Shown one piece after another: positions 1-47,379 of a stretch of 47,379 bases of DNA. The translations under genes were made by a program, and so were the position numbers. The notes beneath the pieces were generated by a model that worked only from the letters and a program-made list of their open reading frames with translations, searched no databases and was not told where the DNA came from. Every line of letters starts with the position of its first letter. Position 1 is the stretch's first letter. The stretch is from Candidatus Caccalectryoclostridium excrementigallinarum (GTDB lineage Bacteria; Bacillota; Clostridia; Christensenellales; UBA3700): contig DVNJ01000017.1 of assembly GCA_018714485.1 (NCBI GenBank), positions 1 through 47,379 on the forward strand, written 5' to 3'.

Positions 1-1690
<1,690 letters not shown>

Positions 1691-1855
1691 TTATTTCTTT
1701 CTCTATGCGGTCTTTTTCCTAAAAACCTTTTAGATTCTCAGTTCAAACGTAATATACAAGAAAACATTTACCATGCTCTTCTCGTATGATATCGTTTTGA
1801 TCGTCTACTTTCTATGCTATGCAGTTGTGAATGTGCAAGAGACGTTTCCGCCTCG
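1691..1855 (-). other. Leader/spacer between tRNA-derived repeats and 23S rRNA
   Basis: This is AT-richer spacer RNA just upstream of the 23S gene on the minus strand. Directly after the last CCA (1856-1858) is a hairpin of GAGGCG, GAAA loop and CGTCTC, matching hairpins that follow the CCA of the upstream units. A TTTGAACTGAGAATC stretch resembles the spacer/antitermination region that precedes rRNA in Firmicutes. No gene is seen. Confidence 0.5.
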
Positions 1856-1934
1856 TGGTGGGCTAAAGTGGACTCGAACCACCGCCATAAATGGCTTAGG
1901 TGCGGTCGGACTTTATCCCGAGGCTCTCGCCTCA
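1856..1934 (-). repeat. tRNA-Ile-derived repeat unit 1 (79 bp), possible tRNA-like RNA
   Basis: On the minus strand the last 29 nt are identical to the 3' end of the neighbouring tRNA-Ile: last T-stem/T-loop bases, acceptor 3' strand TTAGCCC, discriminator A and CCA. The first 49 nt are not tRNA-Ile. They hold a hairpin GAGGC-GAGA-GCCTC, then GGGATAA, which could pair with TTAGCCC at 6 of 7 positions. A small hairpin GCCAT-TT-ATGGC follows, and the unit then joins the T-arm. The unit could therefore fold as a reduced tRNA-like molecule with an acceptor, one hairpin, a T-arm and CCA. Function is inferred only. Confidence 0.85.
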
Positions 1935-2012
1935 TGGTGGGCTAAAGTGGACTCGAACCACCGCCAAAATGGCTTAGGTGCGGTCGGACTTTATCCCGAG
2001 GCTTTCGCCTCA
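1935..2012 (-). repeat. tRNA-Ile-derived repeat unit 2 (78 bp), possible tRNA-like RNA
   Basis: This is a tandem copy of the unit at 1856-1934, directly 3' of the real tRNA-Ile CCA on the minus strand. It differs at a few sites: the GNRA loop is GAAA instead of GAGA, and the small hairpin is GCCA-TTT-TGGC instead of GCCAT-TT-ATGGC. Both changes leave the stems intact. The last 29 nt are again identical to the tRNA-Ile 3' end including CCA. Confidence 0.85.
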
Positions 2013-2089
2013 TGGTGGGCTAAAGTGGACTCGAACCACCGACCTCACGCTTATCAGGCGTGTGCTCTAACCAGCTGAGCTATTAGCCC
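2013..2089 (-). tRNA. tRNA-Ile (anticodon GAT)
   Basis: The 77-nt cloverleaf on the minus strand has acceptor GGGCTAA/TTAGCCC, anticodon loop CTGATAA with anticodon GAT, T-loop TTCGAGT and an encoded CCA at 2013-2015. It lies 7 nt downstream of tRNA-Ala in the same transcript and upstream of the 23S gene. Its 3' 29 nt are duplicated twice immediately downstream. Confidence 0.98.
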
Positions 2090-2096
2090 TCGACCA

Positions 2097-2172
2097 TGGT
2101 GGAGAATAGGAGATTCGAACTCCTGACCCCCTGCTTGCAAGGCAGGTGCTCTACCAACTGAGCTAATTCCCC
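2097..2172 (-). tRNA. tRNA-Ala (anticodon TGC)
   Basis: The 76-nt cloverleaf on the minus strand has anticodon loop CTTGCAA with anticodon TGC and T-loop TTCGAAT. The acceptor is GGGGAAT/ATTCTCC with the G3:U70 alanine identity pair and an encoded CCA at 2097-2099. It is the first gene of the tRNA-Ala/tRNA-Ile/23S transcript. Confidence 0.98.
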
Positions 2173-2247
2173 GAAATGCGTGCATTTTAATGTACTTGCC
2201 GCAACTTTTCGCGGTGAAATTACCGCCCTATCGGTCACAGCCTTAAT

Positions 2248-2276
2248 ATAGTACCATTATTGAAAATGTTTGTCAA
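2248..2276 (-). promoter_or_regulatory. Sigma-A promoter of the tRNA-Ala/tRNA-Ile/23S operon
   Basis: The minus strand reads TTGACA (2276-2271), a 17-bp spacer and TACTAT (2253-2248), with predicted start near 2241. This is a near-perfect housekeeping promoter between the corA stop codon and tRNA-Ala. It leaves no room for a 16S gene in the transcript. Confidence 0.85.
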
Positions 2277-2304
2277 ACATATTCGACGGGAAATTTTATA
2301 ATTT

Positions 2305-3273
2305 TTACAGCAGCTTTTTGCGCTTTAAGACAAGGCAAATGACCACCACCGCGACCGCGGAAAGAGCGATAGCCAAGGCAAATCCCCAGACCTTTCCGCC
2401 GCCCGGGATCCAGGTATTCATGCCGAAGAGCGAGGCGATGAACGTGGGGATCGCCAGAATGAGCGTGATGATCGCGAGCGTCTTCATGATCGAGTTTTGG
2501 TTGTTGGAAATGACGGAGGCATAGGCGTCCATCGTCCCCGAAAGAATGTCCCTGTAGATCGTGCACATCTCGATCGCCTGCTTGGTCTCGTTGGCAACGT
2601 CTTCCAAAAGCTCCTGCTCTTCGTCGTACGCTACCAAAAAGCGGTTGTTCTTGATCGCGAGCAGGCGGGAGATGACCGCGTCGTTGCCGCTCAAAGAAGT
2701 GGCGAAATAGACGAGCGAATTTTCAAGGTCGAGCATTTGGATAAGCTCTTTGTTCTTGGTGGACTTATGCAGTTCGTTTTGAATGCGTCCGCTCGCCTTA
2801 TCTATCTGCTTGAGATAGCTGAGGAATCTCGCGGCGATGTTATAGAGCATCTGATAGAGAAAGCGCGTTTTTAAGTCGGTGCGGAAATTCTTCACCTTTC
2901 CGCGCACGAAATCGCGCAGCGCCGTGCTCTCGCGCAAAGAGACGGTCACGATCACGTTCTGCTTGATGAAGGTGCCCATAGGGATGGTGTAATAGGAATA
3001 ATAATCGTCCTCTTCGTCGATGACGGGCATGTCGACGATGACCATGAGATGATCGTCTTCCTGCTCGATACGCGAACGCTCCTCGTCGTCGAGGGGGGCT
3101 TTCAGGACTTCGTCCTCGATGCCCGTGAGCGAGCTGATGAGATCCACTTCCCTGTCGCTCGGATTGACAAGGTTTATCCAGCAATCTTTAACGGAAAATC
3201 CTTCCTGCTCGTAAACTTCGGGCAGGATAGCGCTGAGTTTGCCGTCGGAACCGCTCTTGAATATCTCGATCAT
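2305..3273 (-). CDS. corA: CorA-family Mg2+/divalent cation transporter
   Basis: The 322-aa protein has the CorA layout: a long acidic cytoplasmic N-terminal domain, a coiled alpha-helical stalk (about residues 130-260) and two C-terminal membrane helices (about 265-287 and 294-315). The signature GMN motif (FGMNTWIP) lies at the end of the first helix, and a basic tail ends the protein. CorA proteins are homopentameric channels for Mg2+, Co2+ or Ni2+. The ATG is preceded by a strong AGGGGGTG ribosome-binding site. It is transcribed alone from the promoter at 3411-3439. No terminator is obvious before the rRNA promoter, so some read-through is possible. Confidence 0.95.
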   Translation of the reverse strand: MIEIFKSGSDGKLSAILPEVYEQEGFSVKDCWINLVNPSDREVDLISSLTGIEDEVLKAPLDDEERSRIEQEDDHLMVIVDMPVIDEEDDYYSYYTIPMGTFIKQNVIVTVSLRESTALRDFVRGKVKNFRTDLKTRFLYQMLYNIAARFLSYLKQIDKASGRIQNELHKSTKNKELIQMLDLENSLVYFATSLSGNDAVISRLLAIKNNRFLVAYDEEQELLEDVANETKQAIEMCTIYRDILSGTMDAYASVISNNQNSIMKTLAIITLILAIPTFIASLFGMNTWIPGGGKVWGFALAIALSAVAVVVICLVLKRKKLL

Positions 3274-3404
3274 AGGTCACCCCCTGCGCGGCAAAAACCG
3301 CCGATTTTGAATGACGGACAGAAAAACGCCCGTCTTTCCTCTCCGTCAAGCCGAAAGCCGACTTAGGGTTATGACGAAAAAGGAGCAAAGGTCTTACCCT
3401 TTGC
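3274..3404 (-). promoter_or_regulatory. Long 5' leader of corA
   Basis: About 130 nt separate the predicted start site from the corA ATG. A hairpin close to the 5' end pairs GGGCAAAGG with CCTTTGCTCC on the minus strand. The conserved sequence blocks of the M-box Mg2+ riboswitch are not seen. A regulatory role is possible but unproven. Confidence 0.35.
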
Positions 3405-3410
3405 CCTTTT

Positions 3411-3439
3411 ATAATAGCACCTGAAATCGAGTTAGGCAA
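3411..3439 (-). promoter_or_regulatory. Promoter of corA
   Basis: The minus strand reads TTGCCT, 17 bp, TATTAT. It overlaps the end of the preceding membrane-protein gene and gives a leader of about 130 nt. Confidence 0.65.
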
Positions 3440-3442
3440 CCG

Positions 3443-4240
3443 TTAGGCGCAAATTTTTTTCACCCGCTCGCGCAAATTGGTCAAACGCAGCCTTTCTGCC
3501 CCGCAATAGAGCGCCGAATCGAGCATCCCCTCTATCCCGCCGAGGATCACGCATGCCAGCTGCGGCGCGATCCCGCCTTCGAGCATGTCTTCGACCTGCA
3601 CCACGAGCTTGTCGAGTTCGTCCTTTTTCACGAGCCGCGCCTCTTCCGCGATCGCCGCGGGAGGCAGAGAGGCGGGAGCGGTGAGCACGAGCAGCAAGCG
3701 CGCAGCCTCTTGACCCTTCTTTTCCCCGACTTTTCCCGCGATCGAGCCGAAGATCAGGTACGCCGCCGCCGAGAGCAGCCAAAGCGCCGCGCTCATCGCC
3801 GCCGCCGTGAGCGACGACAAGCCGTATCCCGCAAAAGCGAACGCCGCGCCCGTGAGCATTATCCCCGCCAAAGCCGCGAGAAAAAAGCCGCTCCTTATCC
3901 TGCTTTTTTGCGCAAGGAGCGCCGCCGACACCCTGCCCGCCGCGCTCACGCCACCGGGGAGCGCCGCGCGCCAGGCGCAGAACACCTCGTCACCCGCGCG
4001 TTTGAGCACCTTTTTGCCGAAAAGCGGGGCGTTGGAGAAGGTTATCGCTCCCGAGCGCTTTTCGAACGCCTTGCAGCGTGCCTTGAACCGATAAGACGGA
4101 CGGTCGGTCACCCTCAGGGCGGCAAAGAGCGCGAGCGCGAGGAAAGGAAGCGCGGCGCATACCGCAGCCGCAACTATCTCGTAACTCCCCGCTTGCATCA
4201 TGTGTTGAGTAAGAAAATCGATAAAATTACGCATATCCAC
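3443..4240 (-). CDS. Predicted membrane protein of unknown function, last gene of the addBA operon
   Basis: This is a 265-aa protein that I do not recognise. One hydrophobic segment lies near the N-terminus (about residues 22-42). Two more lie near the middle (about 115-137 and 143-168). The remainder is charged and probably cytoplasmic, with an alpha-helical Leu/Glu-rich C-terminal part. It starts 9 nt after the addA stop codon, so it is very likely cotranscribed with addB-addA. That neighbourhood alone does not justify a role in recombination. Alternative start ATG codons exist at residues 1 and 3. Confidence 0.75.
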   Translation of the reverse strand: MDMRNFIDFLTQHMMQAGSYEIVAAAVCAALPFLALALFAALRVTDRPSYRFKARCKAFEKRSGAITFSNAPLFGKKVLKRAGDEVFCAWRAALPGGVSAAGRVSAALLAQKSRIRSGFFLAALAGIMLTGAAFAFAGYGLSSLTAAAMSAALWLLSAAAYLIFGSIAGKVGEKKGQEAARLLLVLTAPASLPPAAIAEEARLVKKDELDKLVVQVEDMLEGGIAPQLACVILGGIEGMLDSALYCGAERLRLTNLRERVKKICA

Positions 4241-4249
4241 AACTCCTTT

Positions 4250-7200
4250 TTATGTAGATACGCTCAAATCGACGACTTCGTCCCTCCCGAGCAGATAAAG
4301 CAGCCTCTTGTCCGGGCGCACGCCCGCGCACTCTTCCATGGCGAGCGCATAGAGTTCGAGCTGCCGAAAATATGTCTTTTTCACTTCTTCGGCGGAGCGC
4401 TTGGTGTACTTAAAGTCCACGAGTATGTTCTCTCCGCCCGTGTCCGCGCCGAATATCATCAGATCGAGCGCGCCCTGCACCAAGACCTTTTCGTCCGTGA
4501 GCGCGTTCGGGAGCACTTCGGAAGCGGGCAGATAGAGAGTGAACCTGCGCTCGCGCATATGCCTGTTCGCCCGCGCCGCCGCCATTATCTCGGAATTTAG
4601 ACAGCGGGCGATCACTCTCTCGTCCACGAGTTTGGCGTCCGCGCGCGAAAGTTTTCCCGACCTCACCAGCTCCTCGATCGCGCTCTTCACCTGCTCGGCG
4701 TCTTTTAGCTCGAGATCTATGCGCGCGAGAACGTGATGATAAGCCGAACCCACGGTCGAGCTTTCTTCGCCGAACAATTCCGCGCCGCCGTAAAACTCCG
4801 TCGCGCCCGGCTCCTTATTTATTGCCGATACGGAATATTTTATACCCGTCTTACTGCTGCCTTCGTAGCGATACGGCGCGTCCAAATACGCGCTCAGTTC
4901 TTCATGCTCCGTCCCGGAGACGAAACTCGGCGGCGGGGGCGCCTGCTCATCCGTCAAATGCGCCACGCTCACTTTCTCTTCCCAATATTTTTCCCTCAGC
5001 TCCTCGTCCCTTGCCAGCGCTTCCGAGATCGCCCACATAAAAGAGCCTTGCCAACGCCCTCCGTCCGTGCCCGTTACATACAATAGATTTCGCGCGCGCG
5101 TGAGCGCCACATACAGCAGGCGAAGGCTCTCGCGCTGCTGCTCCGCCTTTTTATGCTCTTTCAGGCTCAGATAATAGAGCGTGTCGCTGCGCGAACGGTC
5201 AACTTTATCAGCGCTTTTGGCGGCGATGCCTGCCTTATGATCGAAGAGGATATTCCCCTCTGCGGCATGACGCGGCGGCGCGGCGCTGTCTATCAAAAAG
5301 ACCACGGGAAATTCCAGACCCTTGCTCATATGCACGGTGCAGGTACGCACGGCGTTTTCGCCCTCGGACGCCGCGTTCGTCTTCACGCCCGTATCCATCA
5401 CGGAGAGAAAGGCGCTCAGGCTCCTGTCGAACTGCTTACCCGTCAAAAAGCCCAAAAAGGCATTAAGCTGACTCAGCGCCTTTTCTCCGCCTTCCGCCGA
5501 GCGCACCACCGCGTCGTAATCGTTTTCCGCGATCACGCGGCGCGCCAATTCGGACACGCGCATATAGGCGGACATTTCGCGGTATCTCGCCACCATGTCG
5601 ACAAACTTTTTCACCCGCTCGGACAGGGCGCCTTCGCCCGCGGCGCAAGCGCGCACCGCCTGCCACAACTTATCCCCGCCGCAGCGGCGTATCGCCGCGC
5701 ATTCGGAAAAATCAAAGCCACCGAACTGCACGAGCGCGGAAGCGAGAGGGATATCCTGGCGGAAGTTGTCTGTCACGCGCAGCAGATCCACCAGACGGTC
5801 GATATAGATATTGCTGTTCTCGCGCGTCAGTCCGCCCGCGTCTAAAGGTATGCCCAAGTTGCGCAGCGTTTCCAATATTTCCGGCACGCCGCCCTTGGTG
5901 GTGCGGGCGAGCAGCACGATATCGCCGTAATTCACGGGCGTGACCTTGCCGTCCTTGCGCTTTATCTTGACGTTCTCGACCAAATAATTTATGCGGTCGG
6001 CGATATAACAAGCCTCGGTCTTCGACGCTGCCGCGCGCATGCGTTCGGCGTCCGCGCGCACGCTGTATCCGTCCTTGAACTCAAACGGGAAAACCTCTTT
6101 TTTATCTTTTTCGAACAGCGCCAAACGCACCGCGGGCTTCACCTCGCCTTCCACGATGAATTTGCCGTCTTTTTCGTAATCGAATCCGCAGCTGTTTTTT
6201 GTCATGAGCCGACCGAAGATCTCGTTGACGAACTGCAATATCCCCGCGTCCGAGCGGAAATTCCTGTTCAACTTGACCGCTTCGCCGCCCTTGCCAGCGC
6301 TGAACTTATCGTATTTTTTCAAAAAGATGGTGGTGTCGGCGTTGCGGAAAGCGTATATGCTCTGCTTGGCGTCGCCCACCATGAAAAGATTTTGCCTCTT
6401 GCGCGTGAGCGCCTGCAAAAGCCGCTCCTGAACGTCGTTGATGTCCTGATATTCGTCCACACACACATAGTCGTAACGCTGCGCCACCATCTTGGCTATC
6501 GCGGGATCGTCGAGCAACTTGCAGGCATATTGCTGCAGATCGTCGAAATCCAGCTTGTTCTCCCTGCTCTTTTCCTCCGCGTATCCCGCCGCGACGTCCA
6601 GCGTAAAGCGCGTGAGCGTAAGCACGAATTCGCGCGCGCTGTCCATGCGCGCCCGCTCTTCCGCCTTCGAATGCGCAAACATTGCGGCGCGCTCTGTCAA
6701 CTCCTTTTTATAACCGTCGCGCAGATATTTATACGCTTCGAGCAGCTCGCCCGTATCCGCCTCTTTTTCCTCTTTGTTGATGCGCGGCGCGGCGGGAAAA
6801 CTTATGTTCAGCGCATGCATATCGTCATAAGTCTTGACCTTGCGCATAGCCCTTATCATCGCCGCGTCTGCCAAAAGGCTTTCGCGATGCCTGTCCAATT
6901 TGCCTTTGAGCCGTTTTTCCAAATCGCTTATCCCTTCCAGCGCCTGCTTGCAAACCGAACGGAATTTCTCGATAAAAAACCGCACCGAATTGCTCTTGTC
7001 GAGCGGCAGATAATATTCTCGCATCCATTCGTTCTGCAATTTATCCAGCCCGTTATGATCGGCGCAGGCGCGGTCGTAAAAGGCGCGGATATTTTTTTTG
7101 AGCGCCTCTCTGCCGCCCAAAAACTCCGCAAGCTCATAGACTTTCACGTCCCCTTCTTCCGCCGCCTTTGACAAAACGTCTTCCGTGCAACGGTCGAAAA

Positions 7201-7618
7201 GCCTGTTTTTCTCCTCTTCGTCCGCCACGTTAAAGGCGGGATCCAAGCCCAGGACGTCGAAAAATTCGCTGATCAGCTTTTTGCAATACCCATGCAAAGT
7301 GCCGATGTCGGCAAAAGGCAGGTCGTAAAGCTGATCGCGCACATGTGCCGCGTTTTCTCCGTTCACGCGCTTCAAAAGCTCGGAGTGTATCTTGCCGCGC
7401 AGCTCCTCTCCCACCGCGTTGTTGAAAGTGAGCAAAAGCATGCGCCTCACGGGTACGGGCGGCAGATCCGCGTCTTCGAGCGTACCCGTGATCAACCGCA
7501 CCACATGCTCGACCACAACGGCGGTCTTGCCGCTGCCGGCGGAAGCGGACACCAAGGTGTTGCCCTCATGCCGCGAAATGGCGCGGCGCTGTTCTTCGCT
7601 CCAATCACTCCATTCCAT
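4250..7618 (-). CDS. addA: ATP-dependent helicase/nuclease subunit A (AddA)
   Basis: The 1122-aa UvrD-like superfamily 1 helicase is fused to a C-terminal nuclease. Visible motifs are Walker A SASAGSGKT (24-32), Walker B VDEYQDI, motif V HMSKGLEFP and motif VI YVALTRAR. The nuclease has LVQGALDLMIF, VDFKYTK and RQLELYALAM, which give the D...DxK plus QxxxY pattern of the AddAB/RecB nuclease. With AddB it unwinds and resects double-strand DNA ends for RecA loading. Its start overlaps the addB end by 14 nt, implying translational coupling. It is somewhat shorter than the B. subtilis protein (about 1230 aa). Confidence 0.97.
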   Translation of the reverse strand: MEWSDWSEEQRRAISRHEGNTLVSASAGSGKTAVVVEHVVRLITGTLEDADLPPVPVRRMLLLTFNNAVGEELRGKIHSELLKRVNGENAAHVRDQLYDLPFADIGTLHGYCKKLISEFFDVLGLDPAFNVADEEEKNRLFDRCTEDVLSKAAEEGDVKVYELAEFLGGREALKKNIRAFYDRACADHNGLDKLQNEWMREYYLPLDKSNSVRFFIEKFRSVCKQALEGISDLEKRLKGKLDRHRESLLADAAMIRAMRKVKTYDDMHALNISFPAAPRINKEEKEADTGELLEAYKYLRDGYKKELTERAAMFAHSKAEERARMDSAREFVLTLTRFTLDVAAGYAEEKSRENKLDFDDLQQYACKLLDDPAIAKMVAQRYDYVCVDEYQDINDVQERLLQALTRKRQNLFMVGDAKQSIYAFRNADTTIFLKKYDKFSAGKGGEAVKLNRNFRSDAGILQFVNEIFGRLMTKNSCGFDYEKDGKFIVEGEVKPAVRLALFEKDKKEVFPFEFKDGYSVRADAERMRAAASKTEACYIADRINYLVENVKIKRKDGKVTPVNYGDIVLLARTTKGGVPEILETLRNLGIPLDAGGLTRENSNIYIDRLVDLLRVTDNFRQDIPLASALVQFGGFDFSECAAIRRCGGDKLWQAVRACAAGEGALSERVKKFVDMVARYREMSAYMRVSELARRVIAENDYDAVVRSAEGGEKALSQLNAFLGFLTGKQFDRSLSAFLSVMDTGVKTNAASEGENAVRTCTVHMSKGLEFPVVFLIDSAAPPRHAAEGNILFDHKAGIAAKSADKVDRSRSDTLYYLSLKEHKKAEQQRESLRLLYVALTRARNLLYVTGTDGGRWQGSFMWAISEALARDEELREKYWEEKVSVAHLTDEQAPPPPSFVSGTEHEELSAYLDAPYRYEGSSKTGIKYSVSAINKEPGATEFYGGAELFGEESSTVGSAYHHVLARIDLELKDAEQVKSAIEELVRSGKLSRADAKLVDERVIARCLNSEIMAAARANRHMRERRFTLYLPASEVLPNALTDEKVLVQGALDLMIFGADTGGENILVDFKYTKRSAEEVKKTYFRQLELYALAMEECAGVRPDKRLLYLLGRDEVVDLSVST

Positions 7619-10600
7619 CTTCCGCCTCCCCCGCGATATGCGGATCTTCGTATTTTTCCCCGCGCACGTTTTCTCCCGCGCTCGCGCACACGTTTTTGAA
7701 AGCGCAGTATTTGCATATGTTCTCGCTCGCGGGAGAAGGCATGATAAAGCCGTCTTTCATCTCTTCCAGGCTGCGACTGATCGATTTGAGCACATATTCG
7801 CAATATTTATAAAAGCCTTTTTCCGAAAGCAGCGTTCCGCCCTTTGTCGCCTTCAAGCCTTTAGCGGTCTTTTTGCAAGGATAGAGCGCGCCCGTGCCGC
7901 CCGGGTCGAGCGCCTTCGCCACCTCCGGCTCCGAGCTGACAAAGCCGGTATACCTATATCTTTCCTCCGCGTCTTTTCCGCTCACATAGTCGTTGCCCAA
8001 GGGCAGATAAAAAACTCCCGCGGGCTTGAGCCTTTTGTCCGCTGCGAGCAAGGCGATGAGATACAAAAAGGTCTGTATTCGCTCTCCCTTCGCCACTTTT
8101 ATGGGGGAAAAGTCAAGGCTCGACGCCTTTTTGGACTTATAGTCCACCACCAGAACATGATCGCCCCACCTGTCCACTCTGTCTATCACGCCGCGCAGCT
8201 TTATCTTGCGTCCCGCCGCACTCACCGTGACCGCGGGAATGCCGCCGTCTTCAAAGCCGAAGCGCACTTCCGTGGCGTCGGGGCGGAAACTCCCCGCCTT
8301 CATCTTTTCCGTGAGCGAGCCGATGATGAACACGGCGCGCTCGAACAGCCTTTCCAGCTCCGAGCGCATGCCCGGCAAACTTTTCAGATAGGAAAACTCC
8401 TCGCCGTTCAGCATTTCGTCAAAGGCGGAGCGCACCTTTTCTCTCAGCCCTTCTTCCCAACTCTCGGACTGCTTGTTGTCGCCGAAAAACTTTTCCAGCA
8501 CCGCATGCAGGAGCGTGCCCGTATCGCGGGCGTTGAGGCGGGCTTCCTCGCGCTCTTTGGCTTTTATGACATAGTCCATAAAATACAAAAACGGGCAGGC
8601 GGCATAGCGCTCCAAGGCGCTTGCCGAGGCGTAACCGCCGGAAAACACTTCCGCGGAAAGATCCCCGCCGTCAAAGGGCAGCCGCTTTCCTTCCGTCAGG
8701 TTGCGCACATATTCCGCGCCGAACTTTTCGCTCACATAGGAATAAAGGGCGTTGAGATCCTCTCTCGACAAGACGTCGATATTGTCGCGTTTCAGCCCGA
8801 CGAAAGAGATGAGCGCGCCCTTGGCGTTGCCCGCGCCGCCTAAATAGCGCGCCAGCGCCGCGCGCGAGACGATAGCCTCGGGCATTTCGCGGAAAAAGTT
8901 TATTTTCAGTCCCAAAAGCGACGCTATCTCGTTCATTGCCGCCGAGGGCTGGGTCTTGTTGCCCGCCTTGTCCGAAGTGCAATAACTGACATATAATTTT
9001 TTCTCGGGTTTGAGCAGGGTCATCAAGGCGGAAAGCTTATATCCCAGCCCGCGTTCGCGCGCATTGGGATGCACGGGCGCGTCGAACCTGCCCCACTCCG
9101 CGCAGTCGCTGTCGCTGAGCAGTCCCGTATCCGCGCTTTCCGCCGGCAGCTTTCCGAGAGAGGCGCCCACGACGAACATATACTTGCAATTTTCGTAGCG
9201 GCTCTCCCCCACCTGTCCCACATAGACACAGTCCAGCGAGAGCGGCACGGTCGAGACCTGACGCGCTTCGATGGCGGAGCTTAGGACTTCGGCATAGACC
9301 TTAGGAGAGATCTTGTCCTCGCCGAACACCTCTTCCGCCGCCGTCACGATCGCGGCAAGCTCCGCCACGCTCTGATCGTTGACCATGGCTTGCGCGGGGT
9401 CGCTCTCTTGCAGCCTTGAAACAAGCGCGGCGTTGTTTTTGACAAAATCGCAGCCGTTGAAAAAGTCCGTCACCGCCTTTGAATATTCCTCCGCCGCGGC
9501 GCGCGTCCTGCCGAACACGGCAAGCGGCGCCAACAGGCGCATAAGACGGGCGCGCACGCTTTCCGCCTGCGCCATATCTTCAAGCTCTATTTCAAAGGGG
9601 CGGTCAAAGGCGCTCCGATCCGCGCCCGCATGCAGAAGGTAATTTTCAAAGGCGTCCGCGTCGTCCGCCGCCACGCCCGTGAGCGGGCATTTGACAAATT
9701 CGAGCACGTCGCGCCTGTTCTTGCCGTAAAGCACGGCGTTTATGCCGCTTTGCAGCAAGCGCGCGCCGGCAGTCGCCGCCAGCGGAGACTTGGAGTCAAA
9801 GTAGACGGGAATGCCGAAGTCGGCAAAAACCTTGTCCACCACGCCGACATATTCCGTCCTGTCGCAGCACACCACGGCAAAATCGCGGTAACGCCTGCCC
9901 TTGTCCGTGACCGCGCCCTTTATCTGCCGCGCGACCCACCTTATCTCGCTCTCCGCCGTAGGCGAGCTAAAAAGAAACACGCTCCCGTCCGAAGTGAATT
10001 TTTTGCCGCCGTAACCGAACAGATTTGCGCCCAGCACGGCAAGATCGCCTTTCAGCAGGCGGCACTCGCGCACTTCCGTCTTGATCCCCGCTTGCTTCGC
10101 CGCCTGCGTAAGACGGGCGAGCGTACCCAGCGGGTATATCCCGGCGTTGGGCGCGCTGCGGTCGGCGGGAAGGCACATGGTGAGCGAGAGGCTGTTTTGC
10201 GCCAAGGCGCTCACGATGTCCTCTTCGACGGCGGTGAATCCCGTGAAGTCGGAGATATAGACGTGCGCGTCCCGCCAGCTCCCCTCTTTTACCCTTTCGA
10301 GCAGCACTTCGAGCTTTGACTGATTGTCCTCCATGCCGCCCAGCGCCGCCATATATTCTCCGTATAAGAGCACGATGTCTTCCGTTTTGAGCGCCGTCTT
10401 TCCCTTCAATTTCACCGCCGCCTCTTTAAGCGCGGCAAGGCTCACGCCCGAGGCGCGTACCTGCGAAAGCACGGCGTACATTTCGCTGCAAAAGCCCGCG
10501 CGGGCGGCAGAACCGGCAAAACATTTGAGCTTGTCGCGGTTGCGCTCGATGACCTTACGCAGGAGCATGACCTCGGAGAGAGAATCGAGACAGCCCGTGC

Positions 10601-10820
10601 CCTCGCTCTCCATGGCGTTGTCGGCAAGGCGGCTGAAACTCGCGACTTCGATGTCGAAAGTGCCTTTGAGCGAAAGTTCGCGCAAGATCGCGCGTTCATA
10701 CGAAAGCGTGAAACGATCGGGCACGATGACCAGATGGCGCGTGCCGCGTCGGTAATTCTTTTTGAGCGCGTCCGTCACGGGACGCGAGGTAAGACAATCG
10801 CTGAGAATAAGCTCGAACAT
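7605..10820 (-). CDS. addB: ATP-dependent nuclease subunit B (AddB)
   Basis: The 1071-aa AddB partner carries the C-terminal nuclease signature (GVIDRVDRWG, VDYKSKKA, QTFLYLIAL). It also has the iron-sulfur cysteines: one in YAACPFLYF and three in CKYCAFKNVC at the C-terminus. The N-terminal P-loop (GRAGSGKS-type) of B. subtilis AddB is absent. The first residues run directly into the next conserved block (VIVPDRFTLS, EVASFSRLA). The gene is first in the addB-addA-membrane protein operon. Its promoter places the start site only about 3 nt before the ATG, and no Shine-Dalgarno sequence is visible. Confidence 0.94.
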   Translation of the reverse strand: MFELILSDCLTSRPVTDALKKNYRRGTRHLVIVPDRFTLSYERAILRELSLKGTFDIEVASFSRLADNAMESEGTGCLDSLSEVMLLRKVIERNRDKLKCFAGSAARAGFCSEMYAVLSQVRASGVSLAALKEAAVKLKGKTALKTEDIVLLYGEYMAALGGMEDNQSKLEVLLERVKEGSWRDAHVYISDFTGFTAVEEDIVSALAQNSLSLTMCLPADRSAPNAGIYPLGTLARLTQAAKQAGIKTEVRECRLLKGDLAVLGANLFGYGGKKFTSDGSVFLFSSPTAESEIRWVARQIKGAVTDKGRRYRDFAVVCCDRTEYVGVVDKVFADFGIPVYFDSKSPLAATAGARLLQSGINAVLYGKNRRDVLEFVKCPLTGVAADDADAFENYLLHAGADRSAFDRPFEIELEDMAQAESVRARLMRLLAPLAVFGRTRAAAEEYSKAVTDFFNGCDFVKNNAALVSRLQESDPAQAMVNDQSVAELAAIVTAAEEVFGEDKISPKVYAEVLSSAIEARQVSTVPLSLDCVYVGQVGESRYENCKYMFVVGASLGKLPAESADTGLLSDSDCAEWGRFDAPVHPNARERGLGYKLSALMTLLKPEKKLYVSYCTSDKAGNKTQPSAAMNEIASLLGLKINFFREMPEAIVSRAALARYLGGAGNAKGALISFVGLKRDNIDVLSREDLNALYSYVSEKFGAEYVRNLTEGKRLPFDGGDLSAEVFSGGYASASALERYAACPFLYFMDYVIKAKEREEARLNARDTGTLLHAVLEKFFGDNKQSESWEEGLREKVRSAFDEMLNGEEFSYLKSLPGMRSELERLFERAVFIIGSLTEKMKAGSFRPDATEVRFGFEDGGIPAVTVSAAGRKIKLRGVIDRVDRWGDHVLVVDYKSKKASSLDFSPIKVAKGERIQTFLYLIALLAADKRLKPAGVFYLPLGNDYVSGKDAEERYRYTGFVSSEPEVAKALDPGGTGALYPCKKTAKGLKATKGGTLLSEKGFYKYCEYVLKSISRSLEEMKDGFIMPSPASENICKYCAFKNVCASAGENVRGEKYEDPHIAGEAEDGME

Positions 10821-10829
10821 TCCAATAAT

Positions 10830-10858
10830 AATTTACCAAAGTTTAGCATGAAGGTCAA
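10830..10858 (-). promoter_or_regulatory. Promoter of addB, giving a nearly leaderless mRNA
   Basis: The minus strand reads TTGACC, 17 bp, TAAATT. The predicted start lies about 3 nt upstream of the addB ATG at 10820, so there is no room for a ribosome-binding site. Confidence 0.7.
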
Positions 10859-10878
10859 TATTTATCTTTGATTTTGTT

Positions 10879-10906
10879 TTGTAAATTCGCGCGGCTATGT
10901 TATAAT
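10879..10906 (+). promoter_or_regulatory. Promoter of the lipoprotein gene, predicted leaderless
   Basis: The sequence is TTGTAA, 16 bp, TATAAT at 10901-10906. By standard spacing, transcription would begin at 10913, which is the A of the ATG. Confidence 0.65.
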
Positions 10907-10912
10907 AAGCCT

Positions 10913-11851
10913 ATGAAAAAGAAACTGTTGATAATTCTCGCTCTTGTCCTGACGATCGCCGTGACCGTCATTGCCGCCGCCTGCGGCAACGGCACGCCCG
11001 CTCAGTCCGTGCTCTTCAACACGGCGAGCAAGGTCTGGGGCAAGGACGACGGCAGGGAGATCCTGCTCTTCGACGTGGTGCGCGGCGAGACCACGATCGG
11101 AACTTACGAGATGACGGGCGAATGCGTCATCGACGTCGACATCGCCCTCGGCGAAGAAACGGTCGAAAAGGCGCGCGGCACCTATTTCACTTCCCGCCTG
11201 AGCGTGAGCGAAAACGGCGTCGACACGGAGATAGTCACCCAGTCTTATCTCAACACCCGCTTCATGGTGCAAAAGTCTTACCGCAAGACGACGACGGTCA
11301 AAGAAGGAGTCACGACAATTTCCGAGATCATCGGCACTTACAACGAAGACGATTATGTCTATGTCTACAAGGTGAACGACGAGGAAAAGCGCGCGGACGA
11401 GATCTCGCACGGCGATTTCACCTCCTCCGCCTATGCCGACAACGACTTCATCTATCAGCTCGCGCGGCTCATCTCGGTCACGGGAGCGCTCTCATTCGAC
11501 GTTCCTTATTATAATTACGACGTCGACGGCGCTCTTTCCAACGTCACGATGGAGACTGTCTCCGCCACGGTCATAGGCACGACGGCGCCCTCTCAGGAAG
11601 GCGAAGAGGCGGCAAAGGGCTTCACGGGCATGCGCGGCGATTTCGCCGACGGCACGGGCAAGAGTTATTTCGGCGGCACGATCGGGATCTCGCTCACGCG
11701 CGACTTCCCCGGCAGCGGCACTTCCTTCACCTGCGACGTCATCACCAGCGTGACCGAGGACGGCAAGAATACCGCTCTGACCTATCCCCTGCCCGGCAGG
11801 ATCACCGAAGACGAGATAACCTATCTTTTGAAGAGCGAAACGAGAGAATGA
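10913..11851 (+). CDS. Secreted lipoprotein of unknown function
   Basis: This is a 312-aa protein. The start at 10913 gives a textbook lipoprotein signal peptide: MKKK, a hydrophobic stretch, and a lipobox ending AAAC, with Cys at about residue 24. The mature part is rich in Thr, Ser, Asp and Glu and looks beta-rich, with no motif I recognise. The in-frame upstream start at 10868 would add an unlikely extension over the promoter. There is no ribosome-binding site, and the -10 box TATAAT lies exactly where it would produce a leaderless mRNA. Two terminators follow the stop codon. It is divergent from addB. Confidence 0.85.
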   Translation: MKKKLLIILALVLTIAVTVIAAACGNGTPAQSVLFNTASKVWGKDDGREILLFDVVRGETTIGTYEMTGECVIDVDIALGEETVEKARGTYFTSRLSVSENGVDTEIVTQSYLNTRFMVQKSYRKTTTVKEGVTTISEIIGTYNEDDYVYVYKVNDEEKRADEISHGDFTSSAYADNDFIYQLARLISVTGALSFDVPYYNYDVDGALSNVTMETVSATVIGTTAPSQEGEEAAKGFTGMRGDFADGTGKSYFGGTIGISLTRDFPGSGTSFTCDVITSVTEDGKNTALTYPLPGRITEDEITYLLKSETRE

Positions 11852-11860
11852 CAAAAAACC

Positions 11861-11888
11861 AAAGCGGCGCGAGCCGCTTTTTCTTTGC
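11861..11888 (+). terminator. Terminator after the lipoprotein gene
   Basis: The stem AAAGCGGC with loop GCGA and GCCGCTTT is followed by a T-rich tract. It lies 9 nt after the stop codon. Confidence 0.85.
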
Positions 11889-11914
11889 CGCGGGAATATC
11901 TCCGCGGCTTTTTT
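11887..11914 (+). terminator. Second, tandem terminator
   Basis: The stem GCCGCGG / CCGCGGC has an 8-nt loop and is followed by six T. It begins where the first terminator's T tract ends. The next gene starts only 13 nt further on. Confidence 0.75.
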
Positions 11915-11927
11915 CATAAATTGTCTT

Positions 11928-12857
11928 ATGCCGAAAATATTCTTCAACGCGCAAGGTTATCTCACCGTCAACGGCGCGCCGACGGCGGGAGCATTCGAAT
12001 GCGGGGAAAACGACGAACTCCTCATCGCTTCCTGCGCGGGCGCGGACTATCTGCCCGTGATGGCGAAAGTGCGGCTGAAAAACGGCTGCCCTCTGCCCTG
12101 CGACGGGATAAAGACGATCGCCTGGCAAAGAGGCGTTTTTTCGCTCGTCATAAAAAGCAGGCGTTATTATCCGCCCGCTCCGCCCTCGCTGCGCCTCTGC
12201 CGCTCGCTCTCCTGCCGCGGCGTCGAGCATATGCTGACCGTCTTTGAGCAGGGAGGATATTTTTTCACCATAGAAACGCGCGAGGAGACTTTCACCGCGC
12301 GCATACCTCTCGAGAGTGTCGACTCGGCGGACATTTACGCCCGCGCGATCGACGGCGGCGTTCTCATCATGCTGAAATTTTGCGCAAAAAGGCGGTTCTT
12401 CTTTTGCCTTTTCTATGGCTCGGACTATTTCCCTCTCTGTAAGTGCCTTTGCGACGAAGTCGAGATAAACGACTGCCGGGCGCTGATCACCGACCGCATC
12501 GCCGATATGGCGCGCCTGAGCGTGACGCGGGAATATGCCTTTTCGGGCGGCGGGGCGGAACTTCTCGCGCGCACTTTTTCTTACCGCGAAAACCGCATAG
12601 ACTATCCGCCCGAACTTTTGCCTTACCTTTATTGCGAAAGCGCGCTCGCGGGCGACAGGGAGATGTGCGAGAGCCTTTCCCGCGCGAACGCTTTCGAGCG
12701 TTTTCGCGGCTGCCTGCTCGCCGAGCCGCCCTTCAAACTGCCGCTATATCAAACGGCGCTGCTCCGTCCGACAAGGGAAGGCTACAGCGCCGAAATATAT
12801 GCTTTCAAAGTCGAGGGCGGCACGATCGGGAGCATCACCGCGCTCCGCTCGCTTTGA
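11928..12857 (+). CDS. Hypothetical Cys-rich protein
   Basis: This is a 309-aa protein without signal peptide or membrane helix, rich in Cys (about 16), Arg, Phe and Tyr. The cysteines are scattered (for example LCKCLCD, CRSLSC) and do not form a recognisable zinc-ribbon or iron-sulfur pattern. No family is recognised. The ATG at 11928 has no Shine-Dalgarno sequence and follows the T tract of a terminator by 13 nt. A weak -10-like CATAAA at 11915-11920 would again give an almost leaderless mRNA. The next in-frame ATG is about 45 codons in. The gene converges on rplI with only 13 bp between them. Confidence 0.65.
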   Translation: MPKIFFNAQGYLTVNGAPTAGAFECGENDELLIASCAGADYLPVMAKVRLKNGCPLPCDGIKTIAWQRGVFSLVIKSRRYYPPAPPSLRLCRSLSCRGVEHMLTVFEQGGYFFTIETREETFTARIPLESVDSADIYARAIDGGVLIMLKFCAKRRFFFCLFYGSDYFPLCKCLCDEVEINDCRALITDRIADMARLSVTREYAFSGGGAELLARTFSYRENRIDYPPELLPYLYCESALAGDREMCESLSRANAFERFRGCLLAEPPFKLPLYQTALLRPTREGYSAEIYAFKVEGGTIGSITALRSL

Positions 12858-12870
12858 GCCGCCGACAAGT

Positions 12871-13320
12871 TCAGATCTTTTCGTCCACGACCGAGATAAA
12901 GACGTTCGCGCTCACGCCCGAGCAGAGCTTTATCTCGACTTCGTATTTGCCCACGAGCTTGACCGGCTCTTTGAGGACTATCTTCTTCTTATCCACGGCA
13001 TATCCCATCGCGGCGAGCGAGTCGCTGATCTCCTTTGCCGTGACCGCGCCGAAGAGCTTGCCGTTCTCGCCGCATTTGACCTTTACCGTGACCACGGCGC
13101 CGCGCAGTTTTTCCGCGGTCGCTCTCGCGGCAGCCAGCTCTTTCTGCCTGTCCGCCTCCTCTTTCTGCTTACGCAGTTTGTATTCGTTGAGCACCTTGGG
13201 CGTCGCCTCCACGGCAAAACCCTTTTTGATGAGGAAATTGCGTCCGAAGCCGTCGTTGACCTCGATTATCTCGTCCTTTTTCCCCTGCGCCTTCACGTCC
13301 TGCAAAAGTAATACTTTCAT
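12871..13320 (-). CDS. rplI: 50S ribosomal protein L9
   Basis: The 149-aa protein matches the usual L9 length and layout. The N-terminal rRNA-binding domain has [10 protein letters not shown] and [14 protein letters not shown] long charged connecting helix (about residues 45-75) follows, and then the C-terminal domain ([11 protein letters not shown]). It starts inside the stop codon of the aminotransferase gene (ATGA overlap) with ribosome-binding site GGGAGGAA. rplI usually sits with rpsF or dnaB, so its place as the third gene of an Lrp-aminotransferase operon is unusual. Confidence 0.97.
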
Positions 13321-14492
13321 ATTTCCTCCCGTATGTTCAAAAACTTTTTGATCCTGCCGATCGCCCTCTCCAGCTCTTCGAGCGAATAGGCATAGGAAAC
13401 GCGGATATTGTTTTCCCCGCCCCTGCCGAACGCCGAACCGGGGACGACGGCGACTTTTTGCGCTTTGAGCAGGGCGTTTGCGAACTGCTCTCCGTTCATT
13501 CCCGTCGAGGCGACGGAAGGGAACAGATAAAACGCGCCCTTTGCCTCAAAGCATTTCAAGCCCATGGCGTTGAATTCATGCAGCAGATAGCGCCTGCGGC
13601 AATCGTATTCCGTGCGCATTTCCTCCACGGCTTCATAGTCGCTCTCCCTGCCCGTTTCCAGCGCGGCGAGCGCGGCATACTGCGCCATTGTAGGCGCGCA
13701 CATGATCGCATACTGATGCACTTTCAATATCTGATCGAGAATGTCGCGCGGCGCGCAGGCATAACCTATGCGCCAACCCGTCATCGCAAAAGCCTTACTG
13801 AATCCGTTGAGCAGCACGGTGCGCTCGCGCATACCTTCAAGAGAGGCGATCGAGACATGCTTGCCGCCGTAGGTAAGCTCGGAATATATCTCGTCGGAGA
13901 TGACGAGAAGGTCCGCGTCGATGATGACCTGCCTGATCTCTTCGAGTTGAGCGCGCGTCATGATCCCGCCCGTGGGATTGTTGGGATAAGGGAGAATGAT
14001 CGCCTTGGTCTTGGGCGTTATCGCACTTTCGAGCAGCTCTTTTGTGACGATAAAGCCGTTGTCTTCGCGGCACTCCAAGCCGACGGGCGTGCCGCCCGCC
14101 ATGGTCACGCAGGGAGCATAAGACACATAGCTGGGCATGGGCACGAGCACTTCGTCGCCCGGGTCGCAGACGGCGCGCAAAGTGATGTCGATGGCTTCGC
14201 TCGCCCCCACGGTCACGACTATCTCTTCCTTGTCATAGTGCACCTTATAGCGCGAAGAGAGATAACGCGAGATCTCCTCGCGCAGCTTGGGCATGCCCTT
14301 GTTGGAAGTATAATGCGTGAAGCCCTTCTGAACGGAACGTATGCCAGCCTCGCTTATCTCCCACGGCGTACCGAAATCAGGCTCGCCCACGCCCAAAGAG
14401 ATCGCGTCCTTCATCTCGCTGACGATGTCGAAGAACTTACGTATGCCGCTGGGCGCGATCTCTCTGATCCTTTTGCTGACGAAATCCCTCAT
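13317..14492 (-). CDS. PLP-dependent class I/II aminotransferase
   Basis: The 391-aa fold-type I aminotransferase has the catalytic lysine at K233 in [17 protein letters not shown]. The cofactor-phosphate region is VGASEAID, the Asn-containing PYPNNPTGG motif is present, and so is the aspartate of [10 protein letters not shown]. It resembles aspartate/aromatic or MalY/PatA-type enzymes of Firmicutes. Substrate cannot be fixed from sequence. Its start overlaps the stop of the upstream Lrp-type regulator (ATGA), so the regulator likely responds to its amino acid substrate or product. That link is inference. Confidence 0.93.
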
Positions 14493-14974
14493 GGCTGCAC
14501 CGGCGGTCTGCCGCCCCCGGTCTTGGTGGTGACAACGCCTTCCACCTTATATTTTTTGAGGATGAAATGCGTCGCGGTCGAGAGCACGCTCTCGATGGCG
14601 GAGAGTTTTTCAGAAACAAAGAGAGAGACGCTGCGCAGCGACTTTCCGTCGATGAAGACGGCGAGATCGAAATCGCCGCTGATGAGATAAACGCTCTTCA
14701 CCTCGGGGAAGCGGCATATCTCTTCGGCGATGGCGTCGAAACCTTTGGACTTTTGCGGCGTGACCTTGACTTCTATCATGGCGTGAACGCTGTCTCTGTC
14801 CAGCATCTCGTCATTCAGAATGGCGCTGTACTTGACGATGGCGCCCGCCTCTTCGAGCGAACTTATGCGCTCTTTCACCTCTTTTTCGCTCTCGCCCAAG
14901 ATCGCGGCGAGCTGCTTGGGAGTGCGGCGGCAATCCTGCGTGAGCAGAGAGAGCAACTGCTTGTTCTTATCCAT
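14489..14974 (-). CDS. Lrp/AsnC-family transcriptional regulator
   Basis: The 161-aa protein has an N-terminal helix-turn-helix (about residues 5-50, with RRTPKQLAAILG and EEAGAIVKYSAIL). A RAM/ligand-binding alpha-beta domain follows (VKSVYLISGDFDLAVFI). Lrp-family members bind amino acids and often act on their own operon. The start at 14974 is preferred over the longer frame at 15025 because AGAGGTGAT lies just upstream. The longer start would fall at the promoter. It heads the operon regulator-aminotransferase-rplI. Confidence 0.92.
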   Translation of the reverse strand: MDKNKQLLSLLTQDCRRTPKQLAAILGESEKEVKERISSLEEAGAIVKYSAILNDEMLDRDSVHAMIEVKVTPQKSKGFDAIAEEICRFPEVKSVYLISGDFDLAVFIDGKSLRSVSLFVSEKLSAIESVLSTATHFILKKYKVEGVVTTKTGGGRPPVQP

Positions 14975-14996
14975 AATATCACCTCTCATTTTTCTT

Positions 14997-15025
14997 ATTA
15001 TAGCGCATAACGCCCGCGTTTGCAA
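14997..15025 (-). promoter_or_regulatory. Promoter of the Lrp-aminotransferase-rplI operon
   Basis: The minus strand reads TTGCAA (15025-15020), 17 bp, TATAAT (15002-14997). The -35 box is a palindrome shared with a promoter on the other strand. Confidence 0.8.
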
Positions 15026-15047
15026 GAATAAAATCCGCGCTTATACA
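15020..15047 (+). promoter_or_regulatory. Promoter of the DUF1540 gene, sharing its -35 box
   Basis: The plus strand reads TTGCAA (15020-15025), 16 bp, TATACA. The same six bases serve as the -35 box of the divergent operon, so polymerase could occupy only one at a time. Confidence 0.55.
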
Positions 15048-15084
15048 AATAATAGCCTTGCATTACCCGAAAGGAGGAAAAACT

Positions 15085-15387
15085 TTGGAAAAACTCGAAT
15101 GTTTTTGCGCCGACTGCGAACACAACCATGCTTGCAGATGCGGCGCGGGGATCGTCAACATGGACAAGGCGGGCGTCTGCCGCACGCGCCAGCGGCGCGG
15201 GCTGGGGATGCTCGGACAAAAATTCGAAGCGGCGCAGGATTTCGCGCTCGTGAGCGACAGCCACACCTTGGTGCAATGCGACTGCACCGACTGCCTTTAC
15301 AACAAGGGCAGGCTCTGCTGCTCCGCCGCCGTCACCGTGCGCGACAAGATGCTGCGCACCAAGTGCACGACCAAAAAAGAGGGGTAA
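15085..15387 (+). CDS. DUF1540 Cys-rich protein
   Basis: The 100-aa protein has two DUF1540-like Cys clusters. The first is CFCADCEHNHACRC followed by a Cys at GVC. The second is CDCTDCLYNKGRLCC near the C-terminus. DUF1540 proteins are small, presumably metal-binding, and common in Clostridia, with no firm function. The start is TTG at 15085 because the strong AAAGGAGG lies 7 nt upstream. The in-frame ATG at 15058 lies upstream of that site. It is divergent from the Lrp regulator. Confidence 0.85.
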   Translation: MEKLECFCADCEHNHACRCGAGIVNMDKAGVCRTRQRRGLGMLGQKFEAAQDFALVSDSHTLVQCDCTDCLYNKGRLCCSAAVTVRDKMLRTKCTTKKEG

Positions 15388-15400
15388 GTCAGCCCCTCTT
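15377..15400. terminator. Bidirectional terminator between DUF1540 and recD2
   Basis: The stem AAGAGGGG / CCCCTCTT has an 8-nt loop. A run of A on the left gives T6 for recD2 on the minus strand. It contains the ends of both convergent genes. Confidence 0.8.
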
Positions 15401-17596
15401 CGACGTTTCCTTGATGAACTCGCCGAGCATGCTGTATCGCCGCGTCGTGTAAGTGTTGGCGACCATGGACGCCAAGGTCTCCCTCGCGCCCACGAGCACG
15501 ACGGCGTTTTTCGCGCGCGTGACCGCCGTATAGAGCAGGTTGCGCGTCATTATCATATAATTTCCCTTCGAAAGCGCGATCACGACGACGGGGAACTCGC
15601 AGCCCTGCGACTTATGCACGCTCACGGCATAGGCGGGCTTGATCTGATCGAGGCTCCCCTGAGTATACTTCGCCTTTTTTCCGTCCTCGAACGTCACCGT
15701 GACGGAGGGCTCGGTCGCGTTCACCGACGTTATATATCCTATGTCGCCGTTATATATCCCGCTGCCCGACGTCCCTTCCTCGGGATCGCTCCATTCAAGG
15801 TCGTAATTGTTCATCGTGTGTATGACCTTATCCCCCAACCTGAGCGTGGAAAGTCCGAGCTTTATCTCGCCCTTTCCCTTTTCCGGCGGATTGAGCGTTT
15901 CTTGCAGGCGGACGTTCATGTTTTCCACCCCTGCTATCCCTTTTTTCATCGGACAGAGGACTTGGATACGGTTTGCCGGCAAGCCCGTGAAGCGCGGCAG
16001 GCGCACCGTGACCATGTCTATCACCGTCCGCAATATCTCCTCCGGATCGTCGCAGGCGGAGAAGAAAAAGTCCGAACTTTTGTTGTCGATGACGGGCATC
16101 TTGCCGCTGTTGATGGCGTGGGCGTTGCTCACGATCAGGCTGTGCTCGTCCTGGCGGTAGATCTGCGTGAGATAATAAACGGGCACGACGCCGCTCGCGA
16201 TCACGTCGGCGAGCACGTTTCCCGCCCCGACGGAAGGCAGCTGATCCTTATCCCCCACCATGACGAGGCTCGCGCCGCCTTTCAGCGCGGAGAGCAGCGC
16301 ACTGAAAACATATTCGTCGCACATGCTCACCTCGTCCACGATGACCGCGTCCGCGTCCAGCTTACTGCTCTCGCCGAAAGAAAAGATACCGCCGTCGCCA
16401 AAGGAAAGGTCGAGCATGCGGTGAATGGTCTTCGCCTCTTCGCCCGTGGCTTCGGTGAGCCGCTTCGCCGCCCTGCCCGTGGGCGCGCAGAGAGCGACCT
16501 TTAAGCCGCGCTGCTTCAATATTGAGATGATACACTTGATTATCGTGGTCTTGCCCGTACCCGGACCGCCCGTGACCACGCAAATGCCGTGATTGAGGCA
16601 GCCCTGAACGGCTTTTTTCTGATTGTCGTGCAAGACTATGCCGTTGATGCGTTCGTATTCGGCGATGTCGTCCGCGCTCGATATTTCCGCCTTGGGCTGC
16701 ATGCGGGCAAGGCGCACGATCGTGCCCGCGATGGCGCGTTCGGAGATATAAAATCCGCTCAAAAGCACCGCCGTATGATCCTCTCTTGCAAGGCAGACTA
16801 TCTTTCCCGAAACTTCCATATCGTCGAGCACGCTCTCCACGAGCGCGTCCGCGTCCAAACGCTGCAACCTGAGCAGTTTCAGGCATTCCTTCACCAACAT
16901 CGCGCGCGGAAGATAGGTATGCCCGTTCTTATTGATCGCCTCTTTGAGCGTGTGGATGACGGCGGCGGAGATACGGAACCTGCTGTCCTCGCGTATGCCC
17001 AACCCCGAGGCTATCTTATCCGCGGTCAGAAAGCCCACTCCGTCCACCTCTTCCACGAGGCGGTAAGGATTGGTCTTGACCGTCTTTTGCGTGTCAGCGC
17101 CGTAGATCTTATATATCCTGATGGCGACGTTCAGCCCGATGTCCAGCTCCTGCAAAAAGAGTATCGCGTCCTGCATGTCGCGCAGATAATGGAACGAGGT
17201 GTTGATCTCCATCGCCTTTTTCAGCGAAACGCCCTTGACGCGCACGAGGGCGGCGGGATCGTTTTCGATGACTTTGAGCGTGTCCGTGCCGAAAACGTCC
17301 ACGATGGCGCGCGCGGTCACCTCGCCCACGCCCTTGAAAAGTCCGCCCGCGAGATATTTGACAATGCTCTCTTCCGAAGTGGGCTGGGCTATGCTCACCT
17401 TTTCGGCGGCGAACTGCTCGCCGAACTGCCTGTTGAGCACATATCTGCCCTCGATGACCAGCTCCTGACCCTCGGTCACGGGCGGAAATTTACCGACAGC
17501 GGTTAAGAGCTTGCCTTTGCAAGCAAGCTCCACCACGCTGTATCCGTTTTCCGCGTTGCGGAAAATTATCTCGTTGACGCTGCCCTTGATCTCCAA
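15389..17596 (-). CDS. recD2: RecD2-type (RecD/TraA) ATP-dependent DNA helicase
   Basis: The 735-aa superfamily 1B 5'-3' helicase has an N-terminal OB-like and helix-hairpin-helix region (about residues 1-200, with KYLAGGLFKGVG). It also has Walker A GGPGTGKTTIIK, Walker B VIVDEVSMCDEY, VGDKDQLPSVGAG, SVHKSQGCEFP and LLYTAVTRAK. RecD2 acts in DNA repair and replication independently of RecBC. The start codon is TTG, placed immediately after the metK TAG stop, with no separate strong ribosome-binding site. This indicates translational coupling in a DUF1858-metK-recD2 operon. Confidence 0.96.
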   Translation of the reverse strand: MEIKGSVNEIIFRNAENGYSVVELACKGKLLTAVGKFPPVTEGQELVIEGRYVLNRQFGEQFAAEKVSIAQPTSEESIVKYLAGGLFKGVGEVTARAIVDVFGTDTLKVIENDPAALVRVKGVSLKKAMEINTSFHYLRDMQDAILFLQELDIGLNVAIRIYKIYGADTQKTVKTNPYRLVEEVDGVGFLTADKIASGLGIREDSRFRISAAVIHTLKEAINKNGHTYLPRAMLVKECLKLLRLQRLDADALVESVLDDMEVSGKIVCLAREDHTAVLLSGFYISERAIAGTIVRLARMQPKAEISSADDIAEYERINGIVLHDNQKKAVQGCLNHGICVVTGGPGTGKTTIIKCIISILKQRGLKVALCAPTGRAAKRLTEATGEEAKTIHRMLDLSFGDGGIFSFGESSKLDADAVIVDEVSMCDEYVFSALLSALKGGASLVMVGDKDQLPSVGAGNVLADVIASGVVPVYYLTQIYRQDEHSLIVSNAHAINSGKMPVIDNKSSDFFFSACDDPEEILRTVIDMVTVRLPRFTGLPANRIQVLCPMKKGIAGVENMNVRLQETLNPPEKGKGEIKLGLSTLRLGDKVIHTMNNYDLEWSDPEEGTSGSGIYNGDIGYITSVNATEPSVTVTFEDGKKAKYTQGSLDQIKPAYAVSVHKSQGCEFPVVVIALSKGNYMIMTRNLLYTAVTRAKNAVVLVGARETLASMVANTYTTRRYSMLGEFIKETSKRG

Positions 17597-18778
17597 CTAT
17601 CTTCGCAATGCCTCTTTGAGTTTTTCCGTCATGTCCGTCCTTTCCCAGGAAAAGCCTTCCCTGCCGAAATGACCGTAATCGGACGTGTTTTCATAGATGG
17701 GCGCGGCAAGTCCCAACTTGTCGATTATCGCCGCGGGACGCAGGTCGAACACCACCTGCACCGCCCGCGCCAACTCGGCGTCGGCGACCTGACCCGTGCC
17801 GAAAGTATCCACGGTGACGCTCACGGGACGCGCCACGCCGATGGCGTACGCCACCTGCATCTGGCAGCGTTCGGCAAGCCCCGCCGCGACCACGTTCTTG
17901 CAGATATAGCGCGCCATATAGCAGGCGCTCCTGTCCACTTTCGTCGAATCTTTGCCCGAAAAAGCGCCGCCTCCGTGCGGACAATAGCCGCCGTAAGTGT
18001 CCACGATTATCTTTCTTCCCGTCACGCCCGAATCGCCTGCTGGACCGCCGAGGACGAATCTTCCCGTGGGATTTATGTAAAGTTTCGTGCCCTCGTCCAT
18101 CATCTCTGCGGGGATCACCGCGTCGATGACTTCGCGCTTGACCGCCACGCGCAGATCTTCCATCTCCACGCCCGGATCGTGCTGAGTGGAGACCACGACC
18201 GTGTCTATGCCCGCGGGCTTGCCGCCGACATAACGCACGGTGACCTGCGCCTTTCCGTCCGGACGCAGAAAAGGCAGTATCCCCTCTTTTCTCACAAAAG
18301 TGAGCCGACGGGTGAGCTTATGGGCAAGAGAGATCGCCAGCGGCATGAGCTCGGGCGTTTCCGAACAGGCATAACCGAACATCATGCCCTGATCGCCCGC
18401 GCCTATCCTGCCGTACTTGTCGCGCTCGCCCTCTTTTTCCTCCACGGAAGAGTCCACGCCCATGGCAATGTCGGGAGATTGCTTTTCGATATTGCAAACT
18501 ATCTCCGCGCTCTTGTCGTCAAAGCCCAGATCGGGCGAAGTGTACCCTATGTCTCCGATCACGCGGCGCGCCACGGCGGGCAGATCCACGCTGCCCCTGC
18601 TCGTTATCTCGCCGAGCAGATACATATGCTCGCCCTTGCAGCAAACTTCGAGCGCCACGCGGCTGAGCGGATCTTGTTTGAGATAAGCGTCGAGAACGGC
18701 GTCGGCGATACGGTCGCAGACCTTGTCGGGATGACCTTCGGTGACGCTTTCGCTGGTGAAAAGCCTGATGTTTTCCAT
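17597..18778 (-). CDS. metK: S-adenosylmethionine synthetase
   Basis: The 393-aa enzyme makes S-adenosylmethionine from methionine and ATP. Family landmarks are [14 protein letters not shown] near the N-terminus, [12 protein letters not shown] in the middle and the loop [19 protein letters not shown]. The length is typical. It starts 12 nt after the DUF1858 gene with GGAG upstream and abuts recD2. No SAM riboswitch is seen ahead of the operon. Confidence 0.98.
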
Positions 18779-18790
18779 TTTACGCTCCGC

Positions 18791-18994
18791 TCACTTTGCG
18801 GCGGCTTCGTTGAGCTTGTCCACCAGATCGTCCACGTCCACGCCGTGAACGGCAGCCGCGTCCTCTATCGTCTCGCCGTGAGCGATGGCGCAGCCAAGGC
18901 AATGCATGCCCATGCCGAAGAGCACTTCGGCGATCGCCTGCGAGTTACCCTGATGGATAATGTCGCCGATAAGCATATCTTTGGTGATTTTCAT
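18791..18994 (-). CDS. DUF1858 domain protein
   Basis: The 67-aa protein matches the DUF1858 pattern: an N-terminal MKITKDMLIGDII, a GMHCLGCAIAHGETIEDAA motif with two cysteines, and a helical end. This family is often found with anaerobic or hybrid-cluster proteins and may bind metal or a cluster. Its biochemical role is unknown. The start at 18994 is chosen because of GGAGG 5 nt upstream. The longer frame from 19021 is unlikely. A short palindrome TTGCCGC-AAT-GCGGCAA sits just before the ribosome-binding site. Confidence 0.88.
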   Translation of the reverse strand: MKITKDMLIGDIIHQGNSQAIAEVLFGMGMHCLGCAIAHGETIEDAAAVHGVDVDDLVDKLNEAAAK

Positions 18995-19038
18995 ATGTCC
19001 TCCGTTGCCGCATTGCGGCAAAAATTTATTTTTCTTTC

Positions 19039-20163
19039 TTATACAAACAGCACATAGATCAAATAACCTATGCCCGCCGCGGCGGCGAGAGCCAAAAGCC
19101 CCGCCAAAAACGCCCTGATGACGGATACGGGCGACTTGCCCGCCACTTTGCCGTTCCTGCCGTTGACCACGAACCCGTAATCTCTTTTGCGGTATTTATA
19201 TCCGCTCACCCAAAGCGGCGCGAGCACATACTTATATGTCGTGCCGTTATAGACGGGCGCGATGCTGATGTAATCCTCCACGTCGTGGGGATGGCGCGCC
19301 CTGACCATATTGCGCAGCGCGTTGCAGATCTTGCCCTGCGCGATCTCCCAGCTGTCGTTCAGCCCGGTCGAATAGCGCTCGGAGGCGAATCCCGAAAGAT
19401 ATTCCTCCTCGTATCCCACCGCCGCGGGCATATCGAAGCCGCCTATCTTTTCCAGCTGGCTCTGCGTGATCATCTTGCTCGCTTCGATGGTCAGATCCTT
19501 GACGTCGTAAGACAGAGTCCCGCTCACATGGAACCAGCGCGTCCTGGTCACCGTGCGCCTGTTCTTGCCCGAGCCGACGGTCACCGTGTAATGCTTGCCG
19601 AAGCGCGCTTCATAGGTGCAAAAGACGTTCGTGCCGAACACCCACGTCGGGACGTAAACGCCCTTCATAGGAGTATGCTTGGCGTTCTTTTTCACCTTAT
19701 GAGGCGCAAAAATGCGCTTTTTCAGCCACTTGATGAAGGAGGCATGCGCCTCTTTCTCCGAGACCGCAAAGGGCAGAACGCCGTTGGGTTTAAGCCCGGG
19801 GATCTGATCGATGTCCGTGACCACGGGCGAGGAGCAGAAGGGGCAGACGTTGGCGGTCTCGAACTCTTTGAGCGTCACAGTCGCGCCGCAGTTTTCGCAT
19901 CTCACGCTCTTGACGCCGCCCCAACTCTCATATTCCTGCTCGGAAAGTCCCGTATAGACGATGGGCATGACCGCCTTGGGTTCGGGCATGGGGAACTCCG
20001 CGCCGCAGGAGGCGCATTTGAGCCTGCGCGAGGCGGGGTCGAAAGAGAGCGTACTGCCGCAGTTCTCGCAGGCGAACGTGTTTATCTGCACGCTCTTGGC
20101 AAGTCCGCGGTCGGTCTTTTCTTCGTCGGTCAGATGTTCGATATTATTTTCTTGCATTTTCAC
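19039..20163 (-). CDS. Zinc-ribbon membrane-anchored protein, YdjG-like
   Basis: The 374-aa protein has two N-terminal zinc ribbons (CENCGS...CASCG at about 33-54 and CENCGA...CPFCSS at about 88-112). A beta-rich central region follows, with FGKHYTVTVGSGKNRRTVTR and repeated WVxG segments. A single membrane helix ends the protein (about 350-372). This matches the architecture of B. subtilis YdjG, which is encoded beside the SPFH protein YdjI, as here. The start is GTG overlapping the upstream stop (GTGA). ATG at 20157 is an alternative. The pair is likely a membrane-stress or membrane-organising complex, by analogy only. Confidence 0.8.
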   Translation of the reverse strand: MKMQENNIEHLTDEEKTDRGLAKSVQINTFACENCGSTLSFDPASRRLKCASCGAEFPMPEPKAVMPIVYTGLSEQEYESWGGVKSVRCENCGATVTLKEFETANVCPFCSSPVVTDIDQIPGLKPNGVLPFAVSEKEAHASFIKWLKKRIFAPHKVKKNAKHTPMKGVYVPTWVFGTNVFCTYEARFGKHYTVTVGSGKNRRTVTRTRWFHVSGTLSYDVKDLTIEASKMITQSQLEKIGGFDMPAAVGYEEEYLSGFASERYSTGLNDSWEIAQGKICNALRNMVRARHPHDVEDYISIAPVYNGTTYKYVLAPLWVSGYKYRKRDYGFVVNGRNGKVAGKSPVSVIRAFLAGLLALAAAAGIGYLIYVLFV

Positions 20164-21284
20164 AATTTATTTCCGCATTCGGGGCAGAATTTCGTCCCCG
20201 CTTTCAACTCAGCGCCGCACTTTGAGCACTTGACTTGCATCTTCATGCCGCATTCGGGGCAGAACTTGGCGTCGGCGGGTATCTTCGCCTTGCAGCCGGG
20301 GCATTCGATCTCTTCCTCGCCGCTCTCCATCTTCTGACCGCATTCGGGACAGAACTTGGCGTCCTCTTCCACTTTCGCGCCGCAGCCGGGACATTTGAGA
20401 TAAGTCTTCGCGCCCGTCACGGGAGTTGCGCCCATGTTGTCGGCAAAGAGCTTACCCATGCCCAGCCCCGCGCCCAAGCCTATGCCCGCCGAGGCGAGAC
20501 CGCCGGGGTTCTTCGCCGCGTCGCGTATGGCGCCGAGCGTCTCCATCTGCGCATAGCCCTGCATGCTGTCGGACATGATACCCACGTTGGTGCGCTTGTC
20601 GAGCATCTTCTCCACCTCTTCGGGCAGGGAGATGTTCTCGATATAAAATCCCTTGACGGCGATACCGTAATTGTCGAAATAAGTCTTGAGCTTTTCCAGC
20701 GAGAGCTTGGAAAGATCGTCATAATTCGCCGCCAGATCGAGCGCGGCTATCTTGGACTCGGCGACCACGTTGGAAAGCGTGGAGCAGACGATGCTCTTGA
20801 ATTGGTTGGACACGTCCGTGACCGTGAGCCTGTCCGTCGAGCCGAAAAGCTCGGTCATCGCCGTGGTGGGACGGTCGACGGCGAAAGTATAAGTGCCGAA
20901 AGCGCGGAAACGGATCATGCCGAAATCCTTGTCGCGCATCATGACGGGATTGCGCGTGCCCCACTTTTGATCGATGAACTGCTTGGTGGAGATAAAGAAG
21001 ACATCTCCCGTATAAGGGCTTTCCCAGGCATACTTCCAATTATAAAGCGCGGTCAGAATGGGGATATTCTTGATATCGTCGAGCTTATAAGTCCCCGGCT
21101 CGAAAACGTCCGCGAGCTTGCCTTCCTTGACGAACATGGCGCGCTGCCCTTCCCTGACCACAAGCTGGGAATTGCGCATGAATTCCTCCCTGTCTTCCAA
21201 GGGATATTTCCAAACGATCACCTCGGGGTCTACGTTTTCCCACTCGATGACCTTCCTGAATTGTCTTTTCAAAAAGTCAAACAT
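20160..21284 (-). CDS. SPFH-domain protein with C-terminal zinc ribbons, YdjI-like
   Basis: The 374-aa protein has an N-terminal SPFH/band-7-like domain (about residues 20-230, with VREGQRAMFVKEGKL, FEPGTYKL and YGIAVKGFYIENISLP). A Gly-rich linker (GLGAGLGMGKLF) follows. Three zinc ribbons end the protein (CPGCG/CPECG, CPGCK/CPECG, CSKCG/CPECG). It belongs to the group often called virion-core-protein-like, including B. subtilis YdjI. It has a consensus promoter and an AAGGAGG site, and is the first gene of a two-gene operon with the YdjG-like protein. Confidence 0.88.
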   Translation of the reverse strand: MFDFLKRQFRKVIEWENVDPEVIVWKYPLEDREEFMRNSQLVVREGQRAMFVKEGKLADVFEPGTYKLDDIKNIPILTALYNWKYAWESPYTGDVFFISTKQFIDQKWGTRNPVMMRDKDFGMIRFRAFGTYTFAVDRPTTAMTELFGSTDRLTVTDVSNQFKSIVCSTLSNVVAESKIAALDLAANYDDLSKLSLEKLKTYFDNYGIAVKGFYIENISLPEEVEKMLDKRTNVGIMSDSMQGYAQMETLGAIRDAAKNPGGLASAGIGLGAGLGMGKLFADNMGATPVTGAKTYLKCPGCGAKVEEDAKFCPECGQKMESGEEEIECPGCKAKIPADAKFCPECGMKMQVKCSKCGAELKAGTKFCPECGNKL

Positions 21285-21311
21285 GGCTTTTCCTCCTTTT
21301 CCTTTATCGTT

Positions 21312-21340
21312 ATTATATTATACGCACGCAATTAAGTCAA
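21312..21340 (-). promoter_or_regulatory. Promoter of the YdjI/YdjG-like operon
   Basis: The minus strand reads TTGACT, 17 bp, TATAAT. The leader of about 20 nt carries AAGGAGG. Confidence 0.85.
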
Positions 21341-21344
21341 GCAA

Positions 21345-21379
21345 AGCAAAAGAAAAGGGCGCCGCTGTCCGCGGCGCCC
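21345..21379 (-). terminator. Terminator of the perR-rubrerythrin operon
   Basis: The stem GGGCGCCGC / GCGGCGCCC has a 5-nt loop. On the minus strand a T-rich tract (TTTTCTTTTG) follows. It lies just downstream of the rubrerythrin stop codon. Confidence 0.88.
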
Positions 21380-21394
21380 GACGATCGGCTTTTC

Positions 21395-21940
21395 TTACTT
21401 CTTGAAGTATCTGTTGTAAAGCCCCTGGAACGCCTTGCCGTGACGGGCTTCGTCACGCGCCATCTCGTGAACGGTGTCGTGTATGGCGTCGAGGTTGAGC
21501 GCCTTGGCGCGCTTGGCAAGGTCGGTCTTGCCGGCGGTGGCGCCGTTCTCCGCCTCGATACGCATTTCAAGATTCTTCTTGGTGGAATCGGTGATGACTT
21601 CGCCCAAAAGCTCGGCGAACTTCGCCGCGTGCTCCGCCTCTTCCCAAGCCGCCTTTTCCCAATAAAGACCGATCTCGGGATAGCCCTCGCGGTGAGCGAC
21701 CCTCGCCATCGCCAGATACATGCCCACTTCGGTGCATTCGCCTTCGAAGTTCATTCTCAGATCTTTCATTATATCTTCGGGAGCGCCCTGAGCCACGCCG
21801 ACCACATGCTCGGCAGCCCAGCTCATCTCGCCTTCCTGCTTGACGAACTTCTCCTTGGGCGCCTTGCAAACGGGGCACTGAGCGGGAGCTTCGTCTCCCT
21901 CGTAAACATAACCGCATACGCTGCATACGAATTTTGCCAT
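21395..21940 (-). CDS. Rubrerythrin with N-terminal rubredoxin domain
   Basis: The 181-aa protein begins with a rubredoxin-like iron site ([10 protein letters not shown] and CPVCKAP). A ferritin-like diiron four-helix bundle follows, with [30 protein letters not shown] and [11 protein letters not shown]. The rubredoxin domain comes first, the reversed order compared with classical rubrerythrin, as in clostridial reverse rubrerythrins that reduce H2O2 and O2. The start at 21940 has GGAGG 8 nt upstream. It is cotranscribed with perR, which fits peroxide-induced expression. Confidence 0.95.
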
Positions 21941-21968
21941 AATTGTATCCTCCATATATTGTTTTTTA

Positions 21969-22370
21969 TTATTGCGCCTTGGCGCTTATCCGCTTTTGTC
22001 TGCAACTCTCGCACAGCCCCTCGAAAGTCAGCCCGTAACCGTCATAGCCGCGGCTCTCCAACTCGTGTTCGAGCGCGAGCGCCAGCTCTTTCGAGGGAAA
22101 ACTGTCCTCCACCGCTCCGCACACCCGGCAGACCACATGGTTATGCGGCTGCACCCGCGCGTCGAAATGCGAACTTCCGAACTTCCCCGCCACTTCGATC
22201 GCCCTGCCGCTCTTGACAAGACCCGCGAGATTGCGGTAGACCGTGGCTTTGCTGATGCTCGGCATGCTCTCCCTGCATCTCTCCCAGACCCATTCGGCGG
22301 TGGGATGGCACGTCGTCGAGGAAAGCACCTTGAATATGAGTTCGCGCTGAGAGGAATAGTTGTTTCTCAT
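21969..22370 (-). CDS. perR: Fur-family peroxide-type repressor (PerR-like)
   Basis: The 133-aa Fur-family protein has a winged helix with [14 protein letters not shown] and a metal/histidine region [14 protein letters not shown]. Two CxxC pairs (C81/C84 and C120/C123) make the structural zinc site. His22 in TTCHPTAEW and Asp70 match PerR metal-sensing positions. Operon linkage to rubrerythrin supports PerR over Fur or Zur. The start at 22370 is chosen because conservation begins there and the promoter -10 lies 6 bp before it. The longer frame to 22427 would run through the promoter. No Shine-Dalgarno is present. Confidence 0.92.
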
Positions 22371-22376
22371 GCTCTT

Positions 22377-22405
22377 ATTGTAGCACACGAAAAAACACTT
22401 GTCAA
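22377..22405 (-). promoter_or_regulatory. Promoter of perR, predicted leaderless
   Basis: The minus strand reads TTGACA (22405-22400), exactly 17 bp, TACAAT (22382-22377). Six bases later is the ATG of perR, so standard spacing places the start site on the A of the ATG. Confidence 0.85.
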
Positions 22406-22566
22406 CAAAAATAGGAATTATTATCAAAATTTTTTACATTAGCGAAATTGGGGAGATTTTCGCCATATATCACGATTTTAACGCCCGTAAAAGTAAATCA
22501 TACTTAATTTTATCACGAAAAAGCAAAATGATACCTTAATGCTTTTTTCGCAGGCAAGGCATGCCC

Positions 22567-22595
22567 TTGAAAGCCTTCGGGGAATATGGTATAAT
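22567..22595 (+). promoter_or_regulatory. Promoter in front of a GNAT remnant
   Basis: The sequence is TTGAAA, 17 bp, TATAAT, with predicted start near 22602. A transcript would run about 170 nt to the terminator at 22749-22776. Confidence 0.6.
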
Positions 22596-22601
22596 AATTT
22601 T

Positions 22602-22736
22602 AACGACGCGAACAATCCTGCCTCGGGAAAAGTCATGCAAAAATGCGGCATGAGCTATGAAGGGACTTTGAGGCGCTCGGCAAAGAGCAACGTCGGGATC
22701 TACGACGCCCTCGTCTACGCGATCGTCAAAGATTGA
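22602..22736 (+). pseudogene. C-terminal remnant of a GNAT-family N-acetyltransferase
   Basis: The open frame (from 22539 or the ATG at 22635) encodes NPASGKVMQKCGMSYEGTLR and ends DALVYAIVKD. This is the typical tail of RimJ/RimL-like GNAT acetyltransferases (N-AS--VM-K-GM-YEG). The acetyl-CoA binding part is absent, so the gene is broken. The fragment nevertheless sits between a good promoter and a terminator and could yield a peptide of about 33 aa from 22635, without a clear ribosome-binding site. Confidence 0.6.
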
Positions 22737-22748
22737 ACCTCGGCGCAT

Positions 22749-22776
22749 AAAAAGGCGGGCACGCGCCCGCCTTTTT
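22749..22776. terminator. Bidirectional terminator
   Basis: The perfect stem AAAAAGGCGGGC / GCCCGCCTTTTT has loop ACGC. It serves the GNAT remnant on the plus strand and the five-gene GH36 operon on the minus strand. Confidence 0.9.
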
Positions 22777-22799
22777 CTTACCTGTTACCTGCTCTTTTC

Positions 22800-24437
22800 T
22801 TACTTGCTCTTCATCGTTTCGCCCTGATGGACGTCGAAGATGAGCGTATGCTCCTCGCCCTTTTCGGTGTAACGCACATATATGTCGTGCTTATTCAGGT
22901 AATACGCCTCGTGCACGGTGATCGGCTCGCCGTCGATGACGTAATTATAAGTGCGCCATTGATCTTCGTTATAGCGGTCCACGTCGTCGGAGACAAAGAT
23001 GAGGTTGCCGAAGATCTTATTTATGCGGGCGATCAGCTCGCGCTTTCTCGCGCTCATGGTGATGTTATAGCTGCGAATGAGAATGACGTCGGGGTCGTTG
23101 ACGAACGCCCTGCCGTCCAGCTGGCGGCGGAAGACGGTGTTGTTCACGCCGTTGACCGTGGAGACGCGCTCGCGGTGCAGTTTTTTCTCCGCGGGCAGCT
23201 CCACCCATTTAAGCCCGACGTCCGCGCCCGTGCGGCAGAAATCCACCTTTCCGAAAGCCGGCCAAAGGGGCACGCCGCAACCGAGAATGAGCTTGTCGCC
23301 GATGATCTCGCGCAAAAGATCCATGCCGTCGCACATGACCTCGCCGCGTGACCTGCCGTGCATGGGCACGATACAGCAGCAATAGAGGAAGTCGAGCTTG
23401 ACCATGTCGAATCCCCATTCGTTAAGGACGGTGTCGAAGACTTTTTTCAGATATTCGCGCACTTGCGGGTTATAGATGTCGAGCGCATAGAAGCCGCCCC
23501 AATTCAGTCCCGCAAATACGGGTTCGCCCTTGGCGTTCCTCGCCAGCCAGTCGGGATGCTCCTTGACCAGCCTGCTGTTCTTCTGCGCGCCGAAAGGAGC
23601 CAGCCAAAGCCCCGCCTTGCTCCCCATCTCGTGCAGCCTGTCCGTTATCGGACGCATGCCCCCGGAAAATTCGCTTTTGAGGGAGAGCCAATCGCCCACG
23701 GCGGTCTGATAACCGTCGTCTATCTGGAAGATGTCGGGCGTTATCTTGTGCTTTTGGAAAGAGGTTATGTCGCGGTTTATCAGCTGCTCGGAAATGCGCG
23801 CATAATAGTTGTACCACGACGTATAGCCGAAAGCATGCTTGACGCGCGGCGCGGGGATCTTCATCTCCGCGAACCACTTGTCGAAAACTTCGCTGCTCGT
23901 GCCCATATATTTGCGCACGTTGAAAAGCTCGTATTCGCCCACAATCGTCACCCCTTCAACGTCTTTGACGAATCTTAGGGTGGATGCCGTCACGTCGAAA
24001 TACATGAACGTATATCCCGTGCGTTCGTTGAGCGAACCTATCAGCGTGAACTTGTTCCCCTCGCGCACATAAGAATAGGAGACGCCGTGAAAGAATCCCT
24101 TTCTGCCCGTATACTCGGCGAAGTTATAGTCGCCGTAAGGCGTCATCGTCCTGCCCGCGAAAAGCTTGGTCAGCCTGCCGATGTTGGGCATCTTGTCGTC
24201 GAGATCGAACTCGCGCGTGTCCGTCCACGACTGATAGCCGTTGACCATTATCTTGGACTTTTCGCTGAAATCATAGGCAAAGACGTATTCCGCCTTGATT
24301 ATCTTTATCGGGCGCACGGCGCGCAGCTTGACGTAAACTCCGCTGCTCTTGTCGATCTCGACAAAGAAGTCCTCGCAGCCTAAGTCGCCCGAGTACGTTT
24401 TTTTGCTTCCTTCACATTCGTAATAGATCTTTAACAT
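22800..24437 (-). CDS. GH36-type alpha-galactosidase-like glycoside hydrolase
   Basis: The 545-aa protein has a beta-sandwich N-terminal part (VNGYQSWTDTREF) and a barrel with PDIFQIDDGYQTAVGDW. WLAPFGAQKNSRL lies in the barrel, as do the likely nucleophile D349 in MVKLDFLY and the likely acid/base D407 in CRTGADVGLKW. It is shorter than many GH36 enzymes (700 aa or more) and has no signal peptide, so it acts in the cytoplasm on imported sugar. The exact sugar is not determined. It is the last gene of the MFS-MBL-kinase-like operon, and GGGGTGAGG precedes the ATG. Confidence 0.87.
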   Translation of the reverse strand: MLKIYYECEGSKKTYSGDLGCEDFFVEIDKSSGVYVKLRAVRPIKIIKAEYVFAYDFSEKSKIMVNGYQSWTDTREFDLDDKMPNIGRLTKLFAGRTMTPYGDYNFAEYTGRKGFFHGVSYSYVREGNKFTLIGSLNERTGYTFMYFDVTASTLRFVKDVEGVTIVGEYELFNVRKYMGTSSEVFDKWFAEMKIPAPRVKHAFGYTSWYNYYARISEQLINRDITSFQKHKITPDIFQIDDGYQTAVGDWLSLKSEFSGGMRPITDRLHEMGSKAGLWLAPFGAQKNSRLVKEHPDWLARNAKGEPVFAGLNWGGFYALDIYNPQVREYLKKVFDTVLNEWGFDMVKLDFLYCCCIVPMHGRSRGEVMCDGMDLLREIIGDKLILGCGVPLWPAFGKVDFCRTGADVGLKWVELPAEKKLHRERVSTVNGVNNTVFRRQLDGRAFVNDPDVILIRSYNITMSARKRELIARINKIFGNLIFVSDDVDRYNEDQWRTYNYVIDGEPITVHEAYYLNKHDIYVRYTEKGEEHTLIFDVHQGETMKSK

Positions 24438-24441
24438 ATCC

Positions 24442-25278
24442 TCACCCCACGAATATTCTTGTGCAAGGGGCGGACCCCTTGATTATGTCCGTTATCTTAT
24501 ATTGCGGCGACGCGATATAGACCTGCGTGCCGTTCGCCACGGGAGCCTTGATATATTCCAGCTTCGCGCCCGCTCCGGCGGCGCCTTCCCTGCTCGCTCC
24601 CACGCACATTTTCTGACACCTGCTCACGTTTTCGATAACTTCGTAGGCGTCCTTACCGCTTATCTCCCTGATGAGCGTGGAAGGATCTCCCGCCCGCTCA
24701 TAGATACCCAAAGTGCTCGTGAAGATGATCAGCCTGCGGCATTTGACAAGGCAAGCCACCTGCGAGGCGGTCTCGTCGTTGTCCAAGCAATGCACGACCT
24801 TGCTCTCTTCCATGCCGCTTTGCGTGAGCGCGCGTATTTCCAGCTTGACTATCTCCTCGCTCGAGAGCGGATCGTTATAGTTGATGATGGGAACGGCGCC
24901 CTGCGCGGGGCAGCGCAGCAAAAGTTCCTTCAAAAGAGCGCGTTTTTTCTCGTTGTTGAAATGCTGATGTTCGACCAGGACCTGCCTCACGCCGTAAGCG
25001 GGATTGATATAGCGGCGGTATTCCTGCATGAGTATCGCCTGCCCCTGCGCGGCATAGTCTATCTTGTTGAGTTCGCTGTCGCCGTCCAACTGCCTGCCCG
25101 TGCGGCGCAGATAATCTATCCTGCCTATCTCCGCCGCGCCGCTGCTCACCCAGATCATGCCCGGATGCAGCTGGCGGGAGATAAACGCGAGCACGTTATA
25201 ATTGATGTCGTTGAAATCCTTGTTGACAAGAGCCATCGAGCCGACCTTGCCCACAAGTTCTACGTCAAACGCCCCCAT
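24442..25278 (-). CDS. Amino-acid-kinase family protein, glutamate 5-kinase-like
   Basis: The 278-aa protein matches the glutamate 5-kinase catalytic domain. It has VGKVGSMAL at the N-terminus, WVSSGAAEIGR, AQGQAILMQEYRRYI, VPIINYNDPLSSEE, LDNDETASQVA and FTSTLGIYE. It lacks the PUA domain of full-length ProB. No proA is near, and the usual LTD before GLY is FTS here, so proline synthesis is not assured and another acidic substrate is possible. The start overlaps the preceding gene by 14 nt with AGGAGA upstream. Confidence 0.75.
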   Translation of the reverse strand: MGAFDVELVGKVGSMALVNKDFNDINYNVLAFISRQLHPGMIWVSSGAAEIGRIDYLRRTGRQLDGDSELNKIDYAAQGQAILMQEYRRYINPAYGVRQVLVEHQHFNNEKKRALLKELLLRCPAQGAVPIINYNDPLSSEEIVKLEIRALTQSGMEESKVVHCLDNDETASQVACLVKCRRLIIFTSTLGIYERAGDPSTLIREISGKDAYEVIENVSRCQKMCVGASREGAAGAGAKLEYIKAPVANGTQVYIASPQYKITDIIKGSAPCTRIFVG

Positions 25279-25762
25279 TTGCCGTCTCCTCCAAAAAGTT
25301 GATTATCGCCTTTATGTTTTCCTCCGCTTCGCCCGAAAGCAAAACGCTCATCTCGCAAGCCACCGCGAAATTGGTCAAAAACGCCTCCACGTCCATGAAC
25401 TTACGCAGCTTCACGTCTATGCGCCGAATGTCCACCCTCTCTTTTTGCGGGATAAAGGTGTAACAATTCTTGATTATCTCGTCCGCGCCCGAGCAGAAGA
25501 TGAGCGCGGAAGACGCCATGACCACGCCGTCGAATCCCGCCGCCTCGTCGAAAGCGCGGCTCATGCTGCGCATGAGAAAGTCGGGACCGCATTTGAGCAG
25601 CGCCTGCGAAGGGGAAATGCCGCCCAATATATATTTTAAGTAGCCGTCGAGGTCCATATACCTCAGCCCCAACCTGCTCGCCACGCCCTTGGCGATATAT
25701 TCGTTGGTCGCCTTGTTACAGCCGATCACGGCGACGCTGCTCTTGAAATCCTCACGCCGCAA
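25265..25762 (-). CDS. Shikimate-kinase-like protein with degenerate P-loop
   Basis: The 165-aa protein follows the shikimate kinase layout: VAVIGCNKATNEYIAKGVAS then RLGLRYMDLDGYLK, and a later gating-helix-like region. The P-loop, normally GxxGxGKS/T, is GCNKATNE (about residues 14-21), without the GKS/T needed to bind ATP phosphates. The DLD motif (37-39) is kept. It may be a non-catalytic binding or regulatory protein. The start is uncertain: TTG at 25762 overlaps the MBL gene end by 11 nt, and a GTG at about residue 12 is an alternative. Confidence 0.6.
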   Translation of the reverse strand: MRREDFKSSVAVIGCNKATNEYIAKGVASRLGLRYMDLDGYLKYILGGISPSQALLKCGPDFLMRSMSRAFDEAAGFDGVVMASSALIFCSGADEIIKNCYTFIPQKERVDIRRIDVKLRKFMDVEAFLTNFAVACEMSVLLSGEAEENIKAIINFLEETANGGV

Positions 25763-26912
25763 GCTCCACCTCGTATCTGCGCACGGGCGCGCGATCGAGA
25801 CTCGCCGCCGCCGCGCCCCACGCCAAGGAAAAATCCTTGTCGTCCGTGTTTTCGCAGTCTATGCGCAAAGTTCCGTCGCCGTCGATAAAGACGCCGACGT
25901 TGCCGTCTTTCGCCGTTTCGTAGATATACTTAAAGCCGTTATAGTCATCGTCGGGCTGCTTGTCGCGGTAATTTTCCAGGCGATCCATAAGTTCGGGCGT
26001 GGGATGTCCGTATCCGTTTTCGGCGCCGTAACTCACTATGGCATATTCGCAGTCGACTTCATCGAGGAAATAGTCCATCGTCGAAGTTCTCGAACCGTGA
26101 TGCCCCACTTTGAGCACATCCGCGTCCACGTCCAAAACACCGCGCTCGAAGAGATATTCCTCGTTGCGCTCGTTGGAATCGCCCGTCAAAACTATCGTCC
26201 TGTCCGCATACTTCAAAAAGCACACGGGCGAAACGCTGTTTTTGATCTCCGCCGAGGAGCTTTCTTTCACGTTGGGATAATCCTCGTCAAGATAGGAATG
26301 GCATTCCATCACCCAATTCTCGCCCTCGATCGTGAAGTCGCCCACCGTATAATTCACCTTAGCAGGCACCTGCGCCCCGTTCTCGCTCGTGTAAGTTTCC
26401 GCCTCTATCGCCTCTATCGTATCGCCCCATCTCGCCGACATATCGTCCGCCACGCGCGGGATATAGATGTTTTCCGCCTCGTAGTCCGCCAAAATATCGG
26501 GCATATAGCGGATATGATCGTAATCGGAATGCGTGATGAAAATATAGTCGAGGTTCGTCACGCCGCGCAGTTCGAGGTGCGCCGTCAGCTCGTCATAGGT
26601 GTTTTCGGATTTAAATTTCGATCCCGCGTCCATTATCATGGTCTGTCCGTCGGGAAATTGCAGGAAAATGCAATCGCCCTGCCCGATGTCGATGACGGTC
26701 ATCTCCAAGGTCCCTTCGAGGGTGGGCTGAACGGCGGGCGGGTCTTCGGGACCCTTGATGAGTCCCAGGACGAGGTCTTTATAGTGGTTGAACTTGTCGG
26801 GAGCGACGGCGTAGAACACGCCGAGCGCGATGGCGACGATGAGAAGTATCGCCACCACCGCGATCGCTATCTTTATTGCCGTATGCTTTTTAACGCTCCT
26901 TCGTCTCGCCAT
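25752..26912 (-). CDS. Membrane-anchored metallo-beta-lactamase-fold hydrolase (ComEC-like domain)
   Basis: The 386-aa protein has an N-terminal membrane anchor (about residues 12-34) after a basic start, so the catalytic part is outside the membrane. MBL motifs are VIDIGQGDCIFL, MDAGSK, THSDYDH (127-133), VLTGDSNERN and KVGHHGSRTS. This pattern matches the ComEC/Rec2-type hydrolase domain found alone, which acts on phosphodiester or nucleotide substrates in known members. The start shares a base with the MFS stop codon (TAATG) and has GAGGA upstream. Confidence 0.85.
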   Translation of the reverse strand: MARRRSVKKHTAIKIAIAVVAILLIVAIALGVFYAVAPDKFNHYKDLVLGLIKGPEDPPAVQPTLEGTLEMTVIDIGQGDCIFLQFPDGQTMIMDAGSKFKSENTYDELTAHLELRGVTNLDYIFITHSDYDHIRYMPDILADYEAENIYIPRVADDMSARWGDTIEAIEAETYTSENGAQVPAKVNYTVGDFTIEGENWVMECHSYLDEDYPNVKESSSAEIKNSVSPVCFLKYADRTIVLTGDSNERNEEYLFERGVLDVDADVLKVGHHGSRTSTMDYFLDEVDCEYAIVSYGAENGYGHPTPELMDRLENYRDKQPDDDYNGFKYIYETAKDGNVGVFIDGDGTLRIDCENTDDKDFSLAWGAAAASLDRAPVRRYEVELAA

Positions 26913-28552
26913 TATTCTTCCTCACCGAAATATTCGATGACCTTCTTCTTCCTTTCGGGGCGGTTGTCGCCGTGCTTGGTGAAGAACATGGTCACGAAAG
27001 CCACCGCTATGCAGCATATGCCGTAGACGAACAAAAGCCCTTTCTGATCGTCGGACGTGTTGTCGAGAATGGCGCCGCCGATGATGGGAGTGATCGCCTG
27101 CGCGGTCATGGACGCCACATAATAATATCCCGTATACTGTCCCACGTTACTGCCCTTGGCGAGCTCCGTGACCATGGGCAGAGTGTTGACGTTGATGATG
27201 ACAAGTCCGAAGCCCGCCACCAAAAAGCAGATGGTAAAACCTATCTGTAAACCGACAGGATGCATAGAATCGTTCAGGAATATGCAGGGAATAAAGGCGC
27301 AGACCGCGATGATAACGCCCATGAGAATAGTCTTTTTACGTCCGAACTTTGCCGCAAGGATAGCCACGGGGAGCAGGGCGATCGCGCCGCCCGCACCGTT
27401 GAGGATATTGATTATGCTGACAAAGCTGTCGTCGAATTTCAAGATCGTGGTCGCATAAGTCGTGAGGTGCGACTTGATGGCGTTCCAGCCCATGAACCAC
27501 ATAAACACCGTTCCCAAGATGAGGAAGAGAGACACTCTCTTTTCCTTACCCAAAGGCTCGTTGCAATGCACTTCCTCTTCATCCACCACACTCCAGCGCT
27601 TTTCTTCGTCATAGCGCATCTGCACGAACTTATTCTCGCGCACCACGGACATGAAGGCTATGAGCATGATGAGCATGATCGCGCCCAGCGTCACGAACAG
27701 CCAGATATGAGAGGCGGAATATCTCTCGGGAGCGAGCGCGTTATAGACGGTATAGATGATGATGGAGACGAGTCCGCCCGCGCCGCCCATAAAAGTGATG
27801 AGCGCGTTCGCCTGCGAACGCAGCGGCTTTGGCGTGACGTCCGGCATGAGTGCGATGGCGGGCGAACGGTAAGAAGCCATCGCCACGAGGACCGCCAGCA
27901 GCATGATGATGAACGCCACCAAAAGCCCCACGTTTTCTCCTCTCACCTGAGCCGCGATAAGGCGCTGCGTCTCGTAAAAAGGAGTGAGGAAGGTGTCGTT
28001 ATAGATCCCGTTTTGCTCGACGGTAAGCTCTTTTATCGTGCCGTCCTTCAAGCCGTTGAACCACGTCTGGATATCGGCGTTCTGCCAACCTGCGACAAAG
28101 GCGTCCATGCTCGCCTTTTCATCTCCCGACCAATTTGAGCCGTATTGAATGACGTAGTCGTAAACGGCGCTCGGATCGTCCATGTTTATCTTGGTGACAA
28201 GCCCGTATTCCACATGCTCCACGACCGCCATACAGATCATGAACGCCACCGCTAAGATAGTGCCCCACAGGATAAACGTGGTGCGCCTGCCCATTTTTGA
28301 GTTGCGCTTGTCGGAAAGATGACCGAAGAAGGGCAAGAGGAAGATGGCGAGCATATTGTCGAGCGCCATTATCACGCCGTATTCCGTGTAAGTCATGCCG
28401 AATACGCGCTGCAAGATGAGCGGCATTATGTAATCGTAAACTTCCCAGAAGCACATAATGCCCATAAAGGCAAAGCCCACAAACAAGGTGCGCTTGAAGT
28501 CGAGTTTCATCTGATCTTCGCCTGCGACCAGTCCTTTCTTTTTACCGAACAT
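26912..28552 (-). CDS. Major facilitator superfamily transporter, sugar-transporter-like
   Basis: The 546-aa membrane protein has about 12 predicted helices. Its N-terminus resembles the SUT/SLC45 or GPH-type sugar carriers (KRTLFVGFAFMGIMCFWEVY, LPFFGHLSDKRNSKMGRR). The A-motif-like loop GHLSDKRNSKMGRR lies after helix 2. A polar stretch of about 90 residues between helices (NMDDPSAVYDYV through FYETQRL) is much longer than usual and predicted extracytoplasmic. As the first gene of the operon ending in a GH36 enzyme it likely imports an oligosaccharide (inference). A GGGAGG site precedes the ATG. Confidence 0.87.
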   Translation of the reverse strand: MFGKKKGLVAGEDQMKLDFKRTLFVGFAFMGIMCFWEVYDYIMPLILQRVFGMTYTEYGVIMALDNMLAIFLLPFFGHLSDKRNSKMGRRTTFILWGTILAVAFMICMAVVEHVEYGLVTKINMDDPSAVYDYVIQYGSNWSGDEKASMDAFVAGWQNADIQTWFNGLKDGTIKELTVEQNGIYNDTFLTPFYETQRLIAAQVRGENVGLLVAFIIMLLAVLVAMASYRSPAIALMPDVTPKPLRSQANALITFMGGAGGLVSIIIYTVYNALAPERYSASHIWLFVTLGAIMLIMLIAFMSVVRENKFVQMRYDEEKRWSVVDEEEVHCNEPLGKEKRVSLFLILGTVFMWFMGWNAIKSHLTTYATTILKFDDSFVSIINILNGAGGAIALLPVAILAAKFGRKKTILMGVIIAVCAFIPCIFLNDSMHPVGLQIGFTICFLVAGFGLVIINVNTLPMVTELAKGSNVGQYTGYYYVASMTAQAITPIIGGAILDNTSDDQKGLLFVYGICCIAVAFVTMFFTKHGDNRPERKKKVIEYFGEEE

Positions 28553-28590
28553 ATTTTCCTCCCTTTACGTTCGTAGTTTCGACCGATACC

Positions 28591-28620
28591 ATAATACCAT
28601 ATTTACGCGCGCGTAGTCAA
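28591..28620 (-). promoter_or_regulatory. Promoter of the MFS-MBL-kinase-like-GH36 operon
   Basis: The minus strand reads TTGACT, 18 bp, TATTAT. The -35 region is embedded in alternating CG tracts (GCGCGCGCG and ACGCGCGCG) that could hold an operator. Confidence 0.7.
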
Positions 28621-28729
28621 TGCGCGCGCGCAAAATAAATGACCTATTTAAGAGCGCTTGAACTTTACTCTTCCCTTCCGCCCCTATTTCCCGCCAAGCG
28701 CGAATAAGAAAGGCGGAAATTACCGATAA

Positions 28730-28735
28730 TATAAT
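28730..28735 (+). promoter_or_regulatory. -10 box of the microprotein gene
   Basis: A consensus TATAAT lies 12 bp before the ribosome-binding site. No good -35 box is seen 16-18 bp upstream, so an activator or another sigma factor may be involved. Confidence 0.45.
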
Positions 28736-28758
28736 CAGTCTGACAAGGAGGAAAGACA

Positions 28759-28851
28759 ATGGCAAAGAACAAGCAGAACGCTTCCCGCGCCAAGACGGCG
28801 GGCAAAGCCAAGGCAAGCAAGTCTTGCAGCGAAAGCAAGGATTGCGAATGA
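28759..28851 (+). CDS. 30-residue Lys/Ser/Ala-rich microprotein with two cysteines
   Basis: An ATG at 28759 with a perfect AAGGAGG upstream opens 30 codons ending in TGA. The product starts MAKNKQNASRAK and ends SESKDCE, with cysteines in SKSCSES and KDCE. The front half is strongly basic and the tail acidic, and no membrane segment is present. The TATAAT box, ribosome-binding site and terminator make it a credible gene despite its size. No function is known to me. A basic nucleic-acid-binding or metal-binding peptide is possible. Confidence 0.7.
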   Translation: MAKNKQNASRAKTAGKAKASKSCSESKDCE

Positions 28852-28876
28852 GTATGCGGCTTTTGCCGATAAGAAG

Positions 28877-28899
28877 CGGCGGATCTTCCGCCGTTTTTT
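28877..28899 (+). terminator. Terminator of the microprotein gene
   Basis: The stem CGGCGGA / TCCGCCG has a 3-nt loop and is followed by six T. Confidence 0.9.
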
Positions 28900-28948
28900 A
28901 TCGATAAAAAACTTTACATAATCTTTATAAAAAAACTTTGTCAAATCC

Positions 28949-28977
28949 TTGACATACTATATTTGAGGTGATATATT
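28949..28977 (+). promoter_or_regulatory. Strong promoter of a candidate small RNA
   Basis: The sequence is TTGACA, exactly 17 bp, TATATT. The predicted start is at 28982-28984. No ORF with a ribosome-binding site lies downstream on this strand. Confidence 0.75.
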
Positions 28978-28981
28978 ATTA

Positions 28982-29092
28982 GTGTCAAAACGAGAGGCGC
29001 TCAGGCGAGCGATAATCAGTGACATGAAAAGCTCATAATTTTCCCCCTTATCATATAGGAAGGCGGCTGTTCGAAAGGACAGTCGCCTTTCT
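28982..29092 (+). ncRNA. Candidate structured small RNA, about 110 nt
   Basis: The transcript from the promoter at 28949-28977 would begin with a stem GTGTCA (28982-28987) pairing with TGACAT (29020-29025). Inside lies a hairpin CGCTC-AGGC-GAGCG (28998-29011). A linker with a CCCCC tract follows, and an 11-bp hairpin AAGGCGGCTGT / ACAGTCGCCTT (29060-29089) ends it. The only ORFs are a few codons long. It matches no riboswitch or housekeeping RNA I recognise. The 3' hairpin has a poor T tract, so the 3' end is uncertain. Confidence 0.5.
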
Positions 29093-29290
29093 ACATTCGG
29101 GCACATATGCGGCAAAAAGGCGCTATCTCATCCTCTCCCGCTACCGCTTTGCGCTTTTTCCGAAAAAGATACTTCCCTTCCCGCCGCAAAAAAACGCAAA
29201 AGCGGCGGGATCTCCCGCCGCCGTGTCGAAAATCGCTTGAAGATCGTAAAGTCCGACTTTACAAAGAGGCAAAGCCGTGTAAAGTCGCGC
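29093..29290. other. Intergenic region with palindrome and terminator
   Basis: It holds the abcF/pyr-operon terminator (29191-29221) and a perfect 17-bp palindrome GTAAAGTC-C-GACTTTAC (29246-29262). A third copy of GTAAAGTCG lies at 29279-29287. I see no gene. Confidence 0.5.
29191..29221 (-). terminator. Terminator of the pyr-abcF operon
   Basis: The stem GCGGCGGGA / TCCCGCCGC has a 2-nt apex as drawn. On the minus strand TTTTGCGTTTTTTT follows. It lies about 70 nt after the ABC-F stop codon. Confidence 0.88.
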
Positions 29291-30862
29291 TTAATTGTTC
29301 TCCAAATATTCCTCGTAGGAAGTGAGCTTGTCGAACACCTTGGTGTTTTCTATCTCGATTATCCTTCCCGCGACCGTCTGCATGAGCTCCTGGTCATGCG
29401 AGGCGAACATCAGCCCGCCCTTGAAATTTATCATTCCCTTATTGAGCGCGGTTATCGATTCGAGATCGAGATGATTGGTCGGCTCATCCAAAATGATGAA
29501 ATTCCCGCCTTCGAGCATGAGCTTGGCGAGCATGCAACGCACTTTCTCTCCTCCCGAGAGGACTTTCGCCTTCTTTTTCGCCTCGTCGCCCGAAAAGAGC
29601 ATCCTGCCCAGCCAGCTGCGCAGATAGGTCTCGGTGTGATCCTTGGAGAACCTGTCCAGCCATTCGACGAGCGAAAGCTCGCAGCCGTCAAAATAATCGT
29701 CGTAATTTTGCGGCATATAGGTGGGATTTATCGTCTTGCCCCACTTGAAACTCCCCGAATCCGCCTGCTCTTTCCCCATGAGTATGTCAAAGAGCATGGA
29801 AAGCGACGTGGTGCGTTCGCTGATGAAGGCTATCTTCTCGCCGCGCTGAACGGTGAAGGTTATGTCCTCGAAATAGCCCTTTTTCGTCAAGCCCTCCACG
29901 GTGAGGATATCCTTTCCCACTTCCTGCTCGAACTCGAAATTGATATAGGGATAGCGGCGCAAAGAGGGCTTGATGTCGTTGAGCGTGAGTTTTTCCAGCT
30001 CTTTTTTCCTCGACGTCGCCTGACGCGACTTACTGGCGTTGGCGGCAAAGCTGGCGATGAAGTCCTGCAATTCCTTCGCCCTCTGCTCCGCCTTCTTGTT
30101 CGCCTCTTTTGCCTGGCGCGCCAAGAGCTGATTGGTCTCGTACCAGAAATCGTAGTTGCCCACATACATATTTATCTTGCCGTAATCCACGTCGCAGATA
30201 TGCGTGCAGACCTTGTTCAAAAAGTGCCTGTTATGGGAGACGATGATGAGCGTATTTTTGAAGTCGAGCAGGAAATTTTCCAGCCAGATGACCGACTTGG
30301 CGTCCAAGTTGTTGGTCGGCTCGTCCAAGATCAGAATGTCGGGATTGCCGAACAGCGCCTGCGCCAAGAGCACCTTGACTTTGAGCTTGGCGTCCAACCC
30401 GCCCATAAGCTCTTCATGGAATTTTTCCTCTATCTTGAGCGCGTTGAGCAAAGACGCCGCGTCGCTCTCCGCTTCCCAGCCGCCCATCTCGGCGAACTCA
30501 TTCTCAAGCTCCGCCGCGCGCTCTCCGTCCGCCTCGGTGAAGTCCTCCTTGGCGTAAAGGGCGTCTTTTTCGTCCATTATCTCCACGAGGCGCTTATGCC
30601 CCATGAGCACGGTGCGCATGACCGTATATTGGTCGAAGTCGTTCTGATTCTGATGCAGAACGCTGATGCGCTCTCCCTTTCCGTGCGAAACCACGCCGCG
30701 CGTGGGTTCTATCTCGCCCGAGAGCACCTTCAAAAAGGTGGATTTGCCCGCGCCGTTGGCGCCGATGATGCCGTAGCAATTCCCCTCGGTGAATTTGAGG
30801 TTGACGTCCTCGAAAAGTTTTCTGCCGCCGAATTGCAGCGTTAAATCGGTTACCTGTATCAT
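29291..30862 (-). CDS. ABC-F family ATPase (translation-associated), with altered motifs
   Basis: This 523-aa soluble protein has two ABC domains joined by the ABC-F linker (about residues 225-300, rich in Lys, Arg and Glu), with no membrane part. The first Walker A is GANGAGKST. The first signature region is altered to MGGLDAKLKVKV, and Walker B is ILILDEPTNNLD. In the second domain the Walker A position reads ISERTTSLSM, without GKT/S. The signature LSGGEKV and IILDEPTNHLD are intact. ABC-F proteins act on ribosomes; some give antibiotic resistance, but nothing here shows that. Its ATG overlaps the upstream stop. Confidence 0.9.
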   Translation of the reverse strand: MIQVTDLTLQFGGRKLFEDVNLKFTEGNCYGIIGANGAGKSTFLKVLSGEIEPTRGVVSHGKGERISVLHQNQNDFDQYTVMRTVLMGHKRLVEIMDEKDALYAKEDFTEADGERAAELENEFAEMGGWEAESDAASLLNALKIEEKFHEELMGGLDAKLKVKVLLAQALFGNPDILILDEPTNNLDAKSVIWLENFLLDFKNTLIIVSHNRHFLNKVCTHICDVDYGKINMYVGNYDFWYETNQLLARQAKEANKKAEQRAKELQDFIASFAANASKSRQATSRKKELEKLTLNDIKPSLRRYPYINFEFEQEVGKDILTVEGLTKKGYFEDITFTVQRGEKIAFISERTTSLSMLFDILMGKEQADSGSFKWGKTINPTYMPQNYDDYFDGCELSLVEWLDRFSKDHTETYLRSWLGRMLFSGDEAKKKAKVLSGGEKVRCMLAKLMLEGGNFIILDEPTNHLDLESITALNKGMINFKGGLMFASHDQELMQTVAGRIIEIENTKVFDKLTSYEEYLENN

Positions 30863-31338
30863 TTTGCCTCCGAAATATTGTCTTTATCCCGCACTATCGC
30901 CATGCCCAGCGCAACTTTATCTTTTTCACCGATAAAGAGAAAGGTATCCGCATTCTCCACCACGGTAAAGGTGAGCATATATCTGCCGCTTTGCGCCTCG
31001 TTTTGCGGCGCGGCGGCATATTCTTTCCCGTTGAGAGCGCCGTCTCCGCCGCTCACGCGCTCTCCGCCGGCTACCCTCAGCCGCGACATATCCGCCTCGC
31101 CTTCCAACGTGACGAAGACCGCGGCGGTGACCCCGCCGTTACTCCCTGCGGAAAAGACAACGCCGTCCACCGTTACCTGCGCTCCGCCCAGCTTGACCGA
31201 CTCGCCTATGGCATAGGTGTTTTCCGTGTCGTTTTTATCCACGAGCCACACCACGAGCACGATCGCGCCCACGACGACAAGCGTACCTAAGATGAGCAAA
31301 ATCGCGCGGATACGCCGCTTTTTCTTCGCCTCGTCCAC
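30859..31338 (-). CDS. Membrane-anchored protein with DUF4352-like domain
   Basis: The 159-aa protein has a basic N-terminus (KKKRRIR) and one membrane helix (about residues 12-33). The outside beta-rich domain opens YAIGESVKLGGAQVTVDGV, which resembles DUF4352/telokin-like immunoprotective domains. The start is GTG directly after the pyrE stop codon. Its stop overlaps the ABC-F ATG. Function is unknown, and its place inside a pyr operon is unexplained. Confidence 0.7.
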   Translation of the reverse strand: MDEAKKKRRIRAILLILGTLVVVGAIVLVVWLVDKNDTENTYAIGESVKLGGAQVTVDGVVFSAGSNGGVTAAVFVTLEGEADMSRLRVAGGERVSGGDGALNGKEYAAAPQNEAQSGRYMLTFTVVENADTFLFIGEKDKVALGMAIVRDKDNISEAK

Positions 31339-31932
31339 TTATTTTTTGAACACCGTTCTCGAGCCGGGCTTGACGAGTTCTATCTTGCCCTCCTTGCAAA
31401 GCGGGCAATCCTCGGGCTCATAGGACACGACGTCCATGCTGATGAGATTGACGAATTTCACGCCGAAGTCCACCTTACCGTTGCTCCTGTCCACGAGCGA
31501 CGCCACGGCGACCACTTCGCCGCCGAGCGAACGCACGAGCTCGATCACTTCCTTGACCGAACCGCCCGTGGTGACCACGTCCTCGGTCACGATGAACTTC
31601 GCGCCCTTTTCGAAAGAAAAACCGCGGCGGAGCGTCATTTCGCCGTTTTCGCGCTCGGCAAAGATATTGGGAAGTCCCAGCTGACGCGCCACTTCATAGC
31701 CCATGAGTATGCCGCCGATGGCGGGAGAGATGACCATGTCCGCCTTGACGCCCGCCTCCGCGAGCTTTTCCGCCAGCGCCGCGCAGACCTTTTCCGCCTG
31801 ATCGGGCATGACAAAGAGCTTCGCGCTCTGCATATAAGTGTCGCTGTGCCTGCCCGAGGTCAGCTTGAAGTGACCTTTGAGGACGGCGCCCGTGCTGCGA
31901 TAGATGTCCAAAGCCTGTTCCTGTGTAAGCAT
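31339..31932 (-). CDS. pyrE: Orotate phosphoribosyltransferase
   Basis: This 197-aa enzyme joins orotate and PRPP to give OMP. The PRPP motif is VTEDVVTTGGSVKEV. The family start LKGHFKLTSGRHSDTY and the SPAIGGILMGYEVA segment are present. Ribosome-binding site AAAGGAG precedes the ATG. The C-terminal segment includes CPLCKEGK, as in the longer bacterial forms. It is the last pyrimidine gene of the operon. Confidence 0.96.
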   Translation of the reverse strand: MLTQEQALDIYRSTGAVLKGHFKLTSGRHSDTYMQSAKLFVMPDQAEKVCAALAEKLAEAGVKADMVISPAIGGILMGYEVARQLGLPNIFAERENGEMTLRRGFSFEKGAKFIVTEDVVTTGGSVKEVIELVRSLGGEVVAVASLVDRSNGKVDFGVKFVNLISMDVVSYEPEDCPLCKEGKIELVKPGSRTVFKK

Positions 31933-31944
31933 AATATATCTCCT

Positions 31945-32850
31945 TTAATTGAGCCGAAGAGTTCCGACCAGATCGTTGAGATCGACGTCTGTCTCTTCGG
32001 CATATTTTTCCAAGTCGCGCGCGATCGTAAAAGCCGCGCAGGGATCGGACAGAGTCGCCGTTCCCACCTGTACGGCGCGAGCGCCGCAGATCATAAATTC
32101 CAAAACATCCGTATAAGAAGTTATCCCGCCCAAACCGATTATCGGTATCTTCACGGCGTTGAAGCACTCCCAGACCATGCGCAGCGCGATCGGCTTGACG
32201 CAGGGACCGGAAAGCCCGCCCGTATTGTTCGCCAGCAGCGGACGCCTCGTCTTATAGTCGACTGCCATGCCCGTGAGCGTATTGATGAGCGAGATCGCGT
32301 CCGCGCCGCCCTCCTCCGCCGCCTTGGCGTTTTCGGCGATGTTCGAGACGTTGGGCGTGAGCTTGGTGATCACGGGCTTTTTGCACGCCTTTTTCACGAT
32401 TTCGGTGACCTTCCTCACGCTTTCGGGCAAAACGCCGAAAGCCATGCCGCCGCTGCGCACGTTGGGACAGGAGATGTTCAGCTCCACCATGTCCGCGCTG
32501 CTGTCGTTTATCCTGCGCGCCATCTCCTCGTAATCTTCGAGCTTATGCCCGGCGATGTTGGCGATGACCGCCGTCCCCTGCTCGGCAAGCCACTTGTCGT
32601 AATGGGCAAGATAATAGTCTATGCCCGGGTTTTGCAAGCCCACGCTGTTGAGCATTCCCGAGGGAGTCTCGGCAACGCGCGGCGAGGGATTGCCGGGGCG
32701 CTCTTCCAAGGTAAGTCCCTTGGTGCATATCCCGCCCAGCGCCGAGAGGGGATAAAACTCGGCGTATTCTTTCCCGAAACCGAAAGTTCCGCTGGCGGTG
32801 ATGACGGGGTTTTTGAAAGTCACGCCCGCGATAGTCACGCTCGTATTCAC
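31945..32850 (-). CDS. pyrD: Dihydroorotate dehydrogenase B, catalytic subunit
   Basis: The 301-aa class 1B enzyme has ITASGTFGFGKEY, NSVGLQNPGID, and the catalytic cysteine in LNISCPNVRSGGMAFG. FMN-site residues are in IIGLGGITSYTDVLEF. It works with PyrK to pass electrons to NAD+. The start is GTG at 32850, overlapping the pyrK stop (GTGA) with GGGAGGTG just upstream. The ORF extension to 32892 lies within pyrK and is not needed. Confidence 0.95.
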   Translation of the reverse strand: MNTSVTIAGVTFKNPVITASGTFGFGKEYAEFYPLSALGGICTKGLTLEERPGNPSPRVAETPSGMLNSVGLQNPGIDYYLAHYDKWLAEQGTAVIANIAGHKLEDYEEMARRINDSSADMVELNISCPNVRSGGMAFGVLPESVRKVTEIVKKACKKPVITKLTPNVSNIAENAKAAEEGGADAISLINTLTGMAVDYKTRRPLLANNTGGLSGPCVKPIALRMVWECFNAVKIPIIGLGGITSYTDVLEFMICGARAVQVGTATLSDPCAAFTIARDLEKYAEETDVDLNDLVGTLRLN

Positions 32851-33611
32851 AAGACCACCTCCCTCAGATCGAAAACGGGACCGTCCGCGCACACGCGCAG
32901 ATTTTTCACGCCGTCTTTCGTCTTTATTCCGCAGGTGCAGACAAGGCAGGCGCCCACGCCGCAGCCCATGCGCTTTTCGAGCGAGACAAAGACGGGAATG
33001 TCGGCAAAAGCCTCTTCTCTCGCCAAGAGCTTATAGACTATCTCGGGTCCGCAGCAAAAGATGGCATCCGGCTTGATCGCGCCCGACTTGACGTCCTGCG
33101 CCAAAATCTCGGTCACATAGCCCTTTCTGCCCGCGCTGCCGTTGTCCGTGCAGACAACTGTCGGACAAAGCTCGCTCATTCGCTTTTGCAAGACTATCTT
33201 GCTCTTGTCGGAAAAGCCGAGATAGGCGGTGGGCTTTGCCTTTTTCGCCAGCCTCGCCACGAGCGGGAGCACGGCGCTGCCCATGCCGCCGCCGAGGAGC
33301 ACGGGAGAGCGGAAAGCGTCCGCGTCCCAGCCGTTCCCGAGCGGGAGCGCGGCTTTGACCTTTTCGCCGACCTTGTAAGAGGCAAGCTCCCTCGTCCCCG
33401 CGCCCACGAGCGCATAGCAGACGAGAAGACCCTCTTCGTCGCAGTCACAAATGCAGAAGGGACGGCGCAGTATCCTGCTCCCGTCTTTAAGTTCGATATG
33501 GACAAACTGCGCTCCCTTGGGAGAAACGCCCTCGGGACGGGTGAGCAGCATCTCGTAAATACCGTCCGCGACCCGCTCGTTGCGCAGTATCGTCAATTCG
33601 CAGTCTTTCAT
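32847..33611 (-). CDS. pyrK: Dihydroorotate dehydrogenase B, electron transfer subunit
   Basis: The 254-aa FAD/[2Fe-2S] protein has the FAD-binding RRPFCICD, the NAD-binding GGGMGSAVLP, and the cluster cysteines GCGVGACLVCTC followed by RVCADGPVF. It couples PyrD to NAD+. ATG at 33611 overlaps the pyrF stop (ATGA) and is well spaced from AAAGG. GTG at 33617 is a weaker alternative. Confidence 0.95.
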   Translation of the reverse strand: MKDCELTILRNERVADGIYEMLLTRPEGVSPKGAQFVHIELKDGSRILRRPFCICDCDEEGLLVCYALVGAGTRELASYKVGEKVKAALPLGNGWDADAFRSPVLLGGGMGSAVLPLVARLAKKAKPTAYLGFSDKSKIVLQKRMSELCPTVVCTDNGSAGRKGYVTEILAQDVKSGAIKPDAIFCCGPEIVYKLLAREEAFADIPVFVSLEKRMGCGVGACLVCTCGIKTKDGVKNLRVCADGPVFDLREVVL

Positions 33612-34489
33612 AAGCACCTTTTGATGTCCTCGCGCATGTCTATCGCCGCCCTCAGCGCCGCAGACGCGAAATCCATGCCCGCATATTTTTCCTTACGGTA
33701 AGCGCAGAGAATGCCGCGCGAGGAGTTGACTATCCCGCCCACGCCCTCTTTGAAGCAGACGGCGAGATCTTCCGCCTTTCCGCCCTGCGCGCCGTAACCG
33801 GGAATGAGGAAAAAGAGGGAGGGATGATTTTTTCTCACCTCTTCCGCCTGAGCGCGGTGCGTCGCGCCCACGACGGCGCCCACGCCGCTGTAACCGTATT
33901 TTCCGATCAGCTCTTTCCCCCATGCGTCGGTGAGATCCGCCATGCTGTCATAAAGCGTCTTTCCGTCTTCGTACTTTTTGTCCTGCAACTCGCCCGAGGC
34001 GGGGTTGGAAGTCTTGACGAGCACGAAGATGCCCTTGTCGTTCTCGGCGCAAAGCTCGGTGAAGGGCTTGACGCCGTCCGTGCCCAAATAGCCGTTCACG
34101 GTGACAAAGTCCGCCTCGAAAGGCGCGCCCTTTTTCAGATATGCCCGCGCATACGCCGCGGCGGTCGAGCCGATGTCGTTGCGCTTGATGTCGGCGATGG
34201 TGTAAATGCCCTTGGACTTGGCGTAAGCGAGCGTGTCGCGGAAAGCCGCCATGCCCTCGACGCCGTACTGTTCGTAATAAGCCACCTGGACTTTGACGGC
34301 GGGAATGACGGGCGCGAGCCTGTCGATGAGCGCGAAGTTGAAATCGGTGATCCTCTTTGCGCTCTCGTAAAGCGAGGTGCACTTTGCCCTCTCTTCCTCG
34401 GGCAGATAGTCCACGCAGGTGTCAAGCCCTATCACGGACGGATTGCCCTCCTTTGCCGCGATCGCGTCGATGAGTTCGTCTATTATCAT
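33608..34489 (-). CDS. pyrF: Orotidine 5'-phosphate decarboxylase (type 2)
   Basis: The 293-aa enzyme forms UMP from OMP. It has VIGLDTCVDYLP near the N-terminus, the catalytic Lys-Asp array TIADIKRNDIGSTA, and the phosphate-binding LIPGYGAQGG. The length is that of the long bacterial type, not the 230-aa B. subtilis type. Its ATG overlaps the pyrC stop, with AAGGAGGAG upstream. Confidence 0.96.
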   Translation of the reverse strand: MIIDELIDAIAAKEGNPSVIGLDTCVDYLPEEERAKCTSLYESAKRITDFNFALIDRLAPVIPAVKVQVAYYEQYGVEGMAAFRDTLAYAKSKGIYTIADIKRNDIGSTAAAYARAYLKKGAPFEADFVTVNGYLGTDGVKPFTELCAENDKGIFVLVKTSNPASGELQDKKYEDGKTLYDSMADLTDAWGKELIGKYGYSGVGAVVGATHRAQAEEVRKNHPSLFFLIPGYGAQGGKAEDLAVCFKEGVGGIVNSSRGILCAYRKEKYAGMDFASAALRAAIDMREDIKRCL

Positions 34490-35757
34490 ATCTCCTCCTT
34501 ACGGGCGTAAACTATCCTGCCGCCCACCAGCGTATATTCCACTCTTCCCTTGACGCGCCTTCCCGCGAAGGGAGTGTTTTTGCCCTTGCTTGCGAATTTC
34601 TCCGGCTCGACGACCCATTCCACGTCGTTGTCCACGAGCGTGATGTCGGCGAGCGCGCCCTTCTTCAAGTCGCCGCATTCGACTTTGAGCAGCCGCGCGG
34701 GATTGAAGGTCATCAGCTCGGAGAGCCTTTCGGCGGAGATCACGCCGCTTTTAACGAGCGTCGTATAGCAAACGGCATAAGAAGTTTCCAGCCCGCTTAT
34801 CCCGTTCGGCGCGTCATACATGCCGCCATCCTTATCCTCTTTACTGTGAGGCGCATGGTCGGTGACTATGCAGTCCACCGTGCCGTCCGCGATCGCTTCG
34901 ATCACGGCGAGCCTGTCTTCTTCGCTGCGCAAAGGGGGATTGACCTTTGCCGCCGTGTTGAAGCCCGCGATCTCCGCGTCGGTGAGCGCGATATAATGCG
35001 GACAGGTCTCGCAGGTCACCTTTACCCCTCTCTTTTTCGCCTCTCTTATCAGCTGCATGCCGCCGCGCGTGCTCACATGGGCGATATGCACGGGGACGCC
35101 GTAGACCTCTGAGAGCACGATGTTGCGCGCGATCTCCGCGTCCTCGGCGGCGTTGCTTATGCCGGGAAGTCCCAGCTCGTTGGCGGCGGCGCCCTCGTTG
35201 ACCACTCCGCCGTCGACGAGCGACTTATCCTCGCAATGCTCTATCACGGTGAGATCGAAAGTCGCGGCGTAAAGCAGCGCGTTCTTCATCATGCGGCTGT
35301 CCGAGACGGGCACGCCGTCGTCGCTGAAAGCCGCGGCGCCCGCGTCGGCGAGCTTTTTCATCTCCGAAAGCTGCTCGCCCTTTTCGCCCTTGGTGATCGC
35401 GGCGATGGGATACACCCTGCACTTTCCGACCTCTTTCGCGCGCTGCAAGATATATTTGACCAAATAAGGCTCGTCTATGACCGGGCGCGTGTTGGGCATG
35501 CACGCCACGGCGGTGAATCCGCCGCGCACGGCGGCGGCGCAGCCGCTGCCGATGTCCTCTTTGTATTCAAAGCCCGGCTCGCGCAGATGAACGTGCATAT
35601 CGATGAATCCGGGCAGCGCGGTCAGTCCGCGCGCGTCGATCACGGTGACGCCGCGCCCCGAGCGGGTGCGCTTACCGACGCTCTTTATGCGCCCGTCTTC
35701 GATGACGATGTTGCACTCTTTGCCTTTTACTTTCACGTTTTCGATAACGGTAACCAT
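34486..35757 (-). CDS. pyrC: Dihydroorotase
   Basis: The 423-aa amidohydrolase closes carbamoyl-aspartate to dihydroorotate. Metal ligands are visible in GFIDMHVHLREPG, in VIEHCEDKS, and in HIAHVST. The catalytic Asp lies in VTDHAPHSKEDK. It starts one base after the pyrB stop, with AAGGAG in the end of pyrB. Confidence 0.97.
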   Translation of the reverse strand: MVTVIENVKVKGKECNIVIEDGRIKSVGKRTRSGRGVTVIDARGLTALPGFIDMHVHLREPGFEYKEDIGSGCAAAVRGGFTAVACMPNTRPVIDEPYLVKYILQRAKEVGKCRVYPIAAITKGEKGEQLSEMKKLADAGAAAFSDDGVPVSDSRMMKNALLYAATFDLTVIEHCEDKSLVDGGVVNEGAAANELGLPGISNAAEDAEIARNIVLSEVYGVPVHIAHVSTRGGMQLIREAKKRGVKVTCETCPHYIALTDAEIAGFNTAAKVNPPLRSEEDRLAVIEAIADGTVDCIVTDHAPHSKEDKDGGMYDAPNGISGLETSYAVCYTTLVKSGVISAERLSELMTFNPARLLKVECGDLKKGALADITLVDNDVEWVVEPEKFASKGKNTPFAGRRVKGRVEYTLVGGRIVYARKEEI

Positions 35758-35758
35758 C

Positions 35759-36670
35759 TCAAAGCTCCTTGTTGATCAGCATATCCAAAAGCGCCATGCG
35801 CACGCAAAGCCCGCCCGTGACCTGCTCGTCCTTGACGCACATGTCCGTGTCGAGCAGATCGTGGGAAAGCTCGACGCCGCGGTTGACGGGACCGGGATGC
35901 ATCACGATCGCGCCGGGTGCGGCAAGCTCCATTGCCTTTTTGCCGAGACCGAAATATCTGTTGTATTCGCCCGCCGAGGGGAAAAGCCCGCCCTTCATGC
36001 GTTCGAGCTGGATGCGCAGCGCCATGACGATGTCGCAGCCCTTTATCGCCTCTTCGAGGCTTTTGCAGACCTTGCAGGGCATCTGCTCTATCCCCGCGGG
36101 CATGAGCGTCCCCGCGCCGAAGACATTCACCTGCATTCCCGCCAGCGTCATGGCATAGATGTTGCTGCGCGCGACTCTGCTATGCTTGATGTCGCCCACG
36201 ATCGCCGCCTTTCTGCCCTTGAGATCGCCGAAGCGGCGGCGCGCGGTGAACATGTCGAGCAGCGCCTGAGTGGGGTGCGCATGCAGTCCGTCACCGCCGT
36301 TGATGACGTGCGCTCTCACCCAGCCCGCCAGCCTGTGCGGCGCGCCCGACTGAGAATGCCTCATGACGATGACGTCGGGATACATGGCGTCGAGAGTGAG
36401 CGCCGTGTCTTTGAGCGACTCGCCCTTTTGCACGCTCGAAGCGCCCACGGAGATGTTGACCACTTCCGCGCCCAAATACTTCGCCGCCGATTCGAACGAA
36501 GTGCGCGTACGGGTGGAGTTTTCGTAAAACAGCGTGATGACCGACCTGTCTTTCAATTTCGGAAAGGGTTTTTTACCCGCGGTGACTATATCGTAATATT
36601 CGTCCGCACGGTCTAAAACGGCATTGAACCGATCGAGGGAAAGCCCTCTTATCTGAAGTAAATCTTTCAT
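35759..36670 (-). CDS. pyrB: Aspartate carbamoyltransferase, catalytic subunit
   Basis: The 303-aa enzyme has the carbamoyl-phosphate loop FYENSTRTRTSFE, VINGGDGLHAHPTQALLD, and HPGPVNRGVEL. The start at 36670 follows AAGGA by 7 nt. An in-frame extension to 36799 would run through the promoter. No pyrI regulatory subunit follows. It is the first gene of pyrB-C-F-K-D-E. carAB and pyrR are not in the window. Confidence 0.97.
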   Translation of the reverse strand: MKDLLQIRGLSLDRFNAVLDRADEYYDIVTAGKKPFPKLKDRSVITLFYENSTRTRTSFESAAKYLGAEVVNISVGASSVQKGESLKDTALTLDAMYPDVIVMRHSQSGAPHRLAGWVRAHVINGGDGLHAHPTQALLDMFTARRRFGDLKGRKAAIVGDIKHSRVARSNIYAMTLAGMQVNVFGAGTLMPAGIEQMPCKVCKSLEEAIKGCDIVMALRIQLERMKGGLFPSAGEYNRYFGLGKKAMELAAPGAIVMHPGPVNRGVELSHDLLDTDMCVKDEQVTGGLCVRMALLDMLINKEL

Positions 36671-36693
36671 GTCCGAATCCTTGCGTTTTTTAT

Positions 36694-36723
36694 ATATTAA
36701 CACACGCACGCATAAGTTGGCAA
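36694..36723 (-). promoter_or_regulatory. Promoter of the pyr operon
   Basis: The minus strand reads TTGCCA, 18 bp, TAATAT. The leader is only about 20 nt, which leaves no space for a PyrR attenuator. Confidence 0.65.
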
Positions 36724-36814
36724 GTAAAAAAGTAAATTGCGCCCGTCTGCGCCCGATATGCTTAAAAAAACGCGCCTGCGCAAGCGCAAACGCGGTCACG
36801 CCGCCGATATGCGG

Positions 36815-36842
36815 CAGGAAAAAAGCGGCTCACGCCGCTTTT
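36815..36842 (-). terminator. Terminator of the ferredoxin gene
   Basis: The stem AAAAGCGGC / GCCGCTTTT has loop GTGA on the minus strand and is followed by T-rich sequence. Confidence 0.88.
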
Positions 36843-36845
36843 CAC

Positions 36846-37019
36846 TCACTCCTCGCTGATCGCTTCAGCAGGGCATCCGGCAGCGCAGGCGCCGCAGGAA
36901 AGACACTTTTCGGGATCGATGGCGAACTTGTCTGCGTCCTCACCGATAGCCTCGACGGGGCAGGTGCCGGCGCATGCTCCGCAGCCGATGCACTTTTCCT
37001 TATCTATTACGAAAGCCAT
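36846..37019 (-). CDS. 2[4Fe-4S] ferredoxin
   Basis: The 57-aa protein carries two CxxCxxCxxxC motifs: C10, C13, C16, C20 (CIGCGACAGTCP) and C39, C42, C45, C49 (CLSCGACAAGCP). It is the small clostridial electron carrier for hydrogenase, pyruvate-ferredoxin oxidoreductase and similar enzymes. GGAGG lies upstream of the ATG, and it has its own promoter and terminator, so it is a one-gene unit. It is too short to have been flagged by a 60-residue cut-off. Confidence 0.97.
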   Translation of the reverse strand: MAFVIDKEKCIGCGACAGTCPVEAIGEDADKFAIDPEKCLSCGACAAGCPAEAISEE

Positions 37020-37060
37020 ACCTTACCTCCATATATTCGGCTCGCGCCGTTATTTTCTAT

Positions 37061-37089
37061 ATTATATCACGGCGCGGCGGATAAGTAAA
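37061..37089 (-). promoter_or_regulatory. Promoter of the ferredoxin gene
   Basis: The minus strand reads TTTACT, 17 bp, TATAAT, with a leader of about 35 nt. Confidence 0.75.
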
Positions 37090-37127
37090 CGGACTTGACG
37101 AAAAAGAGAAAAAGTTAAGCCGACTTT

Positions 37128-39302
37128 TCAAGCGTCCTTTTCCTTGAAGCTGATGTCGCTCTTGATAAAGCCCTTGTCGATCAGTTCGCGCCTGCTCGCC
37201 TCGCGGCGCAGAAGTTCCTCGTTGTCGAGAACTCTCTCCGTCGCCGCGCCGCGTTGCAGCATCAGCTTTTTTGCGGCAAGGTCGAGAAGCTCTCTCGCGC
37301 GCCTGAGCGCCCTGTCGCTGCGAACTTTGACCATGACGGGAGTGAGCGCATATTTCTTCACGCCTCTCTTGTCCTGCGCCCGATAACGTTGCCCCACTTC
37401 CGAGGGGTCGAGGGGAAAATATATCTTCAAGGTGTTGCCCGTGACGTTGAGGCGCGCCAAGGGGCTTTTCCCCGCGAAAAAGGTCTCGCCGCCCCAGCTT
37501 ATGCGGCTGCGCACGCGCTCATAGGAGAGGGCGTATCCCTTAAAGCCGCGGTAAAGCTCTTTCGCCCTCTCGCTGCTCATGGCGAGTCGCGCCGTATAGG
37601 AATTGCGGTAACGCAGGCGCGAATCTATCTCGTCTATCTGCGCGATCGGCTCGCCCGGCATGAGCAAGGGCGGCAAAAAGGGAGCGGCGAGAAATTGCTC
37701 GCGCGGCATTTCCGACGCCGCTGCCGCCCGCGCCCTCACCCTCTTCACGCGCAGCAGCAAAAGCGGCATGAGCAAAATGGCGGCAAGCTCGGCGCAGGCG
37801 ATATAAAACCCGAGCGGATAAAAGAGCGCCGCCGAGGAAAAGGGAGCGAAGGCAAAGACCGCCTGCCGCCGCTTTTTCGCCGCGCGCGTCAAAAGCGCCG
37901 CTTCCGCGAGCAGAACGAGCGCGAGCGCGGCGTCCAAAATTATCCAGAAATATCTGCTCCCAAAGCCGCTTATCGCCGCCGCGGCGGCGGAGGAATAGCG
38001 CGCGGTGAGCCTGATGTCGCCCACGCTGCCGAGAGGGATCGAAATTATCTCCTCCCCCTCCTCGTTCACCCAGCCGCCGAAAACTTTTCCCGAAAGCAGG
38101 ACGTCCTCTTCGCCAGGGAGCGTCACCTCGTCGAGCACGGTATATTCGAGCACGGGCGAAAAGCCCTCTTTGAACGCGCCGCCGCCGAGGTCGAAAGTTA
38201 TCTTGTAGACGACGGGCGTGAAACGGGCGTAGAGGCAGATATCGCCGCTGCCCTCGACTTGTTCCACCTTTTCTCCGCCCTCGCTCTCGCTGAACCAACC
38301 GAGAAAGGAATAGCCCCGCTTTTCGAGCGCGGGCAGCTGCTGCGCCCTGCGCGCGGAGATCGTCCTCTCGCCGCCGTCGTCGAGCACGAGCAGATCGTCG
38401 GTGAGCAGATGATCGTCCCAATCCACATATGTATTGAGCGGCGAAGAGAGCGCGCTCAGGCGCGGATAGGCTCCCCAATCCTCGCCGCCACCCTCAAAGA
38501 GCGCAAAAGAAGCGGAAGGCGCAGTCTTTATCAGGCTCTCTTTGCTCAGCGCGTTGATGTCGAGAACGGCGTTGCCCGCCTGCGAATAACCGCGGTCGCA
38601 GCCCTCGTCGAGGTAAAAGCAGTTGAGTACGCTCCCGCGCCCCGCATAGCCCAATATTCCGCCCCTGCCCGTACTTTCCACGCGGGAAACGGCATAGCAG
38701 TCCTGCACCCGCGCGTCGTAATCGTTGGTGGCGGTGATGCCTCCCGCGAACCTGTCCTCGCCCTGCGTGCTCACCGAGCCGATGTTATAGCAGTCGATCA
38801 CGCTCCCCCTGTTTTCGCCCGCGATGCCGCCCGCGTAATTGTCCGCGCTAACCGAGCCGAAATGATAGCATTTTTCTATCGTTCCGCGGTCGTTGAAGCC
38901 CACGACGCCGCCCACCGCCTGCTCGCCGCGCATATCTCCGTGCACGCCGAGGCGCATGACCTTGCCGCCCGCGAGATAGCCCACGGGCGCGAGATAATCC
39001 TCCCCGCTCATGCTCGTAAAGAGGATATGTCCCCCGCCGTCGAGAACGCCGCAAAAGGGCGCCGTCTTGCTCCCCAGCGGCAGAAGTTCGCCGCTTATGT
39101 CGCCCGTGAGCGTGACGGTCACGCCGAAAAAGTCCTCTCCGCCCGCCACTTTGAGCGCCAGCTCGTTCCATTCCTCCGCGCTGCCCACGCTCACTTCAAG
39201 AGCCTCGGCGCTCGCCGCGGGCGGAAAAAAGAAAAGCAAAGCCGCGCACGCAAGAGCGCACGCGGCGATAAACAGTAACGCGATCTTTTTTGCCGATACC
39301 AT
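37128..39302 (-). CDS. 724-aa surface protein: GLUG and InlB-type repeats, membrane helices, cytoplasmic C-terminal domain
   Basis: A signal peptide (about 1-32, ending AASAEA) opens the protein. GLUG-like repeats follow (about 85-230, with GGVVGFNDRGTIEKC, GGIAGENRGSVIDCY and GGILGYAGRGSVLNC). Two InlB/Listeria-Bacteroides-type repeats come next (YSFLGWFSESEGGEKV and VFGGWVNEEGEEI). Three membrane helices (about 450-535) and a basic cytoplasmic part of about 190 aa end the protein, the latter with SYTARLAMSSERAKELY and ISWGGETFFAGKSPLARLN. The extracellular part suggests adhesion. The folded inner domain suggests signalling or anchoring. GGGGAGG precedes the ATG. It ends the rex operon. Confidence 0.8.
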   Translation of the reverse strand: MVSAKKIALLFIAACALACAALLFFFPPAASAEALEVSVGSAEEWNELALKVAGGEDFFGVTVTLTGDISGELLPLGSKTAPFCGVLDGGGHILFTSMSGEDYLAPVGYLAGGKVMRLGVHGDMRGEQAVGGVVGFNDRGTIEKCYHFGSVSADNYAGGIAGENRGSVIDCYNIGSVSTQGEDRFAGGITATNDYDARVQDCYAVSRVESTGRGGILGYAGRGSVLNCFYLDEGCDRGYSQAGNAVLDINALSKESLIKTAPSASFALFEGGGEDWGAYPRLSALSSPLNTYVDWDDHLLTDDLLVLDDGGERTISARRAQQLPALEKRGYSFLGWFSESEGGEKVEQVEGSGDICLYARFTPVVYKITFDLGGGAFKEGFSPVLEYTVLDEVTLPGEEDVLLSGKVFGGWVNEEGEEIISIPLGSVGDIRLTARYSSAAAAAISGFGSRYFWIILDAALALVLLAEAALLTRAAKKRRQAVFAFAPFSSAALFYPLGFYIACAELAAILLMPLLLLRVKRVRARAAAASEMPREQFLAAPFLPPLLMPGEPIAQIDEIDSRLRYRNSYTARLAMSSERAKELYRGFKGYALSYERVRSRISWGGETFFAGKSPLARLNVTGNTLKIYFPLDPSEVGQRYRAQDKRGVKKYALTPVMVKVRSDRALRRARELLDLAAKKLMLQRGAATERVLDNEELLRREASRRELIDKGFIKSDISFKEKDA

Positions 39303-39306
39303 AAAA

Positions 39307-39329
39307 GCCCTCCCCGGAAAAGCGAGGGC
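39307..39329 (-). promoter_or_regulatory. Hairpin covering the ribosome-binding site of the 724-aa gene
   Basis: On the minus strand GCCCTC pairs with GAGGGC, which contains part of the Shine-Dalgarno GGGGAGGG. The loop is 11 nt. This could dampen initiation unless opened by ribosomes or another factor. Confidence 0.45.
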
Positions 39330-39338
39330 AGATACCGC

Positions 39339-40199
39339 CTATTCCGTATCTTCGTCGGCTTCTTCTTCCCTGCGCGCGGCTGCTCCCGCACGCATAGGCT
39401 CGAATTCGCCCAATTTATAGACCTTGATCTCTATCCCGCCGTCCTTGTTCTCCAAGCTCGCGCGTATCTGCCTTTTCAGCAGGTCTACGCCTTCCACTTT
39501 AACACTTCCGTCCGCGGTGTTGACCCTGCTGCCAATCTTTGGCATAAGTTTGCAGGTTTCGGCATAATATTCGTTCTCGTAGCGCAGGCAGCACATGAGT
39601 TTCCCGCACATTCCGCTCACCTTGGTGGGATTGAGGGAAAGATTTTGATTTTTCGCCATCTTCACCGTGACTTTCTCGTATTCGTTGAGATAGGTTATGC
39701 AGCAGCAGGGCATGCCGCAGGGCGCGAGCGAACCGCGCAGGCGAATGTCGTCCCGCTCATAGATCTGTCTCAGCTCTATGCGCGTATGCAGTGCGCCGGC
39801 GATGTCCCTCACCAGCTCGCGGAAATCCACTCTCCCCTCCGCCGTGAAAAACACGGTCACCTTACTGCGGTCGAAGGCGTATTCCGCGCTCACGAGCTTC
39901 ATGTTCAGCTTATGCTTTTCCACCTTTTGCGCGGTGACTTTGAGTGCCTCTTTACCCAGCTTTTCGTTCTCCTCGGCGCGCAGGACGTCCTCGGCAGTGG
40001 CACGGCGCAGCACGGGTTTGAGCGGCGAGGCGATCTCCTTGTCGTCCACGGGCGAGTTGGCGATGCTCACCGTTCCGTATTCCTGACCGCGCGCGGTCTC
40101 CACGATCACGCCGTCGCCCACTTGCAGCGAAAGCGTGCCCGGATCGAAATAATAGGTTTTGCCGTTATTTTTGAATCTGACTCCGACGATCAGCGACAT
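39339..40199 (-). CDS. ricT: PSP1-domain protein, RicT/YaaT
   Basis: The 286-aa PSP1-domain protein carries the conserved cysteines GMPCCCITYLNEY and SGMCGKLMCCLRYE. In B. subtilis RicT (YaaT) is an iron-sulfur containing part of the Y-complex that stimulates RNase Y. The start overlaps the holB end by 10 nt. The order tmk-holB-ricT matches B. subtilis tmk-holB-yaaT. The acidic C-terminal tail (REEEADEDTE) is ordinary for the group. Confidence 0.93.
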   Translation of the reverse strand: MSLIVGVRFKNNGKTYYFDPGTLSLQVGDGVIVETARGQEYGTVSIANSPVDDKEIASPLKPVLRRATAEDVLRAEENEKLGKEALKVTAQKVEKHKLNMKLVSAEYAFDRSKVTVFFTAEGRVDFRELVRDIAGALHTRIELRQIYERDDIRLRGSLAPCGMPCCCITYLNEYEKVTVKMAKNQNLSLNPTKVSGMCGKLMCCLRYENEYYAETCKLMPKIGSRVNTADGSVKVEGVDLLKRQIRASLENKDGGIEIKVYKLGEFEPMRAGAAARREEEADEDTE

Positions 40200-41134
40200 T
40201 TGTATTTGACCTCCAAGATCCCGAATAAGAGGGTGTCGAGCACGGCGGAAGGAGCGCAGTTGCTTTCAAGACGCCTGCGGCAGTCGTTGATGAGATACTC
40301 CGCGTCCGCGAGCGAGGCGTAATTGAACCCCTCGGCGATGAGCGCGATACCGCCCGCGCCGTTCACCGACCCTCTTTTATATTTTCCTATCATGTCGAGC
40401 ACTATCTCCAAGATATCCAGATAGCGCAGGACGTGATCTTTGTCCTGAATGAGTTTCGCCGCCTCCGCGGGCACGCCCGAACTCTTTTGCATGCTGCCCA
40501 GCAGGGAGACGATATTGTCCGCCTCGACGGCGAAATCTCCGTCGGCGGCGAATTTCAGCGCGCGCGCGATGTTCCCGCCCGCATATTCGGCGACGCGCCT
40601 CGCGCCCTCGCCGTACTGCCTTTCCAAGAAGTCTTCCAGCCTTTGCGTATCCGCGCCCGCATAATAGAGCTTTTTGCAGCGCGAGCGCAGCGTCTCCGCC
40701 ACGGCGGACGATTTGAGCACGCCGAAGAGAAAGAGCACTCCCTCGGGCGGCTCCTCCACCGTTTTGAGCAGCTTGTTCTGCGCGGGCAGTCCCGTCTTGT
40801 CCAGCGAAAAGACGACATATATCTTCAAGCCGCCTTCCACGGAAAACTTCCCGCAGTCCTCGACGATCTCCTCGACGTCTTTGACCGCAAGCGCGCCGTC
40901 GAAAAACTTCACGTCGGGATGCACGCCGCCCTCGAGCGCCTTGCAGGCGGAACACTCTCCGCAGCCGCCCTTTTCGCACACGGCGATGCGCGCCATGCGC
41001 CGCAATATCCATTCCATGGCGAAAGCGTCGTCGCCGAAGAGAGCGTAAGCATGCGCAAGCGAGCCTTCTTCCTTATCCCGCGAAAAGAGGCTAAGCGGCT
41101 TACAGTCATAAAGAAGCTCGAAAAGATCGGTCAT
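40190..41134 (-). CDS. holB: DNA polymerase III subunit delta'
   Basis: The 314-aa clamp-loader AAA+ subunit has the zinc module C53-C58-C61-C64 (CEKGGCGECSAC). The arginine-finger segment reads ETLRSRCKKLYY, and KLLKTVEEPPEGVLFLF is also present. The P-loop position (YALFGDDAFAMEW) is non-canonical, as expected for delta'. The ATG overlaps the tmk stop. Confidence 0.93.
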   Translation of the reverse strand: MTDLFELLYDCKPLSLFSRDKEEGSLAHAYALFGDDAFAMEWILRRMARIAVCEKGGCGECSACKALEGGVHPDVKFFDGALAVKDVEEIVEDCGKFSVEGGLKIYVVFSLDKTGLPAQNKLLKTVEEPPEGVLFLFGVLKSSAVAETLRSRCKKLYYAGADTQRLEDFLERQYGEGARRVAEYAGGNIARALKFAADGDFAVEADNIVSLLGSMQKSSGVPAEAAKLIQDKDHVLRYLDILEIVLDMIGKYKRGSVNGAGGIALIAEGFNYASLADAEYLINDCRRRLESNCAPSAVLDTLLFGILEVKYKCR

Positions 41135-41754
41135 ATAACGCCCCTTTCTTCGAGCGCCCGCATGACTTTCTCATGCACGCTCAACGCATCTCCATCCGCG
41201 GGCACGCAGACCACTCTTTCGGGATATTTTTCCGCTATGCGCTTATATCCCTCGTAAACGCGGCGGTGAAACGCCAAGCCTTCCATCTCTAACCTGTCGC
41301 CCTTGTCGGCGCCGCCCTTGCGCGAGAACGCCGCCTCGGGATCGAGATCGAGAAAGATCGTCAGATCGGGAGAAAGTCCGCCGCAGGCGATCCTTCCCAG
41401 CTCTTCCACGGTCTCCGCGCCCAAGCCGCGCGCATAGCCCTGATAGGCGAGAGTGGAATCGGTGAAGCGGTCGCAGATGACGGTGACGCCCCTTTCGAGG
41501 GCGGGCTTTATCACCTCGTCCACGAGCTGGGCGCGCGAGGCGGAATAAAGCAAAACTTCGCAGACGGGGCTCATGCCCTTGTTGTTTACGTCGAGAATGA
41601 CCGAGCGTATCTTCTCCGAGATGAGCGTACCGCCCGGCTCGCGCAAAAACATCGCCCCGCTCTTTTCGGCAAGCGCCTTTTTGAGCAGTTCGACCTGCGT
41701 CGTCTTTCCGACGCCCTCGCAGCCTTCGATCGTCACGAATTTCCCTTTACGCAT
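41131..41754 (-). CDS. tmk: Thymidylate kinase
   Basis: The 207-aa enzyme has P-loop EGCEGVGKTTQ (9-19), the DRY-like VICDRFTDSTLAYQGYARG, and FLDLDPEAAFSRKG before the lid. It phosphorylates dTMP. It follows the yaaO-like gene by 4 nt without a clear ribosome-binding site, so translation is probably coupled. Confidence 0.97.
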   Translation of the reverse strand: MRKGKFVTIEGCEGVGKTTQVELLKKALAEKSGAMFLREPGGTLISEKIRSVILDVNNKGMSPVCEVLLYSASRAQLVDEVIKPALERGVTVICDRFTDSTLAYQGYARGLGAETVEELGRIACGGLSPDLTIFLDLDPEAAFSRKGGADKGDRLEMEGLAFHRRVYEGYKRIAEKYPERVVCVPADGDALSVHEKVMRALEERGVI

Positions 41755-41758
41755 AAAT

Positions 41759-43033
41759 CTATTCTAACACAACCACGCGCCCGTATGCAAGCCCAAAGAG
41801 GCGCGAGGCGTTTTCCTTTATGAACCGCGCGGCTTTTTTGTCGATGATCTCGCCGCGCATTATGTTCGGCACGCCGGGGGGATAAAGCCCCATGTCCGCG
41901 CCCGCTATCTTTCCCTCGCAATCCCCGATCGGGCAAAACGCGGCTTTTTTCCCGCGCGTATCCGCCATTTCGAGGGAAAACCCCCGCTCTTTTTCAAGCG
42001 GCTTAGGCGTTATCGTCGCCAGCGCCTCGGCGAGCGCTTTGAGCCGCGCCGCATTATGCCGCGTGACTATGCAGACGAGCTTGTCTCCCACCGCCGCTTC
42101 GCAGTATATGCCCTTTTTGTTCAGCTTTTCGAGCGCGTCCGCCGCCGAACCGCCGCAGTTTATCACCAGCCGCGAGAGATCGTCGCTCTCTTCCCTTTGA
42201 TAGCCGCGCGGCAGTTCGAGCGCGTTCACATATTCCGCTATTTCCGCATAAAACTCCTCGCCGCGCTCCGACCAAAGCGCGCGCGCATAGTCCGCCGACG
42301 CCAGCGTGAGATATGACGGCGAGGTGGTATGCACCATGCCGCGCATGAGCAGGCATTCGTAGGCGACGCCGCCGTTCGCGCAGAGCGCCGCTCCGCCGCC
42401 GAACACGTCCATGGTCTTATGCATGCTCACAAAGCAGACGTCGGCGATGCGCGTAAGGCTCTTCGGCAGCAGCTTTGAAAAGGGAAAATGCGCCCCGTGC
42501 GCGCTGTCGGCGACGCTCAGAACGCCGTATTTCCCGCAAAGGCGGACTTTTTCTTCGCCGCCGAGAGTTTTTCCGAAATAATCGGGAGAGGTGAAAAACA
42601 GGCTGCCCGCTCCCCTTTTCAGCCGCTCTTCAAGCCGCTCTTCGGGCACATATTCCGCACTCAAACCCAAAAGCCGCAAGCCGCCGAAAAAGGACTTATG
42701 CATCTCTCCCGTATACAATATCTCTCCGCGCGTGCGCGCGAGAGCGAGCGCGGCGTGCATGCAGCCCGTCGAACCCGTGGTGAAGAGATAGGCGCGCTCG
42801 CAGCCGTAAGCCTTCGCAAGCAGCTCTTCCGCCTCGGCGATCGCGCCGCAGGGGGAATGAAGATCGTCCAGCCCTTCAAGCTCGGTCAGATCGAACTTCG
42901 CGCTCGAAAAAAGCTCTTCCGCCGCCGCGCCGCCGTGACCGGGCATATGAAAGCGCACCCTGTCTTTTTCGCACAAACAAAGCACCGCTTCATAGAGCGG
43001 TGCTTTCCCTGCCGAAAATTTTTGCTTTTTCAT
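41759..43033 (-). CDS. Orn/Lys/Arg decarboxylase-family PLP enzyme (YaaO-like)
   Basis: The 424-aa fold-type I enzyme has FHMPGHGG, TTGSTGCMHAA and VADSAHGAHFPFS. K206 in VSMHKTMDVFGG is the likely PLP lysine. A C-terminal decarboxylase domain carries GLYPPGVPNIMRGEII. The start ATG at 43033 overlaps the lysS stop. The open frame continues upstream to 43585 only as an accidental frame through lysS. The protein is shorter than typical 480-aa members. Substrate (Arg, Lys or Orn) is not resolved. Position beside tmk matches B. subtilis yaaO. Confidence 0.92.
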   Translation of the reverse strand: MKKQKFSAGKAPLYEAVLCLCEKDRVRFHMPGHGGAAAEELFSSAKFDLTELEGLDDLHSPCGAIAEAEELLAKAYGCERAYLFTTGSTGCMHAALALARTRGEILYTGEMHKSFFGGLRLLGLSAEYVPEERLEERLKRGAGSLFFTSPDYFGKTLGGEEKVRLCGKYGVLSVADSAHGAHFPFSKLLPKSLTRIADVCFVSMHKTMDVFGGGAALCANGGVAYECLLMRGMVHTTSPSYLTLASADYARALWSERGEEFYAEIAEYVNALELPRGYQREESDDLSRLVINCGGSAADALEKLNKKGIYCEAAVGDKLVCIVTRHNAARLKALAEALATITPKPLEKERGFSLEMADTRGKKAAFCPIGDCEGKIAGADMGLYPPGVPNIMRGEIIDKKAARFIKENASRLFGLAYGRVVVLE

Positions 43034-44517
43034 CAGTCCTTTTTGACGGGCTTCATCGTGGGGAACAAAAGCACGTCCCTGATGCTCGCCTGGTCGGTGA
43101 AGAACATGACCATCCTGTCCACGCCTATGCCCAAGCCGCCCGTGGGAGGCAGACCGTACATGAGCGCGTTGACATAATCTTCGTCCATCATCTGCGCCTC
43201 GTCGTCCCCCTTCTGGCGCTCTTTCACCTGCGCCAAGAATCTCTCGCGCTGATCGAGGGGGTCGTTGAGCTCGGAGAAGGCGTTGCCCATCTCGCGCGCG
43301 GTGATGAAGAACTCGAATCTTTCGGTGAGGCGGGGGTCGGAAGCCTTTTTCTTGGCAAGAGGCGAGACCTCGACGGGATAATCCAGGATGAAGGTGGGCT
43401 GAACGAGCTTTTCCTCGACAACTCTGTCGAAGACTTCGTAAAGCAGCCTGCCCCAGGTCGCCTCTTTGGGAAGCTCCACTCCCGCCGCCTTGACCTGCTC
43501 TTTGAGCGTTTCGACGTCGCTTGTCGCCTCGAAATCTATGCCCGCATATTCCTTGACCGCCTGCGTCATGGTCAGCCTGCGCCAAGGCGAGGTGAGATCC
43601 ACCTCGACGCCCTGATAGACTATCTTGCGCGTACCGCAGACGGTGTCGGCGATATAACCGAAGAGATTTTCCGTTATCTCCATCATGGTGTTGTAATCCG
43701 CATATGCCTGATAAAGCTCCACGGTGGTGAATTCGGGATTGTGCTTGGGATCCATGCCCTCGTTGCGGAAGAGCCTTCCTATCTCATACACCTTTTCAAA
43801 GCCGCCAACGATCAACCTTTTGAGATAAAGCTCGGGCGCTATGCGCATGAACATATCCATATCGAGCGTGTTGTGGTGCGTGATGAAGGGACGCGCGGAC
43901 GCGCCGCCCGCGATGGTGTTAAGGATGGGCGTCTCCACTTCGATAAAGCCTAAATCGTCCAAAAAGCGGCGTATGCAGCCGATTATCCTGCTGCGCTTGA
44001 CAAAGACTTCCTTGACCTCGGGATTGGCGATGAGGTCGACGTACCTTTGACGGTAGCGCGTGTCGGTGTCTTTCAAGCCGTGATATTTCTCGGGCAGCGG
44101 CATGAGCGACTTGGCAAGCAGGGTAAGCTCGCGGACATGCACGGTTATCTCGCCCGTCTTGGTCGTGAAAACGACGCCCTTCACGCCGATGATGTCGCCG
44201 ATGTCCGACTTTTTGAACTCCGCATAAGCCTCTTCGCCCAAGTCGTCGCGGCACACATATAATTGAATGGAGCCGGAAAAGTCGCTGAGCTTGGCAAAGC
44301 TCGCCTTGCCCATGATGCGTTTTGCCACCATGCGCCCGGCTATCTTCACCTCTTTGCCCTCGAACTTGTCGTAGTTTTCTTTTATTTGACCGCTCTCGCT
44401 GTCCTTGTCGAATTTGACGATCGTGAAGGGATCTTTTCCCTCCGCAACGAGCGCCGCCAGCTTTTCGCGGCGGATACGGATCGCTTCGCCCAGCTCCTTC
44501 AATTCATCGTTGTCCAT
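43033..44517 (-). CDS. lysS: Lysyl-tRNA synthetase, class II
   Basis: The 494-aa enzyme has an OB-fold anticodon domain (about residues 50-150, [15 protein letters not shown]). The class II catalytic core carries motif 2 ([20 protein letters not shown]) and motif 3 ([13 protein letters not shown]). The start is ATG at 44517 with AAAGGAAAG upstream. The in-frame extension to 44688 lies within greA. It lies in rex-greA-lysS-yaaO-tmk-holB-ricT. Confidence 0.98.
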
Positions 44518-44528
44518 TTTTCTTTCCT

Positions 44529-44996
44529 TTATTTGATTTCGATTATCTTCACTTTGTAAGGCTCCGCCACGTCGGTCACTTCCGCCACGGCTCCCTTCTT
44601 CTTGCCGAGAATGGCGCGCGCGAGAGGGGATTCGTTGCTCAGCTTGTGCTCGCTGAAAGACGCCTCGCTCGTTCCCACGATCGTCCACTCCTCTTCCTCG
44701 TTATATGCCATGTCCAAAATGGTGACCGTGCAGCCGATGGTGACGGCTTTTCCGCCCTGCACTTCCTCGATCACGACGGCGTTTTCTATCTCCATCTCCG
44801 TCTTTTTGATCTCGGCTTCGATCATCGCCTGCTCGTCCTTGGCGGCGTCGTATTCCGCGTTTTCGGAAAGATCGCCGTATTCTCTCGCCTGCTTTATCCT
44901 CTCGGAGGCTTCGAGCCTCTTCACCGTTTTGAGTTCGTTGAGTTTTTCTTTGAGTTCGTCAAGACCTTTTTGAGTTATATAAAACTCATTTGCCAT
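44529..44996 (-). CDS. greA: Transcription elongation factor GreA
   Basis: The 155-aa GreA has an N-terminal coiled coil (about 5-75, with the acidic tip in [15 protein letters not shown]) and a C-terminal FKBP-like domain ([17 protein letters not shown]). It rescues backtracked RNA polymerase by stimulating transcript cleavage. GGAGGGG at the end of rex acts as ribosome-binding site. greA-lysS adjacency is common in Firmicutes. Confidence 0.98.
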
Positions 44997-45000
44997 AATG

Positions 45001-45621
45001 TTACCCCTCCTGTCGGTTCATGTAATAGCTGAGCACATAAAGGCTCTCGCTCATCGATATGTTTTCCACGATCACGTCGCCGGGGACGTCCAGCTCTGTG
45101 GGCGCGAAATTCCAGATGTTTTTGACGCCGGCGTCGACGACGTCCGCCGCGACCTTAGCCGCCGCCGAACGGGGCGTGGAGATCACGGCTATGTCCACCT
45201 TGTTTTCGGCGCAATATTCCTTGAGGCGCGAGATGTTCAAAACCTCTATCTCGCCCAGCTCTATCCCGTCGGTCACGACGTCGAACACCGCTCTCACCTT
45301 AAAGCCGTCGCCGAAGCCCTTATAGCCCGCCAAAGCCCTGCCGATATTGCCCGCGCCGATGATTATCATGTTGTGCATTTTGTTGAGCCCCATGATGTTT
45401 TCAAGTTCGCTTTTGAGCTTTTTCACGTCGTAGCCGTATCCCTGCTGACCATAGCCGCCGAAACTGCAAAAGTCCTGCCTGACCTGCGAGGCGGTCACGT
45501 CCATAAGCTCGGCGATCGCCTTCGAGGAAACTTTCGTCTGCCCTTCGTTGAACAGATGCGTCACGACGCGATAGTATCTGGGGAGCCGCTTTATGATCGC
45601 GGGCGATACCGTCTTTTCCAC
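45001..45621 (-). CDS. rex: Redox-sensing transcriptional repressor Rex
   Basis: The 206-aa protein has an N-terminal winged helix (KVSSKAIAELMDVTASQVRQD, then FCSFGGYGQQGYGYDV). A Rossmann domain with GAGNIG (89-94) binds NADH/NAD+. Rex releases DNA when NADH rises, de-repressing fermentation genes. The start is GTG at 45621 with AAGGAG upstream. It is the first gene of the operon running to the 724-aa protein. Confidence 0.97.
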   Translation of the reverse strand: MEKTVSPAIIKRLPRYYRVVTHLFNEGQTKVSSKAIAELMDVTASQVRQDFCSFGGYGQQGYGYDVKKLKSELENIMGLNKMHNMIIIGAGNIGRALAGYKGFGDGFKVRAVFDVVTDGIELGEIEVLNISRLKEYCAENKVDIAVISTPRSAAAKVAADVVDAGVKNIWNFAPTELDVPGDVIVENISMSESLYVLSYYMNRQEG

Positions 45622-45652
45622 TTTTTATCTCCTTAGCACATAAGTATATAAC

Positions 45653-45681
45653 ATTTTATTGCATTGCGAAATTTTTGTCAA
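45653..45681 (-). promoter_or_regulatory. Promoter of the rex operon
   Basis: The minus strand reads TTGACA, 17 bp, TAAAAT. I do not see a clear Rex operator palindrome, so autoregulation is not supported. Confidence 0.82.
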
Positions 45682-45824
45682 CTGTTTTTAGCCGCGGAAA
45701 AACAAGCCGCCGCAGCGGCAAAAAATTTCCCTCGGTTTTGCCACCCGCATTATGCGCAAACGCCGTCCGCCGTAATTAAATATGCCGCTTAGCGACCTCA
45801 AACCTATTTTGCGGAGGGATACGG

Positions 45825-46037
45825 GTGGTGGATTTTTCCAAGGATAATCACGCCTATTTCTATTTAATTGATGATGGGCATTCTTGTAAATCGGGAGATC
45901 CTAACTTTGCAGCTCATACTATCGGAGTTATAGAAGGGATGGACGGGCTTACATATTATCTTTGTTATTATGATGCTAATCGTAGTAATTCAAAGACGTT
46001 CTATTATCCGTCAAATTGTTGGATGATAATTCATTAA
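45825..46037 (+). CDS. 70-aa hypothetical protein in an AT-rich patch
   Basis: GTG at 45825 (or 45828) follows GGAGGG and opens 70 codons. The product is rich in Asp, Tyr, Ser and His (HAYFYLIDDGHSC, TYYLCYYDANRS) with no membrane segment. I recognise no family. Codon use is far more AT-rich than in the genes before 45.6 kb, suggesting transfer. It may be a complete small protein or the end of a truncated one. Confidence 0.5.
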   Translation: MVDFSKDNHAYFYLIDDGHSCKSGDPNFAAHTIGVIEGMDGLTYYLCYYDANRSNSKTFYYPSNCWMIIH

Positions 46038-46044
46038 CCTGATA

Positions 46045-46073
46045 TTGACAGTTAAAAACATGTGTGATAAAAT
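46045..46073 (+). promoter_or_regulatory. Promoter of the SdpI-like gene
   Basis: The sequence is TTGACA, 17 bp, TAAAAT, with a leader of about 84 nt before the ATG. Confidence 0.75.
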
Positions 46074-46163
46074 AATAAAAAGTCAATGTGTAAAATCTAT
46101 AATTTTAGGTTGTTATCAAAACTTTGATAGCTATATTGCAAAACTACGATATTGGAGAAAAAT

Positions 46164-46541
46164 ATGGATATTCAAATAATTATTCGATGGGCTTTCGGAA
46201 TTTTCGTTGCAGGGATTTTGTTTATCGGAGGAGTTGTCCTTCTCTTTGCGAAAATCAAAATAAATTATTCAATAGGGTATGTCAGCAAATTGTCTGTAAA
46301 AAATGAATTTAACTGGAAATATGCGAATAGAGTTTTTGCATTATTATTACTTATTGTTGGATTAATTATTGCGATCGAGACAATTATTATAAATTTGTTA
46401 AAATCGGATATAAAAATTTTCTTGCCCGTTATTATATGCAGTTTATTTTTAGGATTAGTATTATGTGCTTGGTTACCTAATTTTTGTTTGAAAAAATATT
46501 TAAACAAAAACAGAAAAGAAGGAGGGGAAAACGGGATTTGA
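46164..46541 (+). CDS. SdpI/YfhL-like small membrane protein
   Basis: The 125-aa protein has three hydrophobic helices (about 4-28, 55-78 and 86-108). Between the first two is an SdpI-like motif region (YSIGYVSKLSVKNEFNWKYANRVF). SdpI-family proteins include the immunity protein to the SdpC toxin of B. subtilis. The start ATG at 46164 is 6 nt after GGAG. An in-frame TTG at 46152 is less likely. The AT-rich composition points to a different origin from the core genes. No toxin gene is seen next to it. Confidence 0.65.
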   Translation: MDIQIIIRWAFGIFVAGILFIGGVVLLFAKIKINYSIGYVSKLSVKNEFNWKYANRVFALLLLIVGLIIAIETIIINLLKSDIKIFLPVIICSLFLGLVLCAWLPNFCLKKYLNKNRKEGGENGI

Positions 46542-46604
46542 TATAAAAGGAGATGAAACCATCAGATAATTGAGTTGTAGCAAGAAACAAGTTTTAATAC
46601 AAAA

Positions 46605-46635
46605 AATAGACGGCTATTTTGCCGTCTTATTTTGT
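46605..46635 (+). terminator. Terminator after the SdpI-like gene
   Basis: The stem AGACGGC / GCCGTCT (46608-46627) has a 6-nt loop and is followed by TATTTTGT. Confidence 0.8.
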
Positions 46636-46778
46636 GTAAAAGCCATGTTGATCTCGTTTCCGAGTCAAGTAAAAGTCAGACCACTTCGGGATATAAACTA
46701 CGGTATCGAATATGATGCCGGTAACACCTTTGATACACAAATTAAAGAGCCGCGAGTTCAAACGCGACTCTGCTATGT

Positions 46779-47250
46779 CGGAGGGATTCGCCTTACAGCG
46801 AACGGACAGTAAATCTATATTCGGACAGACAAACTTTCGTCTCCGTTCGCGTGCAGCCCGTGTTATGCGCCCGCGCATATCACGGAGGTGCACGCCCTCG
46901 GAGGGATCCGCCTTACAGCGAACGGACAGTAATCTATATTCGGACAGACAAAATCTCGTCTCCGTTCGCGTGCAGCCCGTGTTATGCGCCCGCGCATATC
47001 ACGGGAGTGCACGCCCTCGGAGGGATTCGCCTTACAGCGAACGGACAGTAAATTTATGTTCAGACAGACAAGATCGCGTCTCCGTTCGCGTGCAGCCCGT
47101 GTTATGCTTCCATCATATCACGGTGGTGCACACCCTCGGAGGGATTCGCCTTACAGCGAACGGACAGCAATCTAAGTTCGAAGACAAGATCTCGTTTCCG
47201 TTCGCGTGCAGCCCGTGTTATGCTTTTAGCATATCACGGAGGTGCACGCG
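46779..47250. repeat. Four tandem ~119-120-bp structured repeats
   Basis: Units start at 46779, 46899, 47018 and 47137. Each opens CGGAGGGATTCGCCTTACAG and contains the inverted pair GCGAACGGA / TCCGTTCGC about 36 bp apart. A long interrupted palindrome follows (in unit 1, 46851-46893): GTGCA, CCGTG, TATGC paired with GCATA, CACGG, TGCAC. Units differ mostly in loops and stay paired in the stems. The array ends just before an IS30-like element. Period and spacing do not fit CRISPR. Confidence 0.88.
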
Positions 47251-47251
47251 G

Positions 47252-47379
47252 TGAATTATACTTTCAAGTGCAACACTTTAACAAAAAAAAGAGTTCATAC
47301 AAAAACTGCTGTATAATGAAGTTAGCAAAAAAAATAAAAAGACAGGAGTTAATGTATGAACTATACACATCTTAGCATA
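47252..47379 (+). mobile_element. Left end of an IS30-family-like insertion sequence (cut by window edge)
   Basis: The AT-rich end with AAGTGCAACACTTTAACA resembles terminal sequences of IS30-type elements in Firmicutes. It is followed by a -10-like TATAAT at 47312-47317 and the start of a transposase-like ORF. Only the left end is in the window, so the family call rests on the first eight residues and the end sequence. Confidence 0.5.
47356..47379 (+). CDS. IS30-like transposase, first 8 codons
   Basis: ATG at 47356 follows AGGAG by 8 nt and encodes MNYTHLSI. This matches the usual opening of IS30-family transposases (M-YTHL-xxE). The rest lies outside the window, so whether it is intact is unknown. 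Confidence 0.5.

Follow-up and report, generated by a model that had tools for sequence, protein, structure and literature searches.

A tRNA-Ile-derived tandem array as a candidate structured RNA in the 23S rRNA precursor leader of a clostridial genus

On the minus strand of the window (the whole 47,379-nt stretch analysed, from a 1.43-Mb draft genome in 33 contigs that belongs to an uncultured gut genus of Clostridia), two tandem units of 78 and 79 nt follow tRNA-Ile and precede the 23S rRNA gene, as the first-pass annotation had reported. On a modestly favourable balance of the sequence comparisons, the array appears to be a structured part of the 23S precursor leader, specific to this genus and derived from tRNA-Ile, that is maintained for its fold and a central motif and probably has a role in the folding or processing of the tRNA-Ile/23S precursor. 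Fold, motif, two-copy state and position are all kept across the four species that could be compared. In the proposed mechanism a tandem duplication would have taken in the 3′ half of tRNA-Ile together with the hairpin behind that tRNA in this family, and a new 5′ half would pair with the copied 3′ half. Each unit would then form its own rod, long and imperfect, closed at the base by GGG/CCC, joined to a single-stranded ACCA linker and flanked by a small hairpin. The rods would fold during RNA synthesis, with the ACCA linkers and hairpins the likeliest boundaries for cleavage or trimming.

The locus is read on the minus strand in the order tRNA-Ala, tRNA-Ile, unit 1, unit 2, third hairpin, 23S leader and 23S rRNA (Table 1), the array registering as a tandem repeat of period 78 with 97% matches and a score of 365 (TRF). 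The promoter-like sequence stands immediately 5′ of tRNA-Ala and is conserved in five genomes of the genus. Since corA adjoins this promoter and tRNA-Ala, with no 16S upstream, this rRNA transcript starts with the tRNAs; none of the six draft genomes of the genus yielded a 16S gene, and the 16S is unlinked from this 23S copy. The position of corA directly 5′ of the conserved promoter and tRNA-Ala is common to five genus genomes (window 2173-3273; L005, L006, L007, L008), and conservation across the genus covers the first transcribed bases, GGCTGT[GC]ACCGATA (window 2225-2247, minus strand), but not the remainder of the leader 5′ of tRNA-Ala. Elsewhere in the window four 119-bp tandem repeats, 89% alike, occupy 46778-47249 near the contig end, within a probably spurious ORF.

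Table 1. Features of the tRNA-Ile/23S locus, in window coordinates.
Feature	Position	Strand	Remark
tRNA-Ala (UGC)	2097..2172	-	first gene of the transcript
tRNA-Ile (GAU), CCA encoded	2013..2089	-	source of the 3′ half of the units
Unit 1, 78 nt	1935..2012	-	small hairpin 2011-1998 and rod core 1997-1935, ACCA end
Unit 2, 79 nt	1856..1934	-	small hairpin 1933-1920 and rod core 1919-1856, ACCA end
Unit 1 central conserved motif ACCGCACCTAAGCCATT	1968..1984	-	0-1 change in all eight units of four species
Unit 2 central conserved motif	1890..1906	-	sequence comparison
Third hairpin GAGGCG-GAAA-CGTCTC, 3′ of last CCA	1839..1854	-	
Conserved 23S leader segment TTGCACATTCACAACTGCATAG, boxA-like position	1817..1838	-	in relatives with and without units
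23S rRNA gene, 5′ part	1..1690	-	truncated by contig edge
Promoter-like TTGACA-17-TACTAT	2248..2276	-	consensus match and conservation only

Judged by its sequence, the 3′ half of the units is a copy of tRNA-Ile, both units ending in the exact last 29 nt of that tRNA (CGGTGGTTCGAGTCCACTTTAGCCCACCA), and the derivation from tRNA-Ile put forward in the first-pass annotation is borne out. The 5′ half partly reads as an inverted copy of the same tRNA-Ile region; in G001 GGGATAAAGTG..GACCTCAC when reverse-complemented gives GTGAGGTC..CACTTTATCCC, which matches GTGAGGTC...CACTTTAGCCC of tRNA-Ile. An alternative reading takes each unit as a decayed full tRNA copy, in line with the end-to-end alignment of tRNA-Ile to the covariance model of the units (R1) at 24-26 bits. 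The junction of CCA and hairpin had been described as common to tRNA-Ile and both units, which the comparison supports, and the repeating unit is best seen as a rod-CCA-hairpin appended behind the usual tRNA-Ile-CCA-hairpin of the family. The tRNA-Ile 3′ half is shared by the units of the window genome, G001 and G004, while those of G002 match the tRNA end no further than CCCACCA. Integrases that target tRNA genes usually leave direct repeats of a tRNA 3′ end as their footprint, a resemblance that would fit attachment-site scars left by integrating elements; this origin is barely credible given the absence in all four species of space for an integrase between corA and 23S, the length (72-84 nt) and conserved fold of the units and the divergence of the G002 units from the tRNA end beyond CCCACCA.

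All eight cores are predicted to fold into one long rod, in which a purine-purine mismatch separates the GGG/CCC base from a second helix of about six pairs, and short helices further in lead to an apical loop; ACCA follows each rod. In the window a small GNRA hairpin precedes each core, of 63/64 nt. The whole array was more stable than each of 200 dinucleotide shuffles (z -5.1), and the single cores of the window gave folding z values of about -3.7 and -3.9. The pairing of GGGATAA with TTAGCCC proposed in the first-pass annotation holds at six of seven positions, with an A.G mismatch at the fourth, but as a separate 7-bp acceptor-like stem it does not stand; the helix continues for three more base pairs (AGU/ACU), making the stem longer than described, and the proposed pairing is the lower end of an extended helix into which T-stem nucleotides are drawn. 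As claimed, the units contain the GCCA..TGGC hairpin, and the GAGGC-GNRA-GCCTC separators were confirmed as well. The reduced tRNA fold that the same reading had suggested fared less well, a tRNA-like structure with acceptor and T-arm forced being 8-12 kcal/mol worse than the single rod in all six units that retain a T-arm (z for the rod down to -4.7), while in G002 the T-arm has gone and the rod is kept. On this energy difference and the missing T-arm, a cloverleaf or an armless or D-armless tRNA was rejected as the preferred, conserved structure. In keeping with this, the units were not called as tRNA by ARAGORN or by tRNA models/Rfam, no known Rfam family scored above threshold on them, and an anticodon arm with a 7-nt loop is absent, the GCCA/UGGC-type hairpin having a loop of 3-5 nt and no fixed triplet. 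On these models the units probably do not fold as tRNAs. A composite fold in which unit 1 and unit 2 pair with each other gains 0-4 kcal/mol over two local rods and is thus about equally stable, which counts against reading the array as a leader element of separate rods; the composite was nevertheless rejected, its gain being small and a compensated change in G004 lying inside one unit, which fits local rods.

That change, GCUA:UAGU in unit 1 of G004 against GCCA:UGGU in unit 2, is one of several in which the stems are preserved between copies, as the first-pass annotation had held. In G002 nearly the whole of the rod stem and T-arm has been re-coded, with pairing, the GGG/CCC-ACCA base, the 17-nt motif (ACCKCACCTAAGCYATT) and the separator hairpin all kept. 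Here the helix UAAAGU:ACUUUA has become AUGCGC:GCGCAU (GCGCAG in copy b), and five pairs of the outer stem differ on both sides and still pair in one or both G002 copies (UA>AU, AU>UA, AU>GC, AU>CG, UA>CG), one of them being broken in copy b; one pair is C.A in G004. The separator hairpins are likewise re-coded with pairing preserved (GAGGC:GCCUC vs GCGAC:GUCGC), and GGG...CCCACCA is found in all eight units, even though little else outside the central motif escapes re-coding in G002. This is covariation that keeps pairs, as in a structured RNA under selection, seen in few species and mainly in one lineage; with most of the stem covariation coming from G002 and only four species compared, it may reflect few events.

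The 17-nt motif (ACCTCACCTAAGCCATT) has the same sequence in G001, in G002 and in one of the G004 copies, differs by one base in the window genome and the other G004 copy, and is the best-conserved stretch outside the tRNA-derived half. At fourfold-degenerate sites of the neighbouring corA, pairwise identity between these genomes is only 50-57%, a rate at which identity of 17 sites would arise by chance about once in 100,000 per pair, before allowing for the post hoc choice of the motif. No pairing partner for the motif within the operon was consistent between species, the best site being the transcript leader in the window genome (-18.2) and GUGAGGUC of tRNA-Ile in G001, G002 and G004 (-11.9). 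Elsewhere no conserved target stands out, matches with three mismatches being few and only slightly above a control pattern.

Exactly two units stand at the same position in all four species whose contigs cross the spot (the window genome G000, G001, G002 and G004, from a genus sample of six), with unit lengths of 72-84 nt; the contig of G003 stops 2 nt past the tRNA-Ile CCA and G005 has no matching stretch. The search of relatives proposed in the first-pass annotation has in this way recovered the unit, and the random variation in copy number that it named as a sign of slippage was not seen. A pattern scan of 84,980 species gave matches only in the three relatives' contigs (CAJFJA010000008.1, CALWHE010000013.1, CALWKO010000005.1). 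Other genera of the family have tRNA-Ile-CCA, the short hairpin and the leader without units, and R1 detected no unit in the 40 genomes from those genera or in about 390 further genomes of the order. Among 46 family genomes R1 matched only the window genome, G001 and G004, and among 396 order genomes the window genome and G001 only, G004 being outside that draw. These counts apply to units close to those of the window, since R1 scores G002 units (23-25 bits) much as it scores tRNA-Ile itself (24-26 bits), so that it cannot discriminate diverged units and missed G002 at genome scale. A viral collection gave a single chance match in unrelated sequence, and a dispersed MITE/REP hairpin element was rejected on finding a single locus in the genome. 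In three relatives a further, unrelated-looking rod follows the second unit (L005 1829-1890, L006 1827-1870, L007 1829-1895) that is absent from the window.

The array might instead be a neutral leftover, decayed tRNA-Ile copies multiplied by tandem slippage and homogenised by gene conversion. The two copies of one genome resemble each other much more closely than they do those of other genomes (concerted evolution), in three species the 3′ half changes along with tRNA-Ile, and only one locus is involved, so this account keeps a small but appreciable probability; set against it are the re-coded stems of G002 that still pair, the compensated change in G004, a motif invariant beside nearly saturated silent sites and the presence of exactly two copies in four species. 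The persistence of fold and motif in the re-coded G002 units makes neutral slippage alone, and equally an assembly artefact, unlikely as sources of the units. The reading as a leader element has its own difficulties, in that the identity within the tRNA-Ile 3′ half of the window genome, G001 and G004 could be due to gene conversion and the stems include the broken pair of G002 copy b and the C.A pair of G004.

A different use of the array would be as a folding switch that pairs with tRNA-Ile and delays or gates its maturation. Attaching the array lowers the predicted equilibrium probability of the tRNA-Ile acceptor helix from 0.96 to 0.21, 0.00 and 0.02 in the window genome, G001 and G004, respectively, while in G002 it remains at 0.91, so the property is not conserved; tRNA-Ile is also transcribed first and would fold before the array exists, and a switch is very improbable.

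Alternatively, RNase P might cut at GGG, with the 3′ side trimmed back to CCA, freeing the units as stable small RNAs with CCA ends that act in trans through the exposed 17-nt motif. Preservation of GGG...CCCACCA in all eight units and of a motif best conserved outside the tRNA-derived half would suit such RNAs. Cleavage at GGG is possible in that the bacterial enzyme accepts hairpins as substrates and makes contact with the RCCA end (PMC11143913), and the units have a stem with a 3′ RCCA as RNase P substrates do. Against this, the small hairpin abuts GGG, so that 0-1 nucleotides of leader stay unpaired, a poor arrangement for RNase P, and trans action through the motif is without target support; release as small RNAs is accordingly judged unlikely. 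The RNase P RNA of the genus is of type A (L085 1501-1823, minus strand; L084, L086), and its P15 carries CGGAAAA (GGAA) where the model has CGGGU (GGGU), in a part where the alignment is uncertain. With that uncertainty, the GGU motif that pairs with the tRNA RCCA is apparently without its U, and one of three RCCA contacts would be lost. Still less likely is the full combination of a new class of CCA-ended rod RNAs, arisen by tandem duplication and inversion of tRNA-Ile, released from the 23S precursor, acting via the exposed motif and, in one species, re-coded together across the array.

Read as a leader element, the array would represent the end of a tRNA gene turned into a different structured RNA within a ribosomal operon, with one genus displaying both the tRNA-matching and the diverged (G002) state of the units. 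Confirmation of processing would reveal a route from tRNA pieces to rRNA-precursor elements.

Compared with known systems, the locus shares with ordinary tRNA-bearing rRNA spacers the order tRNA-Ala, tRNA-Ile, short hairpin, leader and 23S seen in the rest of the family, and differs by two added rod-CCA-hairpin units and by a copy without 16S upstream. The Bacillus cereus pseudo-tRNA tRNA-Other is a decayed tRNA-like element inside a larger RNA, possibly recruited to a new role (PMC3399842). The units share that setting, but tRNA-Other adjoins a genomic island whereas they are tandem rods in a 23S leader. With RNase P hairpin substrates bearing RCCA ends they share a long stem ending in ACCA and differ in having a second helix abutting the 5′ side, their own cleavage being hypothetical. 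The E. coli tyrT/rtT region has 178-bp repeats carrying the last 19 nt of tRNA-Tyr. These repeats and rtT RNA are the nearest precedent, likewise placing tandem units with copies of a tRNA 3′ end downstream of that tRNA in one transcript, an arrangement found here behind tRNA-Ile, each unit with its 3′ end. Membership of RtT RNA (RF00391) was rejected, its covariance model giving no match in the window genome in a search that was positive in E. coli, and none at E up to 10 within this stretch. The units, at 72-84 nt, rod-shaped and in a 23S operon of Clostridia, form a different family, neither tRNA nor RtT RNA, in an arrangement of the tyrT/rtT kind, and if their processing were confirmed the little-studied question of the E. 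coli tyrT repeats would be revived.

What the first reader, a model, noticed from the sequence alone, without database searches (positions are those of the whole stretch)
46779..47250. Four-copy array of ~119-bp units, each with two paired stems kept despite sequence change
Each unit carries GCGAACGGA/TCCGTTCGC and a long interrupted palindrome around GTGTTATG...CATATCAC. Loops change between units (GCGC-CC-GCGC, CTTCCAT, GC-TTTTA-GC) while stems persist, as expected if the folded form is selected. Coding is unlikely since the frame shifts between units. It lies beside an SdpI-like gene and an IS30-like element. It could be a structured RNA array, a protein-binding array, or a transposon target.
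Basis: partly seen in the sequence, partly recalled or inferred. Interest (0 to 1): 0.7.

Follow-up and report, generated by a model that had tools for sequence, protein, structure and literature searches.

The report
Tandem hairpin units at tRNA ends
The four repeats belong to a family of tiny gene-less DNA units that sit in tandem right behind tRNA and tmRNA genes in certain gut Clostridia, each unit carrying a folded partial copy of its own host tRNA, which looks like an undescribed kind of tRNA-targeting insertion.

Summary
In detail: four ~119-bp units (46778-47249) with stems that covary strongly. The unit is not local. A covariance model finds it in 12 of 46 genomes of the family and 14 of 347 drawn from the order. 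Of 66 arrays, 43 have a tRNA or tmRNA gene on the same strand at most 260 nt upstream, and 15 of the other 23 run into a contig end. Hosts are Ser, Leu, Ala, Val, Glu, Thr, Arg tRNAs and tmRNA. Each unit contains a sense copy of its host tRNA's T-arm, split in the T-loop by a conserved insert (TGCACGC...CTGTAAGG), preceded by an antisense copy, so the unit folds on itself. The match to the unit's own tRNA beats 5000 of 5000 permutations. Empty-versus-occupied comparisons show that units enter at the tRNA 3' end: the native tRNA end and terminator reappear beyond the last unit, in the window too (tRNA-Ser(GGA)). An IS30-like element cuts the window array. No Rfam family, plasmid, phage or viral contig matched; the paper searches found no description. 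Best reading: gene-less integrative units with a folded, tRNA-mimicking recombination site. The enzyme is unknown, so the mechanism is inferred.

The parts
47137..47252 (-). unit 1 (first on the minus strand), its 5' arm cut by the IS30-like element
   Evidence: cmsearch R1 101.5 bits; IS end identical in 4 places from 47250
47018..47136 (-). unit 2
   Evidence: cmsearch R1 109.4 bits
46899..47017 (-). unit 3
   Evidence: cmsearch R1 113.7 bits
46779..46898 (-). unit 4
   Evidence: cmsearch R1 108.3 bits
47149..47210 (-). P3 insert of unit 1 (TGCACGC...CTGTAAGG), splitting the tRNA T-arm copy
   Evidence: motif positions, host-tRNA comparison
47030..47094 (-). P3 insert of unit 2
46911..46974 (-). 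P3 insert of unit 3
46791..46855 (-). P3 insert of unit 4
46779..46790 (-). last sense copy of the tRNA-Ser T-loop/T-stem 3' strand (CGAATCCCTCCG)
   Evidence: sequence
46746..46771 (-). native intrinsic terminator of tRNA-Ser(GGA), displaced to the far end of the array
   Evidence: terminator scan; aligns with the flank of the tRNA-Ser(GGA) gene of G002
47250..47379 (+). end of an IS30-like element that interrupts the array (contig ends here)
   Evidence: identical 130 bp in 4 places of the genome; a full element with a 324-aa ORF at L036:10-984
46152..46541 (+). SdpI-family gene, ordinary neighbour of tRNA-Ser(GGA), not part of the unit
   Evidence: PF13630 E=9.3e-10; a homologue lies beside tRNA-Ser(GGA) in G002, L027:6578-6949

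Best explanation
The units are gene-less integrative repeat elements that target tRNA and tmRNA genes. Shown: on the tRNA's strand an occupied locus reads tRNA - terminator - [A: antisense of the host tRNA's T-arm, often also acceptor, CCA and trailer] - loop P2 - [S2: sense T-stem 5' strand] - P3 insert (TGCACGC...CTGTAAGG) in place of T-loop bases about 52-55 - [S2: T-loop from C56, T-stem 3' strand, often acceptor and CCA], repeated in tandem. Shown at two loci: the native tRNA end and terminator lie beyond the last unit. Inferred: a unit enters by site-specific recombination inside the tRNA 3' end, brings a new tRNA end and terminator so that the tRNA stays intact, and pushes the old end outward; repetition builds arrays. 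Inferred, less certain: the unit's recombination site is the folded single strand, in which A and S2 pair to imitate the double-stranded T-arm of the target gene with P3 sticking out, as integron attC sites imitate attI. That would explain why both arms follow the host tRNA and why the helix is kept by compensatory changes. The recombinase acts in trans and was not identified.
For: Adjacency: 43 of 66 arrays have a same-strand tRNA/tmRNA at most 260 nt upstream and 15 of the other 23 hit a contig end. Host match: in 41 tRNA-unit pairs the two S2 halves agree with their own tRNA at 5.20 of 6 and 9.59 of 10 positions, against 2.40 and 6.68 for other tRNAs; permuting tRNAs gave at most 444 against 606 observed, 0 of 5000. 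The antisense arms also fit the own tRNA better (n=38, p about 1e-5 and 2e-6). Insertion: the window flank below the array aligns with the continuous tRNA-Ser(GGA) downstream flank of G002; the far tmRNA terminator of G000 scores 36 and 34 against the native tmRNA terminators of G024 and G017, in neither of which R1 found a unit, while its near terminator scores 13 and 11. Copy number: 4 units in L101 and 1 in L102 at the same tRNA-Glu locus. Movement between loci: the window units match the T-arm of tRNA-Ser(TGA) (CACGGG) yet end in the flank of tRNA-Ser(GGA). Covariation: including pairs that are not tRNA-derived.
Against: No recombinase tracks the units. Tyrosine recombinases (PF00589) are missing from this 96%-complete genome; reverse transcriptase (57), serine resolvase (82) and Y1 transposase (83) are each missing from several unit-bearing genomes; no tyrosine-recombinase ORF was found near arrays. 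Only two occupied/empty comparisons were clear; the distal tmRNA terminators of G001 and G007 did not clearly match a native one (best 10 and 19). In L101, L102, L092 and L099 the T-loop of S2 differs from the tRNA, so exchange there would lie 3' of the T-loop, in the T-stem/acceptor/CCA block. The extended antisense of the trailer is found in 17 of 41 near trailers against 4 of 27 far ones (p=0.02), so it is not universal. Homologous recombination could produce copy-number change and movement.
Confidence: 0.5

Rival explanations
1. Passive tRNA-end satellite: one ancient tRNA-targeted insertion left a palindromic repeat that since spreads, changes copy number and tracks the tRNA by homologous recombination, gene conversion and replication slippage, without a dedicated enzyme.
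For: No enzyme co-occurs. Copy number differs between close relatives. Orthologous tRNAs are occupied in several species of the genus. Arrays lie at rearranged spots.
Against: Gene conversion with the tRNA would erase the P3 insert and does not explain compensatory pairs outside the tRNA-derived part, nor the presence of one conserved P3 behind 15 tRNA/tmRNA kinds.
Confidence: 0.25
2. Remnants of larger tRNA-targeting elements: each unit is the leftover attachment end of an element with a large serine or tyrosine integrase whose genes were lost, or a cis-mobilisable companion moved by such elements.
For: A large serine recombinase ORF abuts a tRNA 3' end and then a unit in L091, and a recombinase remnant lies before the units of L027. 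In Dehalococcoides, serine-integrase islands enter the middle of the ssrA T-loop in tandem, some without integration genes (PMC3146451, passages).
Against: In both loci the serine-recombinase element lies before the array as a separate insertion. PF00239 is absent from unit-rich G001 and from G003, G029 and G037. Attachment sites are not known (recalled) to carry antisense arms that follow the host tRNA.
Confidence: 0.15
3. Functional RNA: read-through transcripts of tRNA operons contain the units, which act as antisense or decoy RNA for the tRNA 3' end.
For: Strong covariation; antisense of the host tRNA; units are kept for long times.
Against: Terminators lie between tRNA and first unit; no minus-strand promoter match inside the window array; no Rfam family; unit number and presence vary between close relatives.
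Confidence: 0.08
4. Retro-insertion: the antisense arm is a cDNA of the tRNA transcript, self-primed at its terminator hairpin, that was inserted behind the gene.
For: In several loci the antisense of trailer, CCA and acceptor follows the terminator U-run directly.
Against: RVT_1 is absent from unit-bearing G000, G001, G002, G003, G007, G016 and G023; extended antisense is not universal.
Confidence: 0.02

Closest known systems
Dehalococcoides ssrA-specific genomic islands (serine integrase DsiB; PMC3146451, passages read)
   Same: Insertion in the T-loop region of a tmRNA gene, duplication of its 3' end, tandem accretion, some islands without integration genes.
   Different: Those are islands with genes at one tmRNA gene; here the units are about 120-240 bp, gene-less, at many tRNAs, with an antisense arm and a conserved P3 insert.
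Integron cassette arrays with attC sites (PMC8946536, passages read)
   Same: Tandem arrays; a site of low sequence but high structural conservation that folds as a single strand and could imitate a double-stranded target; variable end loops.
   Different: No integron integrase found, no cassette genes, target is a tRNA/tmRNA gene instead of attI, and the folded arms copy the host tRNA.
tRNA-targeting integrative elements and phages in general (PMC8371274, passages read)
   Same: tRNA 3' end as target, gene restored by the incoming copy.
   Different: No integrase or cargo; a single repeat family with matched arms at many isoacceptors and tmRNA.
REP/BIME and MITE-like palindromic repeats (recalled)
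   Same: Small, gene-less, palindromic, intergenic.
   Different: Bound to tRNA 3' ends, host-matched; Y1 (RAYT-type) transposase absent from G000.

Membership tests
tRNA-targeting integrative elements | sits at the 3' end of a tRNA/tmRNA gene on the same strand | tested here: met
   43 of 66 arrays, 15 of the other 23 at contig ends
tRNA-targeting integrative elements | tRNA 3' end duplicated, native end and flank displaced to the far side | tested here: met
   tRNA-Ser(GGA) and tmRNA comparisons; unclear for tmRNA of G001 and G007 in the same call
tRNA-targeting integrative elements | encodes its own integrase | tested here: not met
   units carry no long ORF conserved between arrays; no tyrosine recombinase near arrays
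integron cassette array | tyrosine recombinase IntI encoded in the genome, next to attI | tested here: not met
   no PF00589 in G000, incomplete assembly; none next to arrays
integron cassette array | imperfect palindrome that folds as a single strand | tested here: met
integron cassette array | attC R/L box consensus and strand-specific recombination | not tested
   consensus not searched; recombination needs an assay
integron cassette array | cassettes carry genes | tested here: not met
   no gene between units in the arrays read
Dehalococcoides-type ssrA islands | serine integrase in or with the element | tested here: not met
   PF00239 absent from unit-bearing G001, G003, G029, G037; two loci have one as a separate insertion
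REP/RAYT system | Y1 transposase in the genome | tested here: not met
   PF01797 absent from G000, G003, G004, G007 and others
Rfam structured RNA | match to a curated covariance model | tested here: not met
   only rRNA/tRNA at gathering scores in the window; four other loci at E up to 5 gave tRNA matches and below-threshold matches, sX4 across the tRNA region among them
IS end | unit occurs only with an IS | tested here: not met
   the IS end occurs 4 times, in 2 of them at a unit; the arrays printed lie behind tRNA genes

The most novel reading that the evidence does not exclude
A new class of mobile DNA: a cassette of 120-240 bases without genes whose single strand folds into a replica of its target tRNA gene's T-arm, so that one recombination system can retarget to many tRNA and tmRNA genes by copying the host tRNA into both arms of its own attachment site, an integron-like system that uses tRNA genes as its landing sites.
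Probability: 0.3. Interest if true: 0.9.

Novelty: new variant of a known kind. Interest (0 to 1): 0.75.

Why it matters
tRNA genes are the favourite landing sites of mobile DNA, yet each known element is tied to one or few tRNAs (recalled). A gene-less repeat that is found at many tRNAs and at tmRNA, and that carries folded sense and antisense copies of the particular host tRNA, would show how site specificity can be rewritten by copying the target. It also gives a direct test of whether folded single-strand recombination exists outside integrons. Practically, these arrays break assemblies, carry extra terminators behind tRNA genes, and lie next to defence-like genes.

Tried and rejected
RNA array with its own promoter: the TATAAT seen upstream of the window array belongs to the IS30-like end. 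Coding repeat: the 180-aa frame is not kept in other arrays. Gene cassettes: genes beside arrays (for example L036 HEPN, L091 and L027 recombinase) are separated from the unit by a tRNA 3'-end remnant and look like separate insertions. Reverse transcription, serine recombinase and Y1 transposase as a resident enzyme: absent from several unit-bearing genomes. G087/L031: chance match inside a gene that reads like dnaA (recognised by eye, not tested), dropped. L161 and L163 (Massilia, Lysobacteraceae): GC-rich matches without an adjacent tRNA, dropped as chance. Of the 39 stretches, 18 were used, 2 were dropped as chance, and 19 were left out as records of genomes already counted (judged from contig lengths and accession prefixes). 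In one search three pairs (L075, L077, L096) were parsed at a wrong motif and were kept in the count; they were left out. L097, L104, L105 and L152 were not among the 41 pairs. Carriers: no match in 72,556 plasmids or 50,697 phages, none in viral contigs. Literature: searches found no description of such units; the library holds open-licence papers only.

Full report
OBSERVATION. The array is real: 46778-47249, period 119, four copies. Read on the minus strand each unit folds; the z-scores of three window units as single-stranded DNA are -3.2, -4.3 and -2.1. The IS30-like element starts at or before 47250: the last 130 bases of the window occur identically in four places of the genome.

IT IS NOT LOCAL. 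The same genome has further arrays on other contigs, and relatives have more. I aligned 19 units of 8 arrays, wrote down a structure (P1, P2, P3) and counted pairs: 91.2% of cells paired, 15 of 31 pairs with changes on both sides, 0 of 500 shuffles as high. A covariance model R1 from it found units in 12 of 46 genomes of the family, 5 of 6 in the window's own genus, and in 14 of 347 genomes drawn from the order. Over 48 sources it gave 96 matches at E up to 0.1, including two reverse-strand matches and several partial ones. On these, 26 of 31 pairs have changes on both sides (an alignment fitted to the model). An exact pattern scan of the collection of 84,980 species genomes gave 39 stretches; apart from two chance hits and one contig binned as Rickettsiales they carry Clostridia-type or unnamed bacterial titles (Christensenellaceae, Candidatus Alloclostridium, rabbit and ruminant gut MAGs, one titled Acetatifactor). 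Viral contigs gave none, nor did plasmids and phages by blastn with the window array.

IT SITS BEHIND tRNA AND tmRNA GENES. ARAGORN calls and a tally show 43 of 66 arrays with a same-strand tRNA or tmRNA at most 260 nt upstream, usually 30-70 nt: Glu, Leu, Ala, Ser, Val, Thr, Arg tRNAs and tmRNA (5 arrays). Of the other 23, 15 have at most 300 nt of sequence upstream (contig end). The rest include arrays cut off by mobile elements (L027, L091) and L169, whose upstream stretch shows a truncated tmRNA end by eye.

EACH UNIT COPIES ITS OWN tRNA. Reading on from the tRNA: CCA, intrinsic terminator, antisense T-arm (A), loop P2, sense T-stem 5' strand, insert P3 (TGCACGC...CTGTAAGG), sense T-loop from C56, T-stem 3' strand, often acceptor and CCA, next terminator, and so on. 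P3 stands where tRNA bases about 52-55 would be. In 41 tRNA-unit pairs the sense halves agree with their own tRNA at 5.20 of 6 and 9.59 of 10 positions (other tRNAs 2.40 and 6.68); 0 of 5000 permutations reach the observed total (606; maximum 444). The antisense arms also prefer their own tRNA (n=38). Complementarity to the tRNA trailer is strong in 17 of 41 near trailers and 4 of 27 far ones (p=0.02); it is a feature mostly of the window's genus.

INSERTION SITE. In G002 the tRNA-Ser(GGA) gene is followed directly by its terminator and, further on, an SdpI gene. In the window the same terminator and flank follow unit 4, aligned from the last tRNA bases onward. The tRNA-Ser(GGA) gene itself lies on contig C9, separated by several kb with genes of a separate insertion, one of them HEPN-type, and a Ser(GGA)-type unit that another IS30-like copy cuts. 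The window units match tRNA-Ser(TGA), not tRNA-Ser(GGA), in the T-stem 5' strand, so units of one tRNA-Ser gene ended up at another. For tmRNA the far terminator of G000 scores 36 and 34 against the native terminators of G024 and G017, where R1 found no unit, while the near terminator scores 13 and 11. For G001 and G007 the far terminators had no clear native counterpart (best 10 and 19). At one tRNA-Glu locus two close relatives have four units and one. In L101, L102, L092 and L099 the T-loop of the unit differs from the tRNA, so the exchange there would lie in the T-stem, acceptor or CCA.

MECHANISM. Shown: location, host match, conserved P3 ends, compensatory pairing, displaced native ends at two loci, copy-number change. 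Inferred: integration by site-specific recombination at the tRNA 3' end, with the incoming unit supplying a new tRNA end and terminator. Inferred with less certainty: the active site is the folded strand, in which A and S2 form a duplex equal to the target's T-arm with P3 protruding. Integron attC sites work in that way, recognised as folded single strands with unpaired features (PMC8946536, passages). T-loop insertion, tandem accretion and gene-poor companions have a precedent in Dehalococcoides ssrA islands with serine integrases (PMC3146451, passages).

ENZYME. None found. PF00589 is in 45 of 46 family genomes but not in the window's genome, which is 96% complete; PF00078, PF00239 and PF01797 are each missing from several unit-bearing genomes. 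Thirty-one tyrosine-recombinase ORFs used as queries found no relative in the array loci held. The one enzyme class that could still be resident everywhere is the Xer-like tyrosine recombinase of about 355 aa; its naming is recalled, not tested.

OTHER READINGS. A passive satellite driven by homologous exchange is the strongest rival. An RNA function is less likely because of terminators, lack of a minus-strand promoter match in the window array and lack of an Rfam match. A transposon-target role is real but secondary: of the four IS30-like ends two abut units and two abut other hairpins.

NOVELTY. Not in Rfam; searches of the open-licence library found nothing like it (listings only, apart from passages of PMC5217627, PMC8371274, PMC3146451 and PMC8946536). 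PMC5217627 describes a short palindromic motif about 10 bp behind tRNA genes in Methanopyrus, which is different. As an object the family is new; as a kind I file it beside tRNA-targeting elements, with a real chance that the mechanism is new.

Noticed in passing
window 1849-2041 (minus strand, behind tRNA-Ile 2013-2089): About 2.5 copies of a 78-bp repeat that contains the 3' half of tRNA-Ile (T-arm, acceptor, CCA) between tRNA-Ile and 23S rRNA; another duplication of a tRNA 3' end, without the P3 insert.
   Followed up: partly
L036:1089; window 47250; L032 and L033 near base 130: IS30-like element: 2 of 4 copies sit inside the hairpin units, 2 beside another G+C-rich hairpin, so the IS seems to prefer hairpins.
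   Followed up: partly
L007:5053-6870, L077:3-3898, L036:1367-2041, L069:2996-4195: Genes beyond arrays look like defence or toxin-antitoxin genes: GmrSD, a UvrD helicase with an OLD-type ATPase (Gabija-like, recalled), HEPN, AAA_14/DUF4143.
   Followed up: partly
G000 whole genome: No PF00589 match at all, although 45 of 46 family genomes have one; either an assembly gap or a real loss of the Xer-type recombinase.
   Followed up: no
L028, L088 against L030, L073: The tRNA-Ser(CGA)-type array lies in opposite orientation relative to the same transporter-like gene (MKLSVKEK...), suggesting inversions with breakpoints at arrays.
   Followed up: no
L104 and L105 between tRNA-Glu(TTC) and the first R1 match; L097 behind tRNA-Glu(TTC): Further diverged palindromic copies of tRNA-Glu ends without the standard P3, perhaps a sister type of the unit.
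   Followed up: no
L091:4444-4995: A large-serine-recombinase-like ORF (recognised by eye) runs into a tRNA 3' end followed by a unit, resembling the overlap of dsiB with ssrA repeats in Dehalococcoides.
   Followed up: partly
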